Positions 1-64,000 of a DNA stretch of 64,000 bases are shown piece by piece. Source of the DNA: Geosiphon pyriformis. Lineage: Eukaryota; Glomeromycota; Glomeromycetes; Archaeosporales; Geosiphonaceae. How positions within the stretch are numbered: the stretch's first letter is position 1; each line of letters begins with the position of its first letter. Below the pieces are notes generated by a model. That model had not been told where the DNA came from. It did no database searches and saw only the letters and a list, made by a program, of their open reading frames with translations. The DNA is taken from the NCBI GenBank assembly GCA_016748015.1, contig JAAOMT010000379.1:234042-298041 (forward strand), given 5' to 3'. Made by a program: the position numbers and the translations under genes.

Positions 1-1239
1 ATTAAATTTCAGCCTTTTACACGTTATAGTTTCAAAAATATTTGTTTATTTTCCTTTTTAATAATTTTGATCCAGCTAAAATTTACCTTTCAAAAGGGCA
101 TTGTATTTTTAAATTTTCGTCTTAATCGGAATAGCTATAGTGCATTTTTATAAAGAAATAATTAAAATTTGACATTAATTTTATTTCGTACACTTTAGAG
201 TGCCCTTTTCGTTCATAACAAAACGTTGAGAATTGGATTTGGTCAATTGATCTAAAACGAGATAGATAATCGAAACCATTTTTGGGTGGGTGAATGTTTA
301 ATGTCCCATTCAAGACAAAACAAAATAGATTTAATTGTTATAATGGTTAAAATGTGAAAAAAGTATTGAATTAAATATCCCAGCTTAGAAAAAGGTTAAA
401 CTTTTAAAAAGAAACAATTTTATCAATTTTCATCAATTCTAATTTGTTTTTGGGTAAAAAATTTAAGAAAATATTGATTTCAATCATTCCTTTCATTATA
501 TTCCCTTTGATCAAATGTAAAATATTAAAACTACCGTGAGAAATATTTCAAAAAAATATTTTGTGTTACTAAAAATTAAAAGGGACACTCAAGTTTTTTT
601 GCTGGTTTATCATATACTTTTTGGTGTTGATTTTTCTCGTTAAAAGGCTGGAGGAAATAAAGAAAAGGAAATTATTCAATAAAATCTTTAAATCAAATTT
701 TTTTGTTTATCATACATTTGGGTAATAGAAAGAATTCCAAAAGAGCAAAAAAAAACTAATTCTGAATTGTTTATATTTTTTTCAATGGTTGTTTCATTTT
801 CAAATTTAAACTTAGACATTTTAAGATTTTCTATGAAGAGAAAACCCGTTGATGTCCTCAGTTCATTTCCCAACTAATAATATTGATCTATCATCAAAAA
901 CATACAGAGACTATCTCAAAGATCCATTAAACATTCTTTGGAATTTCTTTGTAATGAGACTAATTTCTTTGTAATGAGACTAATATCTCATTCACATTAA
1001 AAAAAAATTCTTTGAAAAAACTATTATTTATAATTAATCAGAAGAACGGTGAAATGTTAGATCTAATATCTTCTGGGCTAGAATTGAATCAGTAAAATTT
1101 TTTATAAAAACTAAAGCTTGAAACTTCAAAGAACAATACCCTTCTGAAGTTTATTCAACGAATAATAAATTCTTTGAAAACAAAAGATTGCAATTAAAAT
1201 AACGTTTAACGTCTCTCAAAAAGCTTTACTTTATATAAA
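1..1239. other. AT-rich 5' flank with no gene seen
   Basis: No supportable gene. The short open frames here lack coding texture and recognisable domains. The stretch must contain the promoter of the repeat protein that starts at 1240. It holds a perfect tandem duplication of a 20-bp unit (941-980) and TATA-like strings, one near 1096 and one just before the ATG (1231-1239). Confidence 0.5.
941..980. repeat. 20-bp tandem duplication upstream of the secreted repeat gene
   Basis: Two adjacent copies of AATTTCTTTGTAATGAGAC, each preceded by one variable base, begin at 941 and 961. They lie about 260 bp upstream of the start codon at 1240. Whether they act as regulatory sites is unknown. Confidence 0.8.
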
Positions 1240-2091
1240 ATGTCTCACCAATCTTTTGCTCCCTTGCCCACAATCTTTTTGATAACTCTTCTTCTCACCT
1301 ACCTCTTCGTCTCGGCTATTCCAAATGGATATGGTAGTGACGGAAATGGAAACGGAAACGGCAATGGAAATGTTGGAAACAACAACGGAAACAACAACGG
1401 TAACAACAACAGTGGTAGTGGGAACGGAAACAACAACGGTAACAACAACGTTGGAAGCAACAACGGAAACTTGAACGGTAACAACAACAGTGGTAGTTAT
1501 AACGGAAACTTGAACGGTAACAACAACACTGGTAGTTATAACGGAAACTTGAACGGTAACAACAACACTGGTAGTTATAACGGAAACTTGAACGGTAACA
1601 ACAACACTGGTAGTTATAACGGAAACTTGAACGGTAACAACAACACTGGTAGTTATAACGGAAACTTGAACGGTAACAACAACACTGGTAGTTATAACGG
1701 AAACTTGAACGGTAACAACAACACTGGTAGTTATAACGGAAACTTGAACGGTAACAACAACACTGGTAGTTATAACGGAAACTTGAACGGTAACAAAAAT
1801 AATGGTTCCTACAATGGAAACTTGAACGGTAACAAAAATAATGGTTCCTACAATGGAAATTTGAACGGTAACAAAAACCATGGTTCCTACAATGGAAACT
1901 TGAACGGTAACAAAAACCATGGTTCCTACAATGGAAACTTGAACGGTAACAAAAACTATGGTTCCTACAATGGAAACTTGAACGGTAACAAAAACTATGG
2001 TTCCTTCAATGGAAACTTGAACGGTAACAAAAACTATGGTTTCTACAATGGAAACTACAACGGTAACGCAAACGGTGTCGAATACCATTAA
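1240..2091 (+). CDS. Secreted Asn/Gly-rich 13-residue tandem-repeat protein
   Basis: A single-exon frame of 283 residues. Residues 1-26 look like a signal peptide: a polar start, then a hydrophobic core (TIFLITLLLTYLFVSA) with a likely cut after VSA. Residues 27-71 are simple Gly/Asn sequence. Residues 72-279 are 16 units of 13 residues with consensus GSYNGNLNGNNNT, and the protein ends VEYH. Seven central units (1531-1803) are identical in DNA; later units differ in codons and swap NNNT for KNN, KNH or KNY. There are no cysteines and no known enzymatic domain. The composition suggests an extracellular or cell-wall-associated protein, or a repeat effector; this is inference. The antisense frame across the array is also open, but only because the repeat keeps it free of stops. 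I do not recognise a named family. Confidence 0.8.
   Translation: MSHQSFAPLPTIFLITLLLTYLFVSAIPNGYGSDGNGNGNGNGNVGNNNGNNNGNNNSGSGNGNNNGNNNVGSNNGNLNGNNNSGSYNGNLNGNNNTGSYNGNLNGNNNTGSYNGNLNGNNNTGSYNGNLNGNNNTGSYNGNLNGNNNTGSYNGNLNGNNNTGSYNGNLNGNNNTGSYNGNLNGNKNNGSYNGNLNGNKNNGSYNGNLNGNKNHGSYNGNLNGNKNHGSYNGNLNGNKNYGSYNGNLNGNKNYGSFNGNLNGNKNYGFYNGNYNGNANGVEYH
1453..2076 (+). repeat. 39-bp coding tandem repeat array (16 units)
   Basis: Sixteen in-frame 39-bp units encode the 13-residue repeats. The middle seven are base-for-base identical, which suggests recent expansion by unequal exchange or slippage. The 3' units form a second subfamily with different synonymous codons, such as TCC TAC AAT in place of AGT TAT AAC. 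Confidence 0.9.
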
Positions 2092-3003
2092 ATTATCATT
2101 TGTACAAATTAGCGATACTTTTTTTTTCTTAAAATTAGAAAATATCTTATTTATCATTTCGCATTTTAAATTTTTATAAAATGATGTAAAGGAAGTTTGC
2201 TTAAATTCTTGAATAAATTATTTATTTTTCCCATAAATAAGATCTTGGACTAAATAATCGAGTGATTTTCCCACTTGATTTAATCAGGTTAACAATATCC
2301 AAGTGGTAAGAATGAGTTTGAAAATGGTCATATAATAATTAAAATGTGACCTCTTTAAAATTAAAAATTTGAAGACAATGCAAGGATAACTATTTTTAAA
2401 AATTGCCATTCACAAATGAATACTGGAGATTTTGGTATTTATTCACAAAATTGGATAGAGAGCCTTTAACTATAGCTGCTCGTTTGTTACTTGAATTTTC
2501 AGGTTTACATTTAATCTTATGAGAAGAAACAATGTAATAAAATTGATTAAAGAGATAAATAATAGGTGGTTAAAAATTATGGCATAAATTCAAAGTTTAA
2601 TTTTTATTATTAAATTCATATTTCTAATTTCTAAATCCCATAATTTTTGATTTTTTTTTGCAAGACAATTTTATTTAAGCTCAATGATAAATTTTATATT
2701 CTTTTTTTAATGTTTGCTATTTTTTGGGAATAAAATAAATGTTATTTTTAGCAGAATTTGAAATCAATTATGTAAAAAGTCAGATGAAATTTTACAAGAA
2801 AAATTTTATTTGTAATATATTATACAAACAATCCAAAAATAAAAGGTTATTTTTTAAATAGATTAAAAAAATGCTAAGAAAACAAAAGTTTCTTAGCATA
2901 TTGTTTAAATGGTATTCAAATATATTTTTGGAATTATGTACAAATAATGCTTAAAATTATAAAAAACTGCATCATCATTTTATATTAACCAATTATTTTT
3001 ATT

Positions 3004-3560
3004 TTCAAAATTTATCCTATTATAATGACTAAACAATATAAAATCATTACTTATCTGAGTTGCTGCTGCATATATTATTTTGAATCTCTACTTTTTATTT
3101 GTCTTTTTCTATTTCAAGTTTAATTTTTCACTTTTTTAAATCTTTTTTTCTTTACTTTATTATTAAATAAAATTTTTAAAACTTATGCCATTATAACAAC
3201 TAAACAATATAAAATTATTACCTATTAGAATTGTTGCTGAACACATTATTTTGTATCTTCACTTTTTATTTGTTCTTTTCTATTCCAAATTTTCTATATT
3301 CTATTTGTTTTTTTATATTTTTTTACTTATTTTTTTGTTTTTTTTACTTATTTTTTTGTTTTTTTTAAATTTTTTTTCTTCTATAATACTTATCACTTTT
3401 AAGATTATTTAATATTTGGTAAAATATTATTATAATAACTAATCTTTTCAATATTACCTAATATTTAGTAAGAGAGTTATTATAATATCTAGATAATATA
3501 AAATTGTTATTTCTCTATATATATTATTTTATGTTTCTGGATTTTGCAAACTTTTTATAA
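3004..3560. repeat. Diverged tandem repeat, about three copies
   Basis: Copies of a segment of roughly 130 bp begin near 3004, 3172 and 3460. They share the core CTAAACAATATAAAAT.ATTAC (changed to CTAGATAATATAAAAT in the third) followed by an ATTATTTT..T.T motif. The first two copies align well for over 100 bp; the third is weaker. Judged by eye only. Confidence 0.5.
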
Positions 3561-4244
3561 TGACAATAATTTTACTAATATATAATACATTATTATAAAT
3601 AATAATATAAGCATAGTATATAAATTCACTTTATTTAAAAGCAGAGAATTTAGAAAAAAGAAGAGAACTTTAAAAAATATTTAAAAAAGTAAAAAAAAAT
3701 ATTTAATATTTGTTTTTGAACAAAAATCAACTTAGATTTATATATTTTAAAAAGAAATAATTAAATTACATTTAAAACACAAAAAACACAAAAATAAAAA
3801 TAAAATAAAATAAAAATAGAATTTTGTTAATAGTTATAATCAAAAATTATATGTTTTAGCAATTTTTTAGTAAATTAAAATACCTAAAAATTTGGAAATG
3901 TAATAATATTGGTTTGAATTTATGTGTTTTAATAAATATTTATCATTAAAAATAGTAATAATCTTTCAATTTTTTGATACGATTTAATAATTTTTGGTAT
4001 TTTTTTATTTATTTTTAGGAATACAAAATTTTTGTAATAATTTTGTTATTTTTAATTATTTTTAATTTTTTCTTAATATTTTAGTATTTTTAGTATTTTT
4101 AATTATTATATTATTTATATTATTAATATTTAATTGGCTAATTAATACTATTATTATATTATTGATTTTTTATGTTGGTAATACCATCTTATTTTTAGAA
4201 TTAGTTATTGATAAAATTATTAACCTTATTAATAATTTAATTAT

Positions 4245-4440
4245 TAACTTATTATTAACTTAATTATTGACCAATTTATTAATTTCTTTTCAAAAATATA
4301 TAAGTAAAACTTTTTAAAAACGTAGAAATTTATTCAAAACTAGAATTATTCTTACTTAAATTTCTTAACAAGCTAATTACAATAATTTTAAATTCTTTTT
4401 TATTATTTAATTTTTTTTTTGATTTGTATATTGTTAACTT
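4245..4440 (+). repeat. AT-rich direct repeat, copy 1
   Basis: Matches about 10005-10180 in the same order and orientation: an ATTATTGA segment, then AATATATAAG, a TTTTTAAAA stretch, a long T run and ATTTGTATA. The copies are imperfect. They could be long terminal repeats of a decayed element or two copies of a dispersed AT-rich repeat. Confidence 0.35.
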
Positions 4441-7400
4441 TTTGTAAAATATGTTGAATAAAAAATATTTATTAAAAAAAATCTGTTATTGAATTATAAG
4501 AATGTTAATATAAAACATATAACTATAGCAGTTGTATTAATTTTTATTGACAGTATAAATTCTTTAGTTACTTTTTAGATAAAATAACAATAAAACATTT
4601 ATAAAACTGATCTTACACATTAAATTTCAAAAAATTTAATTAATTTATTTATTTATTTGAATTTACTCTTTAATTGTTTTTTCACTATAAAATATTTGTT
4701 TTTTTTCTATTCATTAATATATTATTTTAATCTATAAAATAAAAGTAATGTTTTTTGTGAAGTTATTTAATTTTTAATTTATTTATTATTATATAAATAA
4801 CTATTTCTCTTGAGTACAAAAAAACAAAATTATTTTATTGCTTACAATTGAAATAATTTAGATTACATCAAACTTAATTTTTTATCCTCTTTTTTTATTT
4901 AAAACCCAGTTTATTTTGACAGTTTCAAGATTTTTAGAATTGGTTTTTAATTATTTATTTAATCAAAACCTATTTAGCTTTTACTGTTTACTTTTTTGAT
5001 CAAGTTTATTTTGAAAAAGATTTTTAAAACAGAAAAAATTACATTAACCAAATAATATTTTTAATCAATTATATCTTGAGTTTAAAGTTTGAAATTATTG
5101 CATTCACAATTATATAGTTACCTATTAATTAGTTAAAAATTCTTTAAAAATTGAAAATAAAAAAAGTTATAAACTGCTTTTATTTTTGAACTTTTTTTAA
5201 GTAATATAAACTTATTCCAGACCAAAATTTAATTTAATGGCAAAAATATTTTATTAGTCTTTAAAAAATTCAAACGGCTCTTAATTAATAAAATATAATT
5301 TTTTATATCAATTTTAAAAAAATGCACAAAATCAAATTAAATAATTAGAAAATTTTAAAAGAACAACAACAGTTAATCAATGCAATAATAACTTTAAGTT
5401 TTATATTCTTTACAATTTGATTTGAGAAAAAGTTTAGAACTTCAATTTTAATATCAAAATAGCACATTGAATTAAAATAACAAATCCAAGAAAAGTAATT
5501 AATAAATATGTAAAAGTAATTTCAAAGTTAATAAAACATTCAAATTCTGGAAAAAACCGAACAAAAAGTAAAAAAAAAATTTTTTTTTATAAAAGAATTA
5601 AAAATTATAGAATTAGCTTAGTGCATCTGATTTTTTCAAAGGTCTTGATTTAATTGATTAATTGGAAGAAATTATTCAAAAATTTTTCAAAATAAAAATA
5701 AATCTATATAGAAATAATAAAACAATCAATTTTTTGGAAAGAGAAAATTTACCAAAACTCAGTTTTTGTAGCTTTTTATTGTCATATCAAGTGTAAATTT
5801 TCCGATTTAAGATTTTCATTGAAATGAGAGGTTACTTTATGTATTTAAATAAATCAAAAGTCCTGTGAAAATAATTTACATAAATATTAAGTATCCAATT
5901 AACTTAATCTATGATAAATTTTTTAATTTAAATTTCATTTATTACTATACATTTATAGAAAAAATATTAAATCAATTAGATAGTAATAATTCAAACACAT
6001 TTGAACTTGAAATAATATTTTAAAAAAAATTCTACCAAACTAGATTTTAAAAAATTATTTAACTAAGTAATCGTTTTTTACAATTTCTTATTTATTTTTA
6101 ATTTGAGCAACATAGATTAAAATCAATTATCAACACTAATTATAGGCGTCAATAGAATATATCTTATCAAAAACAATTCAAATTATAAAAAAGATATATA
6201 AATTTTTAATTTCAACCAAAAATTATCATTATTGTATGCTTATTTACAATCAAATAAAAAATATGAGAAATAAACTCATTTTTACTATAAAGCTTGTGTT
6301 AAAAAATGGTTTGGTTCTTTAAAACAATTATCAAATAAAACACGCTTTTTGTTTAATCTAAAAAATAATGTTTTCAAAATAATTTTTTTGAATTCGTATA
6401 TTCTTTAAAAATAGTTGGTAACCAAATGTGTTAATTGCTGGTTTACTCTTATTACATAATTTAATAACTTCTTTTTGTTATTAAACATGAACTTTTAACA
6501 TATATTTTTTGGCTAAATTATTACATATAAACGGAATCAAAACTTTTAAAGTTTGAGAAAAAGTCTATCTACCTTAATCGAATGCAAAAATTTGCTTGTA
6601 TCAATAACATCCATTTTTTCATTAACATCCAATTGGTATTGTATGTTTAATTTTTTTTAAAAAAATATTAATTTATTAATATATATTAAAGATTTAAATT
6701 GCCAATTTAATAATTAAAATTTTGATGTAGAATAAAAGTATTAATAATATACTTAATATATATGTGTTATTAAAATCCAAAATTGAGAAAAATAAACACT
6801 TTAAAATTGGTTATTAAAAAGAATATTTGATTGAAAATGTTCTTTGGGATAATGTTAATTTATAAAACATACTAATAATCTGTTGGCTTTTTTGGTTAAA
6901 CAAAATTTAGATTTTAAGAAATTTTGCTAATCAAATTTATACAATTGAAAAAGATAAATCTTGACTAACTTACAAAGAAAAAACAACCTTGAAAAATACT
7001 GACAAAAATCATTTTAAATGTTTAACTTTTGTTTAGTTTAGAATAAGACGGATTATTTATGAATCAAAAAAGAGCTATACATTTGTATTTTTTGAAATTT
7101 CATTAAAATATAAAATTTGGATGATAGATAGCATTTTCATGTGATTGTTAATATTAAAAAAAAATTCTTGTTATTATTTGTTTATTTACATAAATACAAT
7201 TAAATTTGGTTGTTTGTTTTTAAAATTGCTTGCTTGTAAAGATATTAAATTTATGAGCTTAGAAATTCCCAAAATAGTTTTTTTTGAATAAAAAGAATTT
7301 ATAGTAAAAACATATATAAATAGCTACATAGATAGTAACAAACAAAAGTTCAAAAAATTATTTTAGAAAAATAAGATTAATGGTTTTATAACTGCAAAAT

Positions 7401-9610
7401 ATGCAAAAGCCAAGTATACTTTATTTTGTATTTTCAATATATCTTAAATTTGCATAAATTTGTTTGGGTTTTGTTTTATATTAACTTGTTTTGAAAATAA
7501 TTAATCTTGTTTTTTTTGTTATTTTGAGTTTAACTACAGAATAATATTATACAATAAAACACAGATACAACCGAACAGTTATGTGAAAAAAATTGTTAAA
7601 AAAGTAAAAAAAAAACTTTTAAAAATCCTCCAACAATAATTTAATCCAAAAAATTAACACAAAATAATTAAGAAATTTAGAAGAAATAATTTCCAATAAT
7701 ATATTGTTATTATTATTTAAAATAACCGAATATTTTAAATTTTGTATATCAATAAGTTCAAACAGATATTTGACAAAACAATAGTGTAACAAATAGAATA
7801 TTTTATTGGAAAAAACAATTTAATAATTCATTTAAAAGCCATATACTGACTATACTCTATATTTTAAGACTATCATGAAATACTATTACATTTAGTCATA
7901 GAATTATTAACTATAAACAACTGAAAAAAATAATCAATTTGCAGTTTAAAAAACTAAAATAAAAATTTCTAATATCATAATGAAAAAAATAATTAAGTTT
8001 ATTCAAGAAAAAAATTAATTGGATTTCACTAAAGCTTAATATTAAAAAAGAAAAAAAATATTACTATAAAGTAATATAAAAAAAATAATTAATAATTAAA
8101 TATAGCATAAATTAGCCAATCACATCTTAGAAATTATTAAATAATATAATAACAAAAATTTCAAAAATATCAAAAAAGTCAGAAATCCAAACAATAACTC
8201 AAAAAAAGTGCAAAAATTATTAAAAATTCCAGAAATTCTGTATTACAAAAATTTATATATTAAAAACAGAAAAATAATAATTTTTTTATCAAATATTTTT
8301 TAAATAATTTTAATAATTAAACAAATATCTACTATTCAAATTCTATTAATTCATATTTATCATATTAAAATTACTTATTTTTAAACTAACAATAATAAAA
8401 AATCTAACAATATTATAATAATAGCTCTTAATTATAGCTATTAATAAAATACTAATTCTTTACTTTATTATTTCATTTATTTTCTTTTTTTTTGTTTGTT
8501 TGTTTTATTGTTTAAATTAATTAATTAAGAAAAAATGCTAAAATTATAAATCAAAAATTGTCTAATAAAAAATACAAAAATAGGCATAAAATTAACTTAG
8601 TAAAAATTGAATTACTTATCAAAAAAATAAAAATACCAGAATAAATTAGTTATTATATTATTAATTATAATTATTTGAATTTTTGTTTATTATACAAAAA
8701 ATTCAACTGTTAAAATTTTCAAATTTATTAAAATTTACAATATTAACTTATAGATTAATATACTATATAACTAATTATAATACTAGTTAAAAAGTTAAAT
8801 ATACTAAATTTATTAATAAATCTTTAACAAAAAATTTCAACTTGATAAAAACTATTTTAGTATAGTATCTTAATAAATATTTAAAAATTGGTTATTAAAT
8901 TATAGTTTTGCTAATTTTCATATATATTTTATAAAAACTTTTAACAAAAATTGCTATTATATTTATTATAATTTAAAAAAAACTTTAACTACATATTTTT
9001 GTGTATTTTTAATTATATTATAAAAAAACTATTATTAATAACTGTTTTAATAATTAAATTACTTTAATTTATAGATTATTTATAAACTTATTTGTTTTAA
9101 TTATTATATAATATTATTGTTAATAATTATATTTATATAATAATTGCCAAAAAAATTATTTTTAAAAATTATTACTAAGATATTATTTGTTTAAAAATAT
9201 TGTTAAAATTAATTTTAGTAAAATTTTATTGTTTACAAAAAATTTTATTTAAAATAAATTTATTGGTTTTGGTTTATAGCAAATTTGTAATTAGTTTTAA
9301 TATTTTTTGTAAATATTTGTAAATATATAACATAATTTTGATTAACTTAAATAACTAATTAAATATAAAAAAATATAAGTCATACTTATTTAAAATTTTT
9401 TATTATTGTATTATAATAAGTAATAATTAAACTATATTTATTAAATAAATAAATTATAATAATATTGTATTAAAATATTATTTAAATAAAATAATCTATT
9501 TAAACTAAAAAAATATTATTATTTAATATATACTTAGATTTAATTACTAAACTATTTTACAAAAAACAATAATTTAACAAATAATAAAATTATATTAAAA
9601 TATTATTTAA

Positions 9611-9632
9611 TATATATATATATATATATATA
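9611..9632. repeat. (TA)n microsatellite
   Basis: Eleven uninterrupted TA dinucleotides inside the AT-rich block. Confidence 0.95.
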
Positions 9633-10004
9633 ATTAACAATAAAATCATTAAAACTAATTTAAATAAAACAATTAATCAAATTAATTTAATTAAATTTAT
9701 TATTATTAATATTACTAATAATAATAAATATATTGTAGTCGTAATTAATTATTTTACCAAATAATTAAAAACCAAAACCATTAAAATAATTAATACCAAA
9801 TTTATAATTAAATTTATTTATTAAAATTTAATTTATTAATATTATTACTTAAATAAAAAATTATTAAAATAATAATATTATTAAATATTTATATTATTAT
9901 AATAAAAATTTTTAATTTTTAATTTTATTTATTATATACATATATATAATTACATATATTAATTATTAATGTTATTATTGGTTATTTTATTTTTAAAATA
10001 AGTT

Positions 10005-10180
10005 ATTAATATAATTATTAATATAATTATTGATTCTTTTTTAACAATATATAAGAAAAATTTTTTAAAACTATAAAAAATAAAATTTAAACAAAAATTT
10101 ATATTTAAATTAATACAATAATATTAACTTTTATATTTTTTTACTATTTTTTTTCTTTTTTTTTTTAATTTGTATAAGCA
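10005..10180 (+). repeat. AT-rich direct repeat, copy 2, ending at the F-box pseudogene
   Basis: Second copy of the repeat at 4245-4440. Its terminal T run and ATTTGTATA fall where homology of the neighbouring F-box pseudogene to its intact paralogue stops (about 10168-10180). This suggests that the repeat end is the junction of an insertion. Confidence 0.35.
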
Positions 10181-11085
10181 TTCGAGCTTTTCAAAAGTTA
10201 AATTTAATTCAGTCGAAGATAAGTTCTCGACTGGTCTAAATGACGGAGATTGGTAAAAGATATTAATGCTCGGCATACTTTGGAGGTTAAATTGGATAAT
10301 CTAACGAAGCGTATCCTGAGTGCTTGCAATTGATATTGAGTACCGATCAAGTTAGCAATGAGCACTTTAGGGTCAGATTTTATCCAAGTTTCCAAGGCTA
10401 TTGAAGTGAGGCGCTTTTGAGCTCGAATAAAATTTGTAATTTGTTCGATATCTGACCAATATTCTTCCGATTGGTGATAGTCAGTAATTCTAATATCACT
10501 AGCTGCGCTCTTGAATCGAAGATGCTTAATTTCGTGGCAACCATTAGGCAAGGTCTCTAATAAATAAGAATGGTTTTGAGAAGAGGAGATTTCAAAATGA
10601 GTAATATTCTTGAAGATTTCACCAGGATGAAGCTGGATATTTCCCCCAAAATATTTCAACTCCTATGTATTTGTCAATTGAGACTTTTAAATTTTGAGCT
10701 TGACGGAAAAAATGCTGAATCAAGATGTCAAAAATAGCCATCTGTTTTTTGTTTGCAGCTGTGAGCCGAAAATAATCTCGTGCCTCGGAAAACAACCACA
10801 TCTCAATATCAATCTATAAAGAAAGCCTGAAGATAAGAAGGGTAATTAAAACTGGGCGTTGTTTTATTTACTGGCCTGAGTAAAGATTTTTTACGAAGAC
10901 ATTTCAATTATTTATGAGATAAACTTCCTAAATAGGCCCTAATAGAATTCTTTGATTTCTCAAGACCCAGGGGTGAGCGCTATAACGATACCGTTGACGT
11001 TCGACTTGTAGACAGTTAAGCATTGATGCCATGTTTAAATTTTCAAAAATTTCTCTGATGGTAGTAAATTGAACGAATTCTTGAG
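10168..11085 (-). pseudogene. Decayed and truncated F-box/LRR-type gene, paralogue of the 23.8-kb gene
   Basis: Read from 11085 downwards, short frames align in order with residues 4 to about 245 of the F-box protein at 23776: KNSFNLLPSE, IREIFENLNMASMLNC, LQVERQ, SPLGLEKSKNSI, NYPSYLQAF, then MWLFSEARDYFRLT and FKNITHFEISSS. The frame changes several times (near 11055, 10985, 10805 and 10640-10660) and contains stops, for example near 10905 and after LRLN at 10204. The last homologous piece (LNLTFEKLECL) ends near 10180 at the AT-rich block, so the 3' half is missing. Several independent frame breaks argue against one sequencing error. It is not expected to make a functional F-box protein. 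Confidence 0.8.
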
Positions 11086-14000
11086 GTCTATTTTAAGGGG
11101 TTCCCCTTTTAATACCTCATTAGATGCTTCTGTCATTGGAAAACTGAAGGCATTTTTGCAATCCATTTTAAAATTAAATTCCTTGTCAAAAGTTTTTTGG
11201 CTTGTATCTATTTTAAGAACAATCAAATATCAAAATTTATTAACATACTAATAAGTGTTTGTAACTTGAGTGAATTCAAACCAGTTAAAGATATGTCAGC
11301 ATAAAACTTAATAGTTAGATAGAATTAATGGAAAGTAGATTAAAAGTGAGACTACAAATTATTTATATCTTATGCGATTTAAAATAAACAAGTCAGAACT
11401 GGATTGTCATCCGATAGATCCTCTTTACAAAGAGGGATATTCGACGGTGCAACAAAATGGAAGCATACCTTCAGTTATACAAATGTTGAAAAATAAAAAA
11501 AGATGCTAGAAGCTTAATTTTAAATCAAAGTCAGGTCAATATTAACAAATAGGTTATTAATTCAATCATGTCAAAAATTCCAAAATCATAAAGGAATAAA
11601 TGCTTCTGTTAAAAGTGTTATAGGTTTAATTATTTGCATAAACAAACCAAGAAAAACAATTCTTTTGACATTACATAAAAAACTATTTGAATTGGGCCAA
11701 AAATACTAAAATTGGATTAATGAAGATTAAAGATAAGTTACTTGGTTTGAAAATATATAATATTTGCACAATTTTCTTGAATATGAAATATATTGAAATT
11801 AATTTTTGTATTCAACTCATTAATATTATGGCTGAAAGGATAAAAGATATATGAAATAATAAATGAACTTAACTACATTTATCATAAATTTTTACACCCG
11901 CTAAATTTTGCAAAATCAATGAAAAAGAGCATAATATCTAGTAAAAAAAACTTATAATTAAAATCAATAATTTTATAAATTATTAGCAAGTAAATTAATA
12001 TAAAAATAAAGTAATCTTTCCCAATGCCCACTTTTTATATATATAATATTTTGTATTCTTGAATTTTTTGTTCGATTTTTTCTGTGAGCCACCAAATAAG
12101 TTCTATTATTATTTAATTATTTTTGTAAAGTTTATTATGGGACACTAACCAAATTCACCTCTTTAAAATCATTCTCGTTTCTAAAAAATCCTTACAACAC
12201 ATATCGAAAATTTCAAATATGATAGGAATTCATTGGATAGATGTAATTCCTTTTACATTAAAGCTTTGTACCATTGATAAAATATCGAAAATTCTTTTTG
12301 AAATAAGATAATCCTTGTAGTAAAACACCAGAGAATGAGTCTATAATAGGAATTACGAGAAACAGCGTTAGGTTCTAGAATATTTTTATGGAAAGAAAAT
12401 TTGGTCGCAGTCAAAAATTATGAAGCTTTTTCTATGAATATTATTAAAGCTCTTGATGAGAAGTTCACTGTCGCCGAAAAATCTTTTTCGATTCATATTT
12501 AGCCATTAACGTAAAGCGTTTGCCGCAGTCGAATTTAATATCACCGCCCAATAGTGATACCAAAAGAGGCTAGTCAGGCTAAACTAAACGACAATAGGAA
12601 TAATTGTTTTTAGATGGTTTGCTTTGTTTATTATTAACACAAATAATGTATATGAGTTAAAAAATTATTTTAAAACCAAGTGTAATCAGAATTTGAAATT
12701 CCGAGTCTCCACAGAATGTTGATTAGCTTCATATTGACCACATAATCTCGAGTCTTTTAAATGTAACAACTATGAAAGTTTATTCAAGTTCCAAAACCAG
12801 CACAACGTTCCCTGTTTAATTTTGTTTTGGTCATTCTTTGATCACTTGGATCTGTATAAAATTTCAATTACACTTTTAAACTCGAATTGGAATAAGAAGT
12901 TGTCATTATATTGTCATAGAATTTTTATATGAATTGATATCTTATTAATATAAATGTTAATATTCTTTATAATTTTAATTTTAAAGTAAATATGCCATAA
13001 GATTATTATAAATCACATATATTTTACAATATTATGTAAATTTTTTGAATATAGTTTTTTATAAAAACATCAATTGAAATGAAATTATGATTTAAATTGT
13101 AAAGAAATTTACTATTATAATCTCTTTATACAATATTGTATGAAATTGAGGTATTAAAAATTGGTTTCTTTTTTTCCAATAATTATACTCTTGAATATAA
13201 ATTTTTCTAATAAAAAGATAAGTTCTAAAAAATCTCTTAATTTCAGCAGAATATTTATATTAAATAATAGTCAATTTATTCAGATCAAAGCATTTCATTA
13301 GAGATGGAAAATATTTCATAGAGCTATAGGCTTTTCGATTCCCGAAACCGATTCAAAAAATTTGCCCTTTAAGCGTTTCTGATTTCGAAAACATTACGTG
13401 AAAATTCTCTCGAATGATGCAGAAATCCCGTTTAAGGCAAAGAAGTTTCCATTTTGATGGACTAAATGATGCTTAAAGGGTTTGATGGTACGGAAAAAGT
13501 TTTTTCAATCCTTTCAAACTTTACATTAATATTTTGCGTTATCATTAGCTTTACTTTAGATTTGTCAACAAATTGAGATTAATCTGAAATATTTTTCTGC
13601 AAATTCGATTACGATGAAGACCTAGGATATTCTGGATAGTGGCTAATCTACATAATAATATCAAATACCCTAAATTCTCAACAGATGAAACGGGAAAGTA
13701 ATATTAACAACCACCGATCTAATAAATGAAAATATATTCATCCAAACCAACAGTGCCACCATGTCTTTCAGAGTACTGGCACTGAAAATCGTAGACAACA
13801 ATGAACATTTCAACAAAAATCACTCTGCACAAATTTATAGACTTAATTGCTTTGAAAAGGTGATCAATTGTCGTAGGGTATTTGTGCTTTTAGTTTATAT
13901 TGAGATGGAGTTGAATTTAAATAAAAATTTAGGGATATCGAAAGATTATGGGTTGCAAATCTTAACAGTTCAGCTTTTTTTAGATCATTTTAAATACAAA

Positions 14001-14203
14001 GAGAAATAAAATTCCAAATCACTTACCCACCTTGAAATTCTTTTCACTTTTCAAATCAAAGTTTAAAGTCGATTGGTTAGAAAAAAGTAAAATAAGCAGC
14101 AGTTAGGATTTCCAATTACTTTCTTACAATTTTGCAAAAGCTGCAGAGACGGGAGATACAACTGAGCATCAACGACTATTTATCTGGTAAAATGAGTTAT
14201 CTT
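11086..14203. other. Intergenic, mostly AT-rich, with one possible kinase relic
   Basis: No intact gene seen. A TKL-kinase-like fragment lies at about 12359-12508. An 82-codon open frame at 13761-14009 (plus) has a reasonable ATG context but no recognisable domain, so it was not called. The rest is AT-rich non-coding sequence. Confidence 0.5.
12359..12508 (+). pseudogene. Possible relic of a TKL-type kinase N-lobe
   Basis: One frame reads GSRIFLWKENLVAVKNYEAF and continues with an alpha-C-like helix (NIIKALDEKFTVAEKS) before a TAG. VAVKNY resembles the strand that carries the ATP-binding lysine. The Gly-rich loop is degenerate and no catalytic loop follows. Assignment rests on one short motif, so confidence is low. 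Confidence 0.35.
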
Positions 14204-15964
14204 TTAAATTTTGCTTTGAAATTCACTATTTTCTGTGGAGCTTTTTTTATCCAAGGCCTTCTCAATTAGACAAAAAGCCCCATAACTAGTACCCCAGCTT
14301 GCCGAGTATCCTAAAAAAAATTCAAGAGCAGAATTCTTTGAGGATTGAAGTTCAATTTATACAGGTGAAAGTTAAAATGCAGTATAAAACACTTACCGTA
14401 AGAATGGTGCCCATAATTATGACATACAACAATATCCTTTCCTTCCTTTGTTTCTATGAATTTGAGAAACATTTGAGTAATTCTTTTGCAAAATGCTGTG
14501 ATAATAAATTTATATCCAGCATTACTCTGAATTTCCGTTTCAACACGTATACCACTGGTTCGAGAAGGTCGCAATCCAACAACGTGTCTCAGAACCTCGA
14601 GGCTCTCAATTCCTTTTCCCTGGCAAAGATCAGCACAGAGTTCACTGCATCTTTTGATAATTGATTCTGCAATGGCCATGTCAGGCTCACTATCGCTAAA
14701 AAAAATGAAGTTAATTAAATAACAAATCTATTCAAACGAAAAGATAACACATGAGAAAATCTAATTCAACTATACTCATTATTGGGTTGCAATGTGCCCC
14801 CTAGAACAACTAGACCATCCTCCCTGGGTATCAAATAAGTAATTTCATTATTCACTCCTAAAATCAAAATTCTTTAATCGAGATTAATAAAATTTTCATG
14901 CCTTTTTAATATCCAATTTACCTTGGTAACTATAAGCAGATTTAATATGAGGTGCCCGAACAATTACGACTTGTCCACGCGTCGGAAATACTTCCTCATC
15001 CTCTACACCACCTAAAGTTTTTGCATTAATCCCCGGACAATTCACAATCACTTCAACGTCTTCAGAAAAGGTCTCATTGATGTGTGAGAGGTGAATACGA
15101 ACGGTTTGACCGCCACTCTTTGTGAATTCTTCAAGTAACCAACGAAGGTATTTAGGTACGTTAATTGTCACTGAATATATAAAATCGAAATTAGTAGATG
15201 ATCTTTAACAGAAAACTATGTTGCCCAGAAAAGGTTTTACCGGTCATATAAGAGATACCAAAGTCACAATTTTGGGGGAGATCTTCTTTTGGGATTTCTT
15301 TGTACTTTAATTTTATTGAATGGAAATAATTCCAGTTTTATATTAAAAAATTTCATCAAACCGATTCAAATCGAATATTGCATACCTCGGGTAAAAAATC
15401 CCTATAAAATGGATCATCATTTTCCATTGTAGGCTTAACTTGCATATAGTCAAAATTTAATACTTTTTTAATTCCAGCTTTGGGAGCGATTTCAGATAAC
15501 CTCCATAATGTGTTAAAACCAATCGTTTCATACTCTACATAATTAAATTTTAGCTAAAAAACCTGACTTAAATAGCAATATGATCCAAAATTTGGTGTAC
15601 TTTTTAAAAAAAAATCATTTGTTTCGTAATGCGCACGCCAATCAGCTCCAGCCCAAGGGCTTGTATACTGAATACTCAAATCATCCGGAAAATGGTCAGC
15701 AAAGATCGTAACTTGAAATCCATTTCTTTGAAGTAAAAGAGCCGTGGTAAGTCCAGACACACCGGCACCAATAATGTTTGCTTTTCTTTTTGCTGATGAT
15801 TTTTTAAAATCAAAAGTTTGAACTTATTATCATTCGTTCCAAGTCTTTAAATTACCAAAAGATTCAACAAATTGCCCAGGAGGTTTTGAACAGAGCAGGT
15901 TACCAAGTTGAGAGTATTTACCTTCTCGTTGGGAAAAACCACCGAAACTTTTAAAGAAATCCAT
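14204..15964 (-). CDS. D-amino-acid oxidase family flavoprotein (nine exons)
   Basis: Exons read downwards: 15964-15922, 15792-15601, 15534-15386, 15304-15241, 15170-14922, 14857-14776, 14695-14526, 14453-14397 and 14310-14204. Together they give 370 residues, the usual family length. All introns are GT-AG, 64-129 bp, with consistent phases. An FAD-binding GAGVSG motif lies at residues 23-28. Family signatures follow: SPWAGADWRAHYE, VIVNCPG, RGQVVIVRAPHI, GLRPSRTSGIRVE and CHNYGHHSYGYSASWG. Enzymes of this family oxidatively deaminate D-amino acids (or D-aspartate) to keto acids, ammonia and hydrogen peroxide, usually in peroxisomes. The C-terminus SKI resembles a PTS1 signal. The 72-bp intron 14454-14525 has no stop and keeps frame, so it could be retained. 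Substrate preference cannot be decided here. The first exon (MDFFKSFGGFSQRE) is the least certain part. Confidence 0.85.
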
Positions 15965-16747
15965 AGCAAAATACCAGTAAAGGAACTTTATTATATGGTC
16001 GAAAATTTTTATGTGACAATTTTTAATGGTGACGTTAACTGTTCGCTTTTAGATTTCAATGATAGCACAAATGATTTTCGTAATCACTTTTTATTATAGT
16101 TTTTAGTAAGTTTCTATTTTTGCCATTTTTCCATAAATAGCTCTAACCTGCTTTTTAAGAATTGCCATTTCTCTTTTGAAAATATTATTTAAATTTGATA
16201 TAAATATCAAATATGCATCCCCCCACGGCTACCTTTTTTTGTATTTCCTGATGGAAAATTCGAAAATACTCCTGTTTACCTTTCCATGTAGAAATCACAG
16301 GGGCTAATTATCAACCAAGTATGTATAACGTTTGATGCCTGAAAAAAGGATTGGAATTAAGTATTCTAAGAAAATCTATACAGATTTTCTATATATCCTT
16401 TCGATTTCCCACGAACCACAAACTCCTTTTCTTGTAGATGCAGGTTTGCTATAAGGGAAGTGAATTAGATTTTTACAGATAGCGATTTTTACTTGTGAAT
16501 TATTTGGAAAGTAAGTTTTCATGAAATAATTCATCCTTCTCTTAATAAATTGAAATAGTCAAAGAATTGTGTAAGCGATCATGTGGTGATGGAACTTGAC
16601 GTTTTGTTAACCTCACTGGTAGTGAGAGAAAACTTTTCAGACAAAAAATTTTTCGATTGATGTTTTTACTCCCGCATTCCCCTACATGGACAGGCAATCT
16701 AATGATAAGAAACAACACCAATTTAGACAATTTGCCACAACCAAATA
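15965..16747. other. Intergenic region upstream of the oxidase gene
   Basis: No gene supported. It contains a perfect 9-bp stem with a 4-base loop (AGAAAATCT-ATAC-AGATTTTCT) near 16371 and should include the oxidase promoter on the minus strand. Confidence 0.5.
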
Positions 16748-17350
16748 CTAAGACGAAGACAAAAATTTACTGAATTTTACCCAAGATGCTGTAACAGCAG
16801 CCTTCATACGAATTCGTAATGGCTTTTTCTCTAAAAACATCAAGATCAGTCTTAGGTTCTTGTTCTTAGCTTTTTAGTGGTATAAACTTTTGGCAATAAT
16901 TCATTTACTTGAAACGACTTACCATAGATTACCCAAATTTTATCACCATCTTTTACATGCTCGAACAGTTGGTCCGTACTTAGAGGACACCTTTCTGATT
17001 TTCCAAACTTAAAGCCACTCGGCGTTCTAAAAACGTCGTATTCTATCTGTTGAAAATATTCGCGCAATTGTTTTTCGTTTTTGTCTTGGAATAATACAAT
17101 ATTATAGGTTTTGCCTGAGGGCATTTCACAATTTAATTCTGAAATAAAAAAAACCAAATCTTGAATGAATACCTCGTGCAAAGGTCAAGACCAAAGGTGA
17201 CAGAAAATTTCAAACAAAGTCTTAACGCTTATAATTACCTCGCCATGTTTTTGTTGAATTTATTTGTTTGCAAACTTTTTCTATACCCTTTTGAAAATAA
17301 GTTTCAGGCTGAGTTCTCGATTTCGGTAAAGATGATTTTTTGACATTCAT
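16748..17350 (-). CDS. Uncharacterised 136-residue protein (three exons)
   Basis: Exons 17350-17239, 17138-16923 and 16830-16748 join in frame across GT-AG introns of 100 and 92 bp. Exon 1 opens MNVKKSSLPKSRTQPETYFQ. Exon 2 holds a compact region (GKTYNIVLFQDKNEKQLREY, then VFRTPSGFKFGKSERCPLST) ending in DGDKIWVIY. Exon 3 is basic (KKPLRIRMK) and ends KFLSSS. The alternating strand-like and helical pattern followed by DGDKIWVIY recalls ubiquitin-like or doublecortin-like folds, but I cannot assign a family. There is no signal peptide or membrane segment. It lies upstream of the oxidase on the same strand. Support is the perfect phase agreement of three exons and their coding texture. Confidence 0.6.
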
Positions 17351-18602
17351 TTTTAGAAATATATTTTATAGTAAAAATGACTCTTTTGAGGTCTAAAACG
17401 CGAGTTTGAAAGTTTTCTAAAGTTTTTTTTTTTTCAAAATTCCTTGAGATCTTAAGACTTCTATTTTATTCTAAAAATCAAGTCACAAAGTGAAACATCC
17501 ACTTTCCCTTTTCAAACGGTTTTTTCAAAAAGGGCGATTTATTTTGTTTAGATCTCTTTGTACCTCCATCGCTATTTGATCATTAACATTTGACTTGATG
17601 CCATGTTTTATAATATTCTAGAAAGAAGATCTCGATCTTTCAAACAGAACATACGACTAGGGAAATGCTGTGCAAAAAGGTTGAATCAAAGCCTATACAC
17701 CTGAAGATATTTTTCTTAAAAAGCATTCTAATGTATAATTAGGCTAATATCCGATAAAATTTCCTAAAAAGTTTATATTTAAGGAGAAATTTCTTCCTTT
17801 TTTGGATAATGAGATTTCTGATTCCTCGCCATGGAAAACCTTAAAATAAAAAATTTTGGACTTTAATGATTCTATGACACCATCGCTTTGTCATGGTAAA
17901 TCACAAATCTCCGTTAATCTCTTGCAACCTATAATAAGTTTCCGAGGTAAATAGGCATTTCGGGTTCTATTGTAATTTATTAGTTCACGTGAAAGGGGGG
18001 GGTAAGAAAGAAGACTACGTTGTGATCAAAACTTGGGCTTACAGTGAAAATGTTCTATGGAGGAAGACCAGCGTGAAGATCTAGAAGATTTCTGCAAGTT
18101 TTATTTATATGGCTTGTACACAATGCATCTTACCATACCATCATAGGTGTGATCTGACGTTTTAAGATTTAGGTTAAAAATTAAGAAAATGTCCACGCCT
18201 TTGGAGAAATTTCAAAAATTAGGATTATCCAAATCTGTTTAGGGTAAAAATCAATTCTTAAATTTACAATTCAAATTGGAAGCTTTTAAAAAGAAAGCAG
18301 ACAGCTGATCTGGAAACAAGCTTATTATTTTAAGAAGTCAATAAAGTAGTTTTGATTTCTGCTTTAACCAAGTTCTGCTTGTTAAAGAATTTATAATAAA
18401 TAGATTTTCCAAACCACAAATTTACAATTTAGAAAAAAATTCATTTAAAATAAATAAATAAATAGTTCCTTTTAGAAAATCATTATTAGCCATTTGTGAT
18501 TTATATTGAAAAACAGAGAAAGTTGGAAAAAAAATTTATTAAGACGTAATTAATTTCAATCAAAAGTAATTTGTTTTTGTTTTTCATATATTCTAGCAAG
18601 CT
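17351..18602. other. Intergenic, no gene identified
   Basis: AT-rich sequence with some higher-complexity patches. A 31-codon frame from ATG 18057 (starting MEEDQREDLEDF) looks somewhat protein-like but has no partner exons that I could find. Confidence 0.45.
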
Positions 18603-18634
18603 TTATATGGGCATGCTGCAACAAAACCAGATAA
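18601..18634 (+). repeat. Left 34-bp inverted terminal repeat
   Basis: TTATATGGGC, one variable base, then TGCTGCAACAAAACCAGA. It matches the reverse complement of 22787-22820 at 31 of 34 positions. It points inward and marks the left end of the bacterial-like insertion. Confidence 0.9.
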
Positions 18635-21030
18635 AGTGAACATAACGTCACAGAGTATTTTCAGAGTTCAAAATTTAGTAAGCCACAATAATAGCTCGGT
18701 TTCAGTAATCTTTTAATTACTTAATAATCTTCCATGTAAGATACCAATTTTTTCTCCCTCCAATAAACTCTTCAATTCAGTTCAATTTTTCTAAATTCTA
18801 TTTGCTTTCCTGCTTTCCCTCTAATTCCTGTTCATTTTATTTAACAATTCTTTTCTTTGTTTATTTAGGTCGAAATATTTTTTGTTGGTAATTATCGATC
18901 TTTAATGTCATAATCAAAATGGTTTAACTGTTCTTTAAATCAGGTAAATTTGATAGTAAAAGTTTTATATACTATCAGGTAATCATTCTAGCCCACTATC
19001 AATAACGAAATTATTGCACATGAATAGAATTTTGTTTGCGTTTGACTCGCTCTGTAAACTGAAAGAATCTGTCAAAGTTTTCTCGCGAGTAACCGTGATG
19101 AAACGCTTATTGCTTGAAGTGAAAAATACTTGCATGTAATAACATGGTTTTTTTGTGTTACACGAAGGGTATGTATCTGTTAAACAATTGAAATCAATAT
19201 GCACATGCATTTACCCTGTTTCTCAACTCTTTGGCCAAACAAACCAATGCTATTTACATGCCTACGCTCCTTCATTTGGCTGAATCTATACATTTTGAAT
19301 CTGTTGTCTATTGCAAATGGAGATAAGTACATAATTTTGTTGCTTCTACATGCTAATACAATTAGAAAACAAAGTGACTGGGTATTCTCTTGCAAAAAAT
19401 GGTGCTGTGTTTTAGTAAACTTATATAATCATTATTAATTTATTTAGTGCTTTTTTTAATAACAATTTAAATGACCTGAAATAAAATCAAAAAATATTTA
19501 TAATAAGATATTTGGATTTTTATTAATAGTTTTATTTCTAAAAAAAATTGTTTTGTTATATAAGGTGTTTTAAGCTTTTACCAAACTAAAACAAAAAACA
19601 TTTTTAATAATCTAGTTGAATAAATACCAGTTAACATTTTTAAAAAGAAAAATCATATTCATAAAAGAACTTTTTACTGTTAAGATTATAACATATTCAA
19701 AACAGTAAAAAATCATTGATGAATAATCTATCTTGATTTTGTCAAAGTTGAATCTGGCAAGATAACAAAAATTAATAAATTAAAAGTAATTTTCAGAAAA
19801 AATAAAAGTATAACATTGAGTCGATTTTTTTTAGTATTTGATTTAGAATTTTTTGCTTCATTATATATATATATATTATTTTTAAAAATAAAAACTTTAT
19901 TGGATTATTTTCTCTTTTAAAGATTTATTTGTTATTTCTGATACTTTTGCTTGCAGTTTTTTATTAAAAAAATTTTCTTTATTAGAATTTTTGTTTTTTT
20001 TAATAATAATTTTTTTATCTCATAACTTTGGTGTCAAATAATTTGAAAATATAACTTTTTTATTATGTCTTTTTTTAAATGCTTCAAATAGTACTGTAAT
20101 TTTTTGGATCTAATATAATAAGTTTTATATATAATTTTTAATTACTGTTAAATTTTAACATAAACGTGTAAAAAGATATGCATGTCTACTTAACTTAACA
20201 ATCTTACTTGAACAGCCAAATTAATTATATTATTTCCACAATTTTTAGCTTTGCTTAAAATCAAGTTTTAATTTAATTTGACATTATTGCTTTATTTTTA
20301 AATTTTACTTTAATCTAATCTAATAAATTTATTTATTTTTATCCACAAATAGTTTTTTTTAGTTTTAAGCATAGAACTTGATACTTTTACTGCTTACTTT
20401 GCTTTCTGGTAGGTTTATTAGAGGTCTTTTGAAAGTAATTTCGCCTATATTTATTATTCCTAAAATGACAGATATTAATTATTTAGCAAAAAATTTAATG
20501 AAATGAGTAAAATAGGGTTTTGAATAATTTCTTAATTAATCTTTCAGTTATTGTAATAAAATTTATTATCAAGTGATTAAAGAAAGAAATAAAAAACAAA
20601 TAATAATATTAAAACAAGTAAAAAATCTAATCTTTCCTGTGTTCAAAAATTTTTTTGTAATTGGAAGCATTTTAAGCTAAGTTGGTTTATTTGCCAAAAA
20701 TTGGAAATTAAAAAGATCAAACAAAATATTAACAAAAGAAGCGTTTACAAATTTCCAGTTTATATAACAGAAGAGAAAAAAGCCATAAGTAAAAGATATA
20801 AAGTCTTAGAAGCAATTACTTTTAAAAAAAGAGCAAGTTTACAGTAGCCAAGGAAGAAAAAACTCAGAGATTGGGATAATTTGCTAGTTTATTATTAAAG
20901 AAATAATTATTTGTTTATTAAGGAAATTAAATATATTTTTAACTTTGATTAAATAAACAAAAGCAAGTATTCTTGTTGTTATTAGTTATAAACTTATGGT
21001 TATATCGAAAAAATTGTAATTTATTTAAGA

Positions 21031-21135
21031 ATGTTTAACAAAATAACCAAAAATGCAGAAGTATTTGGTCTACTGGGTATTTTTCTTATTTCTTTCTTAT
21101 TTTTATATTTATTTAAGGAATTGTCTTTTTCCTAA
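21031..21135 (+). pseudogene. Short membrane-anchored frame at the head of a bacterial-like gene
   Basis: A 34-codon frame starts MFNKITKNAEVFGLLGIF and continues into one hydrophobic segment (LISFLFLYLF) before a stop. A single N-terminal membrane helix is common at the start of bacterial membrane-linked proteins. It sits 170 bp upstream of the AAA+ remnant and may be its original N-terminus or a separate gene. No homology was established. Confidence 0.35.
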
Positions 21136-21307
21136 TCATTTTCTTTAAAACTTCCATATATGATTCGTTAATTATCTTATTGGCAAACTTAAAGAATAAT
21201 AAAATTATTCAAAGAGGTATATTGAAAAAACATGTATGATTAATTAACTTTTGAAATTAATGTTTTAGATCACTGTTAAAATAATAATAATATATAAATG
21301 ATTAATA

Positions 21308-22050
21308 GATGCTTCGGCTAATTTAAAATTTACGAAAAGTCAGAAAATAAATGAAAAAAATCTTAAAAAGCATGTTGAATATATTGAAGAAAAGAAAGCT
21401 CAAAAATCATATACTTTTTTTGTTCACAGAAACAAATAATTTGTCATGATGGTCAGGAATAGGCAAAACAACCTTTGTGCAGACTTTACCTAATGCAATG
21501 AACAGCTACTATAATTAATCTCTTGTGCTGGTTTTATTTTTGGAGATAAAGGCTAATCAAATTTAGCAGTTTGAGCATTTAAAGAAACTCATTGCAAAAA
21601 TTCTATTATTCTACTGGATGAATCAGAAAAAGTAGTTGATGAAAAAATGCAATCAGATTTTTAATATTGAAAACGGAGAAAGACCAGCCCACATTATTTT
21701 TTTTGCTGCTGTAAATTACAAAGAAAATTAGCCACTAAAGTGAAAGATACTGTTGATTTAAAGAACTAGAAGGCTATACTAATGAGAAAGAGATGCAAAT
21801 TTTGCAAAAAAAAAGGACAGAAATACAAAAAGCCTATAATCTAGAAAAAGACGAGATCGAAAAGTGCTCGCAAAAGATGTTTTGGAATTTTTGATTAATA
21901 CTTGAATTCAAGAAAAAATGGTGCCGAAAAAAGACACAAATTTATAGAGGAATACATAATCGCTAAGCAGACTATCGGTAAGCATTTCAAGGAGACAAAC
22001 AAAGGTGAAGAGAAAAATATTTTATTATTTCAGGAAAGCCATAAATTAAA
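21308..22050 (+). pseudogene. Decayed bacterial-type AAA+ ATPase, Lon-like
   Basis: Pieces in shifting frames follow the order of a Lon-type AAA+ module. First comes a helical lead-in (INEKNLKKHVEYIEEKKAQ), then a Walker A with GIGKTTF (21455-21475). A segment FIFGDKG follows, then a Walker-B-like IILLDESEKV (21605 onward), VNYKEN in the position of the sensor-1 strand, and an ELEGYTNEKEMQILQ helix like the SGYTEEEK segment of Lon. It ends in a lid-like tail (TWIQEKNGA, IAKQTIGKHF). TGA occurs where Trp or another residue would fit. At least four frameshifts make it non-functional. The Lon assignment is motif-based inference. Confidence 0.5.
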
Positions 22051-22147
22051 TTGACGATATCATTTACTTTTCACTTCATTTAGGCTTGATTTAATTCTAT
22101 TGATAACTTGAATATTTACAAAATTTTTATTAAAAAAGGAACCAATT

Positions 22148-22155
22148 AAAGGAGG
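22148..22155 (+). promoter_or_regulatory. Perfect Shine-Dalgarno sequence inside the element
   Basis: AAAGGAGG five bases before ATG at 22161. This is an ideal bacterial ribosome-binding site and has no role in a fungal nuclear gene. It supports a bacterial origin of the surrounding sequence. Confidence 0.65.
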
Positions 22156-22160
22156 AAAAA

Positions 22161-22680
22161 ATGAATAGAGCAATTGAAACTATTGAAAAGCAATAATAGC
22201 AAAAAAAAACATCGTCGAAATGTCGTCGAAGAACTAGAAAAAGATCTCAAGTCAAAGAATTTTCTCAAGTTAATTTACTGGCTGAGGAAGAGCACAATAA
22301 AGAATTAGGCCAATTAAAAGACCAGATTAACCTAATCAATATAATTGCGAAAACCTAGAATTTATTGAAAGAGAACTTATAGAAATTTAAAATAGTCGGC
22401 AAAACAAAGAAATTGTTGAAAAGGGTTATTTGCTTTAAAAATATTGAGAAAAATTGTCAGGAATTAAGCCTTAGAAGAATCTTTTTTACCAGTATTTGAC
22501 AGTGAGCAAAGCGATAAACTATTTAATTGAGAAGTAGATTTATCAAAGTTTATTCTCATTGCTATTACCACTACTTAGGAAATCAAAAAATTATCGGATT
22601 CTTTGATTTAACGTTTAGATTTGGTTAATGCGAACACAGTTGAGTCAAAAAATATTTCTTGGAATAATATTATTTGGCAT
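22161..22680 (+). pseudogene. Second decayed bacterial-type gene with a Lon-like AAA+ segment
   Basis: Starts MNRAIETIEKQ after the Shine-Dalgarno, followed by a charged coiled-coil-like part (VVEELEKDLKSK, LLAEEEHNKELGQLKDQI) spread over two frames. From 22468 to 22680 a single 71-codon reading gives ALEESFLPVFDSEQ, then EVDLSKFILIAITTT, EIKKLSDSLI and RLDLVNANTVES. This parallels the Lon AAA+ core around LDPEQN, DLS-V-FIATAN and the arginine after the loop. Inside it are TGA at 22528 (Trp fits), TAG at 22576 and TAA at 22609 (Gln fits both). The gene is broken and not expected to be expressed. It may be a separate gene or a displaced part of the upstream ATPase. Confidence 0.45.
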
Positions 22681-22786
22681 CTTCGCTTTTAATTTTTGCA
22701 ATTAAAGGTAGAGGCGAAAATAGGAAGGGTAACATTAGTCAACCCGATTAATTGACTTAAAGAAAAATGGGAGTAAGACAAATCTA

Positions 22787-22820
22787 TTGTCTGGTTTTGT
22801 TGCAGCACGCCCATATAAGG
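22787..22820 (-). repeat. Right 34-bp inverted terminal repeat
   Basis: Reverse complement of the left repeat at 18601-18634 with three mismatches, all transitions. It closes the bacterial-like element. Confidence 0.9.
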
Positions 22821-23775
22821 AGAAATCAATGCTTTGTTTTATTTTTTAATTTTTTTGTTCATGAATCCAAAATAAGAAATTTGATGTTTTTAATTTGAAT
22901 ATTCTTTAAAGAAATTAACATTTTATATAAATTCATTTTAATTTATTAATACCATAAAAATTTCTTATTTTTAATATTAAAACTAATCAGCATTCTCAAT
23001 AATAATTTCAAACAGATTTACTATTATTATTTTCAAATACAATTGGGTTAATTATAATTAAAATATTCCGAAAAAAAAATCTAAAAAATATCGTATTTTA
23101 ATATGAGCTCAAAATTAACTAAATAAAACAAATTTATTATAAAATTATGGATTGTTTTATTGTTTGGTATATTTGTTATATTATTCGATAATAGGTTAGA
23201 AAGTTTGTGTTGTTAATTTAGAATCTTTGCTTATAATTGTAAACCATAAAATATATTCATAATATTCAATATTAAAAAATTGCAAAATTTAAAGCTTACT
23301 CAAATTGAAAAAAGTTGTATTTTGTATTTGTTAAATTTTAAATTTTATCAATAAAAAGTCTAAATTATTTAATTTACTAATGGCAAAAACTTTTTCAGTC
23401 AAAGTTATATGCGTAATAAAAATTTTTAAGACATTATAAGGATACACGTATTATGATTTTTTACCAAAAATTCTTGAAGATCAATTCATTGAAATACGCA
23501 GTTTTGATACGTAATATAGATTTGCTAATTGTTTATGTGAAGCACTCATGCACACATGGATATTAAACTTTGTTAAATCACTGCAGGAACTAAGAAATTG
23601 ATCATTTGACTCGGTAGGTAAAAACCTTTTTGATGTTATTCCTCATCTTATGAATGAGGTATTTAACTCATTAAATTTTCTGAAGCTGAAATCAAAGACA
23701 TGCGGAATATTATAAAAGATTAAAATATTTATTTTATTTTTGTGGGCTAACTGTTTCAGGAAAATTTTATAAAAA
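22821..23775. other. Intergenic, upstream of the F-box gene
   Basis: AT-rich with no gene seen. An acceptor-like CTGTTTCAG ending at 23759 and a TTTTATAAAA string lie just before the ATG at 23776; a 5'-UTR intron is possible but unproven. Confidence 0.45.
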
Positions 23776-25386
23776 ATGGGCTCTAAAAATTATTTTTCCT
23801 TGCTACCACCCGAAACGAGCGGACAAATTTTCGAGGATCTAGATACGGGATCGATGTTCAATTGTTTATTAGTCGAACGTCAATGGTGTTGCGAAATAGT
23901 TCCATTGTTATGGAGTTCACCTCTTGGCGTAGGAAAGCCGAATAATGCTATCGGTACATTTGCCCAATGCTTTTCCCCGGAAGAATGGAATTGTCTTCGT
24001 GAAAAAAAAATTTTCAAGCCAAGAACATTACAGGTGGCTACTTTTGATTATCCTTCCTATCTAAGAGTTTTAAATGAAGAGTCACTATGGCTAGATGCTG
24101 CTATGTGGATGTTTCCCAAAGCCAAAGATCCTACTCGATTAACAAAGTTACAAAATCAAAAGCAAACTGCTTTATTTCAAGTTCTGCTCAAGCTTTTCTT
24201 CCGTCAATCGAAAGTCTTATCAAAGATCTCAATTGAACAGTCATTTGTGGGGGAAACCTCTTTTTGGATGGAAGTTCGTGCACCGGTCAAAGAAATCTTC
24301 AAAAATCTCACTCATTTTGAATCATCCACGTTTCAAGGCTTTCCTTATCTAATCGGTATCTTATCTGAAACATGTCGAAATATTCAGCATCTGTATTTCA
24401 AGAACGCTGATTTCAGATTTGGAGGTTATTACGTCTGTGGGACGATTCCAGATTTCAAACAAATTAGAGAACTTCATCAACTCATTAAACTCCAGAAACA
24501 GATCCTTTCATTTAGTATTGTTGAGAACATCGAAAATGGTAATGTTGACTTGTTGAATAATACTATTTCAACTATCAAAGGAACACTCCGATCACTCAGT
24601 ATTCGTGACATAAGACTTCCAACTCTAATTGAAAGATTATACCCAAATTTGGCGTCCTTTTCCAACCTTCGTTGTTTGGACTTGGAAGTTATTGCCTCTA
24701 CATTGGAATTAAATCTTAATCTGATTACAGCCGAATTTTCTTTGGAAAATTTGGAATGCTTACGTCTTTGTTCACTGCCCGCTGCAGTTTTCGAGCTTGT
24801 CTCTTCATTTTTTACTAGTGTAATTCGAGCTGCACAAAAAAGCTTGAAATTTTTGAGCTTGAGCAATGGGAACATTTCATGGGAAGAACTTAGTCTTGAT
24901 CTTACATTTCTAGAAATTGGGGATACAAATGAAACCAAGCTTTTGACTCTGCTAAAATGCCTTCCAAAACTTGAGAGGCTTTACATCCTAGGCTATGTCA
25001 GTCGAGGATCACAATTTGACACTCTTTGGCCATCCTTTCCCTCTTCTCTGCGTGTATTTCAAATCAAACATCGTTATACTCTTGGAATTTATAAACCGTT
25101 CTTCACTCTTAAGATATTGCAGAACTTCCTGACAAATTCGCCGAATCAATTTGAGCGGTTATATTTGGGTAACCCTTTTGCAGCCACTGAGAGAACCCTC
25201 TTGCAGTGGGATAATATAGAGTTATCATGCCATCAATACGGAATGCACGGTATTTAAATATGCTTACTGATATCTTGGATAAAAACCACTCTAAATCTTA
25301 ATTTTTCTACAGATATTTTGGATGATTACTTCCAAACGATCAAGCCTCAAAAAAAATTATTACAACATCAGTCGCGTTTTTCTTAA
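23776..25386 (+). CDS. F-box protein with leucine-rich C-terminal region (two exons)
   Basis: Exon 1 is 23776-25249 and exon 2 is 25313-25386, joined across a 63-bp GT-AG intron, giving 515 residues. Without splicing the frame stops at 25257; splicing replaces that stop with an in-phase tail (DILDDYFQTIKPQ). The N-terminus (residues about 7-50: LLPPETSGQIFEDL, NCLLVERQWCCEIVPLLW) fits an F-box, which binds SKP1 in SCF ubiquitin ligases. The rest contains irregular leucine-rich segments (SIRDIRLPTLIERLYPNLAS, LRCLDLEV, LRLCSLPA) that would select substrates. Such proteins form a large family in glomeromycotan fungi. The decayed paralogue at 10168-11085 and the gene at 28558 share its N-terminal pattern. 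Substrates are unknown. Confidence 0.85.
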
Positions 25387-28300
25387 TCCATGAAAGCCGC
25401 TAATACTTCTCACAAATTAAGGTTAGTTGTTGTTTAAAGGTATATAACGGGTTTATGGAAGGTTCACTTATTCAATGTTTACTCCCATTTTCAAACAAAA
25501 GAATTAGAAATCTTTTACAGTTGCTGAGAATATATGATGTTTCCCACGAATTATTACTCTTAAATCGCCAGTTTCTCGACTATGCATAATAAAATTATGT
25601 TTCAACTTATTTAGCTAAAAAATACTTATAAAAATCAAATTTGAAGGCCAAAACTTCTTTGTATTATTTCAGTAAATATTAAAAAGGAACAAAAAACTTG
25701 AAAGAAAACTTTATATATATATAATAACCTTGAAAAATACTTTTGAGAATATTGATAATAACTAAAATACAAATTCTTTGATAAATCTATTTACCCCATT
25801 TAATAATTGTGGCCTGAAATTATGAAAAAGCCCTCGATTTTAATCAAAAAAACTATCAAACATATAAAATAAAATTGAATTTGTTTAATTTTTATACAGA
25901 ATTTTTATTAATTGTATTATACATCTTCAAATTTTTTATTGATAAAAATTAATTAATAAAGACCTAATTTATTCTTTTAAATTTATAAAATAACTATATA
26001 ATTTATTCTATAATTGTACTATTTAAAAAATAAAAAATCCGAAGTTGATTGATATTGTACAATTATAAGCTAAAATTTTTGTATATAAAATAATTGTTTG
26101 ATCTGAATAAAAATATTTCAGATAATTTTTTATCAATTTTAATTACCTTTGCAAAAAGATTTATAAATCCAAATATAATAGCAAAGAAATTGAAATAAAC
26201 TAAAATAAACAAATTAATTTTGTAAAAAATAAAATCAAGAAAATTAGTTATTAAATTAAATGTTCAGTCAAAAATAATTTAATATTTCTTGGTTGATTTC
26301 CCAGTACTAACTTTTTATGTACAATTAAAAAAACTGAGATATTTTTTTTTCAAAGTTTATTTCAAATGTTAAGAATATTAAACAATTGTAAAAATCGGAA
26401 ATTTATTTTAAAAGCTTCCAAATTTTGACTTGATTGCTTTTTCAATTTAACTCCATTGTTTTTAAATTTTTATTTTTAGACTAAACAAAAAAGATTTTTT
26501 ATTTTAAATTGAGTTATTTTAAATTTGCTTAACAATTATTTATTATGATCATATTTCTAACATTAAATAAATAATTTTTATATTTTTCCAATAATAAAAA
26601 TTTAGAGTGGTAATTAGAAATACCATAAGAATTAAGACCTTTAAGATTATATAAATTAATTTTTAAATAATTTTTTTTTAATATAATCAGTATTACAGCA
26701 ATAAAAAAATTTCAAACTTTGAAAGTAATTTTTAATTTAAATCATTAAAATTGATATAAAATTTGAAAAAGAAAATATAACAAAAATAAATATTTAAATA
26801 TAAAATATGCGAATAACTCATTAAATTTTATTAGATGTTTTCAAAATTCAAAATAAATAAAAGAATCATTTATATATTGTTAATCTATAAAAATAAAATA
26901 ATTGTCAAATTAAAAAATTACTAAAAATTATTTTTATAAAACATACATCAAGTTAAAAATTTATAATTTAAAAAATGAAAAAACAAATTAAACTTAACTA
27001 AAAAATATCTCAATATTCTTTTATTATATTATCAAACTAGTATTAAATAAAAACCAATTATTCAGAATTTTTATTTTTTTACCAGTTTTTACTAAAACAA
27101 CAAATTTGCAACTTTATAAAAGGGTTTTCAAGATATTATATAAAATTTGAAATAAAAGCATATAATATTCTAATTTATAACAATAAATAGTCTAAGTGTG
27201 AACTTTTAAAAGTTGAAAAATTTATAATTGCCCTCAAAGTCAATTTTTGGCCTGGCTTCCAAGTCAAACCTATGTTATAAGAATTTAGAGGGAAAAAAGG
27301 AATAAGATAATCATTTTTGTTCATATATAATTTCAAAAATGTTATTTAGTATTTCTTTCGAATTTTCAATTTCAATTTTCATGGAAAAAAATTGTTAAAA
27401 TAATGGAAGCGTTCCAAAAAAATATTATTGGCGCTTAATTTAAAGATTCCTTGCTTCCTAAAGTTCTAATAATCTTTTTTTGGTAGTTTAAATCTTTTAA
27501 ATAGGTGGGCTGGCTGGAATGAAGAAATCCCATCATGATTACGTTGATAGACAAGATTCGATTCATCTATGAAACCAAGTCTTCTTCAAGGGTTCACATG
27601 AATATTTTTGGTCAAAAATTTCGAGTAAATTTCCGAAAATCATTTCGAGCTTTGTGTTTTGTTTTTGGAATGTTTGTGTTTCTTTTGACCTTTCGAATAT
27701 GATAAATATTTGGATTCAATGATCCTTTTGTTTTTTCAAAAAAGCAAATCACAAGATGATTGTTATGCTTGAAAATTTCAGTTCGATGGTGATTAAGAAG
27801 TTTTGAGTTGTTTGAAAACACGGCGCTTGTCCGATAGATAGAATCTTCAAAGTCAAATTTACTGTTAAAGCTGTAATCTTCAAAAATATTCAATCGTAAC
27901 TTAAATTATTTCGGGCCAAATTTATTTAAGGTGAGAATTAAGCTCCTCACAGATTCTGCCTAATTTTTTAAAATAAAAATTTCTGTAAAAAGATTATGTT
28001 GCACGCAGATTACTTCACATCTAAAATAGGAGGTTTAAAAACAATGCATATGTGATTTAAAGATGCTCTTTTCCGTTTTCTAGCTAGTAGCATAAGCTTA
28101 TGGGGTCAAAAGACTGGCATTTTAACTTCTTTTGAGCAATACCTTTTTTATTAGTTTATTTGTGGATAATCCGGTGATAAGATTGGTTTTTTTCACCTCA
28201 ACATCCATAATAACCTGTAACTCCGATATAAATGGTAACCCTAAAAGCTATTAGATCCCTAAAGTGAGCTTCTGATTGTTTGAGAGAGCGATTCCGGGCT

Positions 28301-28557
28301 GAAATGTGATTTGCCAAACTTTGGATCATCTAACTCTGAAACTATGATCAAACTTCAGTCTTTTGAAACATATAAACAGTAAGATAAAATCGTGTTTTTT
28401 ATTTTGATAAAATGAGATTTGGGACCCAGCCTCAATTCAAGTAGAATCAGCTGGCATCATAAATACAAATGAAATTGGACAAATTTTTCAAAGGGATTAA
28501 CCTTCCTATTGACGAGTTTAACACTTCCGCAAACTATCGCTAATTTCGAATTAATCA
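25387..28557. other. AT-rich intergenic region between the two F-box genes
   Basis: No intact gene. A minus-strand coding-like stretch at about 27480-27893 (for example IFEDYSFNSKFDF, VFSNNSKLLNHH) lacks an ATG start, is followed by stops and could be an old relic; its family is not recognised. The rest is low-complexity AT-rich sequence. Confidence 0.45.
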
Positions 28558-30456
28558 ATGTCCTCTTCGGTTCAACTACCACACGACTGCCTTGTGGAGA
28601 TTTTTGATAATTTTAAACACAACCGCAGCCAGTTACATTCTTGCCTTCGAGTAAATCGTCAATGGTGTCGTATCGTCGTAGAATATTTGTGGTGCCGCCC
28701 TTTTCAATTTTTTGATAATGTTGTCAATAATCAAAATTTATCTATAGCGAAACACGTTGAAAAGGTGAATAAAGGGAGAAGTATTAGAATCTTAGAAACT
28801 TATTTTTCTTGTCTCAGTGAACAAGAAATTTTGCACTATCAACTGCCAATCGAAAGCTCTGAGAAGCGACCGGTTTTTGATTATTGGAGCTATTTAAAAA
28901 ATCTTGATCTTGCCGAGACACAAAAAGCTGTAGAGAATTGGATTTTATTTAGGAAGGCAAAGGATGCTAGATTGATTTCATTGAGATGTAATCAAGAGAT
29001 GATAAGTGTTCAGATTCAGCCAGCCAAACAGCCAGCATCAAAAAACGAGAAATTAAATTTCCGAAAAAGAATTTCCAGAATTTTCTCGAGATCGAATAAA
29101 CTTAAACGGAAGGAACGTAAAATCGATTCAGCTGGATCTGCATCAAATTCCAATCTTGTGAAAGATAAATACGCTCATATACCTGCAGCGTTATATCAAA
29201 TTTTTCTTTCTCGTTGTCCAGAGGTTAAATACCTATCTATTAATTGTGGCTATCATTTTGATCCCAAACGAAGAAATACTTTTTCAACCGAATTGATTCC
29301 AGATAATAAAGGCTTTTTTGACATAATCCCAATGGATGTATTCAACTTGGCTAGTTACCCAAATGCCCAAACCACGATATCAACCCTTGTTGAATTCGTT
29401 TGTTCTTCGACACATCGAAAGACAAAACTCTTTTTAAAACTTTCGTCTACTTGTCAAAACCTTCAAAGATTGGCCGTCTATATTAAGCAAGAGTTGACTG
29501 GTATAACACTTGTACAAGATTTTTTGGAAATAAAGCAAGAATTTCAAAGTCTCACGAAGCTTATTCGATCTCAAAAGAATCTACGTGACTTTGAACTTTG
29601 GTGTCAAGAAGATTCTTTACTTTCTTTAAAAGCTATTAATGGATTTTTGGGACCATCGGGAATTCAATTTCATCACTGGTTACAATGGGAACAATCAAAG
29701 AGCATGATACAGGCTCTATGTACCCAAATTAATTCCCTGGAAAGCGTGACATTTCATGGTTTAAATATGAAACATTGGCATGACGTAGCAGACCTAAGTG
29801 GCCTAAAAAATGTTCGTCAATTAAAATTCGATCAACTCGCATCTGTCGGGCAAAACTTGAGTCGCCTTTCTCTGGCAAATTTACCAAATCTTTATTCTTT
29901 AGCTTTTACCGATTTGGACATTTCGCAAAAAGAAATTAAACAAATAGTTAAAGGTCATTCTCAAAGCCTCACCTCACTTGATCTTCGAATGAGCCAACGT
30001 GCCTACGGTTCTAATCTATTGAACAGCACAAATCCGTCCCCCGTACTCCGGGATCTTCCTACAATTTGTCCTAATTTAACCCATTTTCGATGCTACTTTG
30101 TTTGGTTACAACAACTGGATCCAATGTATAACTGGTTGCATTCATGTCTTTCATTGCAGAGTATAACTGTTGATACACCACAACAACCAGGGCAAGTTTT
30201 GAACATTAATCATTTCCTTCGACGATTAGGATCGTCACCACTCCCTAGTTTACGGCATTTTGAAGTTAATTTCTGCTGCAAGTTTTCATGGCAAGCCTTA
30301 TCAAGATTTTTAACTGGATCTGAGGCACCGTTGGCAACGGTGATTTTTCGGGTAGTAGAAGACATTGAAGATGAACATCTTGATACTATTGTTAAAAGTT
30401 TGAAAGGAACTTTGAAAACCTTGATTCTTAATGATAATGATATTAAAAGATTTTGA
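28558..30456 (+). CDS. F-box protein, single exon, 632 residues
   Basis: Starts MSSSVQLPHDCLVEIFDNF, a clear F-box opening. SCLRVNRQWCRIVVEYLWCR then matches the Cys/Trp-rich second half of the domain as in the gene at 23776. Residues about 155-205 form a very basic insert (RKRISRIFSRSNKLKRKERK) that could be a nuclear localisation signal or an unstructured linker. The remainder is leucine-rich with repeated NL-L patterns (LSRLSLANLPNLYSLAFTDL, LRHFEVNF), as expected of an SCF substrate receptor. It ends LNDNDIKRF. No intron is needed. The C-terminus could be slightly truncated relative to relatives, but nothing in the sequence proves it. Tandem placement with the gene at 23776 suggests local duplication. 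Confidence 0.85.
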   Translation: MSSSVQLPHDCLVEIFDNFKHNRSQLHSCLRVNRQWCRIVVEYLWCRPFQFFDNVVNNQNLSIAKHVEKVNKGRSIRILETYFSCLSEQEILHYQLPIESSEKRPVFDYWSYLKNLDLAETQKAVENWILFRKAKDARLISLRCNQEMISVQIQPAKQPASKNEKLNFRKRISRIFSRSNKLKRKERKIDSAGSASNSNLVKDKYAHIPAALYQIFLSRCPEVKYLSINCGYHFDPKRRNTFSTELIPDNKGFFDIIPMDVFNLASYPNAQTTISTLVEFVCSSTHRKTKLFLKLSSTCQNLQRLAVYIKQELTGITLVQDFLEIKQEFQSLTKLIRSQKNLRDFELWCQEDSLLSLKAINGFLGPSGIQFHHWLQWEQSKSMIQALCTQINSLESVTFHGLNMKHWHDVADLSGLKNVRQLKFDQLASVGQNLSRLSLANLPNLYSLAFTDLDISQKEIKQIVKGHSQSLTSLDLRMSQRAYGSNLLNSTNPSPVLRDLPTICPNLTHFRCYFVWLQQLDPMYNWLHSCLSLQSITVDTPQQPGQVLNINHFLRRLGSSPLPSLRHFEVNFCCKFSWQALSRFLTGSEAPLATVIFRVVEDIEDEHLDTIVKSLKGTLKTLILNDNDIKRF

Positions 30457-32514
30457 TAATTAATTTGTGCATTACCAATTCCGTCAATTAATGTCCAGTT
30501 AAATATTTAATAATTAAATTTAAATTTCAAAATTTTTGAACTGGGTTCAATTGTATTATATTCAAAAATTTAGAGAATCAGATTATAAAAACTTTGGGTA
30601 AATTTTATTGGTGGATTTCAGTTTTAGCCAACCAAATAAAGTTTAACTTTCATCTTCTACCTTTTTCACATGAAAATTTTCATAATATTAAAGTTCTACA
30701 TGAAAAAATGTTTTATTAATCACATGGTAAACTTGAAGCATAATATATAATAAAGTAGTGATTATTTTTGATTGGAGATTATCTTACAAAACAGTCAATC
30801 TACTTTTTTTTTTTAACAGATAAATATTTTGAATTAATAGTATTATGATATTACTATCAGCATATCTTAATTAAACTGATATAGCCTAATATACTAGTAA
30901 TAATAACCAAGATAACATAAATTAATAATAATAATACATAGTTATTTAAACTAATAAAATTGTCTAAAAACTTTTTTTAAAAAATATGAATTATTAATTG
31001 GTAATTAATATAATAAAATTCCTAAAAAAGGCCATATTTTAATGAAACTTTAAGATTACAAATGATAATCAAGAGGAATAAGAAGAAAAAATGGTTGCTA
31101 TAACGATTACAGATAAAAAATCTACAACAACACAATAATAAAGACCATAAAATTTTGGGCAATAAAAAATTTGATTTAATAAGTAGAAAAGTTGTATTAT
31201 TAAGATATGCATAAATTTGAATATAATCAAAAAAAGAATTGGTATAATTTTGTCATAAAACCTTTGATTTGTACTTTCTTGTAATTATTCATTTCTGATC
31301 TCTTTAATCACTTGAAATAGTGGTTTATCTGTTTTAAAAGCTTAAAATTTTTTCTTGAAATTGTAGAACTGTAAAACCTTTTAGCTTATATTTGAAGAGA
31401 AATTTAATGATTTTTTTTTAGGGTTTAATCCTGTGTGTAATTTATGTTGAAAAAGTAATTCCAAGCTTTATCATCCTTATATTTAATCGATATTTGCTCG
31501 TTAAACCGTTCTGAGACAGAAGTGGAAATAAAGAATTCCAAAATAATTGAGTTTTCGATATATTTGAAACTAAAATCTTTGACTTGAAAATTACTAAAAA
31601 TTTTCGGTTTCTTGGTTACATCTCAACTAAATATTTGCTTTTTGGAAATTTAGATTTAAAGAATACAAAAATTAAGAAGAATGGTCTTTAAAAATATTTA
31701 CTATCAAAAAAAATTTATTCAAAATTCTCTGTTTGAATTTTGAAGAAAACATATCGTCGTCCTTGAACTATACGCAGAAATAAAGAAATAATCTTGGATT
31801 CGTGAATTTTATGAATTATTTTATTTCTTTGATTTATTTAGCATCTTTGTCATCTGGAATTTGTAGGTTGATAATGCAAAAATATTAAACTATGAATTTT
31901 TAACATATTACAATTAGCTTTTATTCAATTAATAATTTTTTTGAAAACAGAAACCCAAACTTTTTAAACATAAATATTTCTTATCCAAGTATATCCGCTT
32001 AAAGCTTAGAAGTCCCTTAGAAATTTTGAGGAATACAATAGCAAAAATATTTACAAAGTATTTAGGAGTTGAGAAAAATTCCCATATGTCAGTTCGTGTA
32101 AAGAAAGCGAACAAATTTGCTCTCTATATTTAATACGAAATCAAAAATCGCTAGTTTTTGAGAAATCTGATTCCCAATAATCTAATTGCCTCTTTCTGAC
32201 AACTCTTATGCTTTGTGACATTTCATTAAATCCCTATAATTGTTCGGGTACGAATTGAATATTCGAAAAATCATTCATCTTTAGTAGGGAGCTGTATAAT
32301 AAGTTATCGGTCAAAGTTTAAAGTTTACAAATTCGTGGCTTCTTTGACCCAAAGATTAGATTCATCTTTATTCAATTATTTTTAATTTTGATTTGATGGA
32401 GTTAAATGCAGAAATATAATATTATTTGAGAGATAAAGTATCATAATTGATATTTAGAAAAATTGAAAAATTCGACTCTCCACTAAAATCTTTACATCTA
32501 ATTTATGTTGGACG
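30457..32514. other. Intergenic, nothing identified
   Basis: AT-rich sequence between convergent genes (F-box on plus, kinase-ankyrin on minus). No coding frame, RNA gene or repeat was recognised. Confidence 0.5.
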
Positions 32515-34819
32515 CTAATTATTAAAAATTAGAAGAAGATTCCTAAATTCTTCAATAATCCGCGTTTTTTCAATGGTGAAAGTTTCATCAACAGCAGCTG
32601 CTATGCTTTTCGGATCTCGCAACTGTTCAATATTCTCTAAAAAAAATTTTACCACTTGAAAATTTCGCCGATTAACTGCATATGCAAGCGCATTTTTTCC
32701 CAAATGTAATTCCGTGGGACTAGCACCATTATCTATCAATAGCTGCAGAATCTCAACTGGCCAACCTCGATAAATCGCAAGAAATAACGAATTTGGAAAA
32801 CTTTTTGATGAAGTCTTGTGTGGTGGATTTGTTGGCAAATTAGGATATGCGTCTTTCTCGAGTAAGAGCTTAACAATTTTAACGTTTTTTTTGTTGAATA
32901 ATTTGTTGGTTTGCTTATACTCGAAATTCAGGACTCGTTGTAGTACTGTAAATCCAGTTTCGTCCGCTAACTCAAGATCCGGATTAAATTTTAAAAATAC
33001 TTTCACCGCTTCCGGCTGGTGCTGATTGACCAGCCAAGAAATTGCTGTTCGACCCTGGTTGTTTTTAATATTAATTTTTACTCCATGAGCGATTAACCAT
33101 TTTATCAGATTTGAAAAATCATCTGTTGATTTAGCCAGTTCAACTTGAGTTTTTTCGGCTGAAAAACTTTCCAGAATAGCCTTGTTTTCCATGACCCAAT
33201 GCAATGCAGTATTTCCACGCTCGTCCAATTGCGTTTGAATATTCATCCCAAAAGATATCAAAACCTCAAAAATTGGGATAATATCTTGTGGAGGACAGTT
33301 TTGTGCGGCAACCAGGAAAAGTGAGTTTTCGAATTGCTTCAGGTCTTTCTCTTCATTTAAATGCCATCGCAGGCCTGGTTGATCACCGAGCGATGCATGA
33401 TATGTTGGAGAACATGTTGAGGGAACAGAACTTTTCCGAAATATCTGTTTATACTTTATGCAGATATTTTTACATTTATCCGGTTCAAAAAGATTTCCAG
33501 TCTAAATTTAAGGAGATTTAGTGCGAAGTTTCTAAAAATTTAAAATCCCAATCTGAAGTTTTTTTGCATACCAGTTCTGTGCTAATTATATTCGGTCTTA
33601 AAAAGCCATTTGAGATTTGAATTGTATGATTCGGATCTTGGTGTAAATCTGGAGCTGGATGAATTTTCACTTCAGGGATAAAACAAATTTCATTCAATTT
33701 ATTCATCACTTCAGGGATAAAAAAAATTTCATTCAATTTATTCATCACTTCACGAATAGTTGGCCTCTTATTAGGGTCTTGTTGCCAACAACTTTGGTAT
33801 AAATGAGTATATTTCGCTGGTGTAAGAGGGACTGGCTCTTCTCGTTTTCCATTTTTAACAGCATTGCTAACATAATGCGCATTTTCATTCATAAAAGGTG
33901 GCTTTCCGCTAGATATTTCCCAAAGGAGAACACCATAGGCATAAATATCTGAAGGTTCCTTCCGTATAAATTTTTCATCTTCAAGATATTTTGGATCGGT
34001 GTATGCTGCAATTCCACCTTGCATTGAATTGGACATTATATCATCTAATGACTGTCCAAGACCGTAATCAGCTATTTTCATATGCCCATGGTGGACTAAA
34101 ACATTTTTTGAATGCTTTGAGAAAAAAGGAGAAATCATTGTATAGAATAACAATAAAAAATGCTCACATTTAGATAATTTACTTACAAGATCTCTATGCC
34201 ATATATTGTGATGATGAATACAGTACAGTCCGGAAGCGATCTCTTTGGCAATATTTATTCGTTGGTCCCAAGTTATTGAGCGATTATTCGCTAAATATCT
34301 TCTTAGGGTGCCATCATTCGCATATTCCATAATAAGGTAATATCTATCTGTGTCTGATCTTTTATCTTAAGATAGTGATTGATAAATTTACCAATCACCA
34401 AATTTTTAAATGAATTCATCAAAACTGGGACTAAATTGAAAGCCCACATACCATGGCTAATGCCAAAAAATCGTATAATGTTTTTATTATGATCCACCGA
34501 ATGCATATGTTGAAGCTTCAAACCATAAAGAAATTTGGTGTTAAAACCATGTTTGATGAAATCGATTGGTAAGTATTTAACGAACCTCCCGGACAAATGC
34601 CTTCCAACCATTATTATTATTGGAGTGTAGTTCCTCGTTTATGTACTTTAAAGCCACATTGCGCTGTGCGCTAGGCCAAAACCCTTTGAAAACCTGGCCG
34701 TACCCTCCTCCATCAACAAACTGAACTTGTTCAAAATCGGTATAAGGAATTGATTTTATATAACCATTTTTAGTGGCAATATCAAGCCATTCTTTACTTT
34801 TACTTTTAGAAGGTTCCAT
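32515..34819 (-). CDS. TKL-type protein kinase fused to ankyrin repeats (five exons)
   Basis: Exons 34819-34586, 34515-34452, 34365-34187, 34114-33572 and 33501-32515 join in phase and encode 668 residues; introns are 70-86 bp. Kinase motifs: Gly-loop GGGYGQVFKG (37-46), VALKY lysine 58, HRDL 156-159 followed by HSKN, DYG 175-177 in place of DFG, and PSDIYAYGVLLWEISSGKPP. These fit an active TKL serine/threonine or tyrosine-like kinase. Exon 5 adds a Cys-rich linker and several ankyrin repeats (GNTALHWVMEN, GRTAISWLVNQHQPEAVKVF, NALAYAVNRRNFQVVKFFLE), probably a protein-binding module. A 39-bp in-frame duplication (33669-33746) doubles VMNKLNEI-FIPE at residues 282-307. The first donor (GTTCGT) is unusual. 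The 72-bp intron 34115-34186 is stop-free and in frame. The join of kinase and ankyrin parts depends on the 70-bp intron 33502-33571. Confidence 0.8.
33669..33746 (-). repeat. 39-bp in-frame tandem duplication in the kinase gene
   Basis: Two adjacent 39-bp units differ at one base and encode VMNKLNEIFFIPE and VMNKLNEICFIPE. They lie just after the kinase domain, in the last helix of the C-lobe, so the extra copy may lengthen the linker to the ankyrin part. Confidence 0.9.
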
Positions 34820-35460
34820 TAGGGAGAAAGTAGAAAATTACAGTTCTAATGGTTATTAGAACTTTTTTATGATAAATGGTAAAGGCAAGTGTAACAATTA
34901 TTGCATATGATCTTATCACATGATAAAAATTACTTTGAGGTGATTTTGGAATATTCTATGAAAATCATAATAACTGACACAAATTTCTGCCGTAACATCT
35001 ATTGAATTTACCAATTTTATTTTTTCATTTAACCATTTTTTATCAAGATTAACAAGCAGATGCTTAAAGGATACCATTATTTCTTATCCTATTATGTTGC
35101 TTGCTTTTTTTTATTATTACAAATATGATATCTTAATTTAGATTAAACTGGTATTTCGAAACACTCATACAATATTCCTTTTATATTATTATATACCTTT
35201 TAAGTTTTATATTTTGGTTTACTATGAACAGTATCATAAATACCAAAATTAGGGTATTAAAAAGTGAGGTTGTACCCGGATGCAATAAGATTGTGAATAA
35301 AATAAACATTTACCAAATTATTGTATTACCAAGAATTTATATATTTCTTTTCTGATACCTCTTGTTAAGTTGAAAAATTAAGAATTTTCAATATTTTTAA
35401 ACGTTTTTGAAAGATATATATATTTAGATTCCAATTTCTCGGAAAGAAATTTAATGCTAA

Positions 35461-35760
35461 TTGTTTGGCGTCTACTTTTCAAAAGTGTACGAAAATCACT
35501 AATGGTTTTGTGTTTCGTGGGGTCGGTTAATATTTTGTGATGAATACAAAAAAAAATTGTGAAAAAATAAATGGAAATGCTTATTTTGAAATTTTAAATA
35601 CCAACTTGTTACTGTTTAAAAAGGCAATTAAAATTTTATTAACTGGCCGACGAATTCGTTAGATCTGAATCCAATTGAAAACATTTGGAAGTTGTTGAAG
35701 AAAATATCAAATCTTTCCAAAGAGGATTGAAGCAATATTAAATTCAAATGAAGGACTAAC
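35461..35760 (+). pseudogene. Relic of a Tc1/mariner-family transposase
   Basis: Fragments in shifting frames follow the C-terminal half of Tc1/mariner transposases. They read VWRLLF, a degenerate LMVLCFVGSV, MNTKK then YFEILNTNLL, the diagnostic NWPTNSLDLNPIENIWKLLK (35641 onward) and FPKRIEAILNSNEGLTN near the end. The DLNPIEN-W signature carries the last catalytic acidic region of the DDE/D domain. The N-terminal DNA-binding part is absent and frames are broken, so it is inactive. Confidence 0.75.
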
Positions 35761-35825
35761 AAATTAATAATTAGATATAATTTTTTATTTGATGTATAAA
35801 TTGTATTTGTTCAGTTACAATTACA

Positions 35826-36402
35826 TGCACAAAAATATTCCGAGTCTTTCTGGGTTTTTCATTCAATTTTTTTTTGAGAGGAGCTAATAATACCCACCTT
35901 AGAGAGATAAAAAATCATCTCCTTAGTTTCAAAAAAATGAATCAAATCTCAATTGTTAATTTTAACCAGAATGATCATTAAGAAAAGTCTCAATTTCAGT
36001 CGTACCCCACAAAAAATTTGAAAATTGTTTTAATTTTGTACATTTTTGATTTTATACTTCAAAACTTGGAACATATAAATACAGTAAAAAAGAAAAAAGT
36101 ATCTAACAAAAAGTATTCTGGAAATCAATAAAAAGTAACCTTTCATGATTTTTTTCAATCGTATCATCACCACCAACAATTGGACGTAAAATATGTTTAG
36201 TCAAATGCCAACATCTTCAAAAAATTACTAAAACTTTAGGAAATCTATATAATGAGGTTAACTTTGGACACTGTAAAATAAATTTTCACAAATTCAATTT
36301 CTTTGAGGATTTTTCCACTTGATTTCAGGCCGACTTGCAAATAGTTTAAGTCTCCTGAACCCAGATACACTCTTAATCGTGATATTTTTGTGCATTTTTC
36401 TA
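35826..36402. repeat. Possible inverted-repeat pair (MITE-like) beside the Tc1 relic
   Basis: ATGCACAAAAATAT at 35826 is present as its reverse complement near 36382-36402, about 560 bp away. It might be a small non-autonomous element or the right terminal repeat of the Tc1 relic plus a second insertion. The match is short. Confidence 0.3.
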
Positions 36403-36491
36403 AGACTATTCGGGCGTTGACAAATGATCTATTTCCAAAATTTCTTTAAGATGGTTAAAGATAAGGATTTTATTAGATTTAAAAATTTTAT

Positions 36492-37116
36492 TTAGTTCTC
36501 ACTACCCACCAATTGCTGATAAAAATTTTTGATCAAATGATACGTCTGAGTTGGGGCCAGGGCCATATACCAAGCTGACTCTTCGAAAAACGAAAGATGC
36601 CAAATAAGATGAACCCATTTAAACTTGTGAAATCCATTTCCCAGTAGTTCATTCTCATTAAAAAATGGGGACCATTTACAAAGTTTATCGATCTAATTCG
36701 AAATAAATCGAAATATTTTTCAGTCTGGCTTCTGCACCAATCTTTTGATTTTTTTGTTTTAATTGTGTCAGATCGATTGTTTCTATGAACTTTGGATATT
36801 GGAATAATATTTTATGACGTCTATAAATGTTCAATCGAGTACGTGTGAATTGAGCTACTTTTTTGAAATGTTGAAGCTTTTTTATTAAATAAATCTCGCT
36901 TTTCCTTCTCAGTTAAGAGGGTCATTAAACCATCAATTATTTTTTGTCGTGAACTTAGGTTTTCCCATTGAACGGTCTTCGCTAAAGTATTGGAATTCCA
37001 TTTTCGACTAACGAGGATTACGGCGAAAAGTGGTTGATTGTCATGATCAAAGTCAGATGCTGGCAAAAACTGGCAAAAATATTTTCCAAAATTTCAATTG
37101 GAAGATATTGGGCCAT
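36492..37116 (-). pseudogene. Frameshifted F-box-type gene
   Basis: From ATG 37116 it reads MAQYLPIEILENIFASF, a clear F-box start. It then needs a frame change near 37080, where a TTTTGCCAG motif is repeated, to continue QPLFAVILVSRKWNS. A second change near 36890 gives KKLQHFKKVAQF, then LFQYPKFIETIDLTQ and LKNISIYFELDR. A third near 36700 gives LCKWSPFFNENELLG and WHLSFFEESAWYMALAP, ending VGSEN and TAA at 36494. Parts of the chain look well preserved, so it is either a young pseudogene or a gene damaged by assembly errors; the last break could instead be an intron ending in GAATTAG. As written it cannot make a full protein. Confidence 0.65.
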
Positions 37117-37256
37117 TTTTGTAGAAAAAGAAAAAAAGTAATGGAGATCTTTAATTAATTGAAGATAGTTTGGATTCTAAGTTGTAAGAGAGGAACCTTA
37201 ACTAAATAGGCGTTTAAAACAACTGATAATCGGTTTCGACAAGACGGTAGTATTAA

Positions 37257-37335
<79 letters not shown>
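37257..37335. repeat. (GATA)n microsatellite
   Basis: About 79 bp of nearly perfect GATA/TAGA tetranucleotide repeat, roughly 140 bp upstream of the F-box pseudogene start. Confidence 0.95.
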
Positions 37336-37336
<1 letters not shown>

Positions 37337-37850
37337 ATACAATAGACTACAATTTTCTTGTAACCAAGGCAAAAATTTTAAATATTGGCAACGAAAGAAT
37401 TAAAGTTTTTTTATGCATAAATATGTAAACAAACCCGTGCTACTAAGAATCTTGGAGACAGTCAATTGGAAAATTTAAAAGTATAATATACCAAAACTTA
37501 TCATATGCAAGATATTTCTTGGGCTTGAATTAGTTGGTCTTTTGAGCCGATGATAAAAATTTTACAAATATAATAGGAAGTTAGAAACCGTAATTCTTTG
37601 CATGTTTTTTAATCTTTTTTATTAGGGTGAAATAACTTCTGCTTGAATTTATTGAAAGTTTTCTTATCTTTAATAAATACAATTTTAAATAAAAGTTTTT
37701 TAAGAGACAATTGATATTTTTCCTGTTTAAAAAAAATACACAATTTTATTATAAGTTTGACAATAAAAAACTTGTAAAAAGAAATCTCATGAAAACTTAT
37801 TATCTCAAATTGATGAAAAAAAAATATCTGAACACATAAATTTTAAAAAA

Positions 37851-37854
<4 letters not shown>

Positions 37855-37901
<47 letters not shown>
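37855..37901. repeat. (TTA)n microsatellite
   Basis: About 47 bp of uninterrupted TTA trinucleotide repeat. Confidence 0.95.
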
Positions 37902-38919
37902 GATTCATTCACATTTTTCGTCATTTCATTAATAAATTTTAAAATGGTTATCTCTAATTGTTTGGATCTTATTTATAAATCAAATTCAAGGATTATTTAT
38001 TCAATAAATAAATTTATTCTTGTAGAATTCTTCCTCTTGAAAATTTTATTACCTTTTAAAAACCCAGAATAAAAATCTTCATACTGTGAAACAAAATTAT
38101 TTATTAAAATATTTATAACTAGCCTTATTATAATGATTTTTATCATAATTAAAAAACTTGAAAACCTACAAGTAATTAGTAATGAAAATAATGAAAATTA
38201 TGAATCAAAAAGGGTCTTACATTATGTCTCATAGTTTCAAAATCTCCAACAATTCATTATACAAATCAATTTTAGAACTCATTAAATTTTTTTCATAATA
38301 CTGTAACATTTATATGGCTCATAAAGAGGATGTACAATAGTGGAAGGTTTTGAAAATAAAATTTCTTCACCAGCAATATTAATACATGAGGAAACATATT
38401 TTTCCTCCTAGCCAAAATTAACTCTAATATCAATGAGTTGGGTTTATAAAAGTAACGCAATTTTTTTTATTTCAAATGTATATATTAATGATATTCCTTA
38501 GAAAGGAAAATTTTTTCAATCTTTCCCCGATAAACCTGAACAATTGCGTCATTGATGAGACCTGTTACAAAGCTTTTTTAATTTTATAAAGAAATTGGGA
38601 ATTCATTTTGGATAATGTTAAACATCAATAGTTTTTCACAAAACACAGAATGAATTTCATAATTTGTATGATTTATCAATGAAAAGTTTTGATTTTGAAT
38701 AAGATGTTTTAAAAGAATTTAATATTAAGTTAATACATATAATCAACGAGCATGAATGTAAAATAATCGCTATTAAATACAAATTTGAGTTGAAGATCTA
38801 TAGGTAACCTTGTTGGTTGGTCGATATTTAGTGATTTCTCATTTAAATTTGGATCAACTTGAACAAATATTTTCTGATGACTAAAATATTGCAAAATTTA
38901 AATAAAGTTCAGTTGAATT

Positions 38920-39687
38920 CTAAGAAGTTAAAATCTTTTTACAAGTCGGACATTTTTTCTCCACAGTATGGAATTCATCCATGACAAAGGGTACCCAAGC
39001 CAATGGGAAAAAGAATAAACATAAAAGTGCAGCCACCATTACACCTTGATCCGTAACACGTCGCTCACTAATTGGATTGGAAACTTGTATTTGACAAGTT
39101 GAGCAAAAATTAGGCAAAGTTGGAGGCCCGTTTGGAAACCCCTCTACTACATGAATAATAGTTGGTTGATGGTCTAATGTATATGGTTGCGGCTGCTGTT
39201 GTTGGTATTGTTGTGGCTGCTGTTGTTGGTATTGTTGCGGCTGCTGTTGTTGGTATTGCATCTGCTGCTGTTGTTGGTATTGCATTTGCTGCTGTTGTTG
39301 GTATGCCTGCTGTTGTTGTTGCTGTTGTTGTAGTTGTTGTTGTTGTTGTTGTTGTTGCTGATGTTGTTGTAGTTGTTGTTGTTGTAGTTGTTGTTGTTGT
39401 AGTTGTTGTTGCTGTTGTTGTTGTAGTAGTAGTTGTTGTTGTAGTTGTTGTTGTTGATATGGGGCTTGACTTGAGACATTTTGGGATATTTCATTTATTG
39501 AGTAAGTGGGTGGTGGTGACCCGAGAGGTGGTGGGGGTTCACTTGGGGGTCCCAAAGATGATGGTGGTGGCCCACTTAGGGGATCGAAAGATTTTGGTGG
39601 CTGATACAACTGTGAGCTATCTTTTGAACCACTTTGCAGCCCTGGAGACTGTAGCATTGTTAAAGAGTCATTATTCTGAGCTTGCAT
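38920..39687 (-). CDS. LITAF-domain membrane-associated protein with a long polyglutamine tract
   Basis: A single exon from ATG 39687 gives 255 residues; upstream in-frame codons lack an ATG. The C-terminal part is a LITAF (SIMPLE-type) domain: CSTC, a membrane-dipping hydrophobic stretch (VMVAALLCLFFFPLAWVPFV), then a CPTC knuckle; the two Cys pairs bind zinc. Proteins of this family sit on late endosomal or lysosomal membranes and recruit ESCRT and ubiquitin-ligase partners. The N-terminus is Pro-rich (GPPPSSLGPP, PPPPLGSPPPTYS) and contains a PPTY-type motif that could bind WW domains. Between them is a Gln tract of about 90 residues with a few Leu, His and Tyr (about 39190-39460). A TATA-like TTTATATAAAA lies about 75 bp upstream. 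Confidence 0.85.
   Translation of the reverse strand: MQAQNNDSLTMLQSPGLQSGSKDSSQLYQPPKSFDPLSGPPPSSLGPPSEPPPPLGSPPPTYSINEISQNVSSQAPYQQQQLQQQLLLQQQQQQQLQQQQLQQQQLQQHQQQQQQQQQLQQQQQQQQAYQQQQQMQYQQQQQMQYQQQQPQQYQQQQPQQYQQQQPQPYTLDHQPTIIHVVEGFPNGPPTLPNFCSTCQIQVSNPISERRVTDQGVMVAALLCLFFFPLAWVPFVMDEFHTVEKKCPTCKKILTS
39190..39460 (-). repeat. Coding CAG/CAA (polyglutamine) low-complexity tract
   Basis: Mixed CAA and CAG codons with a recurring Tyr-Gln pattern (YQQQQPQ units) at the 3' side. The mixture makes it more stable than a pure CAG run, but its length is likely polymorphic. Confidence 0.9.
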
Positions 39688-39761
39688 TTTAATGAAATTT
39701 TCTTGGCTCAATTCAAAATAAATGCGAAAGAACTTCAATTTCTTTCACAACCCAATATCAT

Positions 39762-39772
39762 TTTATATAAAT
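39762..39772 (-). promoter_or_regulatory. TATA-like box of the LITAF-domain gene
   Basis: TTTATATAAAA on the minus strand about 75 bp before ATG 39687, in a plausible core promoter position. No transcription start data. Confidence 0.4.
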
Positions 39773-41578
39773 GTTAATTTGTAATTTGAGATTAATTATT
39801 GTAATAACCTGCCGTCAAACATTGGAGTTTCGTGTAGGTTTGACAGATCATCCGTTATCTACATCAAAGAAGCATACTGGCGAATATTTGTCTGAATTTA
39901 TAATTAGAACTTCCTATTGAGATACCATCTGTATGCAGGGATAACGTTTTTTTTTAATATCTGAAATATTTCAACACTATTATATACTTTTTTTCTAATG
40001 GATCCGAAAAATTTTAATGTGACAATGAATTTATTTTCTCGGTAGGGATTTTATTCTCGTTTCTCCCATTTCTTTCTTTAGTCATTCAAAGAAAAAAGAG
40101 TTTTTTGGTGGGCTTCTATTAATATTGAAAAAGTGAATAAAAAAAGTGGTCACTTTTTTAGTCTCTACCCAACCCCCTCCCTGCAGCACCTCTATCCGAC
40201 TAAGATGAGACCAAAAGATTATAAAAATCAATCAAACTTTTTTTATTCGGCTTCTAAAATTCGTATCAGGTATTTCAATCTCATAGGCAGAACCGCAGCA
40301 ATACAATAAACTGTGATTCAGCTCGAAAATATCGAAAAGCAGACATTTAAGATTCCAGATGTTGGCCAAGTGGGAAAAAAAATTCGGAGAAATTGATTCT
40401 TCAGTAAATGGATTTGAAATAAAAAATATTTAAATCCGGATTTACAACCTCAGGGTTATAACTCTTCAAAATGATAATGAGTGGAGTAATTTAGCATTGT
40501 TTCATCGATTCGAAATTACTTTATTCAATTTTTAAGTGGACTTGGCTAAATTTCACTTGGGTATTCCCTGGAAAAAATTTCCTAATCAGCTTGGACACTA
40601 GGCTTCACAGATTTATGGGTATCTGCAATAAAAATAATTGTATGAATCAGGAATTTGTTTTAATTTATCTAACTGAATTTTCATACGAATGAAGTTTATT
40701 AATTTTTCATTTTCTCAAAAGGAGGTTATTAAAATGATAAATGCCTTTATAACTTCTCGAAATTATTTCTCTTTGTACAAAACGTATTAAATCTGATTAC
40801 GGTGGTGAATACATTTTCGGTGGGATTAATGGATCACTTTTTTACCGGACAGATCAGATATATATATTCCAAAACTTTTTGGCAGATCAGAGATAAAATT
40901 ATGTTAATATTAATGAATCGAATGTTGGCTGGCTGGACAACAATTTATTATTGATATTAGCATAACGAAAAAGGGAATTTCTGGCAGGACTTTTTACATT
41001 GATCGTGAGTAAATTATTTGAATCAAGTTCGGTTTAAGCTGCTTTAGCTATGGACCTTATACGTGACAAGTGGTCCAGATCTGATGGTCGGTGCTATTCT
41101 GGATCCCTTTAAACTAGGGTAAGTTAAAAGATTTCATTTCCACATTTTGTCGATTGTAGATTTCGGGATTAATTATCACAAAATTCTTCATGGATTCTTG
41201 GTGGAAAAATGTCTGCGCAAACAAAATTCTGCTACTATCTACAAATAAACTATATGTTGAATTTTTATTGGTGAGATAGGCTATTTTCGATTGAGAGTAA
41301 GACAGAGTTGGGTTTGCAACCCTTGTATCCATGAACAAATGACTCAAAGTTTTTACCCTTAATTTCGTATTTAAATCAACAAATTCTTAGAGGTCGAATA
41401 TTTTTAATAAATCTTTATGAAAATTAAAAAGTTTTCATAGTCTAGAAAATGAACCAAATTTTATAGCTAATAGCCAATTACTATGTAATTTTATTATCAA
41501 ATAAATTACATTACATTAATTAAGATCTTTCGAAAAAATAAAAAATTGTCAAGCCTTTATTCTACTCAAAAAATCGAC
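39773..41578. other. Intergenic, nothing supported
   Basis: No recognisable gene. A 77-codon minus-strand frame at 41114-41347 has some protein-like texture but begins with TTG and has no linked exons or domain. Confidence 0.45.
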
Positions 41579-43149
41579 TCAATTCTTTGGAAAAATTTGA
41601 AAAACTTCATAATTTTCAATTTTAAAATTCAGCTTTTTCCTTTGTTGTACATTCCACGTATCCAAAATATCGTCTTCAAAATGAAAACGCCTATACCAGC
41701 TAGAACCCACGATATTACATTGATTTCCTATGAACAAGTCATTATAAAAACAAGGCCCGTAATTCGGGTGAAAAACAACAGTTTTATTCTCGTTTGAACT
41801 TGTCGCAAATTTGGCTTGTGTGATGTCTTGGCCGTTGGGGAAAGAGAAAATTGCAGTATCTGGATCAAATCGATGGCCTTCTTGATTGCTTGATGGTTGA
41901 TAGTTGGCAATGTCTCTCTCAAGATCAACCTCACTACCCCAATCACTTGGATTATAGCCACCGATAATTATGTCAGAACCGGCTATTTTTGCAACAGTTA
42001 TTGTCTTTTGTTTACTTGCGCATGCTTTTCTAAACGCTTTTGCTCCGAAACCATCTCTTGTTGCTCGGTAGAGAAGGTGAAAGTTGTATGGATTTGTTCT
42101 GTCAGAGCGAGGAGTCAATTCCTCTTTATCAATTCTTAAAGTGATCCAATTAGCTTGTTGAGATGTGATTATTGCCGATTTAATAATTGATCTAGGGGGT
42201 AACTCTGTCATCCAACAATCAAGTTCTACATCTTTAGACTGACCTCCTTCGGTGAAATATGATAGCAATTTTGTCCGAATCTCTTTGGTTAAAATATGTT
42301 GAAATGGAGCAACGTAATCGGTATATTCTTTCGGCAGTATATCGTAAAACCTGATCAACGGGAAAAATTTACCAATACAATTCTGAAGAGCCTCAAAATC
42401 CGATTCCGTCCACTTTGTAGTATCCTGTTCTTCAATATTTGCGTTCGTAGTTCCCCATTCAATCAAAAAGTTCCAAATTTCAATCTCATGTAATCCAAGA
42501 TCTTGACGGTTAAGCAGTTTCAAAAGTGACCCTTCATCTAACAAAGTAAAATCGACAGACTCAAAAAATAAATGGCCATCTTCTTTCCACAGAGAATCTA
42601 TTTGTGATTTTAGCAAGTTAAAAGTTTCATGGAGATTTACTGCTTGGTAAACTGTCACAATGTTTTCTGAGATCCAGGTTTTTTTGGCTATTAAATGTTC
42701 CTGTGCATATGTTATTAGTTCTGGAATTTCTAATTCATCAGAAGCTAGTAGTAGGTGAAAGATGTCAGCCCCATTATGTTGGTCTAAATCGACAATTCCT
42801 GTGTACATGTATCTTGAATTGAAATTCCCAGGAGTCGCTTCAATTTAGAACTTTTTCTCAAGAAAATTCACAATCAAACTACACGTTCCTACACAAACCT
42901 TAAAATAATTTCGAAAACACATGGTGAAATGTTCGGTTTCTTAAACACAACCAACTCTCCCTCTTTTTTCACCCATTCTTGTGACAAGGCAGCTCGGAAA
43001 TACAGAGAACGATTACGAAGAATCAAAGTATGAGCCTTAAATTCTTTGGTGTTTGGCGGTTCCCCTGCTCTTATTATGATATTTGATTCATCACTGGTTT
43101 TAAGGATATTGGCAAGTGATTCTACTAGGTTTTTGGAAAAATCTTTCAT
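41579..43149 (-). CDS. BTB-BACK-TLDc domain protein (two exons)
   Basis: Exons 43149-42899 and 42812-41579 are joined across an 86-bp intron within the BTB fold (ILR|YMYTG), giving 494 residues. The BTB domain (about 1-115) shows IIIRAGEPPNTKEFKAH, ILRNRSLYFRAAL and LRYMYTGIVDL. A BACK region follows (LLKLLNRQDLGLHEIEIWNF). The TLDc domain (about 290-490) shows FHLLYRATRDGFGAKAF, IIGGYNPSDWGSE and the terminal FQIF. BTB domains dimerise and bind CUL3 ubiquitin ligases. TLDc modules are linked to oxidative-stress responses and V-ATPase regulation in other eukaryotes. This combination is a very large family in glomeromycotan fungi. The donor is GTTTGT. The specific target is unknown. Confidence 0.9.
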
Positions 43150-43677
43150 TTCAAAGTTTAATTTAATGAAATATAAGGAAAGATTGATCGGGCATTATTA
43201 TTTATATTATTAAGGAATCCTGATTGTCCCAGCCTCAGTGAATTAATTGTTGTAGTACCACACCAGTGTGGTACCATTTTCCATTGCACAAAAAGCATCG
43301 AATGAACGGGAGAACAGCGATTAAAATTTATACATATGCTTTGATAAAACGAAAAACACATGTAGCTTATATCTAATGGCTACTCCAATTTCATGATTGA
43401 TTGTCTAGCAAGAAAGACTTCAATGTATGTGCATTTACGAATTATTTAAAGGATGATTCTGGAATATTTCAATAAAAGGAAAAAGGCTAAAATACCCTTT
43501 CTTATTTGAAAACTGTACCAAATTCAGTGATTTCTGATTTGATATTTCCATGAATTTGCCTCATGGGTTCGTTATTGCTTATTCGTTTTTATACTTCAGC
43601 CCTGGAATAATTTGAATTGTTTTTAAAATAGAGCAAAGTGACTCAAAATATTTCGACAATTCCTATCTGTTCCAAAC
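43150..43677. other. Intergenic between two minus-strand genes
   Basis: Contains the 3' flank of the LSB5-like gene and the promoter of the BTB-TLDc gene. No other feature seen. Confidence 0.5.
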
Positions 43678-45746
43678 TTACCACTCTAAACGTTGTCGTC
43701 GTGAATTACACCTACGTGTTGGAACATGAGGTTGAGTAATTTCAAGATCAGGATCCGGATCTGCGAATGGGTCGCGTTCAATTGAAGATTGTTTTTGCGA
43801 AGTATTACGAATTGATCTGAAGAGATTTAGAATAAAAATTGCAAGCGTAGAAAATCATCATAAGATGAAAGTTTTTGGTTTAATGAAATTGCGGACTTGT
43901 TGTGAAAATGTAGTATAAGGTATGAGAGCCAAACATACGTTGGTAGTGGAGGTGATATAAACGCATCAAAATCGATCAGGTTTCCAGAGTTTTGGCGTAT
44001 CTATAAGGAAAATACGGGATAAGTTAATTCAATAATGAGGATTTTTCAATTTTTTGACGGAAAAAAATGGGTTAAAATTCATAAATATCTACATTTGAAC
44101 TTTGGTAAAGTGAAGAAGATTGGTTTAAAGTTCCAAAACCAAATAAATCTTCATTATTTTTAGCAAATTCCTCTGATTTTTGATTTTTTTGGATATCGCT
44201 ATTATCGTTGAATAAGATATTTTCAGCTAGATCCTCGTATATTTGAAGTGCTCCCATCAATTGATCGTTGGTTTGTAAAAGTGGACCTTCGAAAAGAAGA
44301 AATTTTCATGAAACCCCGATCAAATGAGATAACTTTTTCGTAGGAATATAACGAAAGTTAAAAGATTTACCAAGTTGAGCCCCATCTGTGACCTTTTGAA
44401 TAATTTTTGCTAATTCTTTTGAAATTTCACGACATTTTTGTAGATATTTCTTTGAAATTAAAAATATATTAAAAGCTTAAAATTTGAAATCCCCCAATAA
44501 ACAATTTTGAAACAGAAATATATAAAGTACATACTTGAATTTCTTCGTTACCATTCAAAGCCTCTATACTCGTCCCAGACGGCAATAATGTTATAGCATT
44601 AATCAAATTTGTGGCATACTGATTCGCAATTCCAATTTCTTCATTGATCTTGAAAATAAATAATCAATTTAGGAAAAATGTGCAGAATTCTAGCAACGAA
44701 TTTTCGATAAAAATTTACCTTTGCAGCAGAAATAGGTTTTTCATCGGGGCCGCTACTTTTTGACAAACCCGAGTTAGATGAATTCGAAGTAGTTCTTTTT
44801 TCATTCTGTGCAATGTTTGATGATGGTGATGCACGAGAAGTGGTGGCCGTAGTATTTTGATAAGGGTTTTGACGACCCGGATACCCATTATTGTTTCGTC
44901 CAGCGACATATTGGTATAGTTGTGATAAAATTGTCATCCCTGGTTCACCTTTAAAGTCATTTTGCCATTGTAATAATAGATCTATGAGTTTTTTACGAAC
45001 TTGGGGGTCTGTTGACTGAAATTTTCAATTATTGAGTTAATCAGAATTTACGAAGCGTTTGAATTAAAATTAGAAAAATGGCTAAATCAAAACCTTACAG
45101 AGGAAGTAGCGTGACTCGTTATCCGGTCAATAAATTTTTGAGTAGCGATTTGAGTTTGGAATTTTGAACCGCAATTTTCTACGAGCGCTTTCAAAATCTA
45201 GTGAATATCAGAAAGTAAATTAGTTTCCGCAGAATACATAATTCAAGCAAAAATAAAGAGTTAAGAATCGATTAGATTTTCGAACCGTAAGAATTCGAAG
45301 TTGGGCATGTTTTAATCCGTACTTGAATACTCCACGAATCGCTTTACTTGCTTCTTTTGGTCTATAAAAAATTCAGTCAAATTTCACACACGTTAATACA
45401 ATAATTATTTTAAAGTAAGCATCAAACTTGGATTTTCACCCCTTTTTAAAATCTTTCCATATCCACGCTTTCCAATATAAACTTACCCATTTTCTTGTAA
45501 ATTAATCACCTCACATAAATGAAATATCTCCGAAAGGTCTTCTTCCTGGTAACGTTCTGTGGTCAATCGTTCTTTTCATTGAAACGATGAAAAAAACTTG
45601 AATATTTTAATACCGCTCCAGAGTGACCATCAATACCACATGTTATAATACTAAAAATAATCATACATCGTAATCCTATTTATGGATCATTTCTTACCTA
45701 TCCATTCTGTAACCGCTGTTCTGGTAGTTGTTTTAAAGACTCCCAT
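43678..45746 (-). CDS. LSB5: LSB5-like VHS and GAT domain protein (ten exons)
   Basis: Exons 45746-45698, 45571-45487, 45361-45286, 45197-45099, 45015-44719, 44648-44535, 44449-44371, 44286-44093, 44000-43939 and 43816-43678 keep phase throughout and give 397 residues. Introns are 70-126 bp. Residues 1 to about 130 form a VHS domain: MGVFKTTTRTAVTEWI, EDLSEIFHLCEVINLQENG, AIRGVFKYGLKHAQLRILTI, ALVENCG. A Ser/Asn/Thr-rich linker (about 140-200) leads to a GAT domain (about 203-300: INEEIGIANQYATNLINAI, KYLQKCREISKELAKII). The tail is acidic and ends DPFADPDPDLEI then RRQRLEW. In yeast, Lsb5 binds ubiquitin, the WASP homologue Las17 and endocytic adaptors at the cell cortex, linking cargo to actin. 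The VHS start and layout fit Lsb5 better than GGA or Vps27, since no FYVE or ear domain is present. Confidence 0.85.
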
Positions 45747-48700
45747 GACTAAGATAAACTTTTATAAATTATTCATTCGATGAACGAGAAGAGTGCAAAC
45801 GAAAAAAAATAACATGCAGAAAACCCCAATCCGAGTAAGGGAAAGTTTTTAACGAGAAAAGAGGGGGATCAATGTGGCTTAGATGAATGTTCCGTGATAG
45901 CATAGGTAACGCAATTAAGTTGTGTGATGAAATGACAAAATAGGCACAAACAAAATATTTAAGTTGATTAAACACTTTATTGGGGTTTAAAAATCGATTG
46001 TAAATTTTTTACAATAGTTTTAATATATATTCTCCATAAATCTTGTGATAAATCTTTGACATTACTAAAAAAAAGTTTTTCATCAATCAAGCGGTCAAAG
46101 CTTCCATCTTGAGGTATGAAATCTTTGAAGGTTTAATGCTTTTTTAACTCCCTTTTACTGGACTTTTGAGGCTTGAATAAGTTACAATGGTTAAAATCTT
46201 TTGATAATCAACTTCTTACCAATCATTAATAAAATTTTTGAAAATAAAATACTTTTTGGTAAGTATTTTGTTCTTTATACATCAAGCAGCATTTAGATGA
46301 CAATTGAGAAAATTATAAGGTTAACCTATTGGTCGATAAAATATCTATTGCCAACAAAAATCTCAAGAGCTTGAGTGATTCGAAAATGTATGAGGAGGAT
46401 AATGTTGAAAGCTAAAAATATATGATGAAATCAGAAAAAGTTTTGAAAAATGACTAAAATCGTAATTATGATTGTTTCAAACATTCAAAAGAGGTAAATT
46501 TGATACAGATCGATAAAATAGGCCAAATAGTAAATTATCACAAAGATGGAAAGCATCATGGGATCAATATGATGTGAACGAAACGTATGAAGTACACTTG
46601 CATTAACCAGTAAACAAATTATTGCCCACCTTAAAACTTGGCAAATATTTAATATAGTAAAAGTTAACCATAATTTTTGTAATAATGATTTGTAAAAATA
46701 TTCAAGATCTAGACAATCTATTGGAGATTGCAGCTTCCCATATTTTAATTGCTTTCTATTTTTAATGTCAAAACCTCAGATTTTTTACTTTGTTAAAAAA
46801 GCACATTATTATCAAAATCCGATTAATATTGTCCAAGTTCCGCAAATTAGAATTCTGCAAAAAAGTTTTTCCAACATTATTGTTCGCAATTTTTTGCCAA
46901 GAATTATTAAGTAAGCACACTGGTGGAAATTAATGAAAATTGGCTACATCAAAAGGTTTGAAATTTTGACCATTATTTACGCAAAATGAACACAGAAATG
47001 TTTTATCAAAATACTAGTGATGTTCTCTAAAAGTTGTGATCTGTATTTAATATAATTTTTAAGATTTTTTCGATGAGATCTCTTTCTTATATTTTCGAAT
47101 GAAGAAAAGGATTGGATTCTCATGATGCAATAATTGAAATTCTAAAGCAAAACGACTCTAGTTTTTTCCTTGAAGCAAAAAATTTTGATCAATTTTTCTG
47201 ATTTGGTTTGATTTTTAAATTTGAAAGTCACTTTTTTTTGAATTTCCTTTTTCTATGGGACTAGATCGCAGATGAAATCGATTTCATTTCTGAAAATCTT
47301 TTTAAAAGGGTCAATACTGCGAGTGAGAAGATTAAATATTTAAACGTAAATAAATATACTTATGCCAATGGTGTTTGGATAAGTGGACTGTCTTTTTCTG
47401 TTTAAATTTGACATCCTTATATTTTAATGGGAAGGTTTTTTTCCTGTTTGTTTTGTTTTAAGTTTTATGAATATTCTATATGGCTTTTTGACCTTAAAGA
47501 CATGCTAACAAAGGAAAAACTATGGGATATTAGCTTAATTGCATCAGGAATACCAAAGTTTAAGATTCCATGAAAAAATTTCAAATGGAAATTTTCTTGA
47601 AAGATGGAATTTTTAGTTTGAGTTAATGATAGACACTTAAGGGTTATAAAACATATTTTTATGAACAGATTGCTGCCTATCAGAAAATAGTGTATAAAAG
47701 AACTTTTGAGATTGGACAATTCAATTAAGGATATCTGCTAATTAGCCCAAGACAGCTCATATTTTTGGCTTTTGCTTTGGGAAATAGTCTTGGACAATTA
47801 TTAATGCGACTCATGAGTTAATATGAAGAAGTTTTTAATTCAATTTTTTAATATGTTTTGAATTAAAAGGATGTCAGAAAGAAAAAACTTCTTAATATCA
47901 GAATTTATATTTTGCCATTGGACTAGACTCAATTGCATTTGGTTCAAATTTAACTTGAAAACAAAATGAAAAAAGAAATAATATAATTTTAAGGTATATT
48001 AAGATATATATTTAAAATTTTAAAAAAAATCTGAGTTTTCATTCAAGATAAGAAAAAGAATTACAAAGATAATTGAAAAATGTGTAATTGAATTGGTATT
48101 AAAAAAATGTCAAGTGTTTTTTATTGATATTTATGAGCTTTCTAACATATTGTTTAAGTCTTGTTGTCTTTATTGGGATTGAATACTCGAAGAATACAAA
48201 GATCCTGGAATTTTTAACAAAAACATACAAAAGGAAATGATAGATAATCGACACGATTTAATGACTCACAAAGCAAATCCCATTATTATTTTTGGACAAG
48301 ATTTAGAAGATTACATCCAAATATAAATTATTAGGTTTTTTTCGGACAATTTTTGTTTGGGTCGAAAATTTTTTTGGTTGACATTATAGAGGATTAATTA
48401 CTTTTGTGGAACAGCAAATGGTAAATGCCTAATAAAACTTTTAGACCTCAAATCATCATTTAAAGTAATTTTCCAAATTTTGTGTCCCAACTGATAATAA
48501 AAATCAAACTTTATGTTAAAATAATAGTTTTCAATTAGAACTATCATGAAATTTTAATTTTTTAATTAAATAATAAAAATAAAAACTCTCGCGAAAGCTT
48601 ATATTTATTATTTTGAGTTAATCACTACTAAATAATTGGAAGCTATGTCATGAGATTTATAGTCACAGGCATGAATTAAATGAAATTTTACAAAAAATTG

Positions 48701-51700
48701 TGTGAATTACTAAGCAATAATCCAATTATAATTAAATTGGTAACTATCATGAAAAAATTAGATTTAACAAAGATTTTGCCATATAATTTCTAGATCAGAA
48801 GTTAATAAGCACAGAAAAGAAAATTAACACCAATATAAAATTCAGGAATGGAAAGAAGTTAATTTGAATTTGAAATGATCAATCTGGATATAGAGCATTT
48901 TTGATTAATTCATCTTGTAAAATTGAATTTTCAAAACAAGATTAATAATTTATATTATAATCTAAAACTTTTAATTTTAGCTGACTTTCTCAGAAATTAA
49001 CCACTATCTATTGAATAAATTTTTTTTATAAATACATGATAATTATAAAAAATTGAAATTTAAGCATTATATTGAACAAAAAAAATGAGGCATTTTTTTT
49101 GTCATTTTAAAAAGTATTTTAGATAAAAATAGAAATTTTAGAATTGTTAATGATTTTTTAATTTTAATATAAATATCAAAGCTAAATATATTTAAATTTA
49201 TTTCAACCAAGTTTATTAACATAAAGCAATGTAATAATTTTTATTTATTTCTAAAACCAAATATTTAAAATTATTGATAAGTATAATAAAAATTTTGGAC
49301 TATTTTATTATATATTCATACATATTATAAGTAATATATAAACATTAAATATTAATTAATTATAAAAGGATATTTATTACCCAATTAACTAAAAAAAAAA
49401 ATTTTAAAAAAATTTTGACATTTAAAAATAGTCAAATTTTAAAGTGTTACTTATTCATAAACAATAAAAATGTTTTTTTTTGATAAAAAATATTTTTAAT
49501 AACATTTTTAAAGCAAATATTTTTAAGAAATTTCTATAAAATCTTTTTCTTTTTAATTATATAATATAAATATTATAAAAATTTCAATTTTATTAATGAT
49601 AAAATAAAATGAAATAGTTATTTCAAAAATATATAAAAAAGTTTATTTAATATTTTAACTATACTTTTGTTTACTTTGAGAATAAATTTTAATTTATCCT
49701 TGATATACTGACATTATAATTATAACCGAACGTTTTTTGGTTAAAAAAACTTTCACTTGTTAATTAACAAATAAATTAATGATTGAAAAAAAAAATTTTT
49801 TCCGTGTTATGTTATTTTAAGAATTTTTTTAAAAAAATTTTCAATTTTAAAATTTTTAAAATTCTAATAATTAATATTTTGTAATTTTGTAAAAAAATAA
49901 ATTAATATTTATTTTTAAATATGAATTAAATAAAATTATTTTATTCAATAAAAGTATAAAAATATATGAAATTCAAAAAAAATATGAATTTTCATATTTT
50001 TCATAAAGCTAAATATGAGATTTCATTTATTCCATTTTTAATATTATTCGAGAATCCTCGTACATGAATAAATATAAAAAAGTTTTTTATTTTATATGAT
50101 AAATTTTTGTTTTTGAATAATCCTAGGATTTAGTTGGTCTTGAATTAATATTTTATCTTTTCCCATTCTTTGCACTTTCAAAATTTAGCTAATCAATTCT
50201 CTAATAATGGATTCTGATTGCAACTAAATCTTGATTCTTAATCTTATTTAGACCTCTATTTTTATACTAGTAACGGTAGTTATTCACATTAGTTTTTAGT
50301 TTATGATAGAAAAGATCGAAAAATACAATTCAACAAATATGGATTTTTTGGTTAAAGAAGGATGTTTCACCAAAAATCTTTAAAAGTTTTATAATATTTT
50401 TCTTTCTGATGAGATGAGATATTTTGAATTATGTCCCTTTTTTGAAATCCTTATAAGGCTTTTTGATACATTAATTTTGATCTCATATTGGAAAAGAATA
50501 AAATTTCAAGATCTGAGAAATGTATTACCATTTTTATTCAATAATTTATTAAGAAAAACGTTGTAAATATCCTGATGAGTTTTGAAAATGATTTATACTT
50601 TGAATCAATTAATGGGAATCTATCTTGGGGTATAATGAGAATTTATCTTTTAAAATGGCACAGTTCTATTCTTTTACTTTTGACTTTAAACTTTTAAAAA
50701 AAGAATTCAATTGTTAACTTTATTGATTTCATGATGAATTTCTTATTTTTTAAAAATTAGTTCATTCCAACGGTTAATATTGAATTCACTATCGTTTCAA
50801 TATCATTATAGAATAAGGTATTCAAGTCCATATTTATTCTTAGCCGAGACTAAAGTTTAAGTAAAAATAATATCTCAAGTTCTCTGTTAGTCAGGGAGTA
50901 AAATAGAAGGATTTTACGATCATTGATAAATGAAATGTGTAACCAAACAATCTCCTCAATTGAAATTCCTTGTAAAGTTTATGTTCTAAAACTTTTAGTC
51001 ATAATAGCTCGCTCATTCCTTGTATGGGAATAATTGAAAAATTTAACTGATCAAGTTAAAACCTTAGGGTTCCTTCTTTGAAATTTTGTGAATTAAGGAG
51101 TTAACCCGAGTATGCAATCAATTAACTTTTCGCATAAAACTTTAAGGATTCTTTTTTGTCAATTGATCCCTTATAAAAAAGTTCTTTTTTACTTCAATCA
51201 AAAAATATTTTAACTAATCAGGAAAAATATGAATTGTTACCCCGTTGGAAAAAAAAAAAAAGGAATTAGAAAAAAGAAATACACCCACTTGATCTCAATT
51301 TAAAATGTTCAATTACTCTCTCCATGTCAAAGGAAGCTATAAATGATGCTAGATCATAAAGATATATAGGTTTACTGCATGAGGTTCAAAGCCAAATTGC
51401 CAAAACTTTGATCTGAAAGCAAATAAGGCTTCATGAAACTCGAAACACGGCTTACCACCGTGAGAAAGTCTCGGGTCTCAATGACGATTATTGGTATAGA
51501 ATTATTGGATGTACTAAGCCGAATCAATGCATTTTATTGATGTATTTTGATTTAATTTTATTTCAAGATCAAAAAATCATTACCCTTTAAGGTCTAAATT
51601 AAAAAGCACTACATTCCCTTATCCAAATATCAATGTTCCAAACCCAATAGGAAAATTTCAAATTCTCATTCATAAATTAATTATATCCGCACATCCACAA

Positions 51701-54146
51701 GCTCTCTATTTGAAGAATTCATTTTTGCTACTGAATGTTTGGAAATTTTAATTAAAACATTAAGGAGATCAAAAATAAAAATTTCATTTTTGACTTTATT
51801 TTAATCTAGTCTACTCCCATTGAAATATATTTATGATATGGAAATTCTTTAAAAATTTTTAATGGATAACTGCGCTTTTTTTTTTTCACTTCAAACTTGG
51901 ACTTTATGAGATAAATCTCTTTTTTTTTAAAAAAAAAAGTAACCATTTTAATTATTAGCCGTTTATACTTTCAAACCATTCCATCTATTGTAATCATCAT
52001 CTATAGTAACAGATTTGAAAAACAAAGGTCTTTTTTTTGTCGGACAAAATAATATTTTTTTTTTCAAAAATTTGACTCAAGTTAGTTTTTTTTTTTTAAA
52101 TTTCTTACAACTTCAACAACTCCTGGTGAAAAAGATACTGTACATTCATAGAATTTTAAAGTAAAAGAATTCGAAGCATATAATAAAGTTCATTGTAAAA
52201 GTCCTTTGAAATTTCATTTTTAATTAAAATATTTTCAAAAAGGAAACTTTCCAAAATACTATCAAGCTTTTATAATAGAATAAACAAAAGTGAAATATTC
52301 TGAAATAAATTTGATTTGATTTTCAAACTATTTTGAATGTATATTTTATTTTTTTACAAAAAAATATATTCCCAACTAATTTATTATGGCCCAAGGATCT
52401 CAAAATTTGAAAAATTATTTTGTGAGTTTGTTAAAAAAAAGTTCAACTGACCGAAACTTTTTTACAAATCCGATTATAAAGTCTATTTCTTATTTTCACA
52501 ATTTTCATCCCATTTATTTTTTTTTAGAAATCAAAAGATTCTTATCTTTTAACAAATCTGGAATTTAAATGATACCATAAAAGAGTTGGTTTTTCAAAAA
52601 TGAAAAATATTGTAAAGATTTATTCTAAAGATGAGAAACCCAAATATACATTATGATTTTTTTTTTAAATCATTTTTACCTTATTAACATAATATGAATC
52701 ACTATCGTTCCGAATAGATTCTAAAAAAGAAATTTTTTAAAAATAATTCGACTAATTTACCCCCTTTCATATTTTCGAAACTACATAAAAAAAAAAAAAA
52801 AAAAGACGATCAGCTCAGCTAGCTTAGCTAAAAGAAAACTGTTATCTCTTCCTCTTCGGAACTTACCATAATCAGTAATTTACATGAAAATTCCAAATCA
52901 GGTTTAACCCGCTAAAGTTTGTATCTCACTAAAAATAGCTCTATCAGGTTATAATATGTTCAAATTAATCTAGTATAAATTATTATCATCAACGTTATCT
53001 CCCAAAACCTTTTAATCCAAATATTTGAAAATAATATTATCTCTTAAACCATTGTTGTTGTAGAAGTTTTTAGTTACCCATCACCAAAAACAGTGCCCTG
53101 GGGAATGATTGAAATTTGTTTTATCAGGTATTTTTCCTGAACTTATTAATTTTTTCTTAGATACATGATAAATCGCAGATTAGAGCAAAATGACAAATCA
53201 TGATATAAGCAGAGAAAAAGAATGTTGTGCATTTCTATTGTTATCATTTATTCACTTTGCAATTTCACAAAACTTTATGCGTTTTTCGCAGCTTGGAATA
53301 ATCTGTAAAAGGAATATGATTTAAAGTTTTTCTATTGAATAAAGTTTAACAGTGTACAGTACAACATGACGTGAACTGAATTTTAAAAGCCTAAATATCT
53401 GTGATTAAAAAAACCTGTTTTCCTAATATTGACCCTGAAATATGATAATTTTTTCATTTTCAAAATTTCTTTTTGGTTCCTTTTTGAGAAGAAGGCTAAT
53501 GGGTATAACAAATCAAAGTCAAAAGTTTTATCCTCATTATAACTTTTGACCAAATATTGGAAATCACAAAATTTAATTTCTAATTCAACAACCAGTCGGT
53601 TCGTGACTTTCAAAGGAAAGGAAATGATATTACTAATCTTAAAATTTTTGCTTTTTAATCTAAATCTAGACTCATCATTAGATATTTCTTTGAAATTTTT
53701 TTCATTTTTAATAAATTTTCAAAATTGGAAATTTATTTCAAGAAATTCAAAATACACGAAAAAAAGGATTTATATTGTAACAAAAAAAGTTTGATTATTA
53801 TTTCAAAAAATTAATTAAGAATTTTAACTCTAAGGATTTCCTTTCAAAATAATATTTCAGATGGTTATTTTAGCATTAGGTTACATATTTACTTGTTTTA
53901 AGATGAGTTAAAGAGTTAAAAACATCAAACTTCTATCTTTGAAAAACTATTAACAAAATTCGGGAAAAATCTAAAAAAAAAAAAAAAGAAAAAAAAGGAA
54001 ATGCAAAAAGTTGAATGCAAAAAAATTTAAATTAAATTTTTATAATTAAAAGCCACCCAAATATATTATCTTGATCTTTACAATCATAACAAAAAAAATG
54101 TTTTACTATGGTCTATTCACATGTTATAAAAATGCGTTTTGCTTGT
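45747..54146. other. 8.4-kb gene-poor AT-rich region
   Basis: No supportable gene on either strand. Short open frames start at non-ATG codons or consist of low-complexity Phe/Leu/Lys/Asn. It includes many A and T homopolymers and a palindromic AGCT-rich string (AGCTCAGCTAGCTTAGCT) near 52810. A TTTATAAAAG string about 25 bp before ATG 45746 may belong to the LSB5-like promoter. Confidence 0.5.
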
Positions 54147-55575
54147 CTAAGACGAAGAAGCAGAAGAAGAAGAAGAAGAGTGAGAGCTTTCATTTTTCGA
54201 TTGCTCAGCGTCGATCCATGTTCGAATAGCAGCAAGCGTAGCAGTATCTTTAGGCACAGCGATTCGTCGAATCAGTTTCGAGATAGTTCCTTGAACAATT
54301 TGTGACTTATTTCCTGAAACTTCTCGAATTTCTAGGGCAATCCCTTTTTGTGAGACTGTACCATTGGCAAGTCTTGGTTCCAGACATTTCAAGAAATCGT
54401 CAACGAGCTGATCCTGTTCAGGTGTCAGAGAATTTACAGCTGCCACATTAGACACCTTTGTCGATGAATTTGGACTGCCTGGAGAAACTTCTCCTTCACC
54501 AGATGAGGAGAATGATGATGTTTCATTTGATTTTGGTGTAGAACTTTGGTCATGGCTATCGGCAATCGACGTTTGTTGTTCTTCACTCGGTTTACTTTTC
54601 TTTGATTTTGATTTTCGATGTTTAGTCAAGTGAAGACGATTATTTAAACATTTCAATGGGGGTTTATTCATTTTCATTGCGTAAAACTGTTTGGGTATAT
54701 CAAGTGAATCTTCATTGTTCGAAGGTGAAGTTGGTTTTTCATAAGGTTCATGCCGGACTTTGGACTTTCTTGATTTTTTCCCGGATTTTGATGATCGCCC
54801 AGAATTCTCTAATGATGATTGACTGTGGGGCATCAATTCGTCTTCCATGATTTCTTCCTCTTTTATGAATTCTTTAAATCTCAATTTTTCATAGGGTGGA
54901 GATATTGTATCTCCACGAATCATTGACTTTCGTTTTTCTTGTAAATGCTTTTCGATAATAATTGGTGCTATTGGTCGTAGTTTTAAGGGTGATCGAGACG
55001 AGATAGGGGGATCGATATCCATAAGAAATTCCCCATATTTCGACGTTCCATTCGCAGCCGGATCGACTTTTCTCGTTTTGCGGATCAAATCTTTTTTTCG
55101 GATTTCATCGGGTAAGGATATTTCAGATGGTGGAAAGCCGTTAAGTAATCCGTCCGGTAAACGAACACACATATCGTCAGGAAGAATTTTTTGTAGTTCT
55201 GCTACCACTTGAGAAACATAACGTAAAGCATGGCCAGCTTCTTTATAAGCTTTAATTACCTAAGAGAGGAAGGCAAAAAACGAAAGGAGAATTTATCAAA
55301 ATTTTGTTGTCAAACAGTTTAATAATGTTAATTTCTATTGTTTCAGTTCTATGTTTAATTTCTTTGGCAAATAGAAATTTACATTGTTCTTTTTTTTTTT
55401 TGTTTCTTGCTTTGAATCATTTCAACGTTTTTCTTTGAACCAACTTTAGTCATGAAATATCCATTTTTATTTATTTCAAAGAGAAATTCGTACAATTACA
55501 AACCTCTTCGGTCTTTCTCACAATCTCGGCAGTAGGTGTCGGATCGATTCGAGTCTGAGATGTTAAAGAGTTCAT
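54147..55575 (-). CDS. Ser/Lys-rich protein with a possible C-terminal helix-turn-helix (two exons)
   Basis: Exon 1 is 55575-55504 (24 codons, MNSLTSQTRIDPTPTAEIVR) and exon 2 is 55259-54147, separated by a 244-bp GT-AG intron, giving 394 residues. The N-terminal 60 residues are ordered (VIKAYKEAGHALRYVSQVVA, LQKILPDDMCVRLPDG). The centre is disordered and basic with NLS-like runs (SGKKSRKSKVRHE, KHRKSKSKKSKPS), which points to the nucleus. The C-terminus is compact: LTPEQDQLVDDFLKCLEPRL, then ALEIREVSGNKSQIVQGTIS and KLIRR. This spacing resembles a helix-turn-helix of the kind where Q-GTIS-L would sit in the recognition helix. The end is polyserine (SSSSSSASSS). A transcription-factor or chromatin role is inference; I do not recognise the family. 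Confidence 0.75.
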
Positions 55576-55968
55576 TTCGTGTATAAAAAAAATTTAATAA
55601 AAATATAAAATATATGACAGGAAAGAGATTTTGCGAAATCTTTTTTTGAAAATAGGGAAGAAAAAAAAGGTAATCTGAGAAAAGAATAAATACACTAGCG
55701 CCACCAAAAATCCGTGACAGTAAAAAAAACGATTCTATATAAAAAAATAGATTTCTAAAAAAGGCGAAGGATTAGAACCTGTAATTGATGATTGATGATT
55801 GATGATTAATGATTACTTGGGTCAAAAGTTTGATTAATTAAGTAAAAAAGTGACAGAGTAACATTTACTTGGATACGTAGAAAGAGAAAGAGAAAAATCC
55901 TTTGACACTGTTCACGTATACTCGTTGAAAACTTCTATTCCTTATTTGTAAGTTGAACGGAGAAAGTT
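55576..55968. promoter_or_regulatory. Probable divergent promoter region
   Basis: A 393-bp gap between the starts of the minus-strand gene (55575) and the candidate plus-strand small gene (55969). It contains TATA-like AT runs near 55590-55620 and a TGATTGATGATTGA tandem string at about 55783-55815. Shared regulation is inference. Confidence 0.35.
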
Positions 55969-56197
55969 ATGCCCGAACAATGGCAATTTGAAAATAAAGA
56001 TAAAAAAAACAACAGTGAGTAAATATTTTCTTTTTATTATTAATAATGATGTGCATAAAGAAATATTAAAATTTTCTAGCTTAGTGTAACTATTGGTAAA
56101 GAAATGGTGGAAAGATTACTTTAAAAATTATTATTATTATTATTTGTTAGGGCATCAATCTAGGTTATTGCCTAAATGGGAAGTGAATCAAGTCTAA
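55969..56197 (+). CDS. Candidate 30-residue protein gene (two exons)
   Basis: ATG 55969 opens MPEQWQFENKDKKNN and runs into a strong donor (A|GTGAGT at 56015). An acceptor after TATTTGTTAG at 56150 joins in phase to RHQSRLLPKWEVNQV and a TAA at 56197. The 136-bp intron is of ordinary size. The protein is short, charged and has no membrane segment. It could instead be the first exons of a longer gene, since GTGAAT at 56083-56188 could act as another donor. I do not recognise it; support is the clean splice pair and the sense texture. Confidence 0.35.
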
Positions 56198-57118
56198 ATA
56201 TTTTAGGTTTTTTTTTAAATTTCAAAAAAAAAAAAAAATCAAAAGATTTGATTCAAAGTTGAAAAGAAAGAAAAAACTGATTTTGATGGATTATACGAAT
56301 CAAGTTTAGTGATTTTCAATAAACAACTCTAAACTTTTTTCTATATCAAGCTAAATCAAAAATTTTTTCGATGTTTGAAGTAATTAAAGCAAATTTGATT
56401 GAAGATAACTTTGGATTTCGCAATAATAAAAGATTGCATCAAAAATTCAAAGTATTGAAATCATCCCACGATTAAAATTTTTTTACACCATTCCTGAAAT
56501 GTTTCACCGCATGATTAATTTTGTAGTCATCTGATTGATTTGTTTGTATCAATGTACAATGTGTGTGTTTGTATAACAAGACTTTGGGGAGTTATCACTT
56601 TTTTTATGTTGCTTCCTGTACTTTTTTTATTTCTCAATTTCGGGTGTGAAGCTTTTTAACGTTTTTCATATGAAAAAGAACATGATTTTAGAATAGTCTT
56701 TTTTAATTAAAAAAATTAGTCAACCATCTATTTCTCAAACTCTTGGTAATTTCGATATTGATAGTGGCTAAATGACACCCTTTGGTGAATCATATTTTTT
56801 GATTGAACCAACTTTTCAGCCCCGTGTGTGATCCCTTTGATAATTGATTTTAATAACTGGCCCAACAAGAGAAATTGGTACCCTATGATAATTCGAATTT
56901 AATAATGTACAAATAATGTTATGTCTTGCTTCCTGTCTCTCCTGCTTCTTTGAGCAATTCTGATTTGTTGATAGAAATTCAATTACCTCAACCACTCGAA
57001 TTAGTAAAACCTTGATTAAAATTTTTGAATTTGTGTTAATGGGAATTTTAAATTTCATTCAAAATAATAATATTTTAAATTTTTGTACTTGATTAGAAAA
57101 AAAAAGACGCAGGAAAAA
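56198..57118. other. Intergenic, upstream of the MATH-BTB gene
   Basis: AT-rich, no gene supported. An acceptor-like TTGATTAG at 57096 just before the MATH-BTB start may mark a 5'-UTR or missed first intron. Confidence 0.45.
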
Positions 57119-58458
57119 ATGATGAACCTCAAATTCTCGGATGCTGCTGCTGCATTATTCACAAGCCCGCTTCCTGAAGGTTTAAAGAAAAATCAGTTAG
57201 ATTATAATATCACCTTTCAATTTGTTGTATCGAAGGTTCAAGAACTTGTGTCACCGGTGTATAGTCCATTATTTGCAACTGGACAAGATACTTTTTGGCA
57301 ATTAGTATTCGGGCCGGTAGGTAGCTAAAAGTTCTTTTTAATGATAAAATTAGGATATTAGTTTATTTTGCTAAATATTTTAAATTTCTTTGATCTTATA
57401 AGCCAAATGAAACAGATTCAGATTTCTGTGATTTGTTTTTAACGGCAATTCCAAGCGCCGAGGAATCTCTATCAGTTTCCAACTGGGAGAAACGTGGTAA
57501 ATTAACAGCACAAGTTTATCTCATGAATCATGCCACACAAGTTTCTATTGTGAGAAAAGAATTTCGTACTAATGGATATTCTGTTAATGGAACTTGGTTA
57601 GGTATTGAAATTTTTTAAAATATTTTGCTTTTTTCTTGAAATTGTTAATAGTATTCGTTTTAACAAACTAAATTTTCAAATCTTACCTATTGATTAGGAT
57701 TCAAAAAACTTTGGAAAAAAGTTCAACTTGAAGGCGATAAAATAATTATTGGTGTTCAGTTTAAAGATACTCCTGATGCTATTGAACAGAAATCTATACT
57801 GAATTTACCATGGAATCATATTCCACAAAATCTTATCGATGTGTGGGAAGAACATTTAACCAATGCTCAAACAGCTGACGTGAAATTTTCAATCGAGGGA
57901 AAAACAATTTATGGACATTCTGATATACTTGCAAAACGATCAAGATATTTTTGGGACTTATTAAGGCCAGTAGTTCACCATGATCAAAACGATGAGGATG
58001 ATGTTCTATCGGTTTCAAAGCTCGTCATAAATGAGAATACTGAAATCTTATCCTCGCCAAATAACCCACAATTTATTGAAATTACTGATTACGATTTTGC
58101 CACGTTTAACGAATTCATTCGTTTCATCTACACCGATCAAGTATCATTCGAAAATGCAACTCCATTATCTCTCTATGAAATAGCTGAGAAATACAATCTC
58201 GCCGATCTGAGTAACCGAGCAAAAGTTGAAATATGCCAGATGGTCACTCTGGAAAATGCCACCCCATTATTATTTGAAAGAGCATACAAATATTTGGAGT
58301 TGAAAAATTATTTGGTTAAATTTATTGTAGAAAATTTCAAAGACATCCGGGAAACAAAGGAGTTTAAAGCTATTCTTGGAAATTCGGCAGAATACCCAAA
58401 ATTCGCCGAACTTATGGCAGAAATTTTTGGAATGTTGGGCCCAAGTGATAGGCCTTAG
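57119..58458 (+). CDS. MATH-BTB domain protein, SPOP-like CUL3 adaptor (three exons)
   Basis: Exons 57119-57316, 57403-57601 and 57698-58458 join in phase (introns 86 and 96 bp) to give 385 residues from ATG 57119. The first 180 residues fit a MATH (TRAF-like) fold: YNITFQFVVSKVQEL, SPLFATGQDTFWQLVF, DLFLTAIPSAEES, then WLGFKKLWKKV and DKIIIGVQFKDT. The BTB domain follows (about 195-310: DVKFSIEGKTIYGHSDILAK, FNEFIRFIYTDQVSFE), then a short BACK-like helical tail. In animals and plants this architecture recruits substrates via MATH to CUL3 ubiquitin ligases. An in-frame upstream extension begins with TTG and was not used. The BTB loop has an acidic insert (DQNDEDDVLS). Confidence 0.85.
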
Positions 58459-59062
58459 GTGATGTGAGTTCATTCGATTGAGGAAATTTTCAATTGATTG
58501 AGATACAAGGTGTATTTATATAGGAGGAGTTACATATCAGATCTTAATTGATTGCTCGAGCAATTCTAAAACTCAAAATAATCAATGTAAATCTTCGAAA
58601 TATTCAAAGTTATATATTGAAATATTAGTATCCTATTAGATCATCATTCAAAAGACTGCTAGAACCGGTTAAAGTCCTTGAAGCCTTACTTCTTTCCATT
58701 CTTACAAATATTAAAAAAGCAAACCATTTTTATTTGCGAGGTCTAATAATGAATTAAATTTAAACAAACAGGAATACTTTTAAGCACCAAAAAGCGATGA
58801 TTTTCAGAATTTCGCTAAAATCTGATGTCGAAATAAATGTTATCAATTGATAAGATAATCCTTGAATGACGTTTGCAGTTCCTTTCTTGTGATGACATTT
58901 TATTAATCGACGATGCATTTTTATTCCAGAAGTATGGATCGATCAGTTTCGATTCCCCCTTAAACAAAATCATGTAATTTTCATTCGTCTGGGCTGCTTA
59001 TAAAGTTCATTTTTTTTAACCTTGAGCATAGAAAGTCTCCTCACGACAAGATCAACTTTTAC
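58459..59062. other. Intergenic containing the dehydrogenase promoter
   Basis: No gene. A TATA-like CTTATAAAG at 58998-59006 lies about 60 bp before ATG 59063. Confidence 0.5.
58998..59006 (+). promoter_or_regulatory. TATA-like box of the short-chain dehydrogenase gene
   Basis: CTTATAAAG about 57-65 bp before the start codon, a plausible core promoter position; no transcript data. Confidence 0.4.
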
Positions 59063-60028
59063 ATGTCGGTAGTAGTTGTCCAAGGAGCAAGTCGTGGCTT
59101 AGGCCTGGCTTTAACTCGAGCACTGCTTGCGAACACAAACCTTAAAGTGGTAGCAACTTGTCGCAACCCATCAACTGCTACTCATAACATCACATCCGAA
59201 CTTACACCAAATCAAATTGCAAGACTTAAAATACTTCAATTAGACGTCACGGATGAAAATACTATTTCATCTGCTTCGAAATTTGTGAAAGACACATTTG
59301 GACCAACTTCGGTTCGCCTTTTGTTGAATATATCTGGGATACTGGTGAACCCAGAGAAAGCTTTGAAACAAGTTTCTGCCAATATACTTTTAGAAAATTT
59401 TAAGGTCAATTCAATTGGCCCATTATTAGTGGCCAAACATTTTGTTCCCTTATTGCAAACTAAATTTGAAGGAAAAGAAGATCAAGATAAAGAACCGCAA
59501 AATTATAGATTTCCAAATTTTGCGGTAATTGGAAACGTTTCCGCTAAAACTGGAAGTATCTCAGACAATCATCTCGGTGGGTGGTGAGTTGTAAACTTTC
59601 GTTTCTCTAAATTAAATGTTTTTTTTTTATATGACCATACAAAGTTTCTCAGATCTTGTAATAAACTTTCTAGGTACGCTTATCGAGCTAGCAAGTAAAT
59701 ATTGAAATTTGAAATGCCGTAAAACTTTTTCATAAATTATATTGAAACATTCACCGTTTTGCTTTTAAATTATAGAGCTGCATTGAATCAATTCACCCGT
59801 ACCTTAGCAATTGAACTCGCTTATCGTAACATAGACGCTGTTGCAGTTACTCTGCATCCGGGTACTGTAAAAACGGATTTGTCCTCTATGTTTGTGAAAA
59901 ATGTAAGTCCGGAAAAATTATTTACGCCTCATCAATCAGCCTCATATCTGCTAGATGTAATTCGAGGTTTAAAGAAAGCGGACAGTGGAAAATTGATTAG
60001 TTGGAATGGTGAAGTTATTCCTTATTGA
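59063..60028 (+). CDS. Short-chain dehydrogenase/reductase with a 21-nt microexon (three exons)
   Basis: Exons 59063-59583, 59674-59694 and 59776-60028 give 264 residues; introns are 90 and 81 bp. The Rossmann motif is GASRGLG (residues 8-14). ATCRNP after the second strand favours NADP(H). DVTD binds the adenine. NISG replaces the usual NNAG and VIGNVSAKTG supplies the catalytic Ser. The microexon encodes YAYRAS, and the Lys codon is completed by exon 3, so the YxxxK pair (Y177, K181) is split by an intron. The C-terminal part has LHPGTVKTD, typical of the sniffer/carbonyl-reductase-like branch. These enzymes reduce carbonyls or oxidise alcohols in the cytosol; the substrate is unknown. Without the microexon the frame stops right after GGW. 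Confidence 0.9.
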
Positions 60029-61903
60029 GAAAAAAATTGCGAGATTTCTAAGAATTTCCGCGACATTTTTCAAGTGTCTTTTTGAGAACAGTTTGTTTAC
60101 AAGAAAAGGTTAGCCTCAAAAAAGCTAAGCAATATAATGTAAATTTTTCTCTTTTTCTGAAATCTGAATGTTTAAATATACAGCAAAATTCAGATACCCC
60201 TTGCAATTTCATAAATTTAAATAAACTTTCGAAATCCAGAAGATTTCCCATATGACATTCTCAAATGGGACTTTTTTTTTTCATAAAAAAATCCAAAATG
60301 CTCTTTTTCAATCATTAATTTTCTGTGAAATCTTTTTTAAGTTTTTATTCTTATTAAAATCAAATCACCATTCATAATATAATGGAACATTTAAAATTGG
60401 AATCTAATTATTTTAAAATGAAATAGTAAATCTAATGGACTATTACGAAGAGATTTCAATATGTAAAACTTTTAAAGGGGATCCAAAGAACTTCTACAAG
60501 ATTAGGTAAACAGAATCAAACCGAGAATCCCAAAAAGGTTCACAGATCGTTTAAAAAAATATATAACAATTCGTATTTTAAGAGAGAGAAATATATATAT
60601 ATATATATATAAATGAAGAAGAAATCTTTGTAAGATGGTTCAATATCCAAAAATAGAATACTAACCGTTAAATTAAGTAAAGGTTAAATAATCGGAGAGA
60701 GATTAACTTTTATAAAAACAGAATAAATAATGATACTACCCAAATGTGCAATAATTAAGAATTATTTTATTATGCATTATTTATCAATTACATTTTTAGA
60801 TATTTCTAGAAATTCTTTATCTAAAAAATAGATAACGGGAGGCCATAGTTATCAGTTATCAGTTATCAGTTACCAGTTTTCAATTTTCAATTTTCATAGA
60901 AACTTGAGCAAAAAAAAAATAACAAACAAAAGCTTTTCATTTTATTTCGGAAAAACAATATCAGCTCGATTGTTGAATTCTATTGTTTCCTATTTTAACG
61001 ATTGTCCCATTTTACTGAAAGAAAAAAGTTCATTGAGGTACATTATACGGAAAATTGTCTGTTAATTTTGTCAAACTTTGATTGAATCGCTTTAGAATTA
61101 ATGTTATGAAAAAAGAAAATAACAACAACATTAATAATAATAATAATATGGTTTGGTTTGGTTCAAAAACTTTGGACAATGAGATTTCAAAACCCTTTTT
61201 TTTTTTTACGTTATCATAAGCAGTAAAAATGAATTCTCATATTGTTTTATTATTATTCAGCAAAAAATTTCTCTAAAAATATTTTTTTACCATTGACCTT
61301 CGCCATTCTACCCAACTATGAGTAAAAAATAAAGTATCTTTCATAAATTATATCTAATAATTTGTCTCTTTCGAAGGGTCTAGTAAAATGAAAACAAATT
61401 GTATATCATGTAATATGAAAAAAATGCAAAATGATTCTAAAACTTGTCATTTCAATATTTTTTTGAAACTAATAAAATTAGTAAACCATTTATCATAAAA
61501 TATTAATACCCGTTTCCAGTGATTAGAATTGGTTTAATTTATCTGTATGAGTTTTTAGAAAGCCAAGTCAATGAACCAATCGCGTCTATAGTACCATACA
61601 TATTTGTTACGATCCGTGTTATGAAGACTTGACGCAGATTAGAACCAGTTACACGCCATCCTGGGTCAAATTTATCTTTATTTGGGTTGAACTATTTGGT
61701 TTTAACTGCGACTTGGCAATGAAATTCACATTTGTGGGTATGACTTTCGGCATGCACAGGCTATTTTAATTATAAGGTCTTTTAAGGAAAACAGTCGAAA
61801 ATCTCGTGATACTAATCAATTGATTTTGGTTGCCAATGCAAACAATTTTCTCTAACAAATTACTTAATTTTCAATATTAAGTACTTTCACCCCAATCCAA
61901 AAA
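60029..61903. other. Intergenic with simple repeats and one coding-like relic
   Basis: AT-rich. It contains an (AT)n run near 60593-60611, a GTTATCA tandem string (about 60847-60875), an AATAAT tract near 61130 and a minus-strand coding-like relic at 61549-61760. No intact gene. Confidence 0.5.
61549..61760 (-). pseudogene. Unidentified coding-like relic
   Basis: One frame reads HTHKCEFHCQVAVKTK, a TAG, then FNPNKDKFDPGWRVTGSNLR and QVFITRIVTNMYGTIDAIGS before a TAA. The texture is strongly protein-like and richer in GC than its surroundings. The TAG could be a mutated Gln codon, or AAATAG could be a splice acceptor. I do not recognise the family and found no linked exons. Confidence 0.3.
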
Positions 61904-62353
61904 ATGAAACCCATATTGAAAGTACAAAATTTAGACAAACTTTTAAAAGAATTTTCTCAGAACGCTTGGCAAAACTATGAACTTTGGGCATTCTTTCAAC
62001 TTTGTGTCTCTGTTCAAAAATATAATATCGATAAACAAACACTGTTTTTATACCTTCAAAATGGCAAAAACATGAAACCAAATAATTCTCCAGTAGAAAA
62101 TTGTTTATTGGGATGTTTCTATTCTTGGGGAATTGGAACGGAACATGATTTTAAAAAGGCATATGATTGCTTTAAATCAGCAGCGGATCAAGGGAATCCT
62201 ATTGGGAATCGGTTTCTTGGCTATGCTCATATTCATGGTCGAGCTGCGTTGAAAGATGTACATATGGCCATACGGTTTCATAGAAAAGTTTTGAAAAATG
62301 GAAAAGATCCTGAGACTGTAGAGTTTTTTAAACGTATATTTGTGCCTCGATAA
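61904..62353 (+). CDS. Short Sel1-repeat protein
   Basis: A single exon of 149 residues from ATG 61904 (AAAATG context). Residues about 66-140 contain two Sel1-like (TPR-related) repeats: LGCFYSWGIGTEHDFKKAYD followed by CFKSAADQGNP, and LGYAHIHGRAALKDVHMAIR. Sel1 repeats form helical hairpins for protein-protein contacts. In glomeromycotan fungi they often occur in kinase-Sel1 proteins or as free short proteins. The N-terminal 60 residues are helical without a recognised domain. The protein is short for the family, so it may be a truncated copy or a regulatory fragment; nothing in the reading frame is broken. Confidence 0.75.
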   Translation: MKPILKVQNLDKLLKEFSQNAWQNYELWAFFQLCVSVQKYNIDKQTLFLYLQNGKNMKPNNSPVENCLLGCFYSWGIGTEHDFKKAYDCFKSAADQGNPIGNRFLGYAHIHGRAALKDVHMAIRFHRKVLKNGKDPETVEFFKRIFVPR

Positions 62354-64000
62354 TATAGGATTTCAAACAGGTTTGTTCTAAAAATTTTCTTTGATGGCAA
62401 CATTTTTCATACAAATTTTCATCGAAAAACTTTTCAATTGAAATTAGAGCTTTCAAGCAAACCTAAAAAATGTTCACAAAATTTAATGAGAAACACTGAA
62501 TGAGCACTTTAAATTCATTATGATATTAAGAACATTTTCAATTTTATTCAAGCCCAATTCTCGGCAACCTTTTAAAAATCTCTTCTGATAAAATCAAAAA
62601 GTTTTTTTATCTATGCTCAAGAAAATTTTTCATGATTAATAAGCGCCATCTATATTTTGAATATTTTAAAGCTTCTCAAGCGTTAAAATTTTAATTTTAG
62701 CTTGCACTTTGTACTTTTAAAAAATAGGCAATATGAGCTCTTGTATTCAGTATATATCAACAACAAAAAAAGAATGAATTTTTTGAAAATTTCACTCCAC
62801 CAAGCTTAAATCAAACTTTTTAAATAGTATAGGGTTTAATTGAGTTAAAACTTGCTAATAAAACTTTAAGCAGAAAGAACTAATTGAAATAAATTGCTAT
62901 TTGTGATTTTTAAATATGTTTATTAAAATTCTCAAAATATTAAATCATGTAACCTTTCTTTTCATCGCATTCAGTCACTTCATTATCACCGTCTATTAAA
63001 AATAAACCACTCAATTTTACTCACTTTTTATATTTTCATCAAAAAATGTTGGGTTGGTATAAAAAGAGTATCTTTTGGGGATTAACTGTTGTGAGAAGAT
63101 TATTTTAGAAGTAGTTCTGCTTTTAAACGAGGATACTCATAAAGTAATGCACAAAGAAAAAAATATTGAAATACAAATAAAAGCCTAAAATGCATTTACT
63201 AATTTAATTTTATAAATCCTATTTGATAACTTTTTATTGACCATTTTTAAGTCTTTGCTTTTATGTTTTCCAGATGTATCTTAACTTTACAAGAATTTTC
63301 AGGTTAAATTAAATGCTTTTTTCTCTATATTTTCATAAAATTGTTAACATTAGTCTTTTTAATTCAAAGATTAGTTTTTAAATAATCTCTGCTATTCGAT
63401 TAAATCATCAAGCAAACTTTACGTTATTCAGAAATATTTATTTCCTCAGTAAAACCAGAATTTTTCTTACTTCTTGAAGTCTTAAAAAATGGTAATTTAG
63501 ACTTTTAATAAATTAATAATTTCACTTATTTTTAAAATATTGTTCTTTGGCAAAAGGTTTTTTGCTTTGAGTGTGCTGTACCTCTTTTTAAGTTGTGAGA
63601 TAATATATTATGGACAGGGTCTCAAACTTTCAAACTGGATTTTAGAATTCTAGGGATAGTCGTCTACGAATAATTAGTTTTTAAGAACTTAAGTAAGTCT
63701 TCCAAAAATAATTCTCAGGAATTTATGTATATAAGGTTTTTCTTTTCTGAGAAAATCTAAATAAATCTATTATTAAATTAAAATTTCGTAAAACTAGGAC
63801 ATTTCGTGGCAAATCAAGCTTCAGCTTGCATTCTTTTTCAACAAACAAACTCTTTTATCTGTCTGGTTAAGGAACGTTCATAGAAAAATAAATCTGGTAA
63901 GCTAAAGCCATGGATATAATACCATACCAATTTAACATATACTTCCAAAATTTTCGCTCCTTAACATTATTCAGGGAGTAGGATTTTTTTCTTTGAAACT
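62354..64000. other. Terminal AT-rich region, no gene identified
   Basis: No supportable gene, RNA or named repeat on either strand up to the window end. Confidence 0.5.

Follow-up and report, generated by a model that had tools for sequence, protein, structure and literature searches.

The 64-kb stretch of fungal DNA analysed here (G000:C378:234042–298041), referred to below as the window, contains a 4.2-kb element framed by two 32-nt inverted arms (18603–18634 and 22787–22818), in which 30 of the 32 bases match (94% complementarity). The near-identical inverted repeats noted in the preliminary description were thus borne out, and so were the fungal flanks: besides the F-box-like and FAD/D-amino-acid-oxidase-like genes named there, kinase, ankyrin and TLDc genes were found around the element. 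Genes of this type suggest that the host is an arbuscular mycorrhizal fungus. Because the limits TGGGGC...GCCCCA and 2-bp duplications recur across the paired members of the transposon family described below, the element was placed at 18608–22813. It is one decayed DNA transposon, and it is non-autonomous, since DUF7869, the domain of the probable transposase of the family, was absent when searched for over the whole 64-kb window. The following features were assigned:

18606–18607, no strand: left target-site duplication, TA (paired members show 2-bp duplications outside TGGGGC...GCCCCA)
18608–18673, + strand: left terminal inverted repeat, outer motif and inner subfamily part (89% to positions 1–70 of the family consensus)
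18674–21339, no strand: AT-rich interior without an identifiable gene
21351–22022, + strand: remnant A, a Lon-like AAA+ ATPase module with frameshifts (Walker A motif GIGKTTF; in the part present in both, its DNA is about 74% identical to that of C315)
22149–22163, + strand: ATG start codon of remnant B, preceded by the Shine-Dalgarno AAGGAGG (AAGGAGGAAAAAATG)
22161–22785, + strand: remnant B, a second frameshifted Lon-like AAA+ module (74% DNA identity to C315)
22787–22813, − strand: right terminal inverted repeat, reduced to its outer part by loss of the inner one (from the comparison of the arms and from paired members)
22814–22815, no strand: right target-site duplication, TA (same 2-bp duplication pattern of the pairs)

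The element was flanked by TA on both sides, an agreement which is weak alone in AT-rich DNA, and its inner left end reached to about 18673. No RNA family was matched in the region 18001–23400 at E <= 1. A segment of the interior (19151–19343) recurred at C320:73012 and C324:931091 with 73–77% identity.

Lon-like cargo of the window element

The cargo (21351–22785, + strand) consisted of two frameshifted Lon-like AAA+ modules and was about 74% identical to C315:700299–701024; the motifs of the Lon AAA+ module were present, mainly via this sister copy. For the Lon searches, the read-through of remnant A was spliced with one C315 stretch, and the readings of this composite query were joined across frameshifts by eye. 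The spliced reading matched Lon structures in the PDB (E = 1e-6) and the NCBIfam lon family (E = 2e-7), and the C315 reading of remnant B gave a weak match to Pfam AAA (E = 0.02). In a frame-tolerant alignment with five bacterial Lons, C315 obtained z = 11.1, the window halves 4.3 and 4.4, and the controls up to 3.2. As C315 scored far above the window halves, the Lon-likeness, and with it the two Lon-like AAA+ remnants of the preliminary description, which were corroborated, rests mainly on C315. The scores failed to separate bacterial from fungal nuclear Lon. The Ser-Lys protease domain of Lon was absent, the sequence stopping at the transposon end after 'GVRQI'.

Remnant B broke off with '..KEKMGVRQI' at the start of the transposon end, and the exact join of '..KEKMGVRQI' to the inner end was found at at least six loci (window, C315, C366, C286, C346 and C392). 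Since this fusion is common to all of them, the remnant is transposon cargo, and one capture followed by multiplication explains the shared join. The divergence between the window copy and C315 was nearly even over the codon positions (18:12:21), and with this pattern and its many indels the Lon-bearing set looks to have been dead for a long time. No intact Lon-like copy was found in the fungal genome. The fungus has Lon genes of its own (C305 and C380), but these are canonical and distant from the remnants, and they were rejected as the source. A weak further match resembling the Lon cargo (E = 8e-4, 25%) was noted at G000:C283:564951–565409.

At a purine content of 0.587, the cargo strand was richer in purines than any other stretch of the same length in the 64-kb window, and the GC content of the cargo was 0.288 in comparison with 0.34–0.39 in host genes. 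The cargo is probably of bacterial type. The perfect Shine-Dalgarno reported earlier was indeed present in front of remnant B, but one other AAGGAGG-N3..8-ATG occurs within the 64-kb window, so the motif is weak as sole evidence. It was also missing from most of the ORFs of the family read in code 4 (TGA=Trp), and as a signal too common by chance it was rejected as proof.

The transposon family across the fungal genome

The genome surveyed comprised 124.7 Mb in 406 contigs, and all copy counts given here are lower bounds. A search of the fungal genome for the repeat, suggested in the preliminary description, revealed the outer end motif ATATGGGGC[AG]TGCTGCAACAAAACCAGACAAAGTGAACAT at at least 78 sites with up to 3 mismatches, while the reversed-pattern control gave 0. 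Facing end pairs (+/−) lay 0.4 to 8.6 kb apart and had the family layout TGGGGC...GCCCCA with 2-bp duplications, mostly TA, also AA and TT. The pairs 0.4–0.5 kb apart were MITE-like (C81, C298 and C370), and pairs 5–9 kb apart were located in C294, C309, C330, C355, C266 and C280. Because the ends occur at so many sites, a single nuclear insertion of endobacterial DNA was rejected; the past endobacterium-to-nucleus transfer considered in the preliminary description does not hold as a lone event, the window element being one member of a large family.

The protein encoded by the long family elements matched Pfam DUF7869 (E = 1.8e-16), and about a dozen end-motif loci had a DUF7869 gene close to the ends; in L056, the gene lies at 4588–6393 on the + strand. 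Hence, this protein is probably the transposase of the family. DUF7869 was matched in none of the 14 prokaryote control genomes, and the transposase family looks eukaryotic-type. The other earlier proposal, a bacterial transposon with cargo, stands as far as a mobile element with inverted repeats and Lon-like cargo of bacterial type is concerned, but not for the transposase.

Several long family elements also contained host-type genes in the standard code. The left half (934–4062) of L058 (C280:6100–13300) held such genes, among them one with a protein-kinase-like domain (E = 1e-6), beside a code-4 transposase, which makes it a mixed-code element. In L061 (C366:952000–961500), a 347-codon ORF, open in the standard code and similar to a Tc1/mariner transposase (7325–8365, − strand), was located near the end of a Lon-bearing element.

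The genetic code of the family and of its host

The preliminary description had pointed to TGA where Trp fits. In the window cargo, TGA made up 5 of the 11 in-frame stops without an excess over off-frame positions (p = 0.27); the observation is thus not significant for the window alone, but it was upheld by the sister elements. At the aromatic site of Lon (NYTREAG), TGA was found in remnant A ('..FLINT[TGA]IQEKM..') and in the remnant B copies of the window, C366, C392 and C286, and the TGA common to these four copies appears to be one ancestral codon; a 2-nt insertion occupied this site in remnant B of C315. Raw TGA-rich code-4 ORFs were rejected as proof. Tandem repeats yield false ones, such as the code-4 frame at 1286–2176 of the window, a repeat artefact open over 297 codons with 15 TGA, and the antisense of C346, so an ORF was taken as evidence only if it contained a domain or if its Trp columns were conserved and under selection.

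The DUF7869 gene was compared at 14 loci, in which five Trp columns held 29 TGA, 14 TGG, 1 TAA and 1 GAT, the last two falling in heavily decayed copies. TGA and TGG interchanged at four of the five columns. No other in-frame stop was found within the aligned gene at 10 of the 12 less decayed loci, and the remaining two had one TAA (L072) and one further TGA (L071). Among the genome-wide DUF7869 matches listed (at least 35), interruption by TGA only was by far the commonest pattern. The pairwise dN/dS of the gene under code 4 was 0.04–0.08 where dS was estimable, with dS between copies ranging from 0.57 to above 1 (saturation). Most copies therefore diverged while the TGA-containing gene was functional, and comparison of the copies demonstrates, at the level of sequence, that the transposase was kept under purifying selection while its gene was read with TGA as Trp.

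A sister element in C330 carried another gene of this kind, which encodes a HIT domain (E = 1e-7) and has 15 TGA and 0 TGG. It is free of TAA/TAG, for which the expected chance in that frame was 5e-13:

L055 (C330:920500–926600), 4244–5551, − strand: intact 436-codon code-4 HIT ORF with zinc-ribbon-like cysteines

In the zinc-ribbon/coiled-coil ORFs of C309 and C355, the common Trp sites read TGA/TGG and TGA/TGA. A HIT-like homologue was present at L057 6365–6820. Directly behind the DUF7869 gene of L047 (C150:210800–214800) lay a 326-codon code-4 ORF (923–1900, + strand) with 3 TGA and 6 TGG, for which no family match was obtained.

Twelve nearby host ORFs contained 71 TGG and 0 TGA, and three of them terminated in TGA. 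As the genes of the family follow the TGA=Trp code and their host neighbours the standard code, the family evolved in a TGA=Trp system. Its codons show beyond reasonable doubt that TGA was read as Trp, a reading that applies to the transposon family and not to the window copy alone. No tRNA gene, including suppressor tRNAs, was found inside the family elements.

Origin of the family and comparison with known systems

The explanation we consider probable is a donor using TGA as Trp, most likely a Mollicutes-related endobacterium, with gene capture in this donor, repeated nuclear insertion and decay of the copies. Such endobacteria (Candidatus Moeniiplasma) are reported to live inside hyphae, and the Mycoplasma genetic code is used in their annotation (PMC10507103). 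They would be the best source candidate, because bacterial-type cargo (lon-like, HIT) in the same TGA=Trp code points to a Mollicutes-type donor. The family would have evolved in an endobacterium living in the fungus and captured there a piece of a lon-like gene pair (window element) or a HIT gene (sister element). From this donor, it would have entered the nuclear genome of the fungus again and again, leaving copies that decay there; lysis of the endobacterium inside hyphae could free element DNA and transposase close to the nuclei. Since separate nuclear copies diverged under selection, several independent arrivals are likelier than one arrival followed by nuclear amplification, and we infer this route, with repeated transfer, in preference to decoding in the fungus. 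The fuller picture, in which a family resident in the endobacterium, with a transposase of eukaryotic type, picks up bacterial genes and continues to insert into fungal chromosomes, crossing both domain and code boundaries, is held somewhat less firmly, as rather likely.

Counted against an endobacterial origin were the eukaryotic-looking transposase, the few Shine-Dalgarnos, the standard-code host-type genes in long elements, the lack of TGA enrichment in the window, the Lon-like scores that do not tell bacterial from fungal nuclear Lon, and the outcome of the donor searches, in which no Mollicutes or endobacterial homologue was obtained from a genome collection, IMG/VR, phages or plasmids. 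The scan of the collection with the Lon composite was empty, and the endobacterial 16S pattern matched no genome in it; no relatives were found in IMG/VR or in phages, and in plasmids only remotely related Lon and HIT genes turned up. Many fungal copies with a eukaryotic transposase had been named in the preliminary description as speaking against its reading. Many copies and a eukaryotic-type transposase were found, yet the transposase gene itself is written with TGA as Trp.

It is unlikely that the family is a true nuclear resident whose TGA codons are decoded as Trp by the fungus through a suppressor tRNA or strong readthrough, with no bacterium involved, although this alternative fares best. 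It would agree with the host-type standard-code genes of several elements, with the absence of DUF7869 from the prokaryote control genomes and with the dN/dS values, which show function while in a TGA=Trp system. However, host genes end in TGA and use TGG only, the HIT ORF would require 15 readthrough events, the elements contain no tRNA gene, and a bacterial donor is suggested by lon-like and HIT cargo that share this code. Marginally less probable still is a donor with another TGA=Trp genome, whether the mitochondrion of the fungus, a virus or phage, or some protist whose code has been reassigned. Mitochondria and some protists also read TGA as Trp, and it is only the code that the data show, but Lon and HIT are bacterial housekeeping families, neither of which is, to our knowledge, carried by fungal mitochondrial DNA, and phages and IMG/VR were without a match.

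An ordinary fungal transposon, with TGAs arisen by decay of TGG codons and with a fungal pseudogene as cargo, is very improbable. The missing TGA enrichment in the window copy alone and the almost even divergence from C315 over codon positions would fit it, but in the family TGA is confined almost entirely to Trp columns and swaps with TGG, TAA and TAG are almost lacking, and the otherwise open genes, one HIT gene with 15 TGA among them, stand under a dN/dS of 0.04–0.08. The Trp columns and dN/dS refute this origin for the family, and a pseudogene is possible for the window cargo only. An assembly chimera or contaminating endobacterial DNA is the most improbable of all: Mucoromycota assemblies are known to include contigs from endobacteria (PMC11423566), but dozens of contigs carry the same ends next to fungal genes, and with lengths of up to 2.3–2.7 Mb they exceed what an endobacterium could supply; the search for a co-assembled endobacterium revealed no SecA or PolC anywhere in the assembly and a single SSU match of 18S length.

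If the endobacterial origin is true, this genome keeps dated, code-tagged records of DNA passing from an endobacterium to the host nucleus, with a built-in test, as TGA at Trp marks where a gene last worked. The transposon would then be a mechanism for bacterium-to-fungus gene transfer in arbuscular-mycorrhizal-type fungi, for which mainly the opposite direction has been reported, and would offer a way to ask whether a single element can work under two genetic codes.

The cargo resembles Lon (endopeptidase La) in its Walker A, DLSK and lid motifs and in the structure and NCBIfam matches. Unlike Lon, it has about 22% identity, two consecutive modules and a protease domain cut off, and all copies are broken. 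The elements themselves are similar to eukaryotic TIR DNA transposons, MITEs and Pack-type elements in their terminal inverted repeats and short target duplication. Like MITEs and Pack-type elements, they include 0.4-kb copies beside long ones with the probable transposase, and, as in Pack-type elements, captured gene fragments are cut at the element end and multiplied along with it. In contrast to eukaryotic TIR transposons, they have a transposase and captured bacterial-type cargo that follow the TGA=Trp code, whereas the copies reside in a standard-code nucleus.

Mollicutes-related endobacteria are alike in the TGA=Trp code and in gene exchange with the fungal host. Such exchange is reported in the direction from fungus to bacterium (PMC10507103; PMC5982333, citing earlier work), whereas the direction proposed for the transposon family is from bacterium to nucleus; transposon transfer of the latter kind was not found in the literature searched. 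Mitovirus copies in plant genomes (PMC4393810) are likewise a replicon of an organelle compartment found in host genomes. However, these are copies of an RNA virus, whereas the fungal family is a DNA transposon with its own ends and target duplications.
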